Shown here in pieces: positions 1 through 59,438 of a stretch of DNA of 59,438 nt. The notes under the pieces are model-generated. The model was not told where the DNA came from. It saw only the letters and a list, made by a program, of their open reading frames with translations, and made no database searches. The stretch lies in assembly GCA_003389385.1 (NCBI GenBank), contig QQVM01000015.1, positions 1 to 59,438 on the forward strand. Direction: 5' to 3'. The number at the start of each line of letters is the position of its first letter. Positions within the stretch are counted from its first letter, which is position 1. The translations under genes and the position numbers were made by a program. This stretch comes from Bacteroidota bacterium. GTDB lineage: Bacteria; Bacteroidota; Bacteroidia; AKYH767-A; 2013-40CM-41-45.

Positions 1-158
1 TCGAACGCGCAACCTTCCCGTGCTTTGCACGGGATGCTCTATTCGAAGAAGAAAAATGCAAACGTGATCCCGGCGCGACTCGAACGCGCAACCTTCCCGT
101 GCTTTGCACGGGATGCTCTATTCGAAGAAGAAAAATGCAAACGTGATCCCGGCGCGAC
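1..158 (-). repeat. 79-bp tandem repeat carrying a tRNA-Arg 3' fragment
   Basis: Two identical 79-bp units (1-79 and 80-158) lie immediately 3' of the intact tRNA-Arg in its reading direction, and the array is cut by the window edge. Each unit holds the last 29 nt of the tRNA (variable loop, T arm, 3' acceptor strand). It also keeps the D-stem 3' side (TGCTCTAT on the plus strand), but no 5' acceptor half. The anticodon arm is replaced by a perfect 8-bp hairpin with an AAA loop (arms TCCCGTGC / GCACGGGA on the minus strand). The spacer next to it is AT-rich. The units cannot fold into a full tRNA. They could be remnants of repeated site-specific integration at the tRNA 3' end, slippage duplications, or a processed RNA array. 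Copy number cannot be known from this window. Confidence 0.85.
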
Positions 159-217
159 TCGAACGCGCAACCTACTGCTTAGAAGGCAGTTGCTCTATCC
201 AGTTGAGCTACGGGATC
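144..217 (-). tRNA. tRNA-Arg (anticodon TCT)
   Basis: Read on the minus strand, the acceptor GATCCCG pairs with CGGGATC, followed by discriminator A. The anticodon stem ACTGC/GCAGT closes the loop CTTCTAA with anticodon TCT. The T arm is GCGCG-TTCGAGT-CGCGC. CCA is not encoded. It is the intact parent of the 3' fragments repeated at 1-158. Confidence 0.97.
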
Positions 218-264
218 ATTGAGAAAAACTGCCCTGGATACTAATAAAGTTATGTGGAAATAAG

Positions 265-339
265 TCGGGGTGGCAGGATTCGAACCTGCGACCTCATGGT
301 CCCAAACCATGCGCGATAACCGGACTACGCTACACCCCG
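265..339 (-). tRNA. tRNA-Pro (anticodon TGG)
   Basis: Minus-strand cloverleaf with acceptor CGGGGTG/CACCCCG, anticodon stem CATGG/CCATG around loop TTTGGGA (anticodon TGG), and T arm GCAGG-TTCGAAT-CCTGC. It lies 47 bp from tRNA-Arg in the same direction, so the tRNAs are probably cotranscribed. Confidence 0.97.
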
Positions 340-402
340 AATTCAGACATCAAACCGGATATACCGGCATCTGAAAAATATTTTTACAAGAACGTTAAGG
401 TG

Positions 403-491
<89 letters not shown>

Positions 492-567
492 CTGATTACA
501 GGGCGGCAAAGATAAAAAGTAGATTAGAGTACGCAAAATAAATTATTAGGCGGTTTTTTTCTTTATA

Positions 568-2289
568 TCAGAACCAGAAGACAGATTTCCATTCTGAAGT
601 ATTTCCCCTTTCATCAGTGACTGTCAGCTCAATAGAGTGCTCCTTATTCGTCGGCAGGAAAGAAAGGTCTGCTTCCAGCATGTGATTTTTAGCATCAAAC
701 TCAAAGAGATGCCATTTGCCGTCGATTTTTCCTGTGTATGATTTTATTCCCGATAGATTATCCTTAATCCTCACCTGAACCTTGCCACCGAGGTATGAAT
801 TCATATCTGCAGGGAAGTAAACTTTTTCGATGCTTGGAGGAATAGTGTCCAGAGCAATTGCAAATTCACCAAACTGCCGCACTTTGGTATTCAGAAATGC
901 TCCGCTCCAATTTCCTCCATGAGGAATTTGTTTTCCGTATTCAGCAATACTAACAATTAAAGCCTTGGATTTAAGTTTTTCTTCTATTGTGCGGTTGGGT
1001 TTGATCGAAACCGAAATAGGGTTCATGACCGCATCAAAAGCATTTCCTACCCGGAATACAGAGGACAGGAATTCAGTGTTCTTGCTTTCGCTGTCCCAGT
1101 AATATGTGTTTTCATATACAGCTCCAGATGGAATCACGACCTCCAGTTCGGCTTTGCGTACTGCAATTCCTTTTTCAGGTGTGATCATGGCGCTTCCTTT
1201 GGGATATTCCTGAAGAGCGTTGTTGTTCAAAGAAGAATTTGCGATGAGAATAAATGAAAGCACCGACTTGTTCCCGGCAAAGTCAGAAACTACCATTCGT
1301 ACATCATTTGCATAATCTTCATGCAACTCCAGCCATCCATATTTGGAAGTATCAGGATAGAAGGGAAGTGTATTGGTTTCAAGGCGAAAGCATCTTTCCA
1401 TTTTAATGTGGTCGCGCTTGGCCGAACGGTAATCGACGTGCGAATAGATGTGTTTGGAATCGTTGAAGTTGAAGCGGTCGTAGGTCCAGCTGTAAACTGT
1501 ATCACTGTTCAGAATCAGTTCGGCTGAATAAATGCCGAGCTCCGAATCTGAATATTCTGTTTTGTCCATGGCCTCAAAACCAATTCCAATCCTGCCAATA
1601 GCCATGATGTCAAGTGGAGTGTTCAGAGTATATATGCCTTCGATCTCCTGGACATCATAAGTGATCGCCGAATCAGTCTTCATCACAATTCCTTCCTGGA
1701 GAGATGGGAAGATTCTTACATTCTTGAAAACCGGTGGAACATTATCATGATAGGGAAGTCCGAAGTGAAGCGGATTGATTGGCTCTTCAGTCTTTTCATC
1801 ACGTATCTCGAAGTGAAGGTGAGGAGCCATCGATCCTCCGCTGTTTCCGGAATATGCAATGATTTCGCCCTTCTTCACTCGATACTCTTTAGCTTTTGGA
1901 ATGATCTCAGTTTCAAACTGCTGCTTCTCGTACTGTGTTTTCAGTACCAGTTCAGTGACCGGACCGTTGAATTTCTGTAAATGTGCATATACAGTTACAT
2001 AGCCGTTGGGATGAGTGATATACAAGGCCTTGCCAAATCCTTCAGCTGAAACCTTGATGCGAGAAATGTATCCTTCTGCAGCAGCCATTACCGGCACACC
2101 TTCCATTTCTCCGGTACTCAGGTCAAGACCAGAGTGAAAGTGATTGTTCCTGATTTCTCCAAAGCTTCCTGTAATGATGAGAGGAGTGTCAAGCGGGGCC
2201 GAGAAATAATTCCTCGGATAGTTTTGTGACTGACTTGCCAGTGCTGAAAGTAAAAATGAAAAGAGCAGGTATAATCGTTTGTTTATCAT
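568..2289 (-). CDS. Exported M23-family zinc metallopeptidase (LytM-like)
   Basis: Probable peptidoglycan endopeptidase of the M23/LytM family acting in the periplasm. An N-terminal signal peptide (about residues 1-21) is followed by an M23 domain. Visible zinc-ligand motifs are HxxxD (H52, D56) and HLH (H157, H159 in HLHFE). The domain is complete, so the enzyme is probably active. The remaining roughly 370 residues look like beta-rich extracellular domains with no family I recognise. Bacteroidota often carry this long M23 architecture. The gene stands alone, divergent from the zapA gene pair and upstream of three tRNAs on the same strand. The family call is firm; the exact substrate bond is not readable. 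Confidence 0.9.
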   Translation of the reverse strand: MINKRLYLLFSFLLSALASQSQNYPRNYFSAPLDTPLIITGSFGEIRNNHFHSGLDLSTGEMEGVPVMAAAEGYISRIKVSAEGFGKALYITHPNGYVTVYAHLQKFNGPVTELVLKTQYEKQQFETEIIPKAKEYRVKKGEIIAYSGNSGGSMAPHLHFEIRDEKTEEPINPLHFGLPYHDNVPPVFKNVRIFPSLQEGIVMKTDSAITYDVQEIEGIYTLNTPLDIMAIGRIGIGFEAMDKTEYSDSELGIYSAELILNSDTVYSWTYDRFNFNDSKHIYSHVDYRSAKRDHIKMERCFRLETNTLPFYPDTSKYGWLELHEDYANDVRMVVSDFAGNKSVLSFILIANSSLNNNALQEYPKGSAMITPEKGIAVRKAELEVVIPSGAVYENTYYWDSESKNTEFLSSVFRVGNAFDAVMNPISVSIKPNRTIEEKLKSKALIVSIAEYGKQIPHGGNWSGAFLNTKVRQFGEFAIALDTIPPSIEKVYFPADMNSYLGGKVQVRIKDNLSGIKSYTGKIDGKWHLFEFDAKNHMLEADLSFLPTNKEHSIELTVTDERGNTSEWKSVFWF

Positions 2290-2587
2290 GCTACAAAGAA
2301 AATACTTTTAGAGTAATTAATTATCCTTTTAATCTACTCTTGTTTAAAATAATATAGAATGAAAAAGACTGTTAGGATATATGCTAACGGATTGGTTTTT
2401 ATTTTATTTGCCCTATTTGATTAGCCTTCTTGTAAACGACTTTCCAAATATGGGTTCCTTGAATCTCAGTCTCAAATCAATTTTGCATGAGCTTGATTTT
2501 GTGAACAATGCGTGTTCATAATTTATGTGATAATTCAGATATTTTTCTGTTCTTTGTCAATATCTTGAACACATTAAAGCTATTCAC
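2290..2587. promoter_or_regulatory. Divergent intergenic region between M23 peptidase and the zapA operon
   Basis: 298 bp without a gene. A small inverted repeat, GTTAG (2371-2375) / CTAAC (2384-2388), is followed by a T-rich tract. A possible plus-strand promoter for 2588 is TTTG at 2498-2501, 17 bp, then TAATTTAT at 2519-2526. This matches the phylum's -33 TTTG and is close to its -7 TAnnTTTG. Nothing else stands out. Confidence 0.3.
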
Positions 2588-2890
2588 ATGACGGAGTCTA
2601 CGCAACTGCCAGTTAATTTCTCCGGGCTCGAAAAGAGGATTCAAAAATTAATATCTTTGCATGAAGAGTTGAAGAAATCCAATCAGGATTTGGTTGCGGA
2701 AGTTAGACGACTGAATCTGGAGCTTGAAGAAGAGAAGTCCAGAACACAAAGGATGGAAGAGGGCTATAAGAACCTGAAGGAAGTGGAAAAAGTCGCCAAA
2801 CGCCAGACTATCACTCAGATGAAGCAACAAATAAATGACATAATCAGCGAGATCGATAAGAACATGAAGCTGATGAGTGTCTCAAAATAA
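2588..2890 (+). CDS. Small coiled-coil protein upstream of zapA
   Basis: A 100-residue protein, almost entirely charged heptad-like helix (about residues 13-98), without signal peptide or membrane segment. Its position directly before zapA, with the next gene starting within 16 bp of its stop, suggests a cytoplasmic partner in Z-ring assembly comparable to ZapB. That is inference from context and coiled-coil character; I see no diagnostic sequence motif. The ATG at 2588 is the only start that keeps the coiled coil intact. Confidence 0.65.
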   Translation: MTESTQLPVNFSGLEKRIQKLISLHEELKKSNQDLVAEVRRLNLELEEEKSRTQRMEEGYKNLKEVEKVAKRQTITQMKQQINDIISEIDKNMKLMSVSK

Positions 2891-2905
2891 GTGAATCACC
2901 CCTTT

Positions 2906-3223
2906 ATGGGAGAATATTTGTCAATAAAGGTTTCCATAGCCAACAGGCACTATCCGCTCCGGATCACTCAGGAGGAGCAGGAGCGTGTGATGAAAGCGGC
3001 AGAGAGTGTCAACAAGCGGATAAAAGAATTCGAAGAGAATTATGCCGTGAAAGACAAACAGGATCTGCTGGCGATGTGCGCATTGCAATTTGCAAGCGAG
3101 GCAATGGGTCAGCATAAAAAGGAGAAAGACGGGAAAGACGAACTTGAGATAAAAGAAAATATTGACTACCTTACATTGCTGATTGATGAATACCTTGAAA
3201 AAGAAACAGCAAGTTCTCAGTAA
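2906..3223 (+). CDS. zapA: Cell division protein ZapA
   Basis: About 105 residues. The N-terminal half matches the ZapA globular domain (S-I-K-V-S-I-A-N-R-x-Y-P-L-R-I, then an E-E-x-E-R helix with V-N-K-R). The C-terminal half is a coiled-coil helix ending in a charged tail. ZapA bundles FtsZ protofilaments at midcell. Two starts are possible: GTG 2891, immediately after the preceding stop, or ATG 2906. I chose ATG because the family core begins just after it. The gene is followed by a probable 6S RNA and rny, an order that recurs in this phylum. Confidence 0.85.
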   Translation: MGEYLSIKVSIANRHYPLRITQEEQERVMKAAESVNKRIKEFEENYAVKDKQDLLAMCALQFASEAMGQHKKEKDGKDELEIKENIDYLTLLIDEYLEKETASSQ

Positions 3224-3306
3224 AGGCGACGTTCTTTGAATTCAGAATAGTTTAGGTTTTGACGGGAATTCAAATTTCCGCACAACCAGAATTATTTCGG
3301 GATATA

Positions 3307-3499
3307 CCCGCATTAGTTCCGATTCACTTAATAAAACTCAACACTTCGATACCATTGGAGCATAGCTCAATGGCGTCTATGGAAGACTGCAGTTCCGTTC
3401 GCGGAACCCCTCTTGGGCAGCAGAATCCAGAAAAGCCAGGCCGCTCCACCCATGACGTCTGGGGTTTTTGACAGTCACCGGAATTAGTGCGGGTTTTTT
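3307..3499 (+). ncRNA. ssrS: Probable 6S RNA between zapA and rny
   Basis: A gene-free region folds as one long closed structure. CCCGCATTAGTTCCG (3307-3321) pairs over 15 bp, with two G-U wobbles, with CGGAATTAGTGCGGG (3479-3493). Six T residues (3494-3499) follow directly, so the closing stem also acts as the terminator. Inside are a hairpin at 3352-3373 (CCATTG...CAATGG) and a TTCG tetraloop hairpin at 3392-3407 (GTTCCG/CGGAAC). A length near 190 nt and the place after zapA fit 6S RNA, which binds the housekeeping RNA polymerase holoenzyme. The structure is seen; the identity is inferred from structure and context. Confidence 0.72.
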
Positions 3500-3546
3500 A
3501 TTTGCCATTATCAATCAATTATATAAATCGTTCATTCAAAATCTAT

Positions 3547-5115
3547 ATGGATACATCAATCATCATGATCCTGGTCGGAGTACTCGCCGGAGCTGTTGCG
3601 GGAAGCGCGGTGACGTATTTCCTCTTCACCAAAGCGATGAAAGGGAAAGTGGAAGCAGCGGAGGAAAAGGCCAAGATCATCATCAAAGATGCCGAAGCGG
3701 ATGCTGAGGTAATGAAAAAGAATAAAATCCTCGAAGCCAAGGAAAAGTTCCTTGCCCTGAAAGCAGAGCATGAAAAAGCTATCAATGAAAAGGACAAGAT
3801 TATCAACGCTGCTGAAAACAGGATCAAGCAAAAGGAAAATACATTGTCCCAGAAGCTTGAACAAACTCAACGCAAGCAGCAGGAATATGAATCCCTTCAG
3901 GCTAATCTGAAGAACCAGCTGGAAATCCTCGAGGCAAAAAAAGAAGAACTTGGCAAAGCTCATCAGCGCCAGGTTGAACAGCTTGAAAAAATCAGCGGCC
4001 TGAGTGTGGATCAGGCCAAATCGCAGCTTGTTGAGGCTTTAAAGGCAGAAGCAAAAACGGAAGCCATGTCCTATATCAAAGACATCATGGAAGAAGCCAA
4101 GCTCACTGCGAACAAGGAATCCAAAAAAATTGTCATCCAGACAATTCAGCGTGTGGCTACTGAACATGCCATCGAAAATGCCGTAACAGTATTCAACATC
4201 GAAAACGACGAAGTGAAAGGGCGGATCATCGGTCGCGAAGGAAGAAACATCAGGGCACTGGAAGCAGCTACCGGAGTAGAGATCATCGTGGATGATACAC
4301 CTGAAACCATCATACTTTCCGGTTTCGATCCGGTGAGAAGAGAAATGGCTCGTCTTGCTTTGCACCAGCTGGTTTCTGACGGAAGGATTCACCCGGCAAG
4401 AATTGAGGAGGTTGTAGCGAAAGTGAAAAGACAGTTAGAAGATGAAATCGTGGAAGTAGGTAAAAGAACTACCATTGACCTTGGCATCCACGGACTTGCT
4501 CCTGAACTGATCAGAATGGTGGGAAGAATGAAATACCGTTCTTCTTACGGACAAAATCTTTTACAGCACAGCCGAGAGGTTGCAAACCTTTGTGCTACAA
4601 TGGCCGCTGAACTCGGCTTGAACGTCAAGCTTGCCAAGCGTGCCGGACTTCTTCACGACATCGGAAAAGTTCCTGATGATGAACCGGATCTGCCACACGC
4701 AATTCTCGGAATGAAACTCGCCGAGAAGTTCAAAGAAAATCCTGAAGTGTGCAACGCCATTGGCGCGCACCACGATGAGATCGAAATGAACAGCATGATT
4801 TCTCCGATTGTACAGGTATGCGATGCTATTTCTGGGGCAAGACCCGGAGCAAGGAGAGAAGTAGTTGCTTCATACATCAAACGTCTGAAGGATATGGAAG
4901 CACTCGCTCTTTCTTATGCGGGAGTAGAAAAAACATTTGCCATACAAGCGGGACGCGAGCTTCGCGTGATTGTGCAAAGCGAAAAGATCAGCGACAAGCA
5001 GGCGGAGGTTCTTTCCTTCGACATAGCAAACCGCATACAAACCGAAATGACTTATCCGGGACAGGTGAAAGTAACTGTGATCCGCGAAACCAGGTCGGTG
5101 AATTATGCTAAGTGA
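3547..5115 (+). CDS. rny: Ribonuclease Y
   Basis: Membrane-anchored endoribonuclease that initiates mRNA decay. In order: an N-terminal transmembrane helix (about residues 5-28), a long charged coiled coil (about 30-200), a KH domain with [12 protein letters not shown] and an HD domain with LLHDIGK. The length of 522 residues is normal. A longer frame opens at a GTG at 3487, but that codon lies inside the stem of the upstream RNA terminator. ATG 3547, giving a short periplasmic end before the helix, is therefore the better start. The gene follows the probable 6S RNA. Confidence 0.95.
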
Positions 5116-5179
5116 TCAATCCAGTATTACGAACGCATATTCCCAACATTTGTATTCAAATCTTGTCTAAAAGAATAAC

Positions 5180-6277
5180 ATGCTGAACAATAAAACCATT
5201 GCCGTTGTAATTCCCGCATATAACGAGGAAACACAAATTGGAATGGTGATTGAATCCATGCCGGATTTTGTGGACAGGATTATCATCGTGAATGATTGTT
5301 CCAAAGACCGCACTGCAGACGTAGTGAAGGAGTACATCGCGAAGGACAATTCTCCTAGAGTCACTCTCAAACCATTCCCGAAAAGAATTGAACGCAACCG
5401 GTATAACGAAGCGGAAATGGTTCTGCAGGAAAGCAATGAAGCTGAGCACATTCATTATGTTCCATCAGAAGTGGTGAATATTAATCAGGAAACAGACAGA
5501 ATCATCCTGATTAATAATCTGAAAAACGGTGGAGTTGGTGCCGGCATCGCAAGAGGCTACAAGTGGTGCAAGGATCACATGATTGACTGTACAGCTGTGA
5601 TGGCAGGAGACGGACAAATGGATCCTGCAGAGCTCGAGTCAATCTGCGCCCCAGTGATTTATGATAATGTGGATTATGTGAAAGGCAACCGCCTCATTCA
5701 CCGCAGCGCTAAGAAGGTGATCCCGACTACGCGATTCATCGGTAATTCGATTTTATCGATTCTCACTAAAATCGCTTCTGGATATTGGCGGGTGAGTGAT
5801 ACGCAGACTGGCTATACAGCCATATCACTCACTGCGCTGCAGGCAATTGACATATATAAGATTTACAGAAGCTACGGGATGCCGAATGACCTTCTTGTAA
5901 AACTCAATATTGTCTCTTGTAGCATCAAGGAAGTGGAGATTAAACCTGTGTACAGGGTAGGTGAGCAAAGCAAAATGAAGGTATTCAAAGTAATCCCTAG
6001 AGTTTCCTGGCTGCTTATCAAGCTTTTCTTCAAACGCCTCTGGACCAAATATCTTTTCAGGGATTTTCATCCTCTCTTTCTGTTTTACAACTTCTCATTT
6101 TTACTGTGGATTGCCACACTTCCATACCTTGTCAAGATCATCAAAGCATTTATATACGGCACAACTCTCTCTCATGAGCCATTGCTCGCATTCTTCTTTT
6201 TATTCACCGCGAGTTTTCAGTCGCTGATTTTTGCGATGTGGATGGATATTCAGGATAATGAAAGGTTGTATAAATAA
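5180..6277 (+). CDS. Family 2 glycosyltransferase, membrane-anchored, with an insertion
   Basis: GT-A glycosyltransferase resembling the polyprenyl-phosphate sugar transferases (DPM1-like). It opens with VVIPAYNEE, then VNDCSKDRT, and has the acceptor-side AGDGQMDP (DxD-like) near residue 150. Two or three C-terminal hydrophobic segments (about 300-350) would anchor it in the inner membrane. Between the nucleotide-binding Asp and the N-x-G-V-G-x-G-I-A-R-G motif there are about 55 extra residues, more than usual for DPM1-like enzymes. It is the first gene of the large plus-strand polysaccharide locus, 12 bp before the amidotransferase gene. Donor and acceptor sugars cannot be read. Confidence 0.85.
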   Translation: MLNNKTIAVVIPAYNEETQIGMVIESMPDFVDRIIIVNDCSKDRTADVVKEYIAKDNSPRVTLKPFPKRIERNRYNEAEMVLQESNEAEHIHYVPSEVVNINQETDRIILINNLKNGGVGAGIARGYKWCKDHMIDCTAVMAGDGQMDPAELESICAPVIYDNVDYVKGNRLIHRSAKKVIPTTRFIGNSILSILTKIASGYWRVSDTQTGYTAISLTALQAIDIYKIYRSYGMPNDLLVKLNIVSCSIKEVEIKPVYRVGEQSKMKVFKVIPRVSWLLIKLFFKRLWTKYLFRDFHPLFLFYNFSFLLWIATLPYLVKIIKAFIYGTTLSHEPLLAFFFLFTASFQSLIFAMWMDIQDNERLYK

Positions 6278-6289
6278 AGGATTCAGTCA

Positions 6290-8329
6290 ATGTGCGGGAT
6301 TTTTGGATTAGTAGGAAGAAAAGGAAGTGAACTTTCTTTATCACTTGTGAAAGAAATTACGGATGAGTTATTCGTTCTTTCTGAAAGAAGGGGAAAGGAA
6401 TCATCCGGAATAGCTGTGAAAAATACGCGGCTTGGCTCTATTTCAGTTTACAAGCAAAGTATTCCTGCAAGCGAACTGATAAAGTCAAATCAGTACCGGA
6501 AGTTTTTCAGGAACTCATTCCTCAACGGCAATTCAGATGCCGTTTCTCCTTTTGCTCTCATCGCGCATGCCCGGCTTGTCACCAATGGTTCGCAGGAAAA
6601 TAATAACAACAACCAGCCCGTTATAAAGGATGAGGCAGTTGCAGTACACAATGGCATTATTGTTAATGTTGATGATCTCTGGAAAAAGTACTCCTCAATT
6701 CCACGTGAGTTTGAAGTGGATACTGAAGTGCTCATCGCACTGATCCGCCAGAAGATGCGCGAGGATAAGTCGATGGAAGCATCTGTCCGGGAAGCATTCA
6801 GTGAAATTTACGGAGCGGCATCAATTGCCATGCTGAATGCAGACACAAGAAACTTATTGCTGGCAACCAATACAGGTTCACTCTATAGCTGTATCGATCC
6901 GGAAAATAAGCTACTGATTTTTTCTTCAGAAAAATTCATACTCGAGAGCCTGATCAACAACTTGAAACTTGAAAATAAACTGGGCAAGCTGGAGATAGAG
7001 TGGCTGAAACCCGGTAAAGCATTTCTCATTGATATAATCACAGGTGAGAGATCGGATTTTGACCTTACTGCATCGGGAACTTTGAGTACTAATTCTTCAC
7101 ACTTTCCTGATCTAGATACCGAAGCCGACCAGATAATCAATCATGCTCCCGCTGAAACGGGTTTGCATGAGGTTCACATCAGCAGTTCCGAAATGGGCAG
7201 GCTGAAGTCTTTGATGGAATTCAACCTGGAAAGAATTTCTCAGTTGAAGAGATGCAGCAAATGCCTTCTTCCTGAAACTTTTCCATTCATTCAATACGAT
7301 CATGATGGAATTTGCAATTACTGCCATCATTATACACCTATCCGTTTCAAAGGACTTGATGCGATGAAGGAGGAGCTAAGGAAACACAGGAAGTCTAATG
7401 GCAACCCTGATTGCATTGTCACATTCAGCGGAGGGCGAGACAGCTGTTACGGACTGCATTACATGAGAGAGGAGATGGGAATGACTCCCATCGCATACAC
7501 ATATGACTGGGGTATGGTGACTGATCTGGCCAGAAGAAACCAGGCAAGGTTATGCGGAAAGCTGGGCATTGAACACATTGTGATATCTGCTGACATTAAA
7601 AGGAAGAGAAGCAATATCAGGAAAAACGTGACCGCATGGCTGAGCAAACCTCATCTTGGTACGATACCGTTGTTCATGGCCGGTGACAAGCAATATTTCT
7701 ATTACGCAAACCTTCTCAAAAAAGAATACAAGACTGAACTTGTGGTGCTGTGTGAAAACATGCTTGAAACCACTAATTTCAAATCTGGTTTTTGCGGAAT
7801 CGCGCCTCCATTTTATAATAAGGATAAGGAACACACTTATTCGCTTTCAGCTGCAGATAAGCTAAAGATGATGAGTTTCTACGGTAAGGAGTTTATTACA
7901 AACCCAAAGTATCTGAATTCTTCAGTGCTCGACACCATCCATGCATTCTTCTCTTATTACTTTATGCCACATGAATACCTGAATATGTTTGGCTACATTG
8001 AATGGGATGAGAAGACTGTAGAAGATACTTTGTTCAAAGAGTATGAATGGGAAGTTTCACCTGATACCACAACAACCTGGAGGATCGGGGATGGTACAGC
8101 CGCATTTTATAACTATATCTATTATACTGTAGCTGGGTTTTCCGAATTTGATACCTTTAGGAGCAACCAAATCAGAGAAGGGCAGATCAGCAGGGATGAA
8201 GGGATGCGTTTGGTCAATCAGGAGAACAGGCCGAGGTTTGATTCCTTCCTTTGGTATTGTCAGACTATAGGACTTGATTTTGAAGGGGCAGTGAAGAAAA
8301 TTAATTCGATTCCAAAACTTTATTCATAG
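6290..8329 (+). CDS. Fused glutaminase / N-acetyl sugar amidotransferase (WbpG-like)
   Basis: Two enzymes in one chain of 679 residues. Residues 1-250 are an Ntn-type glutamine amidotransferase domain: the protein starts MCGIFG, so Cys2 is the nucleophile. This fixes the start at 6290. Residues 310-670 match the WbpG/PseA/LnmX-type ATP-dependent sugar amidotransferases. They have a four-cysteine zinc knuckle (C322, C325, C342, C345) and a PP-loop SGGRDS at about 380-385. Such enzymes convert a sugar acetamido group to acetamidino using ammonia from glutamine. The ammonia source is normally a separate HisH-like partner; here it is covalently attached. The 2-epimerase and aminotransferase downstream fit an amidino-sugar pathway. 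Exact substrate unknown. Confidence 0.85.
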   Translation: MCGIFGLVGRKGSELSLSLVKEITDELFVLSERRGKESSGIAVKNTRLGSISVYKQSIPASELIKSNQYRKFFRNSFLNGNSDAVSPFALIAHARLVTNGSQENNNNNQPVIKDEAVAVHNGIIVNVDDLWKKYSSIPREFEVDTEVLIALIRQKMREDKSMEASVREAFSEIYGAASIAMLNADTRNLLLATNTGSLYSCIDPENKLLIFSSEKFILESLINNLKLENKLGKLEIEWLKPGKAFLIDIITGERSDFDLTASGTLSTNSSHFPDLDTEADQIINHAPAETGLHEVHISSSEMGRLKSLMEFNLERISQLKRCSKCLLPETFPFIQYDHDGICNYCHHYTPIRFKGLDAMKEELRKHRKSNGNPDCIVTFSGGRDSCYGLHYMREEMGMTPIAYTYDWGMVTDLARRNQARLCGKLGIEHIVISADIKRKRSNIRKNVTAWLSKPHLGTIPLFMAGDKQYFYYANLLKKEYKTELVVLCENMLETTNFKSGFCGIAPPFYNKDKEHTYSLSAADKLKMMSFYGKEFITNPKYLNSSVLDTIHAFFSYYFMPHEYLNMFGYIEWDEKTVEDTLFKEYEWEVSPDTTTTWRIGDGTAAFYNYIYYTVAGFSEFDTFRSNQIREGQISRDEGMRLVNQENRPRFDSFLWYCQTIGLDFEGAVKKINSIPKLYS

Positions 8330-8348
8330 GAATTCTAATTCCTGATAG

Positions 8349-9425
8349 ATGACGGGTACGGCCATAGCAGCATATATAGTCCTCTTCAGCGTCACCTTTC
8401 TGATAGCTCCGCTGATTCTGGCATCATTACTCAGAAAAATCGATCTTCAGGACAAGTACTCTTCCGCTGAACTATTTATATATGCCGGCGGAGGTGCTCC
8501 TGCTTTGATTGCCTTGTTCATTTATTATCTGCTCTTTTTGATTCCAGGGATGTCTGAATTGTTTTATCCTGCTGCAATCATTTTGCTGCTGATGCTTTCT
8601 TCATTTTTTCTGAGAAAGCAAATCAAAAAAATGTTTTTTGAACTCATTGAAAAGCTGAAAGAAAATTTAAATTTCAGCAGCCGAGAGGGTGTCATGAATA
8701 TTCTTTTCGCAGCCGGAGTGTTGATGGTGTTTGCCGGCGGACAATACCTGGTTCTTCACAGACCTCTTGTAGAGCATGACATCCTTGAGTACGCGACTCA
8801 GGCGAAGATTTTTTTTCGTGACAGGGCATTGGAATACTTGCCTCTGAGATATGATGAGCTAAGTGGATTTTTCTACGTAGGACTACACGGTTTTCTGTTC
8901 ATCATGCTTTCGGTTTGGGAACAGTTCTTTAATTCATGTTTCGGATTGGAATCAGATTATCTTTTCCGAAGTATGACTAATGTGTATGGCATTCTCATTC
9001 TGCTCACAGCATACTATTGGTTGAGAAAGATTGATACAAGACTCGCATTGATCTCAGGTGCTGTCCTGATGCTCAATTCTGGTATCATTACTACATTTCT
9101 GGTATATCATGTAGACATGTTCCGGATTTTTTTGCTGATGAGCTCTGTGATTTTAATGCTTAAGGCAATTAATTCAGGAGACAGATTATCATTTCTTCTT
9201 CTAGGTATATTCTCCGGTCCGAGTGCAAATGCACATTCGATTGGTGTGTTTGCTGCATTTGCCTTCGTAGGAATTGTCTTTCTTCTAATGGATGGAAACT
9301 TTTTAAAACGAGTCCGGGCAGCTCTGTTTTTATCGGCAATCATTTTATTATTCGGCGGCTTGCATTACGTCGTGGATATCTTCAATGGAACCGGCTGGAT
9401 ATTTAAAGACATAAAGTTTTACTGA
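8349..9425 (+). CDS. N-terminal part of a GT-C (family 39-like) membrane glycosyltransferase
   Basis: A 358-residue protein with about nine predicted membrane segments. After the first helices a periplasmic loop carries E142-H-D144-x-x-E-Y, the acidic loop typical of lipid-linked-sugar GT-C enzymes. Further on, A-H-S-x-G in a helix is also typical. It ends abruptly after a hydrophobic segment, and the next gene begins 1 bp after its TGA in another frame with what looks like the remaining C-terminal half. Together they make about 670 residues, a normal length for the family. It may be a naturally split enzyme or a frameshifted gene. The GT-C assignment is from topology and motif only. Confidence 0.6.
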   Translation: MTGTAIAAYIVLFSVTFLIAPLILASLLRKIDLQDKYSSAELFIYAGGGAPALIALFIYYLLFLIPGMSELFYPAAIILLLMLSSFFLRKQIKKMFFELIEKLKENLNFSSREGVMNILFAAGVLMVFAGGQYLVLHRPLVEHDILEYATQAKIFFRDRALEYLPLRYDELSGFFYVGLHGFLFIMLSVWEQFFNSCFGLESDYLFRSMTNVYGILILLTAYYWLRKIDTRLALISGAVLMLNSGIITTFLVYHVDMFRIFLLMSSVILMLKAINSGDRLSFLLLGIFSGPSANAHSIGVFAAFAFVGIVFLLMDGNFLKRVRAALFLSAIILLFGGLHYVVDIFNGTGWIFKDIKFY

Positions 9426-9426
9426 T

Positions 9427-10365
9427 ATGAACTGGCTTCAGAGATATTCAATTCTTTTCGCGATTTTTCTTTTATGCCTGCTTGTGCTCAATTTCGTTTA
9501 TAATCTGCTAGATGCGCCTTTTTCCGGAACTGACATCAATCTGATTAACAGAGGAATTGACACTACAGAGAGGGAATGGCTGAACGGCTATCTCGGACTG
9601 TTTTTCAGGTTTAAATTTTTAGGAAATATTAACTGGTTATTACTGCCATTGATTATTCTTTATATGTCGGTGATGAAATTTAAAAAATGGGAATTGGCTG
9701 CATTGATATCCTGGCTTTTCATATTTTTTCTGGTGATGTCCAAAGGTTATTTCAACATGCGTTACCAGATCACACTTCTGCCATTGACTTTGACTATGTT
9801 GCTTTATATTTCATGGAAACTGTTTGACTTCTATAAATTCGGTAATGAGCGTTTTCTTTATTTTTTCTTTCTTGTAATCCTGCTTATTTATAACGACGTA
9901 AAATTTTTTACTTCAGGAACAAGCAAGACTGATGAAGCCCTTGCACATGTCAGTGGAGAGATAAAGAGCGGAACTACAGAGCACACGAAAAACTACACTT
10001 TGTGGATGAATCCCAAACCTGTGCAGATGATTCAGTATTTGAAAAATATCGATCCACAACTTCCGAATTCAGGCGTCATTGTAAACAATCTTCCATCTTA
10101 TTATTACTATACTGGCAAGAAAGGTGTGTATTACTGGTGTCAGGATGATGTGTATTACAGCAAGGATGGAGAGCAAAAGTTAATGCGTGGAAGGGAAGAT
10201 TTCAATGCGCTGGCAGCTTTCATCAGAGATTCTCTTCAATGCGGATTTATATTGAGTACTTTTCAGTTTGAAGGGTATAATCCTTTATTCGACAAATTCA
10301 TTCAGGATAAATGCCGACTCGAGTTTCAAGATCCGACAGGCTATGTTCTTTATTCTGTGTTATGA
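9427..10365 (+). CDS. C-terminal part of a GT-C type membrane protein
   Basis: 312 residues: about four or five transmembrane helices up to residue 165, then a soluble, probably periplasmic C-terminal domain of about 145 residues. This is the usual ending of GT39-like glycosyltransferases. It lacks the catalytic acidic loop, which lies in the preceding gene. Its ATG is 1 bp after the preceding TGA. In its own frame a stop lies at 9412-9414, so any ancestral fusion junction would be within 9415-9426. The gene ends in an ATGA overlap with the next flippase. Function alone is unknown; I infer it works with 8349-9425. Confidence 0.55.
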   Translation: MNWLQRYSILFAIFLLCLLVLNFVYNLLDAPFSGTDINLINRGIDTTEREWLNGYLGLFFRFKFLGNINWLLLPLIILYMSVMKFKKWELAALISWLFIFFLVMSKGYFNMRYQITLLPLTLTMLLYISWKLFDFYKFGNERFLYFFFLVILLIYNDVKFFTSGTSKTDEALAHVSGEIKSGTTEHTKNYTLWMNPKPVQMIQYLKNIDPQLPNSGVIVNNLPSYYYYTGKKGVYYWCQDDVYYSKDGEQKLMRGREDFNALAAFIRDSLQCGFILSTFQFEGYNPLFDKFIQDKCRLEFQDPTGYVLYSVL

Positions 10366-11648
10366 AGAGCAGAATAAAAAATATCACAGAAAGCAGGTTT
10401 AATAAAGACCTGATATGGAATGCAGGCGCCTTCGGAATGATATCCGTGATCGGTGTTCTGATAAATATTGTCATTTTGAATGTATATGATGCTTCCGCAC
10501 TTGGAGTTTTCAATCAGGTGTATGCAATTTACATCATGCTTTCTCAAATTGCCGTCGGAGGAGTTCATCTCTCCGTTCAGGCGTTCATTCCTAAATATGC
10601 GAAGAGAGCGGATCATGCAGGACTTGTGCTGTATTCAGCGCTGTTGCATTCGGTTCTGAGCTCTGTTGCTGTAATATTTCTCTGTTACGCTTTTGCAGAT
10701 TATACAGGTAAGATTTTAGGAAGTCCGCAGGTTTCAGATGGATTTCGGATTGCAGCCTGGGGCTTACTTTTTTTCTCAATGAACAAAGTAATGCTTGCGT
10801 ATTTCAACGGAGTAAGAAGAATGAAGGTATTTGCTTTTTTTCAACTCATGAGATTCGTACTGATGTTTGCAATTCTGATGGTGCTGGTTGGAGGAAACAA
10901 CCGCGACAGCTACAGACTTTGTGTTATGCTTTCTGTTTCCGAAGCAATTTTGTTTTTATTTATCTCTGTTCTGGTAGTCAGAAGTGTTCCTTATACAGGT
11001 GGGTTGAAATTCAAAGCCTGGATGAAAAGAAATTTTAAATTCGGCAACCGGGCTCTTGCCGGCAATTTTTTACTCGATATCAATACCAGAGTGGATGTCT
11101 TTATACTCGGAATTTTTCTTTCTGATAAGATGGTGGGTATCTACAGTTTTGCAAGTACCATAGCCGAAGGTTTTATGCAACTGCCTGTTTTGTTCAGGAA
11201 CAATATCAATCCTGTCATTACTGACGCTTATGCACGTGGCAAATCCACATTAAAAACAGTATTGTCCAAGAATTCTAAGGCCTTCTACAAAATTCTTTCT
11301 CCTCTGGCCGCCCTCAGCATACTGGCATTTCCGATTGTTACATGGGTTTCAGGAGTAGGCGAGGATGGTTATGCGATGTGGGTGGTCTATGCCATTCTGA
11401 TAGGTTCAGTAGTACTCACGAGTGGTTTTCTGCCTTTTGTAATGATATTTAACCAAATTGGAAGGCCGCACATCCAGACTTATTTTATCTTCTGGATATT
11501 TCTTTCAAACCTGGTCTTCAATTTGATATTTGTTCCCTGGATGGGAATCTACGGTGCAGCACTCGGAACAGCATTATCGTTTGTCATGCAGGTTTTCATT
11601 ATGAAAGCATACTTAAAACCAGTGTTTGCTGAAATGAAGAATAAATGA
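10362..11648 (+). CDS. Oligosaccharide flippase (Wzx-like, MOP superfamily)
   Basis: About 428 residues with 12-14 predicted membrane helices, of the polysaccharide-export branch of the MOP superfamily. It would move lipid-linked glycan repeat units across the inner membrane. ATG 10362 overlaps the previous stop as ATGA. An in-frame start 51 bp further upstream lies inside the previous gene and would add a non-hydrophobic extension, so I reject it. The next gene, also a flippase, overlaps its stop by the same ATGA pattern. Confidence 0.85.
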   Translation: MKSRIKNITESRFNKDLIWNAGAFGMISVIGVLINIVILNVYDASALGVFNQVYAIYIMLSQIAVGGVHLSVQAFIPKYAKRADHAGLVLYSALLHSVLSSVAVIFLCYAFADYTGKILGSPQVSDGFRIAAWGLLFFSMNKVMLAYFNGVRRMKVFAFFQLMRFVLMFAILMVLVGGNNRDSYRLCVMLSVSEAILFLFISVLVVRSVPYTGGLKFKAWMKRNFKFGNRALAGNFLLDINTRVDVFILGIFLSDKMVGIYSFASTIAEGFMQLPVLFRNNINPVITDAYARGKSTLKTVLSKNSKAFYKILSPLAALSILAFPIVTWVSGVGEDGYAMWVVYAILIGSVVLTSGFLPFVMIFNQIGRPHIQTYFIFWIFLSNLVFNLIFVPWMGIYGAALGTALSFVMQVFIMKAYLKPVFAEMKNK

Positions 11649-12922
11649 GGCAGGGAATTAATATAAGAGGATCATTTGGAAAAAGTGTTCTGACTTTGCT
11701 CAGCGGAACAGCTCTAGCACAGCTGATTCCTTTGATGATATCACCGCTGCTCACCAGAATTTATGATCCTGTTCAGTTTGGACAACTTGCTCTTCTAATG
11801 GCGGTGCTGAATCCACTTTGTGTTATTGCTTCCGGAAAATACGAGCTAACTGTAATGTTGCCTAAAGATGAACAGAATGCACATCGCATTGTGACTTTGT
11901 CAGTGTTTATAGGAATGATCTTGTCTGCGGTTCTTGGGATTAGCGCATACTTAGGTGTGGACATAATAAACGCTTTATTTGGAATCGACTTTCATCCCTC
12001 TTTCTTTTATTTGCTCCCAACCGGACTTTTCATGATGGGTATATGGCAACCGGCGAACTATTATTTCATGCGGAAGGAGGAGTATCGAAAAATGTCTGTC
12101 AATAAAGTGGTTCAGATGGCAGCAATTTCTCTCCTGAGTCTTGCTTTCGGTTATTGGGGTATAGAAGATGGATTGATGTTTGGATACATCCTTGGCTGGA
12201 CTGCACTTGCTTTCATGACCTTATATCAGCTAAAACAAATTGGCTTCCGCTTTACTTTTTCCGACTTTAACGGAATGAAGGAGATGGCGTCCCGTTACAA
12301 AGATTATCCGGTTTATAATTTGCTGCCTTCTTTTTTAAATACACTTGCATTGTCAGTTCCTGTATTTATCCTCACATCTAAATTCAGTCAGGAAGATACC
12401 GGGTATTTCAATCTTTGCCGACAAATTCTTTTCATTCCATCCAGTTTTCTGGCCACCTCAATCGCTCAGGTATATTTCCAGAGAGTAGCTCGCAACAGGC
12501 AAATTGCGGTGCCATTGAGAAGAGATTTCCTGAGCCTGCTGAAAGTGCTTGGGTTGATTGCTTTGCTGATATTCATCACACTAATAACTGCTGGCCCCGA
12601 TTTATTCGCATTTGTCTTTGGAAATGAATGGAGATTGTCCGGTGATTTCTCCCGGATACTGGCTTTATCGATATGTATGCAATTTGTAGTTATTCCGATA
12701 TCATTTTCTCTGCCTGCAATTGAGAAGATCAGGCATACAAGCCTTTGGCAAGTCATTTATTTCAGCTCGGTTGCGGCGCTGTTCTTTTTTCCTTACTCTG
12801 AAGTTGAAAGTTTCCTTTGGTCTCTTACAATCCTTGAGTTTGTCGCATATGCAATTTACCTTTTTTGGATTTACCGCCTGCTTGTCAGACATGACAGGGA
12901 AAAAATGAATTCTGCTGCATGA
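11645..12922 (+). CDS. Second oligosaccharide flippase (Wzx-like)
   Basis: 425 residues, 12 or more hydrophobic helices. The N-terminus (SGTALAQLIPLMISPLLTRIYDP, seen as pieces) is the classic start of lipopolysaccharide-type flippases. It belongs to a different sequence group from the flippase just before it, so the pair is not a recent duplication. Start ATG 11645 overlaps the previous stop. Two unlike flippases in one operon suggest either two exported glycans or two merged clusters. Confidence 0.88.
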   Translation: MRQGINIRGSFGKSVLTLLSGTALAQLIPLMISPLLTRIYDPVQFGQLALLMAVLNPLCVIASGKYELTVMLPKDEQNAHRIVTLSVFIGMILSAVLGISAYLGVDIINALFGIDFHPSFFYLLPTGLFMMGIWQPANYYFMRKEEYRKMSVNKVVQMAAISLLSLAFGYWGIEDGLMFGYILGWTALAFMTLYQLKQIGFRFTFSDFNGMKEMASRYKDYPVYNLLPSFLNTLALSVPVFILTSKFSQEDTGYFNLCRQILFIPSSFLATSIAQVYFQRVARNRQIAVPLRRDFLSLLKVLGLIALLIFITLITAGPDLFAFVFGNEWRLSGDFSRILALSICMQFVVIPISFSLPAIEKIRHTSLWQVIYFSSVAALFFFPYSEVESFLWSLTILEFVAYAIYLFWIYRLLVRHDREKMNSAA

Positions 12923-13857
12923 TTCAACTGTCTGTCATATGTCCTGTTTACAATGAGAAGAATTACATTGAAGAATTGATTCGATCATTACTGAATTCCT
13001 CACCGCTGGAGAAGGAAATTATTCTTGTTGATGGCGGCTCAACGGATGGCACCAGAGAAATTATTACTGAATGGCAAAGTAAGCATCCGGAGATAATTTT
13101 GATTTCAAATCCGCTCCGATATGTCAGCCACGGATTTAATATGGCCTACAGGAAATCTTCCGGTCAGTTTATTGCCTTTATTGGAGCACATGCCGTTTAT
13201 CCATCAGATTATTTTGTCCATGCGCTCCGGTATCTGAAACAGGAAGAATGTGAGGCGGTAGGAGGGCCTTTGAAGCAGGACGGAAAAAGTGATATGGGAA
13301 AAGCAATCGCCTATTGCATGAGTTCTAAATTCGGGGTGGGCGACACGGAGTTTCGTACCAGCAAAGAGAAGAAGTATGTTCAGAGTGTAGCTTTTGCGGT
13401 ATATAAAAGGGAAGTATTTGAAAAGATTGGTTTGATGGATGAGGAGCTTATCAGAAACCAGGATGATGAATTTCATTATCGCATGAATGAAAAAGGCTTG
13501 AAAATACTGATGGTCCCGGAAATGCAATCAACTTATTATGTACGCGGAAGTATAAAAGCATTGTTCAGTCAGTATTATCAATACGGATATTACAAGCCGC
13601 TTGTCCTGAAAAAAGTAAAAAGCGGCATCAGGCTCAGACATCTCATTCCTGCCGGATTTGTGATCTACTTGCTATTGCTGCCATTTGTATTCTGGTATTA
13701 TCTCTTGTTTTTACCACTGGCAGTTTATTTAAGCTCTCTGTTGATTTTCTCCCTTCGTTCTGACAAGCATTTTTCAAAAGCATTGAGAATCTATCCAGTG
13801 TTGCATTTTGCTTATGGCTTAGGTTTTTTAAAAGGATTGAGGTGGTTCTTTAGATGA
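12919..13857 (+). CDS. Family 2 glycosyltransferase (ExoA-like)
   Basis: 312 residues. The GT-A start is SVICPVYNEKNYI, followed by LVDGGSTDGT. Near residue 95 comes I-G-A-H-A-V-Y-P, which in ExoA-like enzymes is usually D-A-H-x-x-Y-P. The first acidic residue of the metal motif is thus Gly here, while the His is kept. Three C-terminal hydrophobic segments (about 240-300) anchor it to the membrane. ATGA overlap with the flippase gene indicates translational coupling. Likely adds a sugar during repeat-unit assembly; the specificity is unknown. Confidence 0.82.
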   Translation: MIQLSVICPVYNEKNYIEELIRSLLNSSPLEKEIILVDGGSTDGTREIITEWQSKHPEIILISNPLRYVSHGFNMAYRKSSGQFIAFIGAHAVYPSDYFVHALRYLKQEECEAVGGPLKQDGKSDMGKAIAYCMSSKFGVGDTEFRTSKEKKYVQSVAFAVYKREVFEKIGLMDEELIRNQDDEFHYRMNEKGLKILMVPEMQSTYYVRGSIKALFSQYYQYGYYKPLVLKKVKSGIRLRHLIPAGFVIYLLLLPFVFWYYLLFLPLAVYLSSLLIFSLRSDKHFSKALRIYPVLHFAYGLGFLKGLRWFFR

Positions 13858-13906
13858 AGAATAGCCAATTCTGCTTGAGGAGATAAAATATGTAATTTGC
13901 AACCCT

Positions 13907-14998
13907 GTGAAAGTTTCATTCAAGATATTAACAATAATAGGAGCGAGGCCGCAGTTCATCAAAGCGGCTGTGTTGTCGCGCGCTTATGCAAAGTATCCCG
14001 GTATAAAAGAGATAATTCTGCATACGGGACAGCATTATGATGAAAACATGTCGGAGCGCTTTTTCAGAGAACTTGAGATTCCCGAACCTTCCTATAATCT
14101 TGAAGTGATTGAAAGCAATAACGCATTGATGATTTCCCGGATGATGGAAGGAATCATCAAAGTGATTGAAAAAGTGAAACCGGATGCGGCCGTCGTGTTT
14201 GGCGATACTAATACGACCCTGGCTGGAGCAATTGCTGCCTGCAAGTGTCAGATTCCACTGGCACATGTGGAAGCAGGCCTCAGGAGCTTCAACAGTTTTA
14301 TGCCGGAAGAGAAGAACAGGATTCTTACCGACAGTGTTTCTGATTGGCTTTTTTGTCCTACGCAAAATGCGTTTGATAATTTATTGAAGGAAGGTTTTGA
14401 AAAAAGCGGTAGGAAAATTTACCTGAGCGGGGATGTGATGTACGATTCCGCTTTGCATTTCAGTTCTAAGCTGCAAGCATCCGCCGCTACATCTGAAAGC
14501 AATGATTTTGTTTTAGTCAGTGTCCATCGCGCGGTCAATACTGATAACGCCGAAAATCTAAAATCAATCACAGAAGCATTAAACGAAGTATCTGATCGAA
14601 TTCGAATTGTATTTCCCCTTCATCCACGAACTAAAAAACAGATGGAGTCGATCGGAGTTAAATTAAATTTCGAAACATGTGAGCCTCAGGGTTATTTTGA
14701 TACTCTTAAACTTCTTAGAGATTGCAAACTGGTAATGACAGATAGCGGTGGTTTGCAGAAGGAATCATATTTTTTCGGAAAGAATTGTGTAATACTGCGT
14801 GATGAAACAGAATGGACTGAACTCATCACTCTAGGCTCTCATATTCTGGCTGGAGCCGACAAGGATAAAATTCTGGGAGCATTTGGGAGCACCATGAATT
14901 TAAAAATTAAAAATATGATCCATTGTTTCGGAGAAGGGAAAGCAGGAGAATTCATTGCAGAGAAATTATTCAGTGACCTAACAGCGAAAGGAAAATGA
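13907..14998 (+). CDS. UDP-N-acetyl sugar 2-epimerase (WecB/WbpI family)
   Basis: Interconverts gluco and manno forms of a UDP-HexNAc. GARPQFIKAA, GDTNTT, VEAGLRS, P-E-E-K-N-R, a V-H-R motif and a C-terminal TDSGG are visible. They cover the acidic and histidine residues used by the family. The histidine motif reads V-H-R-A-V-N instead of the common H-R-x-E-N. The segment R-D-E-T-E-W-T-E-L resembles the WbpI branch, which acts on diacetamido uronic acids, more than E. coli WecB; this is from memory. Length 363 is normal. GTG 13907 is the only start before the Rossmann motif. It overlaps the next gene by ATGA. Confidence 0.88.
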   Translation: MKVSFKILTIIGARPQFIKAAVLSRAYAKYPGIKEIILHTGQHYDENMSERFFRELEIPEPSYNLEVIESNNALMISRMMEGIIKVIEKVKPDAAVVFGDTNTTLAGAIAACKCQIPLAHVEAGLRSFNSFMPEEKNRILTDSVSDWLFCPTQNAFDNLLKEGFEKSGRKIYLSGDVMYDSALHFSSKLQASAATSESNDFVLVSVHRAVNTDNAENLKSITEALNEVSDRIRIVFPLHPRTKKQMESIGVKLNFETCEPQGYFDTLKLLRDCKLVMTDSGGLQKESYFFGKNCVILRDETEWTELITLGSHILAGADKDKILGAFGSTMNLKIKNMIHCFGEGKAGEFIAEKLFSDLTAKGK

Positions 14999-16266
14999 AT
15001 ATTAAAATTCTGAAAGAAAATTCACCTGTATTTCTTGTTCTGTTATTTGCTTTTTTTCTTTCGTCCTGGCAAATCTTTAGCATAGTTTCATTGGTTATTC
15101 TCATTCCCCTGGTGATCATCCGGTATGGTATTGGATCAATTTGGAAAACATTTAAATCAAGGAAATTACTTTTGATGTTTCCGCTTTACTACATACTGCA
15201 TTTGGCCGGACTCCTTAATACGGAGAATTTCAGTTACGCGACACTGGACCTTCAAATCAAACTCTCTTTTCTTCTCATGCCTTTGTTTTTAGCTCCTGTC
15301 CTGAAGGAAACTAAGGCTGCAAAACTCAAGAATGCATATATCTCCGGTGTAATATTCTCGCTTCTATTTTGCTTGATATTTGCCGCTTGGCGGTTTATTC
15401 AGGAAGGCGACAGCATCGTATTTTTCTACGGCGAGTATAGCAGGTTTATGCATTCCACTTATTATACTATGCATATAAATCTTGCCATGATCTTTCTTTT
15501 TGAGAAACTAATCCCGAAAGAATCAGAACGAAGCCGAAAATCGGATTTGCTGAGTTTCATCGGTATAATTTTCATGGCAATCAGCATTTTCATGTTATCG
15601 TCCAGAACGGGAACAGCTGTCATGTACATCACCGTGTTTTCATTCCTGATTATACGCTATTTAATTCCGGCATTCAGTTTTTTCAAAGCGGGAAAGGTTC
15701 TGATTCTTGTACTGCTTTTTGGACTTTTGCATTCTGCAGTTCTAGTAGTCTATGACCGGTACAGTGAAGTGGCGCCGGAGATCACACTTGAAATGGAAAA
15801 TAAAACGGTTCAGGATGGAGCTGTCCCTGCCCAAGTAAGCAGTCTTTCTTCACGCCTCTTTATTTGGCCTTTGTCATGGAGAATTATCATAGAAAATCCA
15901 CTTACAGGCGTCGGAACAGGTGATATTAAAGATGTATTAGTAAGTGAATATGAAAAAGCCGGATTTACTGAAGGTGTAGAGAAGAAACTCAATCCTCATA
16001 ACCAATTTTTGCATACCGGAGTGATACTTGGATTTCCAGGAATGATTTTTCTGTTGATTTTATTTATAATCTTTTCATGGGAGTATTTTGAAAGGAGGAA
16101 TTCCTTAGCCATTCTATTCAATGCAATAATCTTTCTAAATGCTCTGACCGAATCTGTCCTTGAAAGACAGGCAGGAGTTCTTTTGTTCTGCTTTTTCACC
16201 ATGGTGTTTCTGATGCATATATCCGAAAAGCGAAAAATTGTTTCCAGATCTGCGGGGGACAAATAG
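14995..16266 (+). CDS. O-antigen polymerase/ligase-like membrane protein (Wzy_C family)
   Basis: 423 residues, about 11-12 membrane helices. A large periplasmic loop (about residues 255-345) ends in G-V-G-T-G-D and N-P-H-N-Q-F-L-H-T-G, the signature of the O-antigen ligase/polymerase family. It probably polymerises repeat units or attaches the chain to its acceptor at the periplasmic face. Coupled to the epimerase by ATGA. Polymerase versus ligase cannot be decided from sequence. Confidence 0.85.
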   Translation: MNIKILKENSPVFLVLLFAFFLSSWQIFSIVSLVILIPLVIIRYGIGSIWKTFKSRKLLLMFPLYYILHLAGLLNTENFSYATLDLQIKLSFLLMPLFLAPVLKETKAAKLKNAYISGVIFSLLFCLIFAAWRFIQEGDSIVFFYGEYSRFMHSTYYTMHINLAMIFLFEKLIPKESERSRKSDLLSFIGIIFMAISIFMLSSRTGTAVMYITVFSFLIIRYLIPAFSFFKAGKVLILVLLFGLLHSAVLVVYDRYSEVAPEITLEMENKTVQDGAVPAQVSSLSSRLFIWPLSWRIIIENPLTGVGTGDIKDVLVSEYEKAGFTEGVEKKLNPHNQFLHTGVILGFPGMIFLLILFIIFSWEYFERRNSLAILFNAIIFLNALTESVLERQAGVLLFCFFTMVFLMHISEKRKIVSRSAGDK

Positions 16267-16288
16267 AAATATTCAGCATTAAATTCTT

Positions 16289-16296
16289 TAATTTTG
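16289..16296 (+). promoter_or_regulatory. -7 promoter box TAATTTTG before the aminotransferase gene
   Basis: Exact match to the Bacteroidota -7 consensus TAnnTTTG, 12 bp before ATG 16309. No clear -33 TTTG is visible. The predicted 5' leader is only a few nucleotides. It implies that the last three genes of the locus can be transcribed separately. Confidence 0.5.
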
Positions 16297-16308
16297 TTGC
16301 CAGAATTT

Positions 16309-17538
16309 ATGATCCCGTTTTCACCTCCCCGTATTGACCAAAAGATAATTGACGAAGTGACTGCAGCCCTTAAATCGGGCTGGATAACCACAGGTCCTCG
16401 TACCCGCAAGCTTGAAAATCAACTCAGTGCTTTTTGCGGTAATCCAACCACATTATGTGTCAACTCGGCTACCTCAGGATTGGAGCTGATGTTGCGTTGG
16501 TTCGGAGTGGGAGAAGGGGATGAAGTGATAATTCCAGCTTATACTTATGCTGCCACTGCCAATGTGGTTATACATTGCGGAGCAATCCCTGTACTAGTAG
16601 ATGTTCGTAAAGACTTCAATATTTCCATTCAGCAGGTGGAGTCTGCTATCACTTCCCGAACCAAAGTGATCATGCCGGTTGACTTCGGCGGATGGCCTTG
16701 TAATTATCAGGAGTTAAATGCCCTGGTAAGAAAGAAAGACATTGTTTCCTTGTTCAGTGCGAAAAGTCAAGCGCAAAAAACACTCGGCAGGATTTTGATA
16801 CTTTCAGATGCTGCGCATTCCCTGGGTGCCAAATTCAATGGTAAAAGGACTGGCAGCCTTACAGACGTTTCTGTATTTTCATTTCATGCGGTGAAAAATC
16901 TCACCACAGCCGAAGGAGGTGCCATTTCTCTGAACCTGCCTGAGCCTTTTGATAATGAAGCTGTATATCAGGAGTTGAGAGTGAAATCGCTTCATGGCCA
17001 GAATAAAGACGCTTTGGCTAAGATGCAGATCGGCAACTGGAAATATGATGTTGTAGAGGCGGGATACAAGATGAACATGACAGATATTCAGGCCGCAATC
17101 GGGCTGGTTGAGCTGGAAAGGTATGAAGAGGATACACTGCCAAGAAGAAAATCGATCTGCATACAATACATAAACCTGTTTCGAAATCATGCCTGGGCGA
17201 TTCTGCCCACGGTGCATGATTTAATTGATCAGAAGCATGAAGCAGAAAGCTCCTGTCATTTGTTTCCTTTAAGGATACATGGGGTGCATGAAGAACAAAG
17301 AGACCGGATTATTCAATTGATTTCTCAGAAGAATGTGGCCGTGAACGTGCATTTTTTACCATTGCCAATGCTAAGTTTTTACCGAAACAGTGGTTATGAA
17401 ATTTCAAAATATCCAATAACTTATTCCTTGTACGAAAATGAAATTTCACTTCCAGTATATTATGATTTGTCAGATGATCAGGTTCGTCAGGTCGCTGATA
17501 CTGTCATTTCATCTGTGGAAGAAGTGCTAAACTCCTGA
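16309..17538 (+). CDS. DegT/DnrJ/EryC1/StrS-family sugar aminotransferase
   Basis: PLP enzyme that transaminates a nucleotide-linked keto sugar. SGWITTGPRT at the N-terminus, the cofactor Asp in S-D-A-A-H-S-L-G-A and the Schiff-base Lys in F-H-A-V-K-N (K196) are present. Length about 410 is slightly above the usual 370-390, because of an extra segment of about 20 residues between the G-G-W-P motif and the cofactor Asp. Start: a TTG at 16294 lies inside the promoter box, so ATG 16309 is chosen. With the epimerase and amidotransferase it could build a diamino uronic-acid type sugar (WbpE role), but 4-aminotransferase activity is equally possible. Confidence 0.9.
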   Translation: MIPFSPPRIDQKIIDEVTAALKSGWITTGPRTRKLENQLSAFCGNPTTLCVNSATSGLELMLRWFGVGEGDEVIIPAYTYAATANVVIHCGAIPVLVDVRKDFNISIQQVESAITSRTKVIMPVDFGGWPCNYQELNALVRKKDIVSLFSAKSQAQKTLGRILILSDAAHSLGAKFNGKRTGSLTDVSVFSFHAVKNLTTAEGGAISLNLPEPFDNEAVYQELRVKSLHGQNKDALAKMQIGNWKYDVVEAGYKMNMTDIQAAIGLVELERYEEDTLPRRKSICIQYINLFRNHAWAILPTVHDLIDQKHEAESSCHLFPLRIHGVHEEQRDRIIQLISQKNVAVNVHFLPLPMLSFYRNSGYEISKYPITYSLYENEISLPVYYDLSDDQVRQVADTVISSVEEVLNS

Positions 17539-17541
17539 TCC

Positions 17542-18864
17542 ATGAAAAATTTCATCATATTATTATTGTCCTTGATCTTACACATTTCTGTGAGTAAGGC
17601 TTCTGATACAGCTTTCGTGGCGCGCACTGAAAAGGTACTCGAATTCATGCTAAGGGGAGATTTCAAAAGTGTTTCAGATCAGTTTGACAGCACACTTGCA
17701 GCGCGTATCAGTGAGAAAAAACTGGGCGATGTATGGAGAAACCTGATCAAGAATTACGGAAATTTTGTGAAGGTGAAAGATGTGAACAGTGAAGCTCAGC
17801 CCAAGTACGACGTAGTTACCATGCGTCTTGAACTTGAAAAAACATCTTATGACATGAGGGTGGTTTACGGTAAAGAGAATATGATAAAGGGATTGTTTTT
17901 TTCACCGACTGAAAAGCGGAAACCTTATGAACCGCCGGCTTATGCTGATTTTAACTTGTTCAAGGAAACAGCCACCAGGATTGAAACCGGGGACCTCAAG
18001 CTTGCTGCCCGTTATGCAATGCCTAATGGTGCAGGCCCTTTTCCTGCTGTGGTGCTTATCCACGGGTCTGGTCCGAACGACAAAGACGAAAGCGTTGGGG
18101 GGACAAAAATCTTCCGTGATCTTGCCTTCGGTCTTGCAAGCAAGGGCGTGGCTGTTCTTCGTTATGACAAGCGAACAAAAGTTTATCCCGCGAAGATTAA
18201 AGAGTCTTTGCACAATCTGACAGTAAAAGAAGAAGTAATTGAGGATGTAATTTCTGCTGTGAATCTGCTCAGTAAAGATTCAATGATTGATCCCAACAGA
18301 ATCTACCTTCTTGGTCATAGCATGGGAGGTATGCTCCTGCCCAGAATTGTGAAGCAAACTGCAAGTGTAAAAGGCCTCATATACCTTGCGGCGAATTGCA
18401 GACCTTTGGAAGAGCAGATTCTGCTCCAGGCCAATCATCTCAGCACTCACGACACATCAGGAAAGGGCCTGTCCGCTGTGCTGGATTCAATACGATCAGA
18501 TATAGGTAGAATCAAAGCACTGACGGAAAAGAGCCGGAACGATACTTCCGTCATCATGCACCTCCCTGTTAGTTACTGGCTTGACCTTAAAAACTATGAC
18601 CCACTTGCTCAGGCGAAATTAATAGAAAAGCCAATGCTTTTTTTGCACGGTGGGCGTGACTATCAGGTCAATGACGATGAATACAATCTTTGGAAAAGCG
18701 GACTAGATGGAAAGAAAGGAGTTGAATTTCGCTATTACCCTGAGCTGAATCATTTTCTTGTAAAAGGTTCAGGAGTTAGTATGCCTTCCGAATACAATAT
18801 AGCTGCCAATATGGAAGAACAGGTTATTGACGACATAGTCACATTCATCATGAGGCACAAATGA
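17542..18864 (+). CDS. Exported alpha/beta hydrolase with DUF3887-like N-terminal domain
   Basis: 440 residues. A signal peptide (about 1-20) is followed by a small NTF2-like/DUF3887-type domain (about 25-125) and an alpha/beta hydrolase domain. The latter shows L-I-H-G-S-G, the nucleophile elbow G-H-S260-M-G-G, an Asp in H-G-G-R-D-Y and a late His in N-H-F. The triad is complete. It acts in the periplasm. It sits 3 bp after the aminotransferase and overlaps the sugar transferase start by ATGA, so it belongs to the operon. It might deacylate or de-esterify the exported glycan; that role is only inferred from position. Confidence 0.82.
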   Translation: MKNFIILLLSLILHISVSKASDTAFVARTEKVLEFMLRGDFKSVSDQFDSTLAARISEKKLGDVWRNLIKNYGNFVKVKDVNSEAQPKYDVVTMRLELEKTSYDMRVVYGKENMIKGLFFSPTEKRKPYEPPAYADFNLFKETATRIETGDLKLAARYAMPNGAGPFPAVVLIHGSGPNDKDESVGGTKIFRDLAFGLASKGVAVLRYDKRTKVYPAKIKESLHNLTVKEEVIEDVISAVNLLSKDSMIDPNRIYLLGHSMGGMLLPRIVKQTASVKGLIYLAANCRPLEEQILLQANHLSTHDTSGKGLSAVLDSIRSDIGRIKALTEKSRNDTSVIMHLPVSYWLDLKNYDPLAQAKLIEKPMLFLHGGRDYQVNDDEYNLWKSGLDGKKGVEFRYYPELNHFLVKGSGVSMPSEYNIAANMEEQVIDDIVTFIMRHK

Positions 18865-19508
18865 AATCAGAATTCAGGAATCACCGTTTCCTTATACGTT
18901 TTTTCGATGTGATCCTTTCGCTTGTAGGGATTTCTGTATTTCTCTTACCTGCTTTGTTTATTGCAATTGCAATCCGTGTGGATTCGAAAGGCCCCGCAAT
19001 CTTCAGGCAAATCAGAATAGGAAAGAAGGGACGGGAATTCAGCCTGCTCAAATTCAGGACTATGATTCAGAATGCATCCTCCTCAGGCCTTATCACGGTG
19101 GGGAGCAGGGATCCAAGAATCACAGTAGTTGGGGCTTTCCTGAGGAAGTACAAACTTGACGAGTTACCCCAACTTATAAATGTACTGAAGGGTGAAATGA
19201 GTTTTGTAGGACCCAGGCCTGAAGTCAAAAAATATGTGGACATGTATACCCCTGAACAAAAGATTGTACTGAGTATTCCTCCGGGGATTACAGACATGGC
19301 TTCAATCAGGTATTCCAACGAGAATGAAGTACTTGCAGCTTGTTCAGATCCTGACAAATATTATATAAATGTGCTTGTTCCTGCAAAAATCAGACTGAAT
19401 ATGGTGTTTATCGAAAGACCCACACTTACTAACTATTTCTCTATCATATTTGCAACCATCCTGAAAATTTTTGGTGTCCGACAGGGTCAAGAGGACTTAA
19501 AAAACTAA
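18861..19508 (+). CDS. Initiating phosphoglycosyl transferase (PglC/WcaJ catalytic type)
   Basis: Transfers a sugar-1-phosphate to undecaprenyl phosphate, the first membrane step of glycan assembly. At 215 residues it is the short form: one N-terminal re-entrant hydrophobic helix (about 12-38), then K-F-R-T-M, the catalytic Asp-Glu pair D100-E101 in K-L-D-E-L-P-Q and S-F-V-G-P-R-P. It is the last gene of the plus-strand locus and overlaps the hydrolase by ATGA. No terminator is evident after it. Confidence 0.93.
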   Translation: MKSEFRNHRFLIRFFDVILSLVGISVFLLPALFIAIAIRVDSKGPAIFRQIRIGKKGREFSLLKFRTMIQNASSSGLITVGSRDPRITVVGAFLRKYKLDELPQLINVLKGEMSFVGPRPEVKKYVDMYTPEQKIVLSIPPGITDMASIRYSNENEVLAACSDPDKYYINVLVPAKIRLNMVFIERPTLTNYFSIIFATILKIFGVRQGQEDLKN

Positions 19509-19534
19509 TATTTCATTTTTTCACATAAAGGTTC

Positions 19535-19542
19535 TACATTTG
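19535..19542 (+). promoter_or_regulatory. -7 promoter box TACATTTG upstream of the cas6-like gene
   Basis: Exact TAnnTTTG, 62 bp before ATG 19605, in the 96-bp gap after the polysaccharide locus. The expected leader is about 55 nt. A T-rich stretch lies at the -33 distance but there is no exact TTTG. It suggests the cas6-like gene has its own promoter. Confidence 0.5.
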
Positions 19543-19604
19543 TGAATTAGCTAGATATTAGCAAGACTTTTTGAAGGAAACATCTTTTCATACCCCACAT
19601 AAAA

Positions 19605-20375
19605 ATGAGAATCAAAATTTCATTTCTCAAGGTTCACGGTAGCAGCGGCACCGTGCCCCTTCATCATCAAAAAATTATTTCAGCTTTTTTGGAAGAAGTA
19701 ATCAGGGAACTTCCGGTTCCGTCGAACAACTACAACTTCTCTTCATTAAAGGGTACTTCCAAAGTGCAGGCAGGCCAAATTCGTTTTCTATCCTCCAAAG
19801 TCTCTTTGGTGCTTTCGGCGCCTGAGCAGGAATTCATTCAACAACTGGTGGATAAAATATTTGAAAAGCGACTCGTCAGTTTTGCGAAATTAACACTTGT
19901 CCCCAAGTCATTCGAGGTAATTCCTGATCCGGAATTTAAAACGCAGATGAAATACGTCTGCATTTCTCCTATGGTTCCTCAGGGTGAATTCATGACTGAT
20001 GAGGCTGGAAACCTGCCTGAAGCAACAGACCCCAGGTCGCATGAGTTCTCCGACATGTTTTATGATTCGACGCTCGACAGGATGGAAAAAGCTGGTTTTA
20101 CGGAGGAACAAATTTCTCAGTTTGCCGAATTCGAAATCATCCCTGACCCTGTCTATGTTCAGAAGATTGCAGACACTCACAAAAAGTTTGCAAGAATCTA
20201 CAAGAACAATCTGAACCAAACCATTTACGGATATCTGATTCCATTCACCCTGCACGCTCACCCGCAGGTTCAGAAGTTTGTTTGGGAATGCGGAATGGGC
20301 TTGTTCACTACCCAGGGTTACGGAATGGTGGATGTCGTTGGCGGAGTGTCAGGAGAAAATCCGTCTGACGACTGA
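19605..20375 (+). CDS. cas6: Stand-alone Cas6-like RNA-binding protein
   Basis: 256 residues with the two-ferredoxin (RAMP) layout of Cas6, which cuts CRISPR precursor RNA at repeat hairpins. The N-terminal strand M-R-I-K-I is followed by V-P-L-H-H-Q-K-I, matching the V-P-Y-N-H-Q segment of Pyrococcus Cas6 as I recall it. Next come C-I-S-P-M-V in the middle and the glycine-rich C-terminal motif G-M-G-L-F-T-T-Q-G-Y-G-M-V (about 230-242). In the region that carries the catalytic His in P. furiosus Cas6 (His46), I see N-Y-N-F-S-S-L-K-G without His. Catalysis may therefore be lost or use other residues. No CRISPR array or other cas gene is in the window. The fold is well supported; the function is unknown. 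Confidence 0.8.
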   Translation: MRIKISFLKVHGSSGTVPLHHQKIISAFLEEVIRELPVPSNNYNFSSLKGTSKVQAGQIRFLSSKVSLVLSAPEQEFIQQLVDKIFEKRLVSFAKLTLVPKSFEVIPDPEFKTQMKYVCISPMVPQGEFMTDEAGNLPEATDPRSHEFSDMFYDSTLDRMEKAGFTEEQISQFAEFEIIPDPVYVQKIADTHKKFARIYKNNLNQTIYGYLIPFTLHAHPQVQKFVWECGMGLFTTQGYGMVDVVGGVSGENPSDD

Positions 20376-20379
20376 GATT

Positions 20380-20895
20380 TCACCGGTCGAACTGAGTGAC
20401 TTTGGCAAACTTGATGTATTTCGGTTCGCCGTTCATCACTACGAATAAAACGTAAATTCCCAGATCAAGATTCTGAACAGGAAGTTCGCGTGTTTCTACA
20501 TGATTCGAGCTGCCTGAATGGTAGAATTGCAGGTTTTTCAGTTTGCCAAATGCATCGTAAATGTATCCGGTGGCAGAGCCAGGCACTTTGAAGAAAATCG
20601 AAAACTGCCCGAGGAAGTATGTTACCGCTGTAGGAAAGAAATCAATGTCAAAATTTCCACAGATTGTTCCTGAACTCCAGCTTCCGTTAAACAATCCTCC
20701 CCAGATTTCTGCCGCACATTCATTTCTGTATGTGACATTGTCACAGCCACACACCGGATCATAATCGCGACCGCAGTTGATAAACGTGTCAGGAATACGT
20801 GTAGTATCTTTGCAGAAACTAAAACTTTGTTGCGCTTGTATTTCCTGGCACAAGAGGAAGGCAAGAAGCACAGGAATAAAAAATGCAATTCTCAT
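20380..20895 (-). CDS. Exported Kazal-domain protein with possible C-terminal sorting domain
   Basis: About 171 residues from ATG 20895. That start puts MRIAFF directly before a signal peptide; an upstream in-frame start would add ten polar residues. After the signal (about 1-22) comes a cysteine-rich Kazal-type module. It has the pattern C..C-G-x-D-Y-D-P-V-C-G-C-D-N-x-T-Y-x-N-E-C..., the fold of serine-protease inhibitors. The last 80 residues are beta-rich and end like a T9SS type A sorting domain (L-D-L-G-I-Y-V-L). A -7-like box (TATCTTTA, 20902-20909) lies just upstream. Probable secreted or surface protease inhibitor. It is convergent with the cas6-like gene. Confidence 0.75.
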   Translation of the reverse strand: MRIAFFIPVLLAFLLCQEIQAQQSFSFCKDTTRIPDTFINCGRDYDPVCGCDNVTYRNECAAEIWGGLFNGSWSSGTICGNFDIDFFPTAVTYFLGQFSIFFKVPGSATGYIYDAFGKLKNLQFYHSGSSNHVETRELPVQNLDLGIYVLFVVMNGEPKYIKFAKVTQFDR

Positions 20896-20956
20896 ATTCC
20901 GTAAAGATATTAAATCAGGACTCAAGAGTCAATTTGAATTGCTAAATTGAGAGCAA

Positions 20957-21535
20957 ATGAATTTCCTCGCACATACGCTGCTCTCGGGCGATGATGTTGA
21001 TCTGATGATAGGTAACTTCATTGCGGATTACGTAAAAGGGAACAAGAAGGACCATTATCCTGAGCCAATCAGAAAAGGAATAATCCTGCACCGCTACATT
21101 GATGACTTCACTGATCATCATCCTGTGCAGTTAAAAAGCCGACACCGCCTGTTTGAACGGCACGGTCATTATTCCGGTGTCCTGGTTGACTTGTTTTATG
21201 ATCACTTCATTGCTAAAAATTTTCATGAATTTTCTTCTGTTTCATTGGAAGAGTTTACCACTCGTACCTACAATCTTTTGATTCAAAATGCAGAGTTTCT
21301 CCCTGAAAGGGTCAAGGAATTTCTGCCTTTTATGATTGAAAAAAACTGGATGCTTTCTTATGAAAGCCTCGAAGGCCTGGATCGCGCACTAAAAGGGCTT
21401 TCCCGCCGGGTAAGCTTTGAAAACCGCATGGATACTGCAATTTTAGACTTAAAACAAGGCTATAAGCTGTTTGAAGCCGATTTCAGGGCTTTCTGGCCTC
21501 AATTGCGTACCTTTGTAGACAGCCAGCTCAAATAA
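20957..21535 (+). CDS. acpH: Acyl carrier protein phosphodiesterase (AcpH family)
   Basis: 192 residues, cytoplasmic HD-like metalloenzyme family that removes the 4'-phosphopantetheine group from holo-ACP. The family start M-N-F-L-A-H and the conserved G-N-F-I-A-D-Y-V-K-G, H-R-x-I-D-D-F-T-D-x-H and Y-D-H-F segments provide the metal-binding His and Asp residues. Length matches the family. The stop overlaps the ATG of the next gene (TAATG), showing coupling with the DUF167 protein. Confidence 0.88.
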   Translation: MNFLAHTLLSGDDVDLMIGNFIADYVKGNKKDHYPEPIRKGIILHRYIDDFTDHHPVQLKSRHRLFERHGHYSGVLVDLFYDHFIAKNFHEFSSVSLEEFTTRTYNLLIQNAEFLPERVKEFLPFMIEKNWMLSYESLEGLDRALKGLSRRVSFENRMDTAILDLKQGYKLFEADFRAFWPQLRTFVDSQLK

Positions 21536-21813
21536 TGTACTTTTTTATCAGTGTCAAACCCAATTCCAAGGTCGAAAAAATTGAAAAAAAGGATGGGGAA
21601 TGGATGATACGCATCAACGCTCCGGCTCTTGCTGGAAAGGCCAATGAGAGACTTATCGAATTCCTGGCTGGAATGTTAAATCTGCCAAAATCAAAACTTC
21701 ATCTTGTCAAAGGCAAGACCGGACGATTAAAGTGCATTCAAATTGATGCTGAGACTGAGTATGTTCATGCGATGCTGGAACAGGCAATGGATTTAAAGGT
21801 GCATAAGAATTAA
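21535..21813 (+). CDS. DUF167 / YggU family protein
   Basis: 92 residues of the small alpha/beta YggU family. Characteristic features are V-K-P-N-S-K, I-x-A-P-A-x-x-G-K-A-N-x-x-L-I-E-F-L and G-x-T-x-R-x-K. The biochemical role is not established. Translationally coupled to acpH. A 5-bp inverted repeat (TCACA/TGTGA, about 21815-21830) follows the stop without a T-run, so I do not call it a terminator. Confidence 0.9.
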   Translation: MYFFISVKPNSKVEKIEKKDGEWMIRINAPALAGKANERLIEFLAGMLNLPKSKLHLVKGKTGRLKCIQIDAETEYVHAMLEQAMDLKVHKN

Positions 21814-21948
21814 TCACATGGCCCTGTGAATAAGTAAATCCATTTGGAAACGACCGTGCGCATCGTCATTTTACTTTTAAACCTTCACCGGATAAGGCCT
21901 TCATCAGGTTTGTCCGATAAAATATTTAGTAACTGAATTTTAAGAGAT

Positions 21949-23820
21949 ATGGCAGAAAAGAAGAAACCTGATCATGGTTATACTGAAGAGAGTATCAGAT
22001 CGCTCGACTGGAAAGAGCATATCCGAACCAGACCGGGTATGTATATTGGAAAACTTGGCGACGGCTCATCAAAGGATGATGGAATTTACGTCCTGCTAAA
22101 AGAAGTTTTAGACAATTCCATTGATGAACATGTTATGGGTTATGGCAAAATCATCGATGTAAAAATCCAGGATGGAAAAGTAGAAGTTCGTGATTACGGT
22201 CGTGGAATTCCTCTTGGAAAAGTTGTTGAATGCGTTTCCAAAATCAATACCGGTGGTAAATACGACAGCAAGGCTTTTCAGAAAAGTGTCGGATTGAACG
22301 GTGTGGGAACTAAGGCAGTCAATGCGCTCTCATCTCACTTCCGTGTACAGTCTGTACGTGATGGAAGAACTAAAGTGGCTGAGTTCTCTAAAGGTAACAT
22401 CCTGAAGGATGAAAAAGAAAAGAGTACTGCAGAGCCAAATGGTACAATGTTCAGCTTTTTTCCTGATGACACAGTTTTCAGGAATTATCGCTTCAACAGA
22501 GATCATGTGGAAAACATGCTCTGGAATTATGTTTTCCTGAACAAGGGACTTAAGATCAAATACAATGACACGGAGTTTTATTCTGAGAACGGACTCAGGG
22601 ATCTTCTGGAAAGAAACATGAGCGATGAAACTTTGTATCCTATAATCCATCTCAGGGGTGAAGACATCGAAGTGGCATTCACTCATACAACTTCTTACGG
22701 AGAGGAATACTATTCTTTCGTAAACGGACAGCATACAACCCAGGGTGGTACACACCAGGCTGCATTCAGGGAAGCGATAGTTAAAACAGTTCGGGAGTTT
22801 TATAAAAAGGAATTTGATGCAAGTGATGTTCGCACATCAATAGTTGCAGCTGTTTCTGTAAGGGTTCAGGAACCTGTATTCGAAAGCCAGACTAAAACAA
22901 AGCTTGGCTCACTGACGCGTGAGCCCAACGGCCTTGCTATCCGCACTTGGATCAATGATTTTATAAAGACTGAACTCGATAACTACCTGCATAAAAATCC
23001 CGAAGTGGCCAAAGCCCTTGAGTCCAAGATTATTCAGAGCGAACGGGAGCGTAAGGAGATTGCAGGAATCAAGAAATTGGCAAACGAAAGGGCAAAGAAG
23101 GCTAACCTGCATAATAAAAAACTGAGAGATTGTCGCGTGCACCTAAATTCAAGGCATATCGACCGACTGGAGTCCACACTCTTCATCACCGAGGGAGATT
23201 CGGCAAGCGGATCAATAACAAAAGCAAGAGATGTAAATACTCAGGCGGTGTTCAGTTTGAAAGGTAAGCCACTCAATTGCTACGGCATGACCAAGAAAGT
23301 TGTGTATGAGAACGAGGAGTTTAATCTGCTTCAAAGCGCACTCAATATTGAGGACGGACTCGATGAGCTGCGTTATAATAAAATTGTGATAGCTACAGAT
23401 GCCGACGTAGATGGGATGCACATCAGGCTGCTGCTCATGACTTTCTTCCTGCAGTTTTTTCCTGAGCTTGTCAAAAACGGATATGTGTACATACTTCAGA
23501 CTCCACTCTTCAGGGTGAGAAACAAGAAAGAGACAATCTATTGCTACTCTGAAAAAGAAAGAGTAAACGCGATTGCTAAGCTCGGTCCTAAACCTGAGAT
23601 AACACGATTCAAAGGACTCGGAGAGATTTCACCGGATGAATTTTCACGATTCATAGGAAAAAATATCCGTCTGGAACCCGTGATGCTCAGCCAGGAGGAA
23701 ACAATTCATCACCTGCTGGAATATTACATGGGTAAAAATTCTCCGGAGAGACAGGATTTCATCATCCAAAACCTGAGAGTGGAAAAAGATATTACCAAAG
23801 CAGAACCCGAACTGGCTTGA
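21949..23820 (+). CDS. parE: DNA topoisomerase IV subunit B
   Basis: ATPase subunit of the type IIA topoisomerase that decatenates chromosomes. GHKL ATPase motifs include E-V-L-D-N-S-I-D-E and G[12 protein letters not shown]. The TOPRIM domain has E-G-D-S-A-S-G-S and D-A-D-V-D-G-M-H-I. At 623 residues it is near the usual ParE length and lacks the GyrB insert. The gap before it has an imperfect hairpin (about 21889-21917, CGGATAA/TTGTCCG arms) of unknown meaning. It is followed 18 bp later by parC, so the pair is an operon. Confidence 0.95.
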
Positions 23821-23838
23821 TTTATACTTAATTTGATC

Positions 23839-26196
23839 ATGGCAAAGAAGAAAAATAAAAAAGAAGAAATAGAAGATACCCAGCCGGAAATTCAGGAGCA
23901 CAGCGAAAATACCGGAGTTCCCCATGTCAAGGGAATGTATCAAAACTGGTTTTTGGATTATGCCTCCTACGTAATTTTAGAGAGAGCTATTCCGCACATT
24001 AACGACGGGCTTAAGCCAGTGCAGAGAAGGATATTGCATTCCATGTGGGATATGGAAGACGGACGGTACAACAAGGTGGCTAATATAATCGGCCACAGCA
24101 TGAAGTACCATCCTCACGGGGATGCATCAATCGGTGATGCTTTGGTACAGTTGGGACAGAAGGACCTGCTGATAGACATGCAGGGAAACTGGGGGAATAT
24201 TTTCACCGGCGACAGTGCAGCTGCAGCACGTTACATCGAAGCAAGACTTTCAAAATTTGCTCTGGATGTAGTCTTCAATCCGAAAACAACGGAATGGCAG
24301 TTGAGTTACGACGGCAGAAACAGAGAGCCGGTCACACTTCCTGTAAAATTTCCTTTGCTGCTTGCTCAAGGCGTGGAAGGAATCGCGGTTGGACTGTCCT
24401 GCAAAATACTGCCGCATAATTTCAATGAGTTGATCGAAGCTTCGATAGATTCACTCAGAGGCAAGAAGATTTCTCTGGTTCCGGATTTTCCGACAGGAGG
24501 AATCGCAGACTTTTCAAAATACAATGAAGGTCTCCGTGGCGGCAGAATCCGTGTCAGGGCGAAAATTGAGAAACAGGACCGTAAAACGCTGGTCATTCGG
24601 GAGATTCCTTTTGGAACAACTACAAGTTCACTCATTGACACAATCCTGAGTGCTAATGACAAGGGCAAGATCAAGATCAAAAAGGTAGAAGATAACACCT
24701 CTGCCGAAGTCGAAATCAAAATCCTCCTTCACAGTGATTCTTATGAAGATCTGGACAAGACGATTGATGCGCTGTATGCATTTACTGACTGTGAAGTAAG
24801 CATTTCTCCAAACGCTTGTGTCATTATCGATGATAAGCCATCCTTCATGAGTGTGAATGATATCCTGAAGTATAATGCGAATTATACAATGGATCTTCTG
24901 AAGAAGGAACTCGAGATCAGAAAATCTGAGTTGGAGGAGGAGTGGCACTTAAGTTCACTTGTGAAGATATTCATTGAGAAACGCATCTACCGAAACATTG
25001 AAGAATGTACAACCTGGGAAAGCGTCATCGAAACTATTGATACAGGATTAAAGCCATATAAGAAGAAATTTAAGAGGGAAATCACGCGTGAGGACATCGT
25101 TTCACTTACTGAAATAAAAATCAAGCGTATTTCAAAGTATGATGTAAAAGAGCAGGATGAAAAAATCAAAAGCATTGAGGAGCAACTCAGGGAAGTTGAG
25201 CATAATTTGGCTAATCTTAAAGCATATGCAATTGCCTGGTTCAAAGAGTTATTAAAGAAATACGGCAAAGGCAAAGAGCGCAGAACTGAAATCAGCTCAT
25301 TTGAACAGGTGGTTGCTTCAGAAGTGATCATCAACAATCAAAAACTTTATGTGAACAAAGAGGATGGCTTTGCAGGTTATGGTCTTAAGAAGGATGAATT
25401 TGTTTGCGAATGCTCTGACCTTGATGACATCATTGTATTCAGGGGAGACGGAACCATGATCGTCACCAAAGTGGATGAGAAGAAATACGTTGGTAAGGAT
25501 GTCAGACACATCGCCGTGTACCGTAAAAACGAAAGTGGACCGGTTTATAATCTGATATATCAGGACGGACGCGGAGGCAAAGCCATGATCAAGCGATTCA
25601 CGGTGGGCGGTACGACCAGGGATAAGGAATACAGTCTCACCCGCGGAAATGAGGGATCGAAAATTCTATGGTTATCCTTCGGAGATGAAAAGGCTGCAGA
25701 AAAGGTACGTCTTCATATGAGGCCCAAACCTAAGCTGCGTATCACGCATGTCGACGCCGACTTCAATGAAGTGGAAGTAAAGGGACGTGGCGCCGTTGGA
25801 AACATTATATCGAGAAATGCAGTCAGCAAAGTTTCTCTCCTTGCAGAAGCACGTCCTGCACCTGAAACATCACAGGGTAAACTGATTCCTGATGCCGAAG
25901 CTTTGCCTGTGAAGAAGGAAAAAGTAGCGGAAAAAGTAGCAGTGAAAGCCCCAGATAAAAAGGTAATCAAGGAAAAAGCCAAAGCTTCAAAAGGCAAGTC
26001 GACCGTGAAAAGCAAAAAGCAAGGAGGAAAATCCGCAAAAAAAACCGAGCCACCCATGGAGGAAGAAGCGGTAACCATGGAGTGGGACTTCGGAAACGAA
26101 AAGCAAAAAGTAAAAAGTGACCGCAACCGGATTATATCTGATCTTGAAAAAAAGGTGAAAGACCAAAAAAAGAATCAGATGAAAATGGATATCTGA
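23839..26196 (+). CDS. parC: DNA topoisomerase IV subunit A
   Basis: DNA breakage-reunion subunit, partner of parE just upstream. The catalytic tyrosine is Y132 in A-A-A-R-Y-I-E. The winged-helix segment K-P-V-Q-R-R-I-L-H and I-I-G-H-S-M-K-Y-H-P-H-G-D are present. A long coiled-coil (about 360-470) is followed by a reduced C-terminal domain and a Lys/Ala-rich, probably disordered tail of about 100 residues. The tail may contact DNA. Start: ATG 23839 is preferred over a TTG two codons earlier. A strong terminator follows. Confidence 0.94.
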   Translation: MAKKKNKKEEIEDTQPEIQEHSENTGVPHVKGMYQNWFLDYASYVILERAIPHINDGLKPVQRRILHSMWDMEDGRYNKVANIIGHSMKYHPHGDASIGDALVQLGQKDLLIDMQGNWGNIFTGDSAAAARYIEARLSKFALDVVFNPKTTEWQLSYDGRNREPVTLPVKFPLLLAQGVEGIAVGLSCKILPHNFNELIEASIDSLRGKKISLVPDFPTGGIADFSKYNEGLRGGRIRVRAKIEKQDRKTLVIREIPFGTTTSSLIDTILSANDKGKIKIKKVEDNTSAEVEIKILLHSDSYEDLDKTIDALYAFTDCEVSISPNACVIIDDKPSFMSVNDILKYNANYTMDLLKKELEIRKSELEEEWHLSSLVKIFIEKRIYRNIEECTTWESVIETIDTGLKPYKKKFKREITREDIVSLTEIKIKRISKYDVKEQDEKIKSIEEQLREVEHNLANLKAYAIAWFKELLKKYGKGKERRTEISSFEQVVASEVIINNQKLYVNKEDGFAGYGLKKDEFVCECSDLDDIIVFRGDGTMIVTKVDEKKYVGKDVRHIAVYRKNESGPVYNLIYQDGRGGKAMIKRFTVGGTTRDKEYSLTRGNEGSKILWLSFGDEKAAEKVRLHMRPKPKLRITHVDADFNEVEVKGRGAVGNIISRNAVSKVSLLAEARPAPETSQGKLIPDAEALPVKKEKVAEKVAVKAPDKKVIKEKAKASKGKSTVKSKKQGGKSAKKTEPPMEEEAVTMEWDFGNEKQKVKSDRNRIISDLEKKVKDQKKNQMKMDI

Positions 26197-26200
26197 AATC

Positions 26201-26226
26201 AGAGAGCCTTCGTGCTCTCTTTTTTT
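26201..26226 (+). terminator. Intrinsic terminator after parC
   Basis: Inverted repeat AGAGAGC ... GCTCTCT with a short loop, directly followed by a T-run in TTTTTTCATT. It starts 4 bp past the parC stop and ends the parE-parC operon. Confidence 0.85.
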
Positions 26227-26311
26227 CATTACCTTATTCTATAATAAATTCAGGCGCTTTACGTTTAATTCTTCACCTTGATTTCACCATGTTTTGTAAT
26301 TTAGCATACGC

Positions 26312-27571
26312 ATGAAAAAAATTATTTCATTATTATCTCTTTTGCTTGTCAGCGGAGTTCTGCAAGCCGCTTATATTCTGGTTCCAATGGATCAGAGTCA
26401 GAGAAATCACCTCAAAGCATACGGGATAGCATATTTTGTGCTACAGCATGATGTAGACGTATCCTGGCTTTTAAATTACCGCGGTGGAAGTTTCTTGTTC
26501 ATCACTTCACCGAAGTTTGAACAGGAATGCACGATCAGAGGTGTTTCTTTTCAGTTATTAGCCGATGTGCAGGCGGCTTCGATCATTCAGGAGCTGGCCG
26601 ACCCTGAAGTGAACAAGGATGTGGTGAAATTGGAAAAAGCCCCCAAGGTGGCAGTGTATACTCCTAAAAGTAAATTACCCTGGGATGATGCCGTGACACT
26701 GGCAATGACTTATTCCGAGATCCCATACGACATTGTATATGATGAAGAAGTTCTTGCGGGAAAACTTCCTCTGTACGACTGGTTACATCTGCATCATGAA
26801 GATTTCACAGGACAGTACGGAAGATTCTATGCTGCATACAGAAATGCAGCCTGGTATCAGGAAGACCAGCGCAGCCAGGAAGCAAGGGCAGGCCGACTCG
26901 GATTTCAAAAAGTGTCTCAGATGAAACTGGCCGTTGCTCTTAAAATCCGCGAGTTTGTAGCTGGTGGTGGCTATCTCTTTGCCATGTGTTCTGCTACAGA
27001 TTCATATGACATCGCTTTGTCCGCTCAGGGAGTTGATATATGTGAAAGCATGTTTGACGGAGATCCGGCTGATCCGAAGATGAATACTAAACTGGATTAT
27101 ACCCAGACTTTCGCTTTCAAGGATTACAAACTCAGCACGAATCCTTATGAGTATGAGTTCAGCGAGATAGACAATCAGCCGCCACTGAGAAAAATTGTTC
27201 GTACAGAGGACTTTTTCACGCTATTCGATTTTTCAGCTAAATGGGATCCCGTCCCAACAATGCTCTGCCAAAATCACGAACAAGTGATAAAGGGATTTAT
27301 GGGACAAACCACTGCATTCAGAAAAAAGTTTGTCAAATCTGAAGTGCTGGTTATGGGAGAAACTAAACTGGAAGATGAAGCAAGGTACATCCATGGCGAA
27401 TTCGGGAAAGGCACATGGACTTTTTACGGAGGTCATGACCCGGAGGATTATCAGCATCAGGTTGGAGATCCTCCAACTGATCTTTCTTTGCATCCCAATT
27501 CACCCGGATACAGACTGATTTTAAATAACATTCTTTTCCCTGCGGCAAGAAAGAAAAAACAAAAAACCTGA
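26312..27571 (+). CDS. Exported conserved protein with amidotransferase-like fold, function unknown
   Basis: 419 residues with a signal peptide (about 1-19). The middle contains a Rossmann-like segment (K-V-A-V-Y-T-P, later G-G-Y-L-F-A-M-C-S-A) and the end has G-G-H-D-P-E-D. This suggests a ThuA/class I glutamine-amidotransferase-like fold. I recall close Bacteroidota relatives labelled 'asparagine synthetase B'. That label does not fit: there is no N-terminal Cys2 and no SGGxDS loop. A near-consensus -7 box (TAATTTAG, 26297-26304) lies just before the start. The gene is convergent with the porin gene, stops 10 bp apart. Role unknown. Confidence 0.7.
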   Translation: MKKIISLLSLLLVSGVLQAAYILVPMDQSQRNHLKAYGIAYFVLQHDVDVSWLLNYRGGSFLFITSPKFEQECTIRGVSFQLLADVQAASIIQELADPEVNKDVVKLEKAPKVAVYTPKSKLPWDDAVTLAMTYSEIPYDIVYDEEVLAGKLPLYDWLHLHHEDFTGQYGRFYAAYRNAAWYQEDQRSQEARAGRLGFQKVSQMKLAVALKIREFVAGGGYLFAMCSATDSYDIALSAQGVDICESMFDGDPADPKMNTKLDYTQTFAFKDYKLSTNPYEYEFSEIDNQPPLRKIVRTEDFFTLFDFSAKWDPVPTMLCQNHEQVIKGFMGQTTAFRKKFVKSEVLVMGETKLEDEARYIHGEFGKGTWTFYGGHDPEDYQHQVGDPPTDLSLHPNSPGYRLILNNILFPAARKKKQKT

Positions 27572-27581
27572 TCAGCAGAAA

Positions 27582-29441
27582 TTACTGGTCAAAAAATCTC
27601 CAGACAATTCCGAATTTGAAAGTTCTTCCGGGCTGAGGATAGTCAGGAGTCAGGTAATAAAATTGATGAGTGACTCCGTCAAGCAGATTTTCCATTCGAA
27701 AAAATATTCTGGCTGTCCTTATCTTAGCATTCACATGTAAATCAAGCAAAGCAGCGCCACCACTGCTTTGATCCTGCTGAAGGTAAAACAAGGCAAGGGC
27801 TGGCATATATGCTTCAGAAAAATAAGCACTGTGATACCTTAAGCTGACTCCTGCCTGAAATTGCATCGCATTTTTGAATAGCTTATCCTGGAAATAAATA
27901 GAATGCTTTAAAGTCCACTCCGGTAATGGAATTATTTCTTTTCTCCCGGTGTGTTGAAATATTACTCTGTTTTCAAAATGAATCTTTTTGTGACTGAATT
28001 TTTTAACCCCTTCAAGAATTATAATTTCATTTATTCCCGCAAACTGATGAGGCTGCAAATTCCTGTCCAGCTTCACAAGATTTTCAATGAAGATCGCTTT
28101 GCCTGAAACAGAAAATTTATATCGTGTATTTTGATATCCCGCGCTGAATTTCCTTTCACTGAATGATTCAAGATCATTTTTCCAGATAAAATGATTGGAA
28201 TTAACTTCAGAATAAATCAGATCCGGATTTTTATTCAGAATACTGGCTGCTGCGGTGACAATCCCTTCCAGTCCTGCTGTTTGTGTGATTTGAGCTTTAG
28301 CATAATATTTTTCTTTATCCCGTCCTGTAATAACATATGTCCCCGAAAAATCCAGGCCGAAACCGGTACCTGGAATGGACAAAATCAATTCAGGTTTCAG
28401 GGAAAAGTTGAAGCGGTTTTCAGTGACAAGAGTATATGACTGCAACCACTGGTGTTCAGCATGCATTCCAGCATGAACCTGAATGCTACTATTCAATTTT
28501 GGAGAATAACGTATTCCAAACCGGTTTCTGAAATCATAATAATGAATGGAGTCATAGGAGTTTTCACCTTTAAAAAAATTCTGATAATAAGAGCTGTCTG
28601 CATTTTCATCAGTATAGATGACTGATCCGCTTTCAAAATTGCTTTTGTGAATAAATGAAAGCCCTGCCTGGATTGAGTCTTCCGATAAAATTGCTTTGGT
28701 CAGTCGATAAGCTTGTCCAATGTTAAAATGATGATTGCGCAGCCTTTGATCTGCATTTCTAAGATTCTGTCCGAGTCCTTTTATATTCAGGTTGCTGAGG
28801 TCGGCAGACTCATAAATTGAATCTGACCGTAATCCTCCGTTCACTTCATTCTTTACTGCATTCCAAATAGCTGATGCTGTCAGATTGTATTTTTTATTGG
28901 GACTTTCGTACCAGGTATATCCTGCAAACTGATTGTGGAAGACATCACTGTTTACTGTATAGTCCCTGATGCCAAGTCGGTGAAAATCTATGCCTGCACT
29001 CCAGTTGGATAAAATGTTTTGCATGTGCCTGAACTTCAATTCCTGCTCTCTGAATGAACCAAGGTGATAATCTATTTGCGAGAATCTTTTATTGCCTCTG
29101 AAAAACACCAGACTATCAGGATTCCAGAGATAAATATCATACACTCGTGTTCCTGGTTTTGAATAAACGTCACTGTCTGTTTTATAATGCATAGGATTTG
29201 CAGCTGAACCAGACAAGCCAAGTGTATTGAAATTAAGTTTTTCTGCGAGACTCACTTCATGAATCCCCGACAATCCCGAGTCAGGAATCATTCCGGCAGG
29301 GGATGAAGAAAAAATTTCTGCAATGTTAAAAAAGCGAACTATAGTTGGGAGATTTTTTATCACGTTGCTTGTATCACTAGCATGCAAGCTGTAGCACAGA
29401 AACATAACTGGAATCAAAAGAAAAGATGCTCTCTGCTGCAT
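27582..29441 (-). CDS. Putative outer-membrane porin (Porin_10-like)
   Basis: 619 residues with a signal peptide (about 1-22). The body is many alternating, aromatic-rich beta strands, and the C-terminal strand ends in F-K-F-G-I-V-W-R-F-F, as expected for an outer-membrane beta barrel. Blocks such as G-T-R-V-Y-D-I-Y-L-W-N-P-D-S-L-V-F-F-R and F-S-Q-I-D-Y recall the Bacteroidota Porin_10 family. No TonB plug or TonB box is seen, so this is not a TonB-dependent receptor. Probably passive diffusion or an unknown export task. Own promoter box upstream. Confidence 0.78.
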   Translation of the reverse strand: MQQRASFLLIPVMFLCYSLHASDTSNVIKNLPTIVRFFNIAEIFSSSPAGMIPDSGLSGIHEVSLAEKLNFNTLGLSGSAANPMHYKTDSDVYSKPGTRVYDIYLWNPDSLVFFRGNKRFSQIDYHLGSFREQELKFRHMQNILSNWSAGIDFHRLGIRDYTVNSDVFHNQFAGYTWYESPNKKYNLTASAIWNAVKNEVNGGLRSDSIYESADLSNLNIKGLGQNLRNADQRLRNHHFNIGQAYRLTKAILSEDSIQAGLSFIHKSNFESGSVIYTDENADSSYYQNFFKGENSYDSIHYYDFRNRFGIRYSPKLNSSIQVHAGMHAEHQWLQSYTLVTENRFNFSLKPELILSIPGTGFGLDFSGTYVITGRDKEKYYAKAQITQTAGLEGIVTAAASILNKNPDLIYSEVNSNHFIWKNDLESFSERKFSAGYQNTRYKFSVSGKAIFIENLVKLDRNLQPHQFAGINEIIILEGVKKFSHKKIHFENRVIFQHTGRKEIIPLPEWTLKHSIYFQDKLFKNAMQFQAGVSLRYHSAYFSEAYMPALALFYLQQDQSSGGAALLDLHVNAKIRTARIFFRMENLLDGVTHQFYYLTPDYPQPGRTFKFGIVWRFFDQ

Positions 29442-29465
29442 AATTTAATTCAGCGTGAATAGCGG

Positions 29466-29473
29466 CAAAGTTA
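29466..29473 (-). promoter_or_regulatory. -7 promoter box for the porin gene
   Basis: On the minus strand this reads TAACTTTG, an exact TAnnTTTG, 24 bp before the porin ATG at 29441. Confidence 0.5.
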
Positions 29474-29542
29474 ATTATTTCATTCTTTTTTCAGAATATC
29501 TATTTGAGATTTCAATCGTTTGTCTGACAGCGATAAATGGTG

Positions 29543-29719
29543 TTATTCCTCCGGAATAATGACTGCCATGATCACATATAGCAACAAGCCGGTGCCAAAC
29601 AAAAGTACAGATGCGACGAAAAGTACACGGAAAACTGTAGGATCAATATCAAAGTAATCTCCCAGTCCGCCGCATACACCGGCAATCTTTTTATTTTTTC
29701 GGACCAGTTTTTTTTGCAT
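29543..29719 (-). CDS. Small PspC-domain membrane protein
   Basis: 58 residues if started at ATG 29719; nine extra residues are possible further upstream. PspC domain: K-K-I-A-G-V-C-G-G-L-G-D-Y-F-D-I-D-P-T-V-F-R, then one transmembrane helix (about 33-55). PspC proteins act in envelope-stress sensing in other phyla; single-domain copies like this are common and mostly uncharacterised. Divergent from the AddB-like gene with a 59-bp gap. Confidence 0.88.
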   Translation of the reverse strand: MQKKLVRKNKKIAGVCGGLGDYFDIDPTVFRVLFVASVLLFGTGLLLYVIMAVIIPEE

Positions 29720-29778
29720 TTGAATTTGTATTTTCAACGCGTTCAATTATTGTTCAAGATACTTAAAGTGCTTTATTC

Positions 29779-32604
29779 ATGCAAACTTTTCTCAGCCGTC
29801 TCATACTTGAACTGGTTGAAAAAAACAACGGTGATCTTTCAGCTCACAAAATTGTCTTTCCCACCAGGAGAGCCGGATTGTTTTTAAAGAAGGAACTTGT
29901 TAAAACTGCTTCTAAGCCATGCTGGTTGCCGGAAGTTGTTTCAATTGAGGATTTTATTCATAGTTTTTCAGGACATATTATCCCGGATGATATTTGGCTT
30001 CAATTCAGACTCTATGATGTTTACAAAAAGTATTTTCCTGCGGAAAGCTTTGACAGTTTTTATCCCTGGGGACAAATTTTACTTCGCGATTTTGATGAGA
30101 TAGACAGATATCTTCAGGACCACAAAGCTGTTTTCAAAGTTCTGAAGGATTACAGGGAAATTGAAGAGGCTTTCCAACTTGAAGAGGATGACTTGAAATC
30201 ACTGAGAGAGTTCTGGAAAATATATTTTAAAGATAGCTCAAGTCCGCTGAGATCAGAATTTATGTCTACATGGAAGCACCTCTCTGAAATCTATTCGGAA
30301 TTCAGGTGTATGCTGTTAAAAGAAAGTAAAGCATATGAAGGCCTTTCACAAAGGCTGATCGCTGAAAAAATTCTGGCCGGTCAGAATATAGACGGGATTG
30401 ATGAAAGCAGAAAATATGTGTTTGCCGGTTTTTATGCCCTCACAGCTGCTGAGCATGTGATTGTGGATCATTTCATACAAAATTACCGTGCTTCCATATA
30501 CTGGGATGCTGACACCTGGTATGTTGATCAGGAGCACCAGGAGGCAGGTACTTTTTTCCGAAAAAAGGACATGATCAAAGACTTTAAGTGGAAAGGCAAG
30601 TATTTCAGTGATTCCGTAAAGGAAGTCGAAATTGCAGGTTTACCTTTAATGATCGGACAAGCCAAATATGCTGGTGAGATTGTGGAACGCCTCTCCAAAG
30701 GACAAAACTTCAATCCTGAAAATACTGCAATTGTTTTACCGGATGAAAATCTGCTTATCCCGGTATTGAATTCCATTCCCCCTTCCGTTGAAAGGATAAA
30801 TGTGACTATGGGTTATCCTATCCGGAGCAGTCCTTCTTTTCACTTGATGGAAGCCCTGATTTCTCTGAGAAGAAATGAAAGAAAAAATGGGGGAGGGAAA
30901 AGCGAATATTATTTCAGGGATGTAATGAAAGTCATTAATCATCCGTTTATCCGTTCTATATGCGGATTTGAAATTGCTGAGTTTAAAAAATTGTACAGTG
31001 AAAATCCTCAGATCCGGATTCCATCAAACCGAATGCTCAGCAACAGATCAGAGACATTCAAAATGCTTTTCAGAGAACTGGATGACACAGGAAGAATATC
31101 TGAGTGGCTTGCAGGAATCCTGCTCGTAATTCTTAAGCAACAGTCTGATCAGAATGACAAACTTGAAGCTGAAATTACAGGAAGATATTATACTCTGCTC
31201 CGAAATCTGCAGGTTTCTCTGGAGGATGAGGATGAAGATGTTGGAATTGACACATTCTGGCAATTGTTCAGGGAGTTAAGTTCAAAAGTGAGAATTCCCT
31301 TTTCCGGAGAACCTTTGAGCGGACTTCAGGTTATGGGTTTTCTTGAAACAAGGGTGCTTGATTTTGAGAATGTGATAATGCTCTCTGTGAATGAAGATCT
31401 GCTGCCTGCATCGGGAAACAAACCATCGTTCATCCCATTTAACATACGAAAATCATTCTCACTGCCTACTTATGAGGAGCAGCATTGTGTTTCAGCATAC
31501 CATTTTTACCGTCTCCTTCAAAGGGCCTCAAAAGTGTTCCTTGTATACAATACAGAAAGCAAAGCAATTGCGGGAGGAGATGTGTCTCGCTTTATCTATC
31601 AGGTTGAGCATGAACTGGTGAACGATTACCCTGAGAATATCAGACTGACAAAGAAAATTGTCAGTTCCGGAGTTCAAAAAGATCTGGTGGATCCAATCAT
31701 TGTGCAAGGCGAGCACATTGCTAAACTGATAGAAGAAAGATACATTCAGGATGCTTCATCAGACGGGGATACGGGAAAGAAGGGACTTTCTCCATCAGCA
31801 TTCAATACTTACATCACTTGCAAGCTGAAGTTTTATTTCCGATATATCGCCAAGTTGAAGGAAGAGGAAGAAGAGACTCCTGAAGAAATTGAAGCTGCCG
31901 GATTCGGATCAATTCTGCACAAAGCGATGGAATTGCTATACAAAGGCATTGATGAACTTTCAGAATCCAATATCAATAATATAGCGGCAACTGCAGATGA
32001 AGCACTTGATAAAGCAATTGCTGAAGAATTTGCTTCAGTGAAAAATCTGGAGGGTAAGAACATCCTTCTGCGTAAGGTATTAAGGGAGCTGATAAAAAAA
32101 GTAATCAATGAAGACCGGAATAATGTTCCTGTAAGTCTGCTGGCACTTGAAAAACCGGTTAACCTGAAGCTGGAGCTCGCAAAAGGAAGATATGTGTCTC
32201 TTTCTGGAATAATTGACAGAATTGACAGAAGAAACGGAGAAGTTAGAATTCTCGATTACAAAACCGGGAATGTGGAGAGAAAGAAGTTTCCTGACATGGT
32301 GGCCTTATTCACAGATCCGAAATACAAGGAACAGTTTCAGGCTCTATTGTATGCATTTATAGTGCGGGATCATTATCCTGGATTGCCTTTACGTCCCGGA
32401 CTGATTACTCTTAAAAACATGTCGCAGGGGATATTTTTCCTTAATGGTGATGATCCGATTAGTCCCGGGATGATCAATGAATTCAGTGTGATGCTTAAGC
32501 AGCTTATCAATGAGATCATGAGTCCCGAAACATCATTTAGCCAGACTGTAGAAAAGGATAGATGCGCCTGGTGTGAATTTAAAAGCATCTGCAACAGAGA
32601 ATAG
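29779..32604 (+). CDS. AddB-like PD-(D/E)XK nuclease of recombination repair
   Basis: 941 residues. The N-terminal part resembles an inactivated UvrD-type helicase (start I-V-F-P-T-R-R-A-G-L-F-L, later V-M-G-F-L-E-T-R-V-L-D-F). The C-terminus is a nuclease of the RecB family: G-S-I-L-H-K-A-M-E, I-I-D-R-I-D, I-L-D-Y-K-T-G (motif D..DYK). Four cysteines could hold an iron-sulfur cluster: one at C-K-L-K-F-Y-F-R and three in C-A-W-C-x5-C near the end, as in AddB. It would process double-strand breaks with an AddA helicase-nuclease. No addA is adjacent here, which is unusual. A bidirectional terminator follows. Confidence 0.82.
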   Translation: MQTFLSRLILELVEKNNGDLSAHKIVFPTRRAGLFLKKELVKTASKPCWLPEVVSIEDFIHSFSGHIIPDDIWLQFRLYDVYKKYFPAESFDSFYPWGQILLRDFDEIDRYLQDHKAVFKVLKDYREIEEAFQLEEDDLKSLREFWKIYFKDSSSPLRSEFMSTWKHLSEIYSEFRCMLLKESKAYEGLSQRLIAEKILAGQNIDGIDESRKYVFAGFYALTAAEHVIVDHFIQNYRASIYWDADTWYVDQEHQEAGTFFRKKDMIKDFKWKGKYFSDSVKEVEIAGLPLMIGQAKYAGEIVERLSKGQNFNPENTAIVLPDENLLIPVLNSIPPSVERINVTMGYPIRSSPSFHLMEALISLRRNERKNGGGKSEYYFRDVMKVINHPFIRSICGFEIAEFKKLYSENPQIRIPSNRMLSNRSETFKMLFRELDDTGRISEWLAGILLVILKQQSDQNDKLEAEITGRYYTLLRNLQVSLEDEDEDVGIDTFWQLFRELSSKVRIPFSGEPLSGLQVMGFLETRVLDFENVIMLSVNEDLLPASGNKPSFIPFNIRKSFSLPTYEEQHCVSAYHFYRLLQRASKVFLVYNTESKAIAGGDVSRFIYQVEHELVNDYPENIRLTKKIVSSGVQKDLVDPIIVQGEHIAKLIEERYIQDASSDGDTGKKGLSPSAFNTYITCKLKFYFRYIAKLKEEEEETPEEIEAAGFGSILHKAMELLYKGIDELSESNINNIAATADEALDKAIAEEFASVKNLEGKNILLRKVLRELIKKVINEDRNNVPVSLLALEKPVNLKLELAKGRYVSLSGIIDRIDRRNGEVRILDYKTGNVERKKFPDMVALFTDPKYKEQFQALLYAFIVRDHYPGLPLRPGLITLKNMSQGIFFLNGDDPISPGMINEFSVMLKQLINEIMSPETSFSQTVEKDRCAWCEFKSICNRE

Positions 32605-32631
32605 AAAAGGCCTTCATTCGAAGGCCTTTTT
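32605..32631. terminator. Bidirectional terminator between convergent genes
   Basis: AAAAGGCCTTC (32605-32615) pairs with GAAGGCCTTTT (32620-32630) around a 4-nt loop. There are T residues on the plus strand after it and A residues before it, which read as T on the minus strand. It would serve both the AddB-like gene and the convergent T9SS gene. Confidence 0.88.
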
Positions 32632-32653
32632 ATAAAATTATCACTTTACCAGA

Positions 32654-35590
32654 TCATTCCACAATCAGACGAATGCTTTTGCTATGTTCAGAGCCGGTCA
32701 GGTTTACGAAATAAATACCTGACGAAAGTGGATTGATTTCAAGTATATATGTGTTATCTCCGTAAACGGCATTGATCTGCTCAGTAATTATCTCCTTTCC
32801 TGTCATATCAATGATGCGGCAGATGAATTTTTCAGTTTTGTCGGCTGTGAAGTTCATGTGTGCGAATTGTTTTGCAGGATTAGGGTACATCGTAAAGTTC
32901 AATTCATTTTGATTACTGCTGACTAAGCCTATTCCTGTAGTCGAATAATACACGTTGACCGGACTTGAACTCGTAAAACAATTGCCTCCGCTGTATACCC
33001 TTACACTGTATGTCCCTGCTGCACTCACGGTAATCGACTGTGTGGTGGCGCCAGTAGACCAAAGATAGCCGTTCGCTGTGCTGCTGGTGAGAGTGACTGA
33101 ATCGCCTGGAAGCAGGTAATTTGAACCAGAAAATACAATTGTCGGTATTGGCGGCGGAGTGCAGGTTGATTTGGTAACTACAACCGGAACAGATGTAGCC
33201 GAGCAACCGCTGGAACCTGTTATTGTTACCTGATAAGTACCCGCATCACTCACTGTAATTGCTTGTGTGGAGGCGCCTGTATTCCATGAATAAGAATTAG
33301 ATGAACTCGATGTAAGAGTAACCGTCGGGTTTGTACTGGTAAGGTGAAGGGCGCCGCTGGCACTAACCGTAGGTGTAGCAGGTGCTGTACGCATTGAAAT
33401 CACTGTGTTGGGGGACTGAGTATAGCAGCTTCCTGATGAATAAGCTCTTACCCAGTAAGTGCCGGCTGCGGTCACATCAATGCTTTGGGTAGTTGCGCCT
33501 GTAGACCACAGATATCCGGAGGCAGAGCTCGATGAAAGGGTAGTGGTGTTACCAGGGCACAGGCTCAAAGAGCCATTCACAGAAATCACAGGTGTTGGCG
33601 GGCCCGCATTGGTATTCACAACAGTGTTTGCAGATTGAGTATAACATGAACTGGAACTGTTGAAAACCCTAACCCAGTATGTACCGGCAGTGCTGACGGT
33701 AATACTTTGTGAGGTAGCTCCGTTCGACCAAAGATAAGATGATGCACTGCTGGATGAAAGTGTGACGGAATTGCCCTGGCAGATGTTCAGAGAACCACTA
33801 GCTGTGATGACTGGTGTTGCCGGAGCTGATCCATTAGTGACAACCTGGTTTGCTGATTGTGCATGACATCCGGAAGAATTAAAAGTTCTTACCCAATAAG
33901 TACCGGATGTATTTACAGTGATACTTTGTGTCGTAGCTCCGTTCGACCACAGATATCCGTTCGAACTTGACGATGATGTGAAAGTCACAGTGCTGCCAGA
34001 ACAAAGATTGAGTGATCCGTTTGTAGTGATGGTTGGAACTGATGGTGCAGTTCCAACACTGACAACTTTATTGGCAGATTGTGAAAAGCAATTTCCTGAA
34101 CTGTAGTTTCTGACCCAGTATGTTCCTGCACTGCTCACAGTGATGCTTTGTGTTGTTGCTCCGGTCGACCAAAGATATCCGCCTGCGCTGGGTGAACTAA
34201 GTGTCAGGCTTGTTCCCGGACAAATGGTGAATGGTCCGTTAGCTGTGATAATCGGTACGGGAGGAGGAGATGTGACTGACACAGTTGTGGGAAGAGAAAC
34301 AGCCGTACAAGTGCCAGACGTGGCCTGAACTGTATAAACTCCGGCAGTTGTCACGTTGATTGATTGCGTCGTGGCACCGTTGGACCACAGATAAGTGGAT
34401 GCGCTGCTTGAAGTCAATGTGACGCTGCCGCCTGCACAAAATGAGGTTGATCCGCTAGCTGATATTACCGGTGCTGCCATTGTCGTACCTACTGTAACGT
34501 TTACCGGACTTGAGGTAGCTGACAATCCTGAAGAATTGGTTACTCTTACAGTGTAGGATCCAGAACTGCTCACGACAATCGATTGTGTAGTTTGTCCGCC
34601 GGGACTCCACAAGTAATTACTTCCTGAATTCGCGCTGAGGGTAACACTGCCACCAGTGCAAAAAGTCGTTGGACCGCTGGCAGAAATGCTTGCAGTTGCA
34701 ATGGTCGTCTTTGGCATCGTGCTATACGTGAACCAATGGTAGCCTTGCAGGTTTATGTATTGCTTCCAGCTCCCGGTTTCTGCCGCGTAGTAATTGCTGT
34801 AGGTTTGATAAGGTTTAGTCAGAGGATTGTTCGCAAGCCATGGTCCCATAAAAGAGGATTCACTTGAAAACAGCGATATTACTTTTACAGAACGGTTTGT
34901 TGAGGCGATATCAATAAGTCGGTTTCTGGAATATTGGTATACATCAGAATCATCCTGACGATATGCATGAAGCAGAATCCTGTCAACTGTGTTGGCAATG
35001 TCCTGCATCTGACCTCTGTTTGGCCATCCGAGATACATTTCGGAAATCATGTTATGGGCTGCTGCAAGTGAATCAATTTTCCTCAGTTCAGATTTTGAAA
35101 ACTTGTATGCACCGGCAGTGTCGCAGGAATAGCCGTTCGGAGTAAGGTATTTGTTGCAGTACATAGTTGAAATGCTGGATGAAACCCAGAATTCGAATTC
35201 AAAGTTCAGGACATCGAATTTTTCCGTACTTAAACTCCTGCTGTTATTATAAGGAATAATGTTGTCTCTTACGAAAGAATATATTTCAGTTGCCGCCCCG
35301 ACTTCTGTGATGCCGTACTGTGTTTTCGCCCTTCTGATGAATGAGGCGAGATTGTTCTTTACTGTAGTGTTGCTGTAACTCAGTCCGCTCAGGTCGTAAA
35401 AACAGATGTACGTATAGGCATTGCCCTGAGCATAATTCAAGATTTCATTCTCAAGCGTAGCATTGCCCAGCCAGGAACTTATACTTTTCACGTACATACC
35501 CCTGACATTGTTAACCTGACTGAACGAAAACTTTGAGCTGATAAGTGCTAAACAAAAAAATACCAGAATGAATTTGATCTGTTTTTTCAT
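32654..35590 (-). CDS. T9SS-secreted GH18-like protein with eight Ig-like repeats
   Basis: 978 residues: signal peptide (1-25), a barrel-like catalytic-type domain (about 27-295), eight repeats of about 75 residues with Y-L-W-S-x-G-A-T-T-Q-S-I (about 300-885), and a type A sorting domain (about 900-978). The first domain shows eight hydrophobic strands in order. Strand 4, F-D-V-L-N-F-E-F-E-F-W (125-135), resembles the chitinase GH18 motif F-D-G-x-D-x-D-x-E with Asp changed to Asn and Glu; E133 takes the acid position. D-R-I-L-L-H-A-Y210 resembles the GH18 strand-6 tyrosine motif. Another conserved Glu is E244. Probably exported to the cell surface to bind or cut glycans; activity is inferred. 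A paralogue lies 393 bp upstream. Confidence 0.75.
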   Translation of the reverse strand: MKKQIKFILVFFCLALISSKFSFSQVNNVRGMYVKSISSWLGNATLENEILNYAQGNAYTYICFYDLSGLSYSNTTVKNNLASFIRRAKTQYGITEVGAATEIYSFVRDNIIPYNNSRSLSTEKFDVLNFEFEFWVSSSISTMYCNKYLTPNGYSCDTAGAYKFSKSELRKIDSLAAAHNMISEMYLGWPNRGQMQDIANTVDRILLHAYRQDDSDVYQYSRNRLIDIASTNRSVKVISLFSSESSFMGPWLANNPLTKPYQTYSNYYAAETGSWKQYINLQGYHWFTYSTMPKTTIATASISASGPTTFCTGGSVTLSANSGSNYLWSPGGQTTQSIVVSSSGSYTVRVTNSSGLSATSSPVNVTVGTTMAAPVISASGSTSFCAGGSVTLTSSSASTYLWSNGATTQSINVTTAGVYTVQATSGTCTAVSLPTTVSVTSPPPVPIITANGPFTICPGTSLTLSSPSAGGYLWSTGATTQSITVSSAGTYWVRNYSSGNCFSQSANKVVSVGTAPSVPTITTNGSLNLCSGSTVTFTSSSSSNGYLWSNGATTQSITVNTSGTYWVRTFNSSGCHAQSANQVVTNGSAPATPVITASGSLNICQGNSVTLSSSSASSYLWSNGATSQSITVSTAGTYWVRVFNSSSSCYTQSANTVVNTNAGPPTPVISVNGSLSLCPGNTTTLSSSSASGYLWSTGATTQSIDVTAAGTYWVRAYSSGSCYTQSPNTVISMRTAPATPTVSASGALHLTSTNPTVTLTSSSSNSYSWNTGASTQAITVSDAGTYQVTITGSSGCSATSVPVVVTKSTCTPPPIPTIVFSGSNYLLPGDSVTLTSSTANGYLWSTGATTQSITVSAAGTYSVRVYSGGNCFTSSSPVNVYYSTTGIGLVSSNQNELNFTMYPNPAKQFAHMNFTADKTEKFICRIIDMTGKEIITEQINAVYGDNTYILEINPLSSGIYFVNLTGSEHSKSIRLIVE
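32938..34693 (-). repeat. Eight-fold coding repeat (Ig-like modules)
   Basis: About eight units of roughly 215-225 bp encoding F-C/L-C-x-G-x-x-V-T-L-S-S ... Y-L-W-S-x-G ... G-x-Y-x-V-R modules. Units 3-6 are most similar at DNA level, with near-identical blocks around 33485, 33715, 33930 and 34155. This points to expansion by recombination. The seventh unit is the most divergent. Confidence 0.85.
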
Positions 35591-35924
35591 TTGCAGATTT
35601 TAATTTAATGTTTGAAGAATTCCCCTTTAACACCGGACTTCAGGTTCTGTGCTGCTAATTCTTCCCCTCAGTACAGAGCCGGAATTTTCCCTTTTTCCGA
35701 TGAATCGCCGACGAAGATAATGTGAAATGTAAACGCTGGTTCACCTGTGTTGATAACTTGTCAACAGGCCTGATTTTCAATTGTTGATATACTATCAGAT
35801 ATCGCAGGATTTCTCCAAAATCCTACCCGAAAAAACTAAAAATCCATTGTTTTTTGTACAAACTTGAAATCTGGAGGAAACATGAAAAAATCAAAAATTT
35901 AAAGGTTTAAGAATATCAGAAATG
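35591..35924. promoter_or_regulatory. Intergenic region upstream of the 978-residue T9SS gene
   Basis: About 330 bp without a gene. Two inverted repeats stand close together: CCTGTGTTGA (35744-35753) with TCAACAGG (35761-35768), and TGATA (35785-35789) with TATCA (35793-35797). They could be operator or RNA-structure elements. I find no exact TAnnTTTG for the minus-strand gene. Confidence 0.3.
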
Positions 35925-35962
35925 AAAAAAGCCGGAAACCTTTATTTGGAAAGGCTTCCGGC
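35925..35962 (-). terminator. Terminator of the 798-residue T9SS gene
   Basis: Long stem GCCGGAA-x-CCTTT (35931-35943) with AAAGG-x-TTCCGGC (35950-35962), preceded on the plus strand by six A residues. These form the T-run after the hairpin on the minus strand. It lies 20 bp past the stop. Confidence 0.88.
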
Positions 35963-35983
35963 TGTGTTTACATGTTATTGAAA

Positions 35984-38380
35984 TCAATTGTTTTGAACAA
36001 TGATTTTCTTCATGATCTTCTGTTCTCCCATGAGAATTGTAGCAAAGTAAATTCCGCTTGGAAGTGAATTTGTTTCAAAGTGAATGTTGTTATCACCTTC
36101 AATCAACTGCACCGGATTGTTTATTACAGTTCTTCCGGTCATGTCCATCAAACTGAGCCTACCTGTTTGTTCTTCGTCCACAAGGAAACTAAAGTAAATC
36201 ACTCCGCCTTTGGAAGGATTAGGATATGCAACAAGTTCTCTTTCCTGATCCATGTTTAAGTAGTCATCCGAAATCTTGTTAATGTTCACTACTGAAGCAG
36301 TGTTTCTATTAGATGTCTTGAATGAATTTTTAGCCGAGTATGCGCTACTTACATAGCCGCAAACTGTTTTCACTCTCCATGAATATTTCGCGTTGGCGAT
36401 CAATCCGTTGATCTGGTAGGTATTGACAGAACTGTATGGAAGTCGAACGTACTGGTACACACCTGAGCCATCTCTGGAATACCTGATGATTACACTGTCA
36501 GCCTGCGGAAGTGAATTCCATTTGATAAGGACTGAACTTGTGCTCAGAACAAAGCTGGTTAGACCGCTTGGTACTGTAAGGTTGCAACTTGAAGGATTAA
36601 CTGTGATACTTTGAATGGAAGACATGTTCTTGCAACCTCCGGAATTAGTCACCTCAAGAGAGTAATTGCCGCTGGAAGTAGCCAGATAGATCTGTGAAGT
36701 TGCACCCGGAATCATACTTCCGTCTAGCATCCACTGATAAGCGATGATTGTACCGCTTCCTGCAGATGAATTGGAGTTAAGACTGACGCCGTTTGAAGTA
36801 TTTGTTCCGGCAACGAATGATGAAACAGGTAGATTATTCACATTCACATTTATGCCAGTTGTTGTTGCGGAAGAGCCAGAATTAAACACTTCACATGAAT
36901 AAGACCCGCTTGTATTGACCGTGATGCTGGATCCTGTTTCACCATTAGACCACAGGTATGAAGTGCCACCGCCGGCAGTGAGTGTCACTGTTTCTCCCTG
37001 GCATATGTCCGTATTGCCGCTGGCACTAATTGAAGCCACTGTCACACTCATGGCAGTCGAAGTGCTGCTGCAACCACCCGAATTGCTTACACGAAGTGAG
37101 TAATTACCAGATACTGACGGAGTGAATGTACTTGAAGTTGCTCCGCTTATATTGACTCCATCGTTCATCCACTGGTAAGATGCAATGCTTCCGCTGCCGG
37201 CTGTTGAGTTTGAACTGAGAATTATTCCGCTTTGTGTGCTGCCTCCGGCAGTTATGGTTGCTGTTGGCAAATTATTTACGGTTACTGTGACAGTATTGCT
37301 GGTTGCACTTGCACTTCCGCTGCTCACTTCACAGTTGTATGAGCCTGAAGTTGAAACTGTGATGCTCGCACTTGTTGCTCCGTTTGACCACAAATAATTG
37401 CTTCCTCCTGAAGCAGTCAGAGTGACCGAACCTCCATTGCAAAATGTAGTTGGTCCGGCAGCATTCACAAGCGCAACGATCGGCGCAGGTGCTGCTGTGT
37501 AATTTTTTGGCATGTAACCATAGTGGAACCATTGATATCCTGAGATGTTGATATGCTGCTTCCATGAGTTGTTGTCTGCATTGAAGTCTGTCATGTACTT
37601 GTTGTAAGCCGCTATCTGTGGATTGGAATTCAGCCATGGTCCCATAAAGTCAGGCTCGGCAGAAAAAATCGGAGCAACCTCCACTGTGCGGTTCACTGAA
37701 GCGAAATAACTCAGGCGAGTCTTGCTGTAGCTGTACACTGAACTATTGCTTGTTCTGTAGGCATGAAGCAGTATGCGGTCAACGTTGTTGGCAATCTGTT
37801 GCGCCTGGCCCTGATTGAACCAACCGACATAAGTTTCTGATATCGCATTTTGTATGTTTCCGACTGAATCAATCCTCCTGAGCTGGTCAATAAAAAATCT
37901 GAAGGCACCTGATGTGTCGCATGGGCAGTTGTTCGGAATCAAATATTGTGTGCAGTAATAACCACCAGGATTCACAGAGGAGGAAATCCAGAATTCAAAT
38001 TCCAGATTGAACACATTGAATTTCTCATTAGCATCAGCACGGCTGTTATTGTATGGAACAATTCTGCCTGAAAATGATGAGTAGGATTCTCCCGTCGCTC
38101 CAATGTGTGTTACACCAAAATTTTTAGCTCGCTTGATGAAAGCTGCCATTTTGTTTGCATTGGTTGAATTCGACAGACTTATGTTATGAAGATCATATAA
38201 AGCCATGTAATTGAAAGAACTGTCCTGTGCATAGCGGAGGAGACTGTCTTCTTTTACCGTATTGCCAAGAATCTGGGAGAATTTGCTTACATACATTCCT
38301 CTCAGGACCGGTGTTTGCGCATAACTGAATGTTGTCAGGAAAAGGCAGAGTATGAGAATTCTGAAGTAACTGTGTTTCAT
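35984..38380 (-). CDS. T9SS-secreted GH18-like paralogue with Ig-like and FN3 modules
   Basis: 798 residues: signal peptide (1-21), barrel-like domain (about 23-290) clearly homologous to that of 32654-35590, two pairs of Ig-like modules (about 300-590), a fibronectin type III domain (about 600-700) and a type A sorting domain (about 715-798). The strand-4 motif is F-N-V-F-N-L-E-F-E-F-W (121-131) with E129 in the catalytic position. Y-N-N-S-R-x, D-R-I-L-L-H-A-Y-R and F-M-G-P-W-L are shared with the paralogue. The linker region is entirely different, so the catalytic-type domain is the conserved part. Transcribed separately, with its own terminator. Substrate unknown. Confidence 0.75.
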   Translation of the reverse strand: MKHSYFRILILCLFLTTFSYAQTPVLRGMYVSKFSQILGNTVKEDSLLRYAQDSSFNYMALYDLHNISLSNSTNANKMAAFIKRAKNFGVTHIGATGESYSSFSGRIVPYNNSRADANEKFNVFNLEFEFWISSSVNPGGYYCTQYLIPNNCPCDTSGAFRFFIDQLRRIDSVGNIQNAISETYVGWFNQGQAQQIANNVDRILLHAYRTSNSSVYSYSKTRLSYFASVNRTVEVAPIFSAEPDFMGPWLNSNPQIAAYNKYMTDFNADNNSWKQHINISGYQWFHYGYMPKNYTAAPAPIVALVNAAGPTTFCNGGSVTLTASGGSNYLWSNGATSASITVSTSGSYNCEVSSGSASATSNTVTVTVNNLPTATITAGGSTQSGIILSSNSTAGSGSIASYQWMNDGVNISGATSSTFTPSVSGNYSLRVSNSGGCSSTSTAMSVTVASISASGNTDICQGETVTLTAGGGTSYLWSNGETGSSITVNTSGSYSCEVFNSGSSATTTGINVNVNNLPVSSFVAGTNTSNGVSLNSNSSAGSGTIIAYQWMLDGSMIPGATSQIYLATSSGNYSLEVTNSGGCKNMSSIQSITVNPSSCNLTVPSGLTSFVLSTSSVLIKWNSLPQADSVIIRYSRDGSGVYQYVRLPYSSVNTYQINGLIANAKYSWRVKTVCGYVSSAYSAKNSFKTSNRNTASVVNINKISDDYLNMDQERELVAYPNPSKGGVIYFSFLVDEEQTGRLSLMDMTGRTVINNPVQLIEGDNNIHFETNSLPSGIYFATILMGEQKIMKKIIVQNN

Positions 38381-38698
38381 TTATTGAGGTGTTTAAGTTT
38401 CGTTGCTTGAATGATTGCAAACTAGCTCGGCAATACACCTCATGTTTATGCAAAATCAGATTATAAATTCGTTGTAAGATGGCTTTGGACTTTCACCCGA
38501 AATATGAATTACTTTCCACGAAATATGAATTTCCTTTCAAAAACCTTCGAAAATCTTCAAAATATTGATTAAATTCTGTAGTATTGATCAAGAAATCCAT
38601 TTGTAAGGAGATTTGATTACAGAAGCAATTGTGTGTGATTTTAGTGGAAAAAGTTCACTTACTTTAGCTTTCAATTACAAACGGGGTATTAATAAAAC
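38381..38698. promoter_or_regulatory. Divergent intergenic region with a 21-bp tandem direct repeat
   Basis: 318 bp between the minus-strand T9SS gene and the plus-strand peptidase. CGAAATATGAATT(A/T)C(T/C)TTC(C/A)A occurs twice back to back (38498-38518 and 38519-38539), two helical turns apart, as expected for adjacent regulator sites. A near -7 box for the plus strand is TAGCTTTC (38665-38672), 26 bp before ATG 38699. Confidence 0.5.
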
Positions 38699-39622
38699 AT
38701 GACTGACTACATCATAGCTATCCATGGCGGTGCCGGAACAATTCTCAAGTCATTGATGACAGCAGAAAAGGAAAAACTTTACAAAGTGGCTCTTCAGGAT
38801 GCTCTCGATCAGGGGATTAAAATACTTCGAAATGGTGGAAGCGCTCTGGATGCAGTAGTGCATGCCACCAGTGTGCTCGAAGATTGCCCTTTGTTCAATG
38901 CCGGCAAAGGCTCGGTTTTTACCCATGACGGTGGCCATGAGATGGATGCATCAGTTATGAATGGCTCAGACCTGAAAGCAGGTGCAGTAGCTGGTGTGAG
39001 AAATATTAAAAATCCTGTTCTACATGCCAAAGCAGTGATGAATCATTCAGAACATGTATTCCTGTTTGGAGCAGGTGCTGAAGAATTCGCGCGCAAAGAG
39101 CGCATTGAGTTTGAATCAGATGAATACTTCTTTGAGAAATGCCGTTACGATCAGTTGCTTGAAATTCGCGACAGCGATCAGGTTCGACTGGATCATAGCA
39201 ATACCAAGTTCGGAACTGTCGGCGCTGTCGCCAGGGATGTGGGAGGTAATCTGGCCGCGGCTACTTCAACTGGAGGAATGACTAATAAAAGATATGGCAG
39301 AGTGGGAGACAGTCCGATTATTGGTGCCGGAACTTATGCCAACAATAATACATGTGCAGTTTCCTGTACAGGCCACGGTGAATATTTTATCCGCTCCGTG
39401 GTAGCTTATGATGTTTCCTGCCTAATGGAGTATAAGGGAATGACATTGCAACAGGCCTGCGACGAAGTGGTAATGAAGAAGCTGAAGAATATGGATGGTG
39501 AAGGAGGCCTCATTGCTATTGATAAGCTTGCCAATTGCAGCATGGTATTCAATTCTGAAGGGATGTATCGCGGATTTCAGGATGCCGACGGTCGAAATGA
39601 AATCATGATCTATAAATCCTGA
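38699..39622 (+). CDS. Isoaspartyl peptidase / plant-type L-asparaginase
   Basis: Ntn hydrolase of 307 residues that self-cleaves to expose a catalytic Thr. The precursor has A-I-H-G-G-A-G at the start, D-A-V near residue 50 and K-F-G-T-V-G-A-V, whose Thr would become the N-terminus of the beta subunit. T-S-T-G-G-M-T-N-K, G-D-S-P-I-I-G-A-G-T-Y-A and G-H-G-E complete the active site. No signal peptide, so cytoplasmic. It removes isoaspartyl residues from peptides or hydrolyses asparagine; the balance is not readable. Confidence 0.93.
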   Translation: MTDYIIAIHGGAGTILKSLMTAEKEKLYKVALQDALDQGIKILRNGGSALDAVVHATSVLEDCPLFNAGKGSVFTHDGGHEMDASVMNGSDLKAGAVAGVRNIKNPVLHAKAVMNHSEHVFLFGAGAEEFARKERIEFESDEYFFEKCRYDQLLEIRDSDQVRLDHSNTKFGTVGAVARDVGGNLAAATSTGGMTNKRYGRVGDSPIIGAGTYANNNTCAVSCTGHGEYFIRSVVAYDVSCLMEYKGMTLQQACDEVVMKKLKNMDGEGGLIAIDKLANCSMVFNSEGMYRGFQDADGRNEIMIYKS

Positions 39623-39695
39623 TAGAATCTGTTTAAATCAAGCTTTTATTATAAAAATAAACTTCCCGGGACTGTGATGGCAATGTGCTGTTTTG

Positions 39696-39703
39696 TAACT
39701 TTG
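39696..39703 (+). promoter_or_regulatory. -7 promoter box TAACTTTG before the PKD-repeat gene
   Basis: Exact TAnnTTTG, 23 bp before the TTG start at 39727. It supports a short leader and the unusual start codon. Confidence 0.5.
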
Positions 39704-39726
39704 TTTTGACAGGAATTTAATTCAAC

Positions 39727-42078
39727 TTGTTGACTTTTCTAATAAGAATTCTGCTGTTTTTTTCCTGCCTGATTTTATATACAAAATCGGGAGCAACTCA
39801 TATTGTCGGAGGTGAACTGAATTACCGAAGCATTGGCTCAAATCTTTATGAAGTTAAACTTACCGTTTACAGAGATTGCATCAATGGTCAGGCGCAATTC
39901 GACAATCCGGCTTCCATAGGAATCTTTGATGCGAATAATATGCTGGTGAGCAGCGTGACTGCATATATCACTAATCAACAAAATGTGCCTAATGTGATAA
40001 ATACTCCTTGCCTGATTCCTCCAACTAATATTTGCTACGAAGTCGCCACCTATGAATTTACTACTCCCATCACACCTTCAACCGGTGGTTATCAAATCGT
40101 GTATCAAAGGTGCTGCAGGAACAATACAATCATCAATGTAGCAAATGTAGCATCCACTGGAGCGACCTACAATGCAGGTATCCCTGATCCGACTCTGGCT
40201 GCAGAAAACAGCAATCCTGTTTTCCGTAACTGGCCACCGACTTTTATCTGCGTTGACGCCCCATTTGTCTTTGATCATTCCGCATTCGATTATGACGGTG
40301 ATTCCCTGGTGTATGAAATTTGTCTTCCATTGAGCGGTGCCGACCGTTCAACACCTCAGCCACAACCGCCTAATAATCCACCGTATGCACCTATACAGTA
40401 CCTTGCTCCATATTCAGTGAATAATGTTTTTGGAGGTACTCCGCTGACGATTGACCAGAGAACCGGTATCATCAAAGCAATACCAAACGCTTTAGGGCAG
40501 TTTGTGTACGGTGTTTGTGTCAAAGAATTCAGAAACGGAGTTTTCATTTCTGCCACAAGAAGGGATTTCCAGGTGAATGTGGTGCCTTGTCCTACGATTA
40601 CAGTCGCTTCAATTTTTTCGCCTACGGTTTCTTGCGGCAACCTTACAGCATCATTTACAAACAACAGTTACAATGCCGCATCTTATACATGGGATTTTGG
40701 AGACCTGACTACCGGATCAGATACATCTTCTGTGCGTAACCCGGCATGGGCTTATCCTGACACAGGAAGATATGTTGCCACCTTGATCGCACACTCGTCG
40801 ATGGATCCCTCATGTGATGATACAACAACAGGCGAAGTTTTCATCCTGCCTGCTTTCTTCGCCGATTTTTCAATTTTAAATACTAGATGTTCTCCTGAAT
40901 TTATCTTCAGCGATGGCTCATTCGGAATTGGCGGCATTTCTAATTATTGGAAATGGAATATGGGTGACGGATCGATTTTTAATTCAATGAATGTTTCACA
41001 TACTTATGTTCAGCCTGGAATTTACGAGGTAAGTCTGATCAGCTCAAATGATCCTTATTGTCCGGATACTTTGACCAAATCAGTTTCTGTACTTCCCGTC
41101 CCTGAATCGGAATTTACGACAGAACTCGACACTTGCGCACAGGAGGTGAAAGTCAGGGATTTTTCCCGCAATGCATCTGTGTCTCACTGGAATTTTCGTG
41201 ACAACTGGCTTTTCGATGTTCGGGAAACAGAGCTAATCCATGCATATAATGCAGAGGGAGTATATCAAATCATGCATGTTTCCGTGTCGGATTCCGGTTG
41301 CGTTGACTCTTCCAGTTTTGCAGTGGATATTCCACCGCTTCCTGATGCTGCATTTAGGCATGCAGTCAGAGATTGTGACAGCCTGGTTGAGTTTTTCAAT
41401 CTCTCTTCAAATGCTGTGATGTATGAATGGGATTTTGGTGACGGAAATGTTTCAACTCAGTTTTCTCCCTCGCACACTTATTCTGTCGCGGGAAATATAC
41501 CTGTTTCCCTTACTGTAACTTCTCCGCATAGTTGCACAGATTTTATTTTGAAAGATGTTTTTTTCATTAGTTACAAAGAGGCAGGATTTGATCTGAGTAT
41601 TGATTCATGCTCAGGCCAGATCACTTTCCATTCGGTCACAGACAATGCAGTTACCTATGAATGGGATTTTGGCGACGGCAGGACCTCTGAGCTGAGATAC
41701 CCCGTGCACACATTCAACAAGGACGGAACTTATGAAATCAGTCTGAAGGTGAACGGTAAGAGCGCCTGTGCAGACAGCGCCAGCCGTTTAACGGTCTACG
41801 AAAGTCCGCTTGGAGAAACACTGTTTATTCCCAACTCCTTTACTCCGAACGGTGATGGTATCAATGATATTTTTAAAATATCAGTGTACCGGCCTTGCGA
41901 AACCTATAACTTGCAGGTATTCAACCGTTGGGGGAAAATTGTATATGAAACTGCTGACGCAGCATCAGCTTTTTGGGATGGAAGTGCTGAAGATGGTCAA
42001 ATTCAGTCTGGCGTTTATGTGTATCTGCTGAAGGGAAGTGCTGGCGAAAAAAAAGGGACAATAACAGTCATACGCTGA
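39727..42078 (+). CDS. PKD-repeat adhesin-like protein with type B T9SS sorting domain
   Basis: 783 residues. A hydrophobic signal segment (about 1-22) is followed by a beta-rich N-terminal region (about 25-290), then about five PKD-type modules (about 300-690; best motif Y-E-W-D-F-G-D-G, twice). It ends in a gliding-motility-associated C-terminal domain: F-I-P-N-S-F-T-P-N-G-D-G-I-N-D ... F-N-R-W-G ... W-D-G ... G-V-Y-V-Y. This type B signal sends proteins through the type IX secretion system to the surface. No ATG exists near the signal peptide; TTG 39727 (or TTG 39730) must be used. Confidence 0.88.
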   Translation: MLTFLIRILLFFSCLILYTKSGATHIVGGELNYRSIGSNLYEVKLTVYRDCINGQAQFDNPASIGIFDANNMLVSSVTAYITNQQNVPNVINTPCLIPPTNICYEVATYEFTTPITPSTGGYQIVYQRCCRNNTIINVANVASTGATYNAGIPDPTLAAENSNPVFRNWPPTFICVDAPFVFDHSAFDYDGDSLVYEICLPLSGADRSTPQPQPPNNPPYAPIQYLAPYSVNNVFGGTPLTIDQRTGIIKAIPNALGQFVYGVCVKEFRNGVFISATRRDFQVNVVPCPTITVASIFSPTVSCGNLTASFTNNSYNAASYTWDFGDLTTGSDTSSVRNPAWAYPDTGRYVATLIAHSSMDPSCDDTTTGEVFILPAFFADFSILNTRCSPEFIFSDGSFGIGGISNYWKWNMGDGSIFNSMNVSHTYVQPGIYEVSLISSNDPYCPDTLTKSVSVLPVPESEFTTELDTCAQEVKVRDFSRNASVSHWNFRDNWLFDVRETELIHAYNAEGVYQIMHVSVSDSGCVDSSSFAVDIPPLPDAAFRHAVRDCDSLVEFFNLSSNAVMYEWDFGDGNVSTQFSPSHTYSVAGNIPVSLTVTSPHSCTDFILKDVFFISYKEAGFDLSIDSCSGQITFHSVTDNAVTYEWDFGDGRTSELRYPVHTFNKDGTYEISLKVNGKSACADSASRLTVYESPLGETLFIPNSFTPNGDGINDIFKISVYRPCETYNLQVFNRWGKIVYETADAASAFWDGSAEDGQIQSGVYVYLLKGSAGEKKGTITVIR

Positions 42079-42089
42079 AACTTTATGAA

Positions 42090-43145
42090 CTAGATTAAAT
42101 CTTTGCAAAGCTTTATCAGTTTTTCTTTTCTTGATGATAATGGATACATATTAATGATTCTTTTCCTTGCATCAATGCCATACTCTTTGTTTTCTGAGTT
42201 AATGGCTTTGCGAATAAGTGATTCAAGTTCTGATGCAGATCTGTGATCAAGAATAAATCCGGTATTTCCGATAATTTCAGGGATTGAAAACACACAACTT
42301 CCAATTGGTACGCATCCGCACAACATCGCTTCACAAAGTGCATTTGGAAATCCTTCTGCCATGCTCAGTTGCAGATAATATTCTGATTCGGAAAACAATT
42401 TTAACAACTCTTCATTCTTAAGTTTTGGAACAAGTCTGATATTATTGTGCTCGGTTGAAAATGGTAGTTTTAATTCGGCACCTGCAATAATAAAGTTGCA
42501 TTCAGGAAACTTCGAAGCGATTTCAATAATGAGGTCAATGCCTTTCAGTTTGTATTGATAGCTTTGATTGAGATTACCTGAGGCAGTTATAAATTGGTTT
42601 TTTATTTTTTTAGAAGGAATGTACAAATCGGGATCATAGCCATTTGTTATTACTGTGAAAGGCTTGTTTAGTTTTCTGTCGAAGGCCAGGTAGCCTTGTA
42701 AGGCGGGATCGTTGCTGCTGTATGTATAAGAGGATTCAACCAATGAATGATGTTTTGGTGCAATATGATTACAAAGTCGAAAGGACATTTTAGTGAACCA
42801 GCCAAGCAACACTTTTTGATAGTTGCCGTAGCCTATTGATGGAAATGAATGGCAGTCGGTTCCTGAAGCCACTATTAAACATGACACCGAGCTGAATTTT
42901 GAAGTGAGTGCAGGTAAAAAGGAATGATAACCTGAGAGCTGGCAAACAAATAATTTTGACCGGAATAAATTCAGAATTATAAAAAAAAACTGATGCATGA
43001 AGAGCAATGGTGTTTTCCATTTCGATATTGAAATGAAATTAAACGATTTAATTTCGAAATCGCCCTGCAGTATTTCAATATCTTTTTTTACAAATGTGGA
43101 ATGACCCACATGAAAATAAAGCAGAAGTGGTTTACGATGATCCAT
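42090..43145 (-). CDS. Family 4 (GT-B) glycosyltransferase
   Basis: 351 residues, GT-B fold. The C-terminal donor domain shows G-I-D-L-I-I-E, the E-x7-E-type motif (S-M-A-E-G-F-P-N-A-L-C-E-A) and a G-C-V-P-I stretch. The N-terminal acceptor domain has a hydrophobic helix near residues 50-60 that suggests membrane association. It is the last gene of a minus-strand trio with two methyltransferases; its start is 1 bp from the neighbouring stop. Sugar specificity unknown. Confidence 0.85.
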   Translation of the reverse strand: MDHRKPLLLYFHVGHSTFVKKDIEILQGDFEIKSFNFISISKWKTPLLFMHQFFFIILNLFRSKLFVCQLSGYHSFLPALTSKFSSVSCLIVASGTDCHSFPSIGYGNYQKVLLGWFTKMSFRLCNHIAPKHHSLVESSYTYSSNDPALQGYLAFDRKLNKPFTVITNGYDPDLYIPSKKIKNQFITASGNLNQSYQYKLKGIDLIIEIASKFPECNFIIAGAELKLPFSTEHNNIRLVPKLKNEELLKLFSESEYYLQLSMAEGFPNALCEAMLCGCVPIGSCVFSIPEIIGNTGFILDHRSASELESLIRKAINSENKEYGIDARKRIINMYPLSSRKEKLIKLCKDLI

Positions 43146-43146
43146 T

Positions 43147-43953
43147 TTACTTTTTTACCCTTGCTGCGGTCATAACACCCGCAGAAAGCAATCTTCCTGA
43201 TGGAAATCTGAAAACTAATTTTTCTATAACCCAAATTAACTTGCTCAAAGTGCGAATGGATTTAATAAATATTTTCTTCAACTTATAGTTAGGAATTCTG
43301 TTTCCGTCGATACCTTCCAAAGTGACTGCAAAACTCACAGAAAGAAAATACCCAGATTGAACAATCGCAAGTCCGGCATCGATTATATGCTTTTCAAGAT
43401 CAGCTTTACTCATTGGAACATGAATATCATATACAGGCCTGTTAAGCCACTTTTGAAGAACACCTGTAACACCTGCCAGATTTGGGATTGAAGTAATCAA
43501 CAGCCCTCCGGGACGCAGAAATTTTGAAAAGGACTCAATTACTTCTTTAGTATTTTCAAAATGTTCAACAACCCCAAATGAGCAAACGACATCGAATTTA
43601 CCCAAGAGAGACGGATCAGGATTCAATGCATCGCCAAGAATAATTCTGCCATTCACGCCCTCTCGTGTTAAAATCCTTTCACTTTGCTTACATCCGAATT
43701 CACTGTAGTCTAGTCCGCTTATCTGAAATCCAAACTCTGATGCAAAGTAAGGAAGCAGCACGGAGTTGCCACATCCGATTTCAAGCAGACTTTTTCCCTT
43801 GCTGTCTTCTCCATTGAATATTTTACTGAAAAGCTTATGGAGTACCTGGTTCGGGTAATTGTTAACTGAAGCAGATTTGTAATTGAATGCCTCGGGAAGT
43901 GTTGCGTTTTCCCAATAAGTTGACCAGTATTTTTCACCTGCTTTGTCTTGCAT
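43147..43953 (-). CDS. SAM-dependent methyltransferase in glycan cluster
   Basis: 268 residues. Class I methyltransferase with motif I L-L-E-I-G-C-G (about 60-66), an acidic motif II (S-G-L-D-Y) and post-I D-V-V-C-S-F-G-V-V-E-H-F. The C-terminal hydrophobic and basic segment may contact the membrane. It sits between a GT4 gene and another methyltransferase with 1-bp gaps, so it probably methylates a sugar or the end of a glycan chain. Target inferred only from context. Confidence 0.83.
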   Translation of the reverse strand: MQDKAGEKYWSTYWENATLPEAFNYKSASVNNYPNQVLHKLFSKIFNGEDSKGKSLLEIGCGNSVLLPYFASEFGFQISGLDYSEFGCKQSERILTREGVNGRIILGDALNPDPSLLGKFDVVCSFGVVEHFENTKEVIESFSKFLRPGGLLITSIPNLAGVTGVLQKWLNRPVYDIHVPMSKADLEKHIIDAGLAIVQSGYFLSVSFAVTLEGIDGNRIPNYKLKKIFIKSIRTLSKLIWVIEKLVFRFPSGRLLSAGVMTAARVKK

Positions 43954-43954
43954 G

Positions 43955-44902
43955 TCAGATATTTTTTATTGCTCTCGCTTCAATGCCATTCCCATCCTCA
44001 TTCAACCAAATATTTTCTGCGCCTAATTTGCGCAGGATGTTTTGGATCTGAGACTTGCTGCGAAGATGTTTGTAGTAGTCCGTTAGTGAATCGTATGTAT
44101 CCAGTCTGCTTAACTGATAATGTGTTCCATAATCCAGTTGAGGATACTCGCGTGTGTATTCAATCAGGGGAGAAATCCTGTGAAGGAGCCACCAGAGAGG
44201 TTTTATATTCCGGGTTTTCCAGTGCAGGGGAAAGAAGAACTTAACGACACTGTTCACGATTTTTTGAGACTTGGATGCTTTCATACTCTTCAGGACATGT
44301 CTCCAAAGTGGTTTCAGATTGAAGTAATACGATAACCTCCATTTGTAATGGTCTATCATTAAGATCCCCCCGGGCTTTACCTTTTTCCATAGTGCCTCAA
44401 TGGTCTTTTCCGGCGAGGGGGTGTGTTGAATTACTCCCAGACAAAACACAATATCAAAACTGTTGTCCGGAAAAGGCAGATTGTAGACACTTGCTTGGGC
44501 CACTACGTAATTAGAGGCATTCCCAATGTTTTTCTTATTGGCCTCAACTGCATTACTGAGATCCACCGCATGAACAATGGCACCACTTCCTACCAGGTGC
44601 TCGGTAAATCTGCCGGCTCCACACCCAAGCTCAAGAATGGTTTTATTTCTGAGTGTTTCAATTTTATCTCCAAGACACCTTTCAATTCTGACCAGGGAAT
44701 GATCTAGCCCGGTTTCACTGTCAAGCTGGGTTCTGGTAAAAGTGTTCCACTGTAGTCCAAATGCAGAAGCGTAATTATCAGAAGGAGTGAATCGCGGAAT
44801 TTCATTCACAATTTCAAAGCTTTCACCTCCAGGTGAAACCAAATGCCCGTTTTGACTGATCAGCTTTTCTCCTGTGTTGGGAGAAACAAATTCTATGAAC
44901 AT
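43955..44902 (-). CDS. SAM-dependent methyltransferase with N-terminal Trm112-like segment
   Basis: 315 residues. An N-terminal piece (about 1-40) resembles the small zinc-ribbon-like start of many sugar methyltransferases but has no cysteines. Then comes a class I domain with I-L-E-L-G-C-G-A-G-R-F, V-D-L-S and D-I-V-F-C-L-G-V-I-Q-H. The C-terminal third is unassigned. First gene of the minus-strand trio, divergent from asnB. Confidence 0.83.
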   Translation of the reverse strand: MFIEFVSPNTGEKLISQNGHLVSPGGESFEIVNEIPRFTPSDNYASAFGLQWNTFTRTQLDSETGLDHSLVRIERCLGDKIETLRNKTILELGCGAGRFTEHLVGSGAIVHAVDLSNAVEANKKNIGNASNYVVAQASVYNLPFPDNSFDIVFCLGVIQHTPSPEKTIEALWKKVKPGGILMIDHYKWRLSYYFNLKPLWRHVLKSMKASKSQKIVNSVVKFFFPLHWKTRNIKPLWWLLHRISPLIEYTREYPQLDYGTHYQLSRLDTYDSLTDYYKHLRSKSQIQNILRKLGAENIWLNEDGNGIEARAIKNI

Positions 44903-44964
44903 ACGCGGGGGTGAAATTAGCTAAATTCCTCAAACCGAACAGAAAATCACTGAAAGTAAATAAG

Positions 44965-44972
44965 TAGATTTG
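44965..44972 (+). promoter_or_regulatory. -7 promoter box TAGATTTG before asnB
   Basis: Exact TAnnTTTG only 10 bp before ATG 44983. The start is fixed by the catalytic Cys2, so the transcript must have a leader of a few nucleotides at most. Confidence 0.5.
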
Positions 44973-44982
44973 TCATGAAATT

Positions 44983-46872
44983 ATGTGCGGAATAAGCGGA
45001 TTCATTGACTTCAACAGGAAGTCAGACAGAGATACTCTCATGCGTATGTCCGGTACCCTCGGACATCGTGGTCCTGACGATAAGGGTCATGAATTTTTTG
45101 AACTCGAAAATTCCGTAATCGGACTCGGATTCAGGAGACTGGCTATCATTGATCTGTCACCTGCAGCACATCAGCCAATGTATAACGCTGATAATGATTG
45201 CTGGATTATCTTCAACGGTGAGATTTATAATTATTCGGAGATCAAAGCTGAGTTGGTTAAATCCGGATTTGCTTTCCATTCAAACTCTGATACTGAAGTT
45301 ATCCTGAAATCTTTTCAGAGGTGGGGGCTTAGTTTTGTTGATAAGCTGATTGGCATGTTTGCCATGTGTCTGTTTGACAGAATTAACGGAAAGATTCACT
45401 TCCTTAGAGACAGGGCAGGAGTGAAGCCTTTGTATTATTATCATCGTGACGGACTTTTTCTTTTTGGCTCAGAACTTAAAGTCCTTCATCAGCATCCTGA
45501 TTTCAGAAAAGAACTCAATGAAGAAGCACTTGGACATTACTTTTCATACGGATACATTCCCGCTCCCTATTCTGTTTTTCAAAATACTTACAAATTGAAG
45601 CCAGGGCATATATTAACCCTGAATCTTGCCAGTGGCCGGCATCATGAAACTAAGTTCTGGGATGTTTTTGATTCTTATAACAGACCTAAAAAATCACCCG
45701 CCTACGAAGAGGCTCTGGAAAGGACTGAAGAGTTGCTCGTTTCAGCCTTTAATTACAGGATGGTATCTGATGTTCCTGTCGGAGTTTTTTTAAGCGGAGG
45801 ATACGACAGTTCATGTGTGACGGCACTGTTGCAGAAAAACAATACATCTAAAATTAAAACTTATACAATTGGCTTTGAGGATGAGAAGTACAACGAAGCT
45901 CCTCACGCTGCGAAAGTTGCTTCTTTTCTGGGAACTGATCATCATGAATATTACTGCACTTATAGAGAAGCTCTTGACCTTGTACCTGAACTTCCGCAAA
46001 TTTTTGATGAGCCCTTTGGCGACCCTTCCGCTGTTCCTACAACTCTTGTTTCAAGACAGGCAAGAAAGCATGTGACCGTAGCTTTGTCTGCTGACGCCGG
46101 CGACGAATTATTCGCAGGATATCCCAGACATAAAAAAAGTCTCTCATTACTCCGGAAAATGTTTCTTTTCCCATCATTTTCAAGAAAATTGCTTTCCAAA
46201 GGATTATCATTCCATTCTGTCGGAGATCTTTCAAAAGACGACAGGCTTGGAAAACTGAAATCATGTCTGGCCTCAGGTGATGTAGTCAAAGCATTTGAAA
46301 TTATTAATCAGACTTATTCTTCAGCGGAGTTGAAGGAGTTATTCATCAGGCAATTAAATCCGCCCCCAACTGTATTTGATGATGGTGCACTGCTCAATGA
46401 TGACAATGACATTCTCAGCAAAATACTTGCAGTTGAGTACAAAACTTATTTGTCTGAGGATATTTTACATAAAGTGGACAGAGCTTCCATGTCTGCAAGT
46501 CTTGAGGGCCGTGATCCCTTTGTAGATCACAGGATAGTGGAATATGTGGCCGGACTGCCTGCGGACTATAAAATGTCCGATGGTATTCAGAAAAAAATGC
46601 TGAAAGACATCGTGCATAAACATATACCGGAGTCTCTCATGAACCGGCCAAAAATGGGCTTTGGAATTCCTTTGCACAAATGGCTCCGCAATGAACTGAA
46701 ACCATTGTTTGATGAGCATATGAATGATGACTTTATTATTCGTCAGGGAATCTTTGACCTGAATACTGTAAGATTATTGCGTAATGCATATCTTGGCGGT
46801 AAACTGCCTCACTTTGAAAAAATCTGGCTGCTCTTTTCATTCCAACTTTGGTACAGGAAGTGGATGTCCTGA
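44983..46872 (+). CDS. asnB: Glutamine-hydrolysing asparagine synthetase (AsnB type)
   Basis: 629 residues. The N-terminal Ntn glutaminase domain begins MCGISGF (Cys2 nucleophile) with L-G-H-R-G-P-D-D and F-N-G-E-I-Y-N. The C-terminal synthetase domain has S-G-G-Y-D-S-S and the late P-K-M-G-F-G-I-P. All catalytic parts are present. In glycan clusters such enzymes often amidate a uronic acid or amino-acid substituent instead of making free asparagine; that is inference from the neighbours. Separated by 93 bp from a flippase gene on the same strand. Confidence 0.92.
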   Translation: MCGISGFIDFNRKSDRDTLMRMSGTLGHRGPDDKGHEFFELENSVIGLGFRRLAIIDLSPAAHQPMYNADNDCWIIFNGEIYNYSEIKAELVKSGFAFHSNSDTEVILKSFQRWGLSFVDKLIGMFAMCLFDRINGKIHFLRDRAGVKPLYYYHRDGLFLFGSELKVLHQHPDFRKELNEEALGHYFSYGYIPAPYSVFQNTYKLKPGHILTLNLASGRHHETKFWDVFDSYNRPKKSPAYEEALERTEELLVSAFNYRMVSDVPVGVFLSGGYDSSCVTALLQKNNTSKIKTYTIGFEDEKYNEAPHAAKVASFLGTDHHEYYCTYREALDLVPELPQIFDEPFGDPSAVPTTLVSRQARKHVTVALSADAGDELFAGYPRHKKSLSLLRKMFLFPSFSRKLLSKGLSFHSVGDLSKDDRLGKLKSCLASGDVVKAFEIINQTYSSAELKELFIRQLNPPPTVFDDGALLNDDNDILSKILAVEYKTYLSEDILHKVDRASMSASLEGRDPFVDHRIVEYVAGLPADYKMSDGIQKKMLKDIVHKHIPESLMNRPKMGFGIPLHKWLRNELKPLFDEHMNDDFIIRQGIFDLNTVRLLRNAYLGGKLPHFEKIWLLFSFQLWYRKWMS

Positions 46873-46965
46873 TTATAAACTTATACTCTGGAGAACAAAT
46901 TGTAAGCCATACAGGGACTGTGATAAAATTATTTATTATTGTCAGCGTTAGCATTTGGCTTTGGC

Positions 46966-48438
46966 ATGGGTGTAATCAAACGTCAGGGAATTAAAAATAC
47001 CATAATTGCCTATACTGGCATGGCAATCGGATTTCTAAATCTGATTGTCATTCAACCTCACTTTCTTACAAAGGAAGAGCTTGGACTGACGAGAATCCTC
47101 TATTCGTTTGCACTCTTGCTTGCGATGATGGTTCCGCTCGGAATCGGCAATGCGACTGTGAAATTTTTTCCACTCTTCAAGGATCCGGACCGCAAGAACC
47201 ATGGCTTTTTCGGTTTTATGAGTTTGTTTCCATTGGTTGGTTACATAATCACAGCTGCCTTGATTTTTATCTTCAAGGATTTTATTCTAGACCAATTCAG
47301 GACTGAGTCTCCGCTTTTTCTGGAGTTCTTCGATTATGTTTTCCCGCTGATATTCTTCAATGCTTTTATTGCAGTCTTCGCTGTCTATTGTAATGTGAAT
47401 TTTAAAACGACAATTCCGACATTTCTCAACGATATTCTTGTCAGAGTGTTAACCGTCATTTTGGTTTCGGTTTACTATTTGAAATGGTTGAGCCTGGATG
47501 GTTTTATTGCTTGGTTTACAGCCATATACGGAATTCAATTAGGATTGCTTCTTCTTTATATTTTCATTTTCGATAAGCCAAAAATAAAAATTGACTGGTG
47601 GGTTATCAGGGAGAAGAAATTCTTTGAGCTAATGCGCTATGGACTCTTGCTTTGGTTTGCAGGAGTCGCATCATTGGGTTTGAAGTATTTTGACTCTATC
47701 ATGATTGGCAAATTCATGGCTCTGAGTTTCGTTGGTATATACACAATTGCAGCTTTTGTTCCAACCATCATTGAGGCTCCGCTGAATGCCTTCGAGCGAA
47801 TAGCCGGTTCCAAAATAGCCTTTGCCTGGTCTGAAAATGACTTGAGTCAAATTCAGTCGATCTACCAAAAATCATCGCTATATATGTTCATGGCAGGAGG
47901 GTTTCTGTTTCTTCTGGTCAATCTGAACATTCATACACTTCTTCAATTTCTGCCTGAAGGCTATCAGCAAGGCGAGCTTGTGGTCATTATCATAAGCATT
48001 GGCACTCTGTATAACATGGCTACAGGCTTAAATGCTCCCGTTCTGTTCAATTCTGATAAATACAGATACGGTGCTGTCTATCTCATTGTTCTCGCAATAG
48101 TCATCCTGTCTCTTCAGATGTTGCTTATTCCGCTTTTCGGAATATACGGCGCTGCAATTGCAACGTCTGTGGCTGCCTTTATTTACAATTCACTTCTTCT
48201 GTTCACTGTATGGAAGTTCTTTAAACTTCAGCCTTTTGACAAGAATAACCTCTGGGTTCTATTTTCTATAATGCTGGTTTTTGCAGCATTGTTTTTTATT
48301 CCGCATCATCATAGCAGATACCTGGACATCCTGTTGAGGTCAGGGTTAGCCACGCTCATGTATTTTTCTCTGATCCGCTACAAAGGTTTGCTTCCTGATT
48401 TCGGAGATATGATGCCCTGGAAAAAAGTGAAATTCTGA
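46966..48438 (+). CDS. Oligosaccharide flippase (MOP superfamily)
   Basis: 490 residues and about 14 membrane helices (I-K-N-T-I-I-A-Y-T-G start, typical of Bacteroidota polysaccharide exporters). A TTG at 46939 is in frame but partly overlaps a near -7 box (TATTATTG, 46934-46941). I therefore choose ATG 46966. It abuts the convergent YihY gene with no spacer between stop codons. Confidence 0.85.
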   Translation: MGVIKRQGIKNTIIAYTGMAIGFLNLIVIQPHFLTKEELGLTRILYSFALLLAMMVPLGIGNATVKFFPLFKDPDRKNHGFFGFMSLFPLVGYIITAALIFIFKDFILDQFRTESPLFLEFFDYVFPLIFFNAFIAVFAVYCNVNFKTTIPTFLNDILVRVLTVILVSVYYLKWLSLDGFIAWFTAIYGIQLGLLLLYIFIFDKPKIKIDWWVIREKKFFELMRYGLLLWFAGVASLGLKYFDSIMIGKFMALSFVGIYTIAAFVPTIIEAPLNAFERIAGSKIAFAWSENDLSQIQSIYQKSSLYMFMAGGFLFLLVNLNIHTLLQFLPEGYQQGELVVIIISIGTLYNMATGLNAPVLFNSDKYRYGAVYLIVLAIVILSLQMLLIPLFGIYGAAIATSVAAFIYNSLLLFTVWKFFKLQPFDKNNLWVLFSIMLVFAALFFIPHHHSRYLDILLRSGLATLMYFSLIRYKGLLPDFGDMMPWKKVKF

Positions 48439-49410
48439 TCAGTATTCATTCCTGATTTTCCTCTTTGCATGGCTGATACTGGCATTCAGCTCAAAGCCAA
48501 GAATTAAAGAAAGGGAATTAAAATAGATCCATAACATGATTACGATCAAAGTTCCGATTGATCCGTAAATCTTGTTGTACTGATTGAAGTGATTCACAAA
48601 ATAAGCAAATCCGGTAGAGACTAATAAGGAAAGTAATGTTGCGAATGTTGAACCTGCGGATACAAAGCGATATTTTTTTCTTACAGCAGGGGCATAATAG
48701 TAAAGGAAAGATATAGCGAAAAAGAAAAGAGCCATGACGATTACCCATCTGCTGAAAAGGAGCAACAGAACTTGTGTCTTGGTTTTTAATATATGATGTG
48801 CCACCAGGTAACGTGTTGCTGATTCACCGAAAATGATCATTGCAGTGGCAGCGATCACCAGAACTGATAAAATAAAGGTCAGAACAACTGCAACTTTTCT
48901 TTGCTGCCATGGTGTTCTTGATTCAAATATATGATACGAGGAGTTGAAGCCCCGCATCATGGTCATGAATCCGTTGGTGGTAAAATACAGAGCCAGAAGA
49001 AAACCGATTGAAAGCAAGCCTCCTCTTTGTATTTTTATTATGTCTTCGATGGTTGTTCTAATGGTTTCATAAGCATGCATTGGGAGAAAATCTCTGATGA
49101 GCGAAAGAATCTCATTCTGAAAATTCGGTATCGGAATGTATGGGATAAGTGAAAACAGGAAAATGATTGCAGGAAAAATAGCAAGGAAAAAACTGAATGC
49201 CAGTGACTGCGCACGGGTCACGATTGAACCTCGCTGTATGCCTGTAAAGAAAAAATCAGCCACGTCAAAAATGGGCATTCCGTCAAAACCAGGCAGGGCA
49301 ACTCTTCTGGTATAATCCAGGAGGTTTTTTACTGGTGCAGATTTTATCAGTTTACGAAGAAGTTGTAAACTGAAGCGGGAAAATTTTACAGTGATATCTT
49401 CCCTGTTCAT
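48439..49410 (-). CDS. YihY/BrkB-family inner-membrane protein
   Basis: 323 residues with six predicted membrane helices and the family hallmarks R-A-Q-S-L-A-F-S-F-F-L-A-I-F-P, Y-Y-Y-A-P and I-M-L-W-I-Y. The family was once called ribonuclease BN, wrongly; its role, possibly transport, is not settled. Its start overlaps the nadC stop by 4 bp, so the two are cotranscribed. Confidence 0.9.
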   Translation of the reverse strand: MNREDITVKFSRFSLQLLRKLIKSAPVKNLLDYTRRVALPGFDGMPIFDVADFFFTGIQRGSIVTRAQSLAFSFFLAIFPAIIFLFSLIPYIPIPNFQNEILSLIRDFLPMHAYETIRTTIEDIIKIQRGGLLSIGFLLALYFTTNGFMTMMRGFNSSYHIFESRTPWQQRKVAVVLTFILSVLVIAATAMIIFGESATRYLVAHHILKTKTQVLLLLFSRWVIVMALFFFAISFLYYYAPAVRKKYRFVSAGSTFATLLSLLVSTGFAYFVNHFNQYNKIYGSIGTLIVIMLWIYFNSLSLILGFELNASISHAKRKIRNEY

Positions 49411-50288
49411 TTGCTAAGTTTCATCGAAATATCAAGGCTGCTGGATGAATGCGTAAGTGCCCCTACTGAAATGTAATTCACTCCGGTAAACGCATACTTT
49501 CTGATATTGTCTAAATTAATTCCTCCTGAAGCTTCTGTCTCAAATTTTCCTCCTATAATTTTAACTGCTTCTTTCATGATTTCAGGACTAAAGTTATCCA
49601 GCATTATCCTGTTTACACCACCGCATTCCATTACTTCATTTACCTCTGTGAGATTCCTGGTTTCTATTTCAACCGGAATGTTTTTTTTGGTGTCTTTAAG
49701 GTATTGCCTTGCCCTCTGAATTGCGCTTTTAATACCACCTGCGGCGTCCACATGGTTGTCTTTAATCAGGATCATGTCGAAAAGGCCAAATCTGTGATTT
49801 TCTCCACCACCAGTCTTCACTGCCATTTTTTCAAACATCCTGAAGTTAGGTGTTGTTTTTCTGGTATCGAGAATTACTGTACCGCTTCCTTCAACTTCTC
49901 TCACGTACCTGGATGTATTGGTCGCGATGCCACTCATTCTCTGCATGCAATTGAGTACAAGCCTTTCAGCAGACAACAATGAACGAGTGTTACCATAAAT
50001 TTCCATCACCACCGTTCCTGATTGGATTCGCTCACCTTCAGATTTATAGCATATACAATTTAAACTATTGTCAACTTCTGAAAAAATCATCTCGGCAAGG
50101 TCGATACCGCAAAGAATTCCGTCTTCCTTGAATTTAACTGCAGCTTTGCCGGATTCTGATTCAGGGATTGTTGCAAGTGAAGTGTGATCCCCGTCTGCTA
50201 TGTCTTCCATCAGTGCGTGCTTGATAAAATCAAGAGGACTGAGTCCTTTGTACTGTTCGGGAATCAGGAACGTATTACTCATTTTCAT
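49407..50288 (-). CDS. nadC: Nicotinate-nucleotide pyrophosphorylase (carboxylating)
   Basis: Converts quinolinate and PRPP to nicotinate mononucleotide in de novo NAD synthesis. 293 residues. Signature segments: E-D-I-A-D-G-D-H-T-S, S-A-E-R-L-V-L-N, D-T-R-K-T-T-P, G-G-G-E-N-H-R-F-G-L and I-K-D-N-H. The common T-P-G is T-P-N here. nadA and nadB are not in the window. M-K-M-S at the start allows ATG 50288 or 50282. Confidence 0.95.
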   Translation of the reverse strand: MKMSNTFLIPEQYKGLSPLDFIKHALMEDIADGDHTSLATIPESESGKAAVKFKEDGILCGIDLAEMIFSEVDNSLNCICYKSEGERIQSGTVVMEIYGNTRSLLSAERLVLNCMQRMSGIATNTSRYVREVEGSGTVILDTRKTTPNFRMFEKMAVKTGGGENHRFGLFDMILIKDNHVDAAGGIKSAIQRARQYLKDTKKNIPVEIETRNLTEVNEVMECGGVNRIMLDNFSPEIMKEAVKIIGGKFETEASGGINLDNIRKYAFTGVNYISVGALTHSSSSLDISMKLSK

Positions 50289-50358
50289 CGGGGATAATTT
50301 GCCTTTTTAAGCAGGGAAGGATTGCAGGGGTAAATTTATAAAAAACAGAAAAAGCTCT

Positions 50359-50754
50359 TTATTCATTTTCAATCCTCAATTCCATCAATGTTTTAGATGA
50401 ATTAGAGATTTTCAGGAAAAAAGAAACACGAAAATTCTTTGAACTGGTAGTCTGCATATTTCCTATAGCATAATGTTTGCCGTCTTTGGACGAGCCTTTG
50501 TGAACTACCTGAAAACTTTTGGGTGGGTTTTTACTGAAAAAATCTTTTAGAATTTGTTCCGCCTGTTGTCTGGAATAAACATCTTCCTGATCTAAAATTG
50601 TGAGGTCAACTGTCTTTCCGAAATAAGAGGCTATTTGCTGTGAATTGCCGCCTTTCACGGCATTGGAAAGATCCTCATACACATCCTGTGAAGCAGAACT
50701 GAATGCTATCATCATAAATGCAGTGAAAATCAGGCCTTTTATTAATTTTTTCAT
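50359..50754 (-). CDS. Exported DUF4783 protein
   Basis: 131 residues with a signal peptide (about 1-22) and a single NTF2-like domain. The order rlmH (divergent), DUF4783, nadC, YihY recurs in Bacteroidota as I recall, but no function is known. A 7-of-8 match to the -7 box (GATATTTG on the minus strand, 50768-50775) lies 13 bp upstream of the start. Confidence 0.85.
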   Translation of the reverse strand: MKKLIKGLIFTAFMMIAFSSASQDVYEDLSNAVKGGNSQQIASYFGKTVDLTILDQEDVYSRQQAEQILKDFFSKNPPKSFQVVHKGSSKDGKHYAIGNMQTTSSKNFRVSFFLKISNSSKTLMELRIENE

Positions 50755-50899
50755 GTTTTTATTTTCGCAAATATCAAGCCATCCGGCTGATATTATGGCT
50801 AATTTATAATAAAATTACCTTTTATGATGATCACTTTCTGTCTATTTTCAACGCCTGCATGTGGACGGATATCAGTAATGAATCAGACCGCTTAGGACC

Positions 50900-51364
50900 A
50901 TGAAGTGTGAATTGATATTTGTAGGCAAGACGAGTGAAAAATACCTGAAGGAAGGTATTGAAATCTACATTTCCCGGCTCAGGCATTATTTGAATGTGAG
51001 CGTGTCTTACATTCAGGCTTCGCAAGCTGCTGATACAAGTCGTGGGAGGGAGGAAGAAAGTGAAAGAATCATCAGGACGATTAAACCCAGAGATTTAATT
51101 ATACTGCTCGATGAAAAGGGAAGAGAGCTGGATTCAGTTCAATTCGCAGAACAAATGCAAAAATGGATGTCGCGTGGTTTTGCGAGGATATTGTTCATTG
51201 CCGGCGGTGCTTACGGATTTACCGACGAGCTCAGAAGCAAGGCAGACTTTATTCTTTCCGCCTCCAAATTTACATTCACTCACCAGATGGTCAGGCTGAT
51301 TATTGCAGAACAACTATACCGGGCAATGACCATTATCAGGAATGAATCTTATCATCACAGCTAG
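50900..51364 (+). CDS. rlmH: 23S rRNA pseudouridine-1915 N3-methyltransferase
   Basis: 154-residue SPOUT methyltransferase that modifies helix 69 of 23S rRNA on assembled ribosomes. The knotted SAM site is seen as L-L-D-E-K-G, F-I-A-G-G-A-Y-G-F and S-x-F-T-F-T-H-Q-M-V-R. The C-terminal Y-H-H is used in catalysis. Length is normal. Its last 29 bp overlap the convergent glycosyltransferase gene. Confidence 0.96.
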   Translation: MKCELIFVGKTSEKYLKEGIEIYISRLRHYLNVSVSYIQASQAADTSRGREEESERIIRTIKPRDLIILLDEKGRELDSVQFAEQMQKWMSRGFARILFIAGGAYGFTDELRSKADFILSASKFTFTHQMVRLIIAEQLYRAMTIIRNESYHHS

Positions 51365-52589
51365 TAGTTTTCATCACCGACTGATACACTTCGTCATATT
51401 TGTTCACTCCGCTTTCAAGTGAAAAATTATCCAACGCAACTTTTCTGATTTTCTCAGAATCTTTGTTTAAAAGATTTTGTATGTCATCTATCACAAAATC
51501 ATAGTCTTCATTTGTGAATGTACGGATGATTGAACCGCTTTCCGTTTTTCGAATGAACATATCAGTATCTCCAATATTTGTATTGCAAATGATGGGAATG
51601 CCCATGCTTAAAATTTCTGCCTGCTTGGTAGGTGAACTTGCTTTCTTGGAATATACTGGTTTAATAAAAAAGATAGAAAGAGAAGATAAAGCAAGTACAT
51701 GCGGAATTTCACGATGCGGAAGTTTTATTATTATAATGCTGTCCTCTGAAATTTTTTTCTGCGCTGATTTTTCCTGTATCATTTCCGGGTCTTCATGTGA
51801 AATGACGAGGAATTTTGATTCGGGAAGTTTCAATTTCATGCGTGAGAAAAAGTCAAGCATTTCATCCAGAAGGTACCAGGTTCCAACCGCTCCTACATAT
51901 GATAAAATCAAATCGTTTTTTCGAATGCCAAGCTTCTCTTTCCATTGATCAACAGCTTCCTTATTAAGATTCTTCCTGCTGAATAATTCAGTGTCGACAC
52001 AACACGGAATTACCTTTATAGGCAGGGATTTCCCATCTATGCTTTTCCATGTGTGAATTTCTTTTCTTGCAGATTCCGTAAGAGTAATAGTGTGGTCAGC
52101 AAGAGAAAGAAAGTCAGCTTCACGATTTTTAAAATAACGGTAAATGAACCGATAAATGAAAGAATTTTGGTTCCACATTCCTCCGTCAATTCTTTCATCT
52201 GCGTAAAAACCTCTGGGATCAAAAATAAATTTAAGCCTGTGCTTTTTTTTAAGCCGGGTTCCGATAAGCGAAGTGATGTAACTCCGGCAATGTACAATGT
52301 CAAACTTTTCCTTTTTCACCAGCCCGATACAAATCTTCCAAATTTTCAGCACATCATATATCGTGGAAATGATGAGAGGGCTCTTTGTATATGAGATACT
52401 GTGCCACATGATACCATTTTCTTCAAGCTGGGATTTTATCCAAGGTAAATTTGACGAATAAGCTTTCTTTTCAGAGCTGATGACAGTGATGAAATGCCCT
52501 TTTCTGCTAAGTCCGATCAAGTAAGGCAGAATCTGGCTTTGTCCAAGCGGGTCTGAAAGACCGTCATATGTCAGATACAATACTTTCAT
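51336..52589 (-). CDS. Family 4 glycosyltransferase
   Basis: 417 residues, GT-B fold. The N-terminal domain has G-L-S-D-P-L-G-Q-S-Q-I-L-P-Y, a typical acceptor-domain start. A F-D-P-R-G-F-Y-A-D-E segment in the middle and S-P-T-K-Q-A-E-I-L-S-M-G-I-P at the donor site are also typical. Likely adds a sugar to a surface glycan. Last gene of a minus-strand trio; 6 bp from its upstream neighbour. Confidence 0.87.
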   Translation of the reverse strand: MKVLYLTYDGLSDPLGQSQILPYLIGLSRKGHFITVISSEKKAYSSNLPWIKSQLEENGIMWHSISYTKSPLIISTIYDVLKIWKICIGLVKKEKFDIVHCRSYITSLIGTRLKKKHRLKFIFDPRGFYADERIDGGMWNQNSFIYRFIYRYFKNREADFLSLADHTITLTESARKEIHTWKSIDGKSLPIKVIPCCVDTELFSRKNLNKEAVDQWKEKLGIRKNDLILSYVGAVGTWYLLDEMLDFFSRMKLKLPESKFLVISHEDPEMIQEKSAQKKISEDSIIIIKLPHREIPHVLALSSLSIFFIKPVYSKKASSPTKQAEILSMGIPIICNTNIGDTDMFIRKTESGSIIRTFTNEDYDFVIDDIQNLLNKDSEKIRKVALDNFSLESGVNKYDEVYQSVMKTTSCDDKIHS

Positions 52590-52595
52590 GTCTTC

Positions 52596-53834
52596 TCACT
52601 TCAGAATGTTTCCGTAAACTTGTTCATAAACCTCATGTGCAATTCTGAAATCACGGTACTGTGACGCCACATTCATAATTTCGGTGTTGAGTTTTCTTTC
52701 ATTTTTATTTACTAGCATATCATCAATTATTTTACAAACCCTCAGATATTCTTCCTGATTGAATTCATTGATGACGGCACCGATGTTTTTTTTCATGATG
52801 ATATCAGAGTCTTCTGAAATATCCGGTGTGATCACCACTGGTAAGCCCAATGCCCAATATTCCCCGTCTTTAATGGGGGTGCAATATTTTTTAGTCGGAA
52901 TTGGTTTCACCGGGGTTATGGCAAAATCTCCAAGTCCGATAAATTCTGCGACATCAGAATGTGGAACAAGTTTAATGATGAGTGAGTCTTTGCTAATTCC
53001 GGCTTCGGAGGCCCATCGCAAAAGCTCTTCCCGGTTGTGTCCACTGAGTATCAATGCCCGAAATCTTCCTTTCCAGTAATCCTGGGCAACTTTAAAAAAA
53101 TCAAACACTTCCCTGTCAAGATATATTCCACCGAATTTTCCTGCATACACGCAGGTTACTTTATCATCTAGCTTGAGCTGTCTGACAAGATCTACATTTC
53201 TGATTTTGTCAGAGCTGAAATTTTCAAAATCTACACAGGCAGGTTTTACAAAAAAATTTGTCAGATTCACATCATACTTATTAGCAGCATAGTCATGCAT
53301 TGAATTGGTTGCACTGATGATTACGCTGGCATGCTTGCTCATTTTTTTTTCCAGACTGAACAAAAGTCGGAACTGGTAGCTGTCTGGTTTCCATGATTTG
53401 TTTTCAATCATTGCTTCAGCGTGAGGTTCATAGCTGTCTATGACAAGTGGCTTTCGCGTGATTCTGGATAATACATAAGCAATTGATCCAGCAGGTGTAC
53501 ACCATGCATGAATCACACTGATGCGTTTGAATATAATCGTGTAAATGAGGCGCATGAAATACAGCATCCAGCATGCAAGGGCCATTGGGCCAAATTTCAT
53601 GTATTGAAGAGTGATCAGATGTATGCCCTGAAGCCTCAACCTGTGTTTTACCTGCATTTTCTCATTCATGTTCAGTTTCATGTGAGCCTGCTCAAAAGTA
53701 ACCAGGTATATCTTGCTTCCGCGCGGAAGGTGTTCCTGAATAATATGTAAATAGGGCAAAGTATAGGCCTGAATTAGGGCATCCTTATAAGTCCAGTAGG
53801 TGACGACCAGGATATTTCTTGCATTGTTTTTCAA
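52596..53834 (-). CDS. Family 4 glycosyltransferase
   Basis: 412 residues, GT-B fold, with a hydrophobic stretch near residues 82-98 that may bind the membrane. The donor domain contains C-V-Y-A-G-K-F-G-G and an E-Y-W-A-L-G-L-P segment in place of the usual E-x7-E. It is linked to the next gene upstream by a 4-bp overlap. Only moderately similar to the other GT4 of the trio. Confidence 0.82.
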   Translation of the reverse strand: MKNNARNILVVTYWTYKDALIQAYTLPYLHIIQEHLPRGSKIYLVTFEQAHMKLNMNEKMQVKHRLRLQGIHLITLQYMKFGPMALACWMLYFMRLIYTIIFKRISVIHAWCTPAGSIAYVLSRITRKPLVIDSYEPHAEAMIENKSWKPDSYQFRLLFSLEKKMSKHASVIISATNSMHDYAANKYDVNLTNFFVKPACVDFENFSSDKIRNVDLVRQLKLDDKVTCVYAGKFGGIYLDREVFDFFKVAQDYWKGRFRALILSGHNREELLRWASEAGISKDSLIIKLVPHSDVAEFIGLGDFAITPVKPIPTKKYCTPIKDGEYWALGLPVVITPDISEDSDIIMKKNIGAVINEFNQEEYLRVCKIIDDMLVNKNERKLNTEIMNVASQYRDFRIAHEVYEQVYGNILK

Positions 53835-54742
53835 GGTCGCACTCCTTTCAATTTGTCAACAAGCTTCTTGCCCAGAGTTATTTTTGAAGCCAATACAAAG
53901 TACTTTAATCTGAATCCGCCGGATTTAATGGCATTTATAACGTATCTCAGAGCCTGAACTCTCTTGCCATCTATGTAACTGTGTATGGCACAAAAATAAC
54001 TGATGTGTGAATCAAGTTTTTTTAGATCAGGCCTGCTTAATGGGATTCTCTCTCTGATCCATTCCCGCGCTAGTTTGGTTTTGTTAATAATAAGAGTGTT
54101 GCCAGACCTCATGGATCTTTCCGGGTGATCATGCATCACCAGACTGACAGCATCAATTATATACACTTTTGAATACCTTGTGTTTTGGAGCAAAAACATC
54201 CAGTCTTCTTTGATTGCATATTTTCTGTCTTCTTCAAAAAGGGCAAGATTGGGATTTGATTTTTTAACGCAGATGTTGCACGCTAGGGGATTGCCCTGAA
54301 GAAACAAATGATAATCGTGAAAGCCTTCCGGAATTTCCATGATGTCAGCATTACTTAATCCGGCATCCGATTCGAAGCGATACTTTGTCGCTATGAAATC
54401 CGGGCCATTTAATTCCAGAATTTTCCTTGATAGAATTTCCAGATGCTGCGAGAGCATTTTATCATCTGAGTCAAGGAAAACTACATAATCGCCAGATGCA
54501 TCATTCAGACCACGGTTTCTGGCAGCGCCTCTTTCCAGATTTTCCTGCCTGATGAGGCTGATGTTCGGAAAATTGGAATACAGTTCCTTCAAGTATTCAA
54601 TAGTTCCGTCTGTACTTCCGTCATCCACTACAATTATCTCATGTGCAGGATATGATTGCCTAAGCACGCTGTCTATCGCGTGTCCAATCATATTCCTGCG
54701 GTTATAAGTAGGAATAACAGCACTGAATCTTATCCGGTCCAT
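53831..54742 (-). CDS. Family 2 glycosyltransferase
   Basis: 303 residues, GT-A fold: A-V-I-P-T-Y-N-R-R, V-V-D-D-G-S-T-D-G-T, G-A-A-R-N-R-G and D-S-D-D as the metal-binding DxD. Complete catalytic set, cytoplasmic. First gene of the minus-strand trio, divergent from the membrane protein gene. The intervening 145 bp has a TTGCA-ATA-TGCAA inverted repeat near 54763-54775. Confidence 0.9.
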   Translation of the reverse strand: MDRIRFSAVIPTYNRRNMIGHAIDSVLRQSYPAHEIIVVDDGSTDGTIEYLKELYSNFPNISLIRQENLERGAARNRGLNDASGDYVVFLDSDDKMLSQHLEILSRKILELNGPDFIATKYRFESDAGLSNADIMEIPEGFHDYHLFLQGNPLACNICVKKSNPNLALFEEDRKYAIKEDWMFLLQNTRYSKVYIIDAVSLVMHDHPERSMRSGNTLIINKTKLAREWIRERIPLSRPDLKKLDSHISYFCAIHSYIDGKRVQALRYVINAIKSGGFRLKYFVLASKITLGKKLVDKLKGVRP

Positions 54743-54865
54743 TCGGATTTATATTGTTTGCAATATGCAATTATCGTAATTATTTAATGATTTCAGGATG
54801 CCGTCTTGAGCTAATTGGCAATGCACTGAGTGATTTTATTCGTCCTTATTAATCATTAATATAAC

Positions 54866-54873
54866 TACATTTG
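54866..54873 (+). promoter_or_regulatory. -7 promoter box TACATTTG before the membrane protein gene
   Basis: Exact TAnnTTTG, 14 bp before ATG 54888, giving a leader of about 7-9 nt. No clear -33 box. Confidence 0.5.
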
Positions 54874-54887
54874 TACAAAGCCGGCAA

Positions 54888-56255
54888 ATGGTAGAGTACA
54901 TATCATTTATTGATGTAATCATTGCACCCTTTTATTTGGTGCTTTTCTTCTTTATAGGCCTTGTCATTAAAAACAGGAATATCGAAGAGCGGCCATATTA
55001 CAGGTTCTTCATTCCGGGACTGATGTTGAAAATGCTTGGTTCCATAGCTATATGCCTTATTTATGTCTACTACTATGGTAGCGGTGATACGACAAATTAT
55101 TACTATGACGGTGTCGCGATTTCAAAGCTCTTTCTGAAAAATCCCTGGCAGGCGATTCGGTTTACTTTTCTACCTCTCGACAATGAATCCTGGTATGCAT
55201 TTGACTATGACACCGGTTGGCCGATTTATTCCTATGACCCGAATGCTATCGTAGTTGATAAACTCACCTGGGTACTTTCTCTGATAAGCCTCAACAGTTT
55301 CATTGGGCAAACCATGCTGCTTTCGTTCATTTGCTATTTTGCCATTTGGAGATTGTACCAAATGTTTGTTTTTGAATTCCCAAAGTTGGAATTGGAGTTT
55401 GCCATCTCTGTACTCTTTATGCCATCAGTGGTTTTTTGGGCATCAGGTCTGCTAAAAGACTCCATAACATTTGCTGCAGTCGCAGTTTATACTGCATCCT
55501 TTCATCATTTGTTGAAAATAAAAACAAAGCAGCTGAAGAATCTCCTCTATATGATTCTCAGCTCATATCTCATGTTGGCAATCAAACCCTACATATTTTT
55601 TGCAGTAATTCCGGGAACTGTACTCTGGTTTGCAGGCTTAAGACTGTCTGAAATGAAGAACTTCCTGGTAAGGATGTCAATCGCACCGGCACTGGTAATT
55701 ATAGCGATCTTTTTCGGATACCTCATGCTTAGAATGATGAGTGGTTGGCTTGGTGAGTATTCCATCCACAATGTTATGGAGAAGGCCATTGTAACACAGC
55801 AGGATCTTATGCAGGAGTATTATTTGGGTTCCTCTTTTGATATCGGGGAGTATGATGCAACAATTCAAGGTATCATGGGCAAGGCACCCGCTGCCATCAA
55901 TGCGGCATTATTCAGGCCGTATTTGTGGGAAGCCTATAATCCTGCTATGTATATGTCTGCAATTGAAAATATGATTCTGCTGATCATCACAATTTATCTG
56001 ATCATCAGAATGAGAGTGTACAATTTGTTCAGACTCTTATTCAGGCATCACGTTCTTTTCTTCAGCGTTTTTTTCAGTTTATTTTTCTCATTTTCCGTAG
56101 GACTGTCCACATCCAATTTCGGAAGTCTGGTGCGTTATAAAATTCCTGCGATACCATTCTATGTAGCCAGCTTGTTTATAATCTATCATACATTCAAGGA
56201 GTTGAAAGCGAGTGATGAAGCAGTCACTCACAGGGAAGTCAAATCATCTGCTTAA
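54888..56255 (+). CDS. Polytopic membrane protein, candidate glycan polymerase
   Basis: 455 residues with about 10 predicted membrane helices. An outward loop near residues 65-72 has G-S-G-D-T-T-N-Y-Y-Y, and a G-L-L-K-D-S motif lies near residue 185. This pattern (D-x-x-x-Y loop after helix 2, K-D-S near the middle) resembles Wzy/EpsG-type polymerases of glycan clusters, but the similarity is weak and I cannot name a family. It is the only plus-strand gene in the third cluster. Its 3' end overlaps the convergent GT2 gene by 12 bp. A polymerase role is inferred. Confidence 0.6.
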   Translation: MVEYISFIDVIIAPFYLVLFFFIGLVIKNRNIEERPYYRFFIPGLMLKMLGSIAICLIYVYYYGSGDTTNYYYDGVAISKLFLKNPWQAIRFTFLPLDNESWYAFDYDTGWPIYSYDPNAIVVDKLTWVLSLISLNSFIGQTMLLSFICYFAIWRLYQMFVFEFPKLELEFAISVLFMPSVVFWASGLLKDSITFAAVAVYTASFHHLLKIKTKQLKNLLYMILSSYLMLAIKPYIFFAVIPGTVLWFAGLRLSEMKNFLVRMSIAPALVIIAIFFGYLMLRMMSGWLGEYSIHNVMEKAIVTQQDLMQEYYLGSSFDIGEYDATIQGIMGKAPAAINAALFRPYLWEAYNPAMYMSAIENMILLIITIYLIIRMRVYNLFRLLFRHHVLFFSVFFSLFFSFSVGLSTSNFGSLVRYKIPAIPFYVASLFIIYHTFKELKASDEAVTHREVKSSA

Positions 56256-57230
56256 TATACGAAGCTTTTCAAGTAAAAAGGCAGGAATAAACCTTGAGCG
56301 CATGCCAATTTTTCTTGCTCCGCTTTCCGAAGAAAAATGAGGATCTATTTTTTCTATTAGCTTTACAATTTTAGCTGCCATGCGGGTGTCTAAAGTCTCA
56401 TATGCACAGATCATCTGGTTGTGAAGGAAATACAGTACTATGGTCTCCAGTTCCTTTTCGGTAAATCTTTTCTGAAGAGTGAACATTTCAGATTCATGAT
56501 GATAAATTCCCAGTGTTTCAATCTGAGCAATCCATTTTTGTCCGTTTGAAACTGATCTTAGAAACCTTGAAAAAACTCTGGCCCATTCTCTGGCGAAAGA
56601 ATTGAGATTCTTGACAGTTTTGCTCTCATCATGCAACCTGTACTTTGAAAAAATATGATCGCAACAAATAATTTCATAGTTTCCTGATACTCTAATCAAT
56701 AAATCGTAATCCATTGCAAAATGAAGACTATCATCCAACATTCCGCATTTATCGGTAATTTCTTTTCTGAAAAATGATGAGGGCTGTGGAAAAGGGATTA
56801 CTGCAAAGTATCTAAGCTCAAGATCTTTTGGTTGTGCGCCTCTGATATCATCTTTTTTGCCTTTTCCGAAAAGTATTGATTTACCATGAATCATTCCTGC
56901 GTCAGGATTATCGTAAAATATTTGCGCTGCATTCCTCAGGGCTCCCGGAAGCAGAAGATCATCACTGCAAATCCAGGTAATAATTTCACCGTTACATTTT
57001 TTAAGCCCCTTATTTATAGCCTCACTCTGACCTTTGTCATGCTCGGATACAAAGTGATCAATTTTAGACTTGTATTTTTCGATTACATCAAGAGTGTTGT
57101 CAGTGCTTCCTCCATCTATGATAATAAATTCGAGATTCGGATAATCTTGTTCAAGCACACTGAGAATTGTTTCCTCAATGAATTCTCCCTGGTTGAAGGA
57201 AGGCGTGATGATCGATATTTTCGGATTCAT
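56244..57230 (-). CDS. Family 2 glycosyltransferase
   Basis: 328 residues, GT-A fold with I-I-T-P-S-F-N-Q-G, I-I-D-G-G-S-T-D-N-T, G-Q-S-E-A-I-N-K-G and C-S-D-D-L as metal site. This subgroup (D-K-G-Q-S-x-A-x-N-K-G) is common in capsule and O-antigen clusters. Overlaps the upstream methyltransferase by 4 bp. Confidence 0.9.
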   Translation of the reverse strand: MNPKISIITPSFNQGEFIEETILSVLEQDYPNLEFIIIDGGSTDNTLDVIEKYKSKIDHFVSEHDKGQSEAINKGLKKCNGEIITWICSDDLLLPGALRNAAQIFYDNPDAGMIHGKSILFGKGKKDDIRGAQPKDLELRYFAVIPFPQPSSFFRKEITDKCGMLDDSLHFAMDYDLLIRVSGNYEIICCDHIFSKYRLHDESKTVKNLNSFAREWARVFSRFLRSVSNGQKWIAQIETLGIYHHESEMFTLQKRFTEKELETIVLYFLHNQMICAYETLDTRMAAKIVKLIEKIDPHFSSESGARKIGMRSRFIPAFLLEKLRILSR

Positions 57231-58105
57231 GCCTTTATAAAATAGGATTTGAGATTATCACCTTTGCCGGAAAGATTCAGAATTCCGTTGATAGTGCTTT
57301 TAGCTAATTTCCATAACAGTGAATTTTCAGCCTTCTCCTGAATCCTGCGATCCTCGGATATACCTGCAGTCCCCGAAAAAACATTCTCAGATTTACTAAC
57401 AGATGACTTCAGCCTGCTGATGCTTATTCCCTCTGTTTTAATCTGTAATTTTCTAAATCCGCATTCTTTAAACAGACGAGTCAGGGTTTTTGGTGTATAA
57501 TATGCCAGGTGATCGGGAACGGAAATAATGTTCCACTTTTCTCCAAGCAGATTGCGAGAAATCGAATTAAAGTTTGGAGTAGTCAGGTAAACAATTCCGC
57601 CATCGCGCAGCAGTTTATTGAAAATCCTGATTTCTTCCTGTGGATTTTGGATGTGTTCGATTACTTCAAAGGAACAAATTACATCAAACTTCAGGTCTTT
57701 AAAATCCTGAACCTGAAGTTTCCCACTTCGCATTTTAATTCCCTTGTCACTGCAATTTTTCACATACCGTTCAGCATATTCGGTTCCATAAGCATCCCAG
57801 CCTCTCTTGAGTGCCTCTTCAAGAAAATATCCTTCACCGCAACCAACATCCAGAATCGTATTGTTTTTCCTTTGATGTTCCAAACGGTCAAGAATTTCAT
57901 TGTATCGTTTAACCGTAACATCTGAGGGGAGATCGGATTCAGGGTAAGCTGTATAATGTTTTTGTAAGATTTCTTCGGGCACCACATGCCTGTGAAATAC
58001 CATTCCGCAACTGCTACAGTAAGCCAGACCATGAAATTCATATCCTTTCAATGCTGATAGGTTGTCAGAATTGCAGACTAGACAGGTATTTATTCTGGTT
58101 TCCAT
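57227..58105 (-). CDS. SAM-dependent methyltransferase with N-terminal zinc ribbon
   Basis: 292 residues. Two cysteine pairs at the N-terminus (C8/C11 and C30/C33) form a zinc ribbon. The class I methyltransferase domain has I-L-D-V-G-C-G-E-G-Y-F and C-S-F-E-V-I-E-H-I. This architecture is typical of sugar or glycan-end methyltransferases. Overlaps the GT2 gene by 4 bp and the sulfotransferase gene by 16 bp, so the three are one operon. Confidence 0.87.
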   Translation of the reverse strand: METRINTCLVCNSDNLSALKGYEFHGLAYCSSCGMVFHRHVVPEEILQKHYTAYPESDLPSDVTVKRYNEILDRLEHQRKNNTILDVGCGEGYFLEEALKRGWDAYGTEYAERYVKNCSDKGIKMRSGKLQVQDFKDLKFDVICSFEVIEHIQNPQEEIRIFNKLLRDGGIVYLTTPNFNSISRNLLGEKWNIISVPDHLAYYTPKTLTRLFKECGFRKLQIKTEGISISRLKSSVSKSENVFSGTAGISEDRRIQEKAENSLLWKLAKSTINGILNLSGKGDNLKSYFIKA

Positions 58106-59049
58106 TCCTTTTCAGCAAGCAGGGCGTTGATCTCAGAATTGAACATCTCATAGATTTCCTTTTTTTCAATGTCGAGCTTGGTGCTTCCTCTGGCTTTCTT
58201 TTCAATGATTCTGAATTCTTTATTGATTTCGGCAAGTGATCCAACATCCTGAGTTGGCAGATTCATTTTTAATTTCGGAGTTAAATTCATTTTATGAAAA
58301 AAACCATTCACTGCATTAGTAAGTGAAAAACTACTGTCAGGACTTTTTAGTGGATAGTCGAGATGCATATTGTCGCCGCTGAACTTCGGATCACCGATGG
58401 ATTCATTGAAGTCGGGATTAATCAGCATCCTTGTCAGAGCTTCAATATTCTTCAGATTTTTATAGGTGAGATAAATTACACTTTTGTCTGAGTGTAGCAA
58501 TGCATATTTGTTCATCACATACCAGTAGAATGCGTTCTTATCAATACGGTCGCGAATTCTGTCGAGATACCAGTCGAGATTATCCACAAGATTGATATTT
58601 CTTATTTCATCAATAAGTTTAGTCCAGTTTTGAACATAGTCCATTCCGACAGACCAAAAATCCCATTCAATTTTCATTATAGAGATCAGCACTTCGTAGA
58701 TGTCACGAACAATTACGATGCTCAGATCTGGTTTCAGCACAGAGTTGATTGCACGGATACGCCCATTTCCACGAATAAACTTAGTGACCATGTCCACCCT
58801 GTGCTTTTTCAGGTTAAGCAGATAGCGTCTGTGTGCAGGGCTGAGTTTGCTTTCTGCAGGAATGAAATGGGGTGAATTGAAATGGTGATAATAGCCTTCA
58901 TAGCAAATCTTCTCAGTTTTCCTGTCAAGCCAGAAGTAGGGCTCATAATGAATCCAGACTTTTTGATTTCGAGCAGCCAAAGCATAGCTGATGTATATCT
59001 GTACAGCTTTTGTTCCTGACCTTCCGATTCCAAAAATGGTTATATGCAT
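58090..59049 (-). CDS. Sulfotransferase-like P-loop protein
   Basis: 319 residues. The N-terminal I-F-G-I-G-R-S-G-T-K (about 4-13) matches the 5'-phosphosulfate loop of PAPS-dependent sulfotransferases. V-I-V-R-D-I-Y-E-V-L-I-S near residue 115 matches the 3'-phosphate binding segment (R-D...S). It would transfer sulfate from PAPS to a glycan or lipid hydroxyl in the cytoplasm. No PAPS synthesis genes are in the window. The family is inferred from two motifs. Ends inside the methyltransferase gene. Confidence 0.72.
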   Translation of the reverse strand: MHITIFGIGRSGTKAVQIYISYALAARNQKVWIHYEPYFWLDRKTEKICYEGYYHHFNSPHFIPAESKLSPAHRRYLLNLKKHRVDMVTKFIRGNGRIRAINSVLKPDLSIVIVRDIYEVLISIMKIEWDFWSVGMDYVQNWTKLIDEIRNINLVDNLDWYLDRIRDRIDKNAFYWYVMNKYALLHSDKSVIYLTYKNLKNIEALTRMLINPDFNESIGDPKFSGDNMHLDYPLKSPDSSFSLTNAVNGFFHKMNLTPKLKMNLPTQDVGSLAEINKEFRIIEKKARGSTKLDIEKKEIYEMFNSEINALLAEKEWKPE

Positions 59050-59051
59050 CT

Positions 59052-59438
59052 TCAGAATTTATTTTTAGGTTTTACACCAATAATTATCTTCATTTTTGCC
59101 AGAGCTCTTTGAATCAGATTACCTCCACCTTCTCTTAGTATGATGCTGCAAGCAAACTTATCTGCTTCATCGTTTATTTGTTTTGATACAGGGTGTATAA
59201 TATTAGACAGGGGAATTCTTTTCATGTTTCCCAAACGTGTAATCCTGAAATTTGTATGCGTCGCATCGGGACCAAATCCTATGTTCGATACCATATTTTC
59301 TACTGGCGTTATTGCCTTTCCTTTGTTTTTCCACACCGAATAATACCATCTGTAAGCCCAACTGTTGATATTTCCGGCATATGTTTTCAGCAGCTGGTTA
59401 GAAAAGTACTTTCTGTGATCTTGTTCTTGAAAAATTTC
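59052..59438 (-). CDS. 3' end of a nucleotide-diphospho-sugar transferase-like gene (partial)
   Basis: The frame is open from the right edge to the stop at 59052, so the gene's 5' part is missing. The 128 visible residues include W-A-Y-R-W-Y-Y-S-V-W-K-N-K-G, P-V-E-N-M-V-S-N-I-G-F-G and H-T. They recall the C-terminus of hemolysin-like/nucleotide-diphospho-sugar transferases of glycan clusters. A GTG at 59336 is an internal codon, not a start. 2 bp before the sulfotransferase start, same operon. Confidence 0.7.
   Translation of the reverse strand, partial: EIFQEQDHRKYFSNQLLKTYAGNINSWAYRWYYSVWKNKGKAITPVENMVSNIGFGPDATHTNFRITRLGNMKRIPLSNIIHPVSKQINDEADKFACSIILREGGGNLIQRALAKMKIIIGVKPKNKF

Follow-up and report, generated by a model that had tools for sequence, protein, structure and literature searches.

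What fold and what chemistry belong to the N-terminal domain shared by two tandem genes of a Bacteroidota bacterium? The genes lie in the window, the whole stretch of DNA that was analysed (59,438 nucleotides). A sequence-only reading had taken them to encode cargo of the type IX secretion system (T9SS) that carries a GH18-like barrel with a rewritten catalytic motif, perhaps forming either a new glycoside hydrolase subfamily or a glycan-binding pseudo-enzyme.

Two tandem genes for predicted T9SS cargo

The two cargo genes expected at 32654-38380 are present as open reading frames (table 1). Both encoded proteins end in T9SS type A sorting domains that score above the cut-off in Pfam and NCBIfam (Por_Secre_tail/TIGR04183), with NCBIfam naming the two window proteins through this domain only, and the genome encodes the T9SS machinery (SprA, 2654.9 bits). 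A C-terminal tail together with SprA in the genome marks T9SS type A cargo, and this combination was found for both proteins; export itself is predicted, and would proceed by the Sec pathway and then by the type IX secretion system. The intergenic hairpin, a consensus match only, suggests that genes A and B may be transcribed separately.

Table 1. Coordinates of the two genes and their features in the window.
Feature	Position	Strand	Basis or content
Gene A (P0001, 978 aa)	32654..35590	-	TIM barrel and eight Ig-like modules between a signal peptide and a T9SS type A tail
Signal peptide of gene A, residues 1-24	35519..35590	-	by-eye sequence reading
Barrel domain A, residues 25-298, predicted (beta/alpha)8	34697..35518	-	AlphaFold2, pLDDT 95.1, pTM 0.91
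E131-x-E133, end of strand 4, barrel A	35192..35200	-	model and alignment
Ig-like modules of gene A (n = 8)	32891..34696	-	Pfam search
T9SS type A C-terminal sorting domain, gene A	32660..32890	-	Pfam, NCBIfam
Terminator-like hairpin 3' of gene A	32605..32630	-	consensus match only
Gene B (P0002, 798 aa)	35984..38380	-	TIM barrel, four Ig-like modules and an FN3-like module between a signal peptide and a T9SS type A tail
Barrel domain B, residues 22-301	37478..38317	-	AlphaFold2, pLDDT 94.0, pTM 0.90
E127-x-E129, end of strand 4, barrel B	37994..38002	-	model and alignment
FN3-like module, gene B	36332..36571	-	Pfam match below cut-off
T9SS type A C-terminal sorting domain, gene B	35996..36226	-	Pfam, NCBIfam
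14-pair terminator-like hairpin between genes A and B	35930..35963	-	consensus match only

The N-terminal regions of P0001 and P0002 (about 300 residues) are homologous, as had been noted (50% identity over 303 aa, E 6e-105). The eight Ig-like modules described for P0001 were recovered, while P0002, read as Ig plus FN3, has four Ig-like modules and an FN3 match too weak for Pfam. That the tails diverge completely was too strong a statement: they are 37% identical and have the Ig type in common, with the barrels at 52% in that comparison. Among orthologues the barrel is, as had been expected, conserved more strongly than the tail. Genes A and B are an old duplication within a conserved locus; the tree of relatives excluded L028, L029 and L064. 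The Ig modules may act as a spacer that keeps the putative N-terminal TIM-barrel glycosidase away from the surface.

Fold and family of the N-terminal domain

Structure prediction gave confident AlphaFold2 models for both domains, in which eight strands in beta-alpha order form a TIM barrel. The Glu-x-Glu pair pointed out in the sequence-only reading was placed directly after strand 4, at its C-terminal end, in both models. Fold searches returned glycosidase-type barrels as the nearest neighbours: among the best 50 listed by VIA-align for each model, nearly all are glycoside hydrolases (Z from 14.2 to 16.5, with 217-254 residues aligned). The closest solved folds are Cwp19/GHL10, GH1, GH164, PgaB and GH18, with no single family ahead. 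Cwp19 (PF02638) is the best match (Z 16.5, 240 residues, rmsd 3.5), with GH1 entries within 1 Z; the barrel of the PgaB C-terminal domain, which we take to be GH153, has Z 15.6, and the GH18 chitinase 6k7z has Z 14.8 over 218 residues, making GH18 one of several families with similar scores. Residues 4-272 of the model align with residues 2-269 of the 6k7z chain, which, if the alignment is sequential, puts strand 4 on strand 4.

The suspicion that the domain has no assigned family was borne out by sequence searches. Pfam gave no family at E <= 1 for the barrel in the two whole proteins and only five stray single-member matches (E 0.039-0.36) across the 24 members of alignment A2. NCBIfam gave one stray match in P0002, to acylphosphatase (E 0.12; 12.6 bits, cut-off 108), and P0003, A1 and A3 had no convincing match among PDB sequences. 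For GH18 (PF00704) there was no match up to E 1 in P0001, P0002 or the 24 A2 members, from whose Pfam matches GH85 (PF03644) and GHL10 (PF02638) were likewise absent. At E <= 1e-10, GH85 had no match in the bacterium's own genome and in 0/198 class genomes.

Profile comparison with hhalign gave alignment A3 a probability of 0.4% against GH18, 3.3% against GHL10 and 3.7% against GH5, whereas in the same test GH18 reached 66% against GHL10, 68% against GH5 and 98% against a weak GH18 subgroup. The low A3-GH18 probability is compatible with remote kinship, because three known barrel-family pairs score only 0.8-5.6% (GHL10 with GH5 5.6%, weak GH18 with GHL10 4.5% and weak GH18 with GH5 0.8%).

Plain GH18 membership was rejected on the missing PF00704 match, the hhalign value and the differing motifs of strands 4, 3 and 6. 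What holds of the GH18-like description is the TIM barrel, the strand-4 Glu pair and its spacing. No earlier description of the barrel family was found in one open-access library, which does not show its absence from print. We conclude that the barrel represents an uncatalogued TIM-barrel glycosidase-like family, outside every catalogued family searched.

Conserved residues and candidate chemistry

GH18 enzymes, which include chitinases and endo-beta-N-acetylglucosaminidases, carry the motifs DxxDxDxE on strand 4, SxGG on strand 3 and MxYD on strand 6. Strand 4 is F-D-V-L-N-F-E131-F-E133-F-W in P0001 and, in P0002, F-N-V-F-N-L-E127-F-E129-F-W; as originally described, its motif, D/NxxNxExE, has the GH18 spacing and ends in the acid Glu (E133/E129). 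The D126 column, acidic in 26/35 members (24 Asp, 2 Glu), matches the first Asp of the GH18 motif. The strand-6 Tyr (Y210, 33/35) and the strand-8 Trp (W286, 28/34, missing in 6/34) of the sequence-only reading are also common to GH18. In contrast, the GH18 Asp at -2 from the acid Glu is Glu here, and the Asp at -4 is mostly Asn (20/34). Among the strong GH18 loci examined, 13/14 have DxxDxDxE and L099 has Asn at -4 (DGINIDFE), as the barrel family mostly does. Strand 3 is VGAATE and strand 6 HAYR in P0003, with neither Met at -2 nor Asp at +1 of the strand-6 Tyr in the 35 rows, and a profile link to GH18 is absent in a test of limited power.

Among 56 non-identical relatives (open reading frames), 53 have E-x-E, one E-x-D and one D-x-E, and one is a fragment without the region; this conservation is partly by construction, since 17 loci were fetched by two patterns, one of which was the motif itself, and profiles with E-x-E already fixed served for the later searches. 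Alignment A3 comprises 35 diverse members (22% mean column identity) and excludes L069, L077, L060 fragments and near-duplicates, all of which are included in the count of 56. Only E131, E133 and Y186 are invariant in it, with D203 found, like Y210, in 33/35. The strand-5 residue Y186 had been missed by the sequence-only reading, as had E184 on the same strand (27/35) and E244 just after strand 7 (Glu in 23/35).

Pseudo-enzymes usually lack the acid, whereas here 53 of the 55 sequences that cover the site keep E-x-E and both exceptions are Glu/Asp swaps. Compact proteins made up of this domain alone exist as well (L063, L065), and phage-type loci encode it too. A non-catalytic glycan-binding pseudo-enzyme for adhesion, which would suit the adhesin-like, Ig-rich tails and the altered GH18 motif, is thus highly doubtful, even with non-catalytic GH18 relatives known (xylanase inhibitors, concanavalin B and narbonin; PMC11216935). 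Because both acids are near-invariant, an enzyme is more likely than a lectin or pseudo-enzyme; of the two options first put forward, the enzyme is favoured, outside GH18. The barrel is probably a glycosidase-type enzyme, by whatever mechanism.

As the family core we propose the E131-x-E133 pair at the strand-4 end, Y186 on strand 5, Y210 on strand 6 and W286 on strand 8 as an aromatic floor. We infer, tentatively, that the barrel is a retaining endo-hydrolase of an uncatalogued family and cleaves a 2-acetamido sugar polymer in a substrate-assisted way; this is the leading one of the readings considered, plausible rather than probable. E133 would be the acid/base, donating a proton to the leaving group, and the acetamido group of the substrate itself would be the nucleophile. 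E131 may orient or charge-balance the acetamido, a task that falls to Asp in GH18 and to Asn in GH85, and Y186 and Y210 may hold the acetamido oxygen. To our knowledge no activity is known for any family member, and we know of no enzyme that can be cited with Glu at -2 from the acid Glu. In the human enzyme chitotriosidase, the residues that assist the acetamido and oxazolinium are Asp138, Tyr212 and Trp358 (PMC12502790). In Endo-A, an ENGase of family GH85, catalysis relies on N171, E173 and Y205, with the acetamido acting as nucleophile (PMC2646837). There, too, the residue two before the acid Glu is not Asp and a Tyr lies further on, but the -2 residue is Asn there and Glu here, and the Glu-to-Tyr spacing is 32 there and 53 here.

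The substrate-assisted mechanism leaves the well-conserved E184 and E244 unexplained. In a clan GH-A type retaining glycosidase, E133 would be the acid/base and E244 the nucleophile, and the substrate would not have to carry a 2-acetamido group. Consistent with this, both models place a Glu directly after strand 7, position 244 is Glu or Asp in 24/35 members, and many of the top fold matches are GH1, GH5, GH39 and GH164 enzymes. However, the other 11/35 have Arg, Leu or Tyr at this position while keeping E131 and E133. Clan GH-A enzymes have an Asn-Glu pair on strand 4, which was not seen here, Phe or Tyr preceding E133 in 25/35. We consider this chemistry somewhat unlikely. PgaB likewise has acids on strands 4 and 7 (PMC5765458), but with Asp466 and not E-x-E, and it gave no PDB sequence match. 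Cwp19 differs as well, with its strand-4 acid Asp196 beside Asp195 and a Gly on strand 7 (PMC5765458).

A TIM barrel alone does not fix the chemistry. In Foldseek, where the top match was 8pxv and the best E-value was modest (2.7e-5), aldolases, epimerases and aldose reductases came close behind in score, and spare acids (P0003 numbers) are present at E184 on strand 5 and at E102 on strand 3 (18/34). A barrel enzyme with other chemistry, be it an inverting hydrolase, a lyase, a transglycosidase or a catalyst of some non-glycosidase reaction, is nevertheless unlikely, given the predominance of glycoside hydrolases among the VIA-align entries listed and the position of the invariant pair at the strand-4 end, the site of the acid in clans A and K. 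A conserved metal site with His is unlikely too, as His stays below 80% identity in every column of A3.

Relatives, phage-type copies and gene neighbourhood

The bacterium's own genome encodes six such barrels, two of them among phage-type genes. The family is present in at least 23/395 sampled class genomes (A1 profile) and at least 4/395 sampled phylum genomes (A3), own genome included in each; both counts are lower bounds from different draws, with at most six candidates scored per genome. If enzymes, the barrels would extend what Bacteroidota are known to secrete by one more family. One relative (L068) is fused to a laminin-G/concanavalin-like module. A relative also occurs on one metagenomic phage contig, the only contig returned by a viral scan with the phage-type alignment A5, and there was no relative among the 133 pattern matches from viral contigs scanned with A2. 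By tblastn, neither the prophage copy against phages nor P0003 against plasmids gave a match. The best viral fold match was an uncharacterised Terrestrivirus protein (A0A3G4ZKF2; E 5.9e-11, TM 0.73, 16% identity; next match 4.1e-6). Near the phage copies lies a membrane protein for which no PHROG or Pfam name was found; it has one or two hydrophobic segments and, where there are two, the N-terminus is one of them. Most genes of the prophage-like element had no PHROG match; the element also encodes a DUF5675 protein.

The ten neighbours scanned around the tandem genes include a putative porin (PF14121), a PD-(D/E)XK nuclease, an asparaginase and a PKD/CHU_C protein, together with glycosyltransferase, methyltransferase, asparagine-synthase and Polysacc_synt matches. 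A polysaccharide utilisation locus was rejected as the main reading, with no SusC/SusD or glycosidase among these ten at E <= 1e-5. The set from glycosyltransferase to Polysacc_synt looks like a surface polysaccharide cluster, so the barrels might trim the cell's own polymer.

More speculatively, and quite improbably as a whole, the barrels could form a new glycosidase family, perhaps a clan, defined by E-x-E and the strand-5 Tyr and common to T9SS surface enzymes, small lipoprotein-like forms and Bacteroidota phages. The phage copies, lying near a small membrane protein, would then be lysins or open the envelope in a role so far unrecognised, and with its duplicated surface copies the host would cleave an amino-sugar polymer of its own or of a neighbour.

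Architecture and predicted fold of the barrel proteins

P0001 (978 aa) and P0002 (798 aa) are encoded head to tail on the minus strand, with a 393-base gap between them. A terminator-like hairpin (consensus match) lies downstream of each gene, so the two are probably separate transcripts; nine such sites were observed in the window versus 5.0 in shuffles. Each protein has a signal peptide, judged by eye, an N-terminal domain of about 270 residues (barrels A and B, respectively), Ig-like modules (eight in P0001, four plus one FN3-like in P0002) and a C-terminal T9SS type A sorting domain. Since the source genome encodes SprA and, with 150 of its 215 candidates scored, holds at least 150 matches to Por_Secre_tail, the predicted T9SS export of both proteins is credible.

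AlphaFold2 was run on 24-row alignments, giving pLDDT 95.1 and pTM 0.91 for barrel A and 94.0 and 0.90 for barrel B. Both models show eight barrel strands and a beta-alpha succession of strands and helices, in agreement with the TIM barrel proposed by the sequence-only reading. Its placement of a glutamate at strand 4 also agrees with the models, in which the Glu pair sits at or just past the strand end. Strand 4 of barrel A spans model residues 103-106, immediately followed by E131 (model 107), with E133 at model 109; that of barrel B spans 102-106, its final residue being the first Glu of the pair.

Foldseek returned modest PDB matches for barrel A (best 2.7e-5), including GH20 hexosaminidase B and a GH18, and likewise aldolases, epimerases and reductases. 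When Foldseek's top 1000 were re-examined with VIA-align, the leading match was Cwp19 (GHL10; Z 16.5 over 240 residues at rmsd 3.5), level with GH1 entries and followed by GH164, PgaB, GH39 and GH5; GH18 6k7z reached Z 14.8 over 218 residues. The list for barrel B was comparable and included the ENGases 6kpn and EndoS2 (8q5u) at 14.5-14.6. The neighbours of these models say 'glycosidase-type barrel' without singling out a family. Among viral models, the best fold match was an uncharacterised Terrestrivirus protein (A0A3G4ZKF2, BFVD; E 5.9e-11, TM 0.73), nearly five orders of magnitude ahead of the runner-up (4.1e-6); giant viruses or their hosts may carry a variant of the fold.

A conserved acidic pair and its relation to known glycosidases

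Relatives were collected by a pattern-seeded genome scan, which gave 17 loci, all from genomes labelled Bacteroidota, and by protein or profile searches of further genomes, which had hits at E <= 0.001 in 11 of the 61 relatives searched. The barrel occurs in at least 23 of 395 genomes of the class at E <= 1e-5 and in at least 4 of 395 in a draw from the phylum (own genome included in all three counts). The 35-row alignment (11 rows from the scan, 2 from the window, 22 from the searches) has a mean column identity of 22%, and its sole invariant residues are E131, E133 and Y186. Next come D203 and Y210, each kept in 33 of 35 rows, then W135 in 31, W286 in 28 of 34, E184 in 27 of 35 and E244 in 23 of 35. 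Among all non-identical ORFs at E <= 1e-5 in the collected loci, 53 of 56 carry E-x-E, a count biased in that the motif was one of two seed patterns of the scan and was fixed in the search profiles; it is retained in 22/22 alignment rows from the searches. The exceptions are L077 (E-x-D), L069 (D-x-E) and one L060 ORF, a fragment lacking the site. None of the GH18, GHL10 and GH5 yardstick loci (L087-L147), scanned identically, was among the 56. Going by the predicted models, the barrels form an uncatalogued, glycosidase-like family of TIM barrels in which both acids of the pair are nearly invariant; the function of the family is inferred.

Some relatives are unusual in structure. The one at L060 (G192:C67) is split between two reading frames, from either true gene disruption or a sequencing artefact. 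L059 fuses a NosD-like N-terminal region (below the Pfam cut-off) to the barrel, L064 looks similar by eye, and L068 carries a laminin-G fusion.

The proposed likeness to GH18 held for the strand-4 site but not for membership by sequence, which was rejected at a profile-profile probability of 0.4%, although known-family pairs score as low as 0.8%, so that remote kin may also give such low values. The family scored 3.3% against GHL10 and 3.7% against GH5. GH18 scored 66% against GHL10 and 68% against GH5, GHL10 versus GH5 gave 5.6%, and a weak GH18 subgroup gave 4.5% and 0.8% against GHL10 and GH5. Searching the source genome for PF00704, PF02638 and PF00150 found nothing at E <= 1e-10. At the site itself, 26 of 35 rows have an acidic residue in the D126 column, so that the spacing to the first Asp of the GH18 motif also matches. 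One GH18 locus (L099) has Asn four positions before the acid Glu, and Asn there is therefore not in itself foreign to GH18. L069 has Asp at -2 and in this resembles an intermediate, but it matches only in part, over 111 aligned residues.

In Endo-A (GH85), N171A is reported to abolish hydrolysis, with E173 as the acid and Y205 close to the acetamido oxygen (PMC2646837), which shows that a substrate-assisted enzyme can have a residue other than Asp at -2. For chitotriosidase, a study describes acetamido proton exchange by Asp138, a carbonyl oxygen pushed by Tyr212 and an oxazolinium stabilised by Trp358 (PMC12502790). By analogy, E131, E133, Y186, nearly always Y210 and mostly W286 could fill these roles. 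Alternatively, the barrels could be clan-A enzymes in which the strand-7 Glu (E244) has a catalytic part. A Glu is present on strand 7, but 11 of 35 members have Arg, Leu or Tyr there, which weakens this explanation while leaving it alive.

Duplication and conservation of the locus

In a 45-row tree, the A and B copies fall in separate supported groups (B, 99/99; A side, 100/99, with 13 rows including a third paralogue and L039). As judged from this tree, the duplication therefore predates the compared genomes. The third paralogue (L016, L017 and L018, in G009, G006 and G005), from other genera of the family, forms a 100/100 clade within the A side that contains no own-genome row of the tree.

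L031 keeps the gene order of the window (porin, PD-(D/E)XK nuclease, barrel pair, asparaginase, PKD/CHU_C); L034 lacks the PKD/CHU_C gene and L036 the asparaginase, while L032, L033, L035 and L040, on contigs that are short or cut at an end, show portions of it. Among orthologues (six per type), barrels are 59-73% identical versus 40-56% for the tails, a figure inflated by repeats, which fits the suggestion that selection targets the barrel. Within the tails, the T9SS domain is 21-42% identical, and the length of the whole tail differs between orthologues. Near the pair, window 42090-48438 encodes a glycosyltransferase, two methyltransferases, an asparagine-synthase-like protein and Polysacc_synt. 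This set is probably a cluster for a surface polysaccharide, and parts of it recur in L036 and L040.

Paralogues and phage-borne copies

The source genome has six barrels. Besides the window pair, two belong to long multi-domain proteins (1186 aa on C4, 1180 aa on C1) and two are short and lie among phage-type genes (table).

Short barrels of the source genome and the copy on a viral contig
Feature	Locus coordinates	Source	Neighbouring genes
E-x-E barrel, prophage-like element	L149:8841-9962	own genome C1:25840-26961	
Second short barrel	L148:9349-10344	own genome C15:12348-13343	RecT, helicase
E-x-E barrel, metagenomic phage contig	L152:5755-6954	IMGVR_UViG_3300048839_001537	

Three large proteins of the same genome (L150:980-7138, L150:11327-15100 and L151:6046-9603), one of them with an E-x-E barrel, share a similar C-terminal tail, ESADFSL after a D-L-x-G stretch. 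By eye, this looks more like a dockerin-type calcium-binding repeat than like the typical T9SS tail.

The L148 barrel has a lipobox-like signal, judged by eye. The gene run of the L149 barrel includes a terminase small subunit (L153) and an integrase. The 35 kb viral contig carries a copy 58% identical, with a head protease nearby; searches of viral contigs found no second one with the barrel. L149 and the viral contig have a common order of barrel, PAS protein and small membrane protein. This suggests, without proving, an envelope-acting role in phages, and the phage-borne barrel is possibly an unrecognised lysin.
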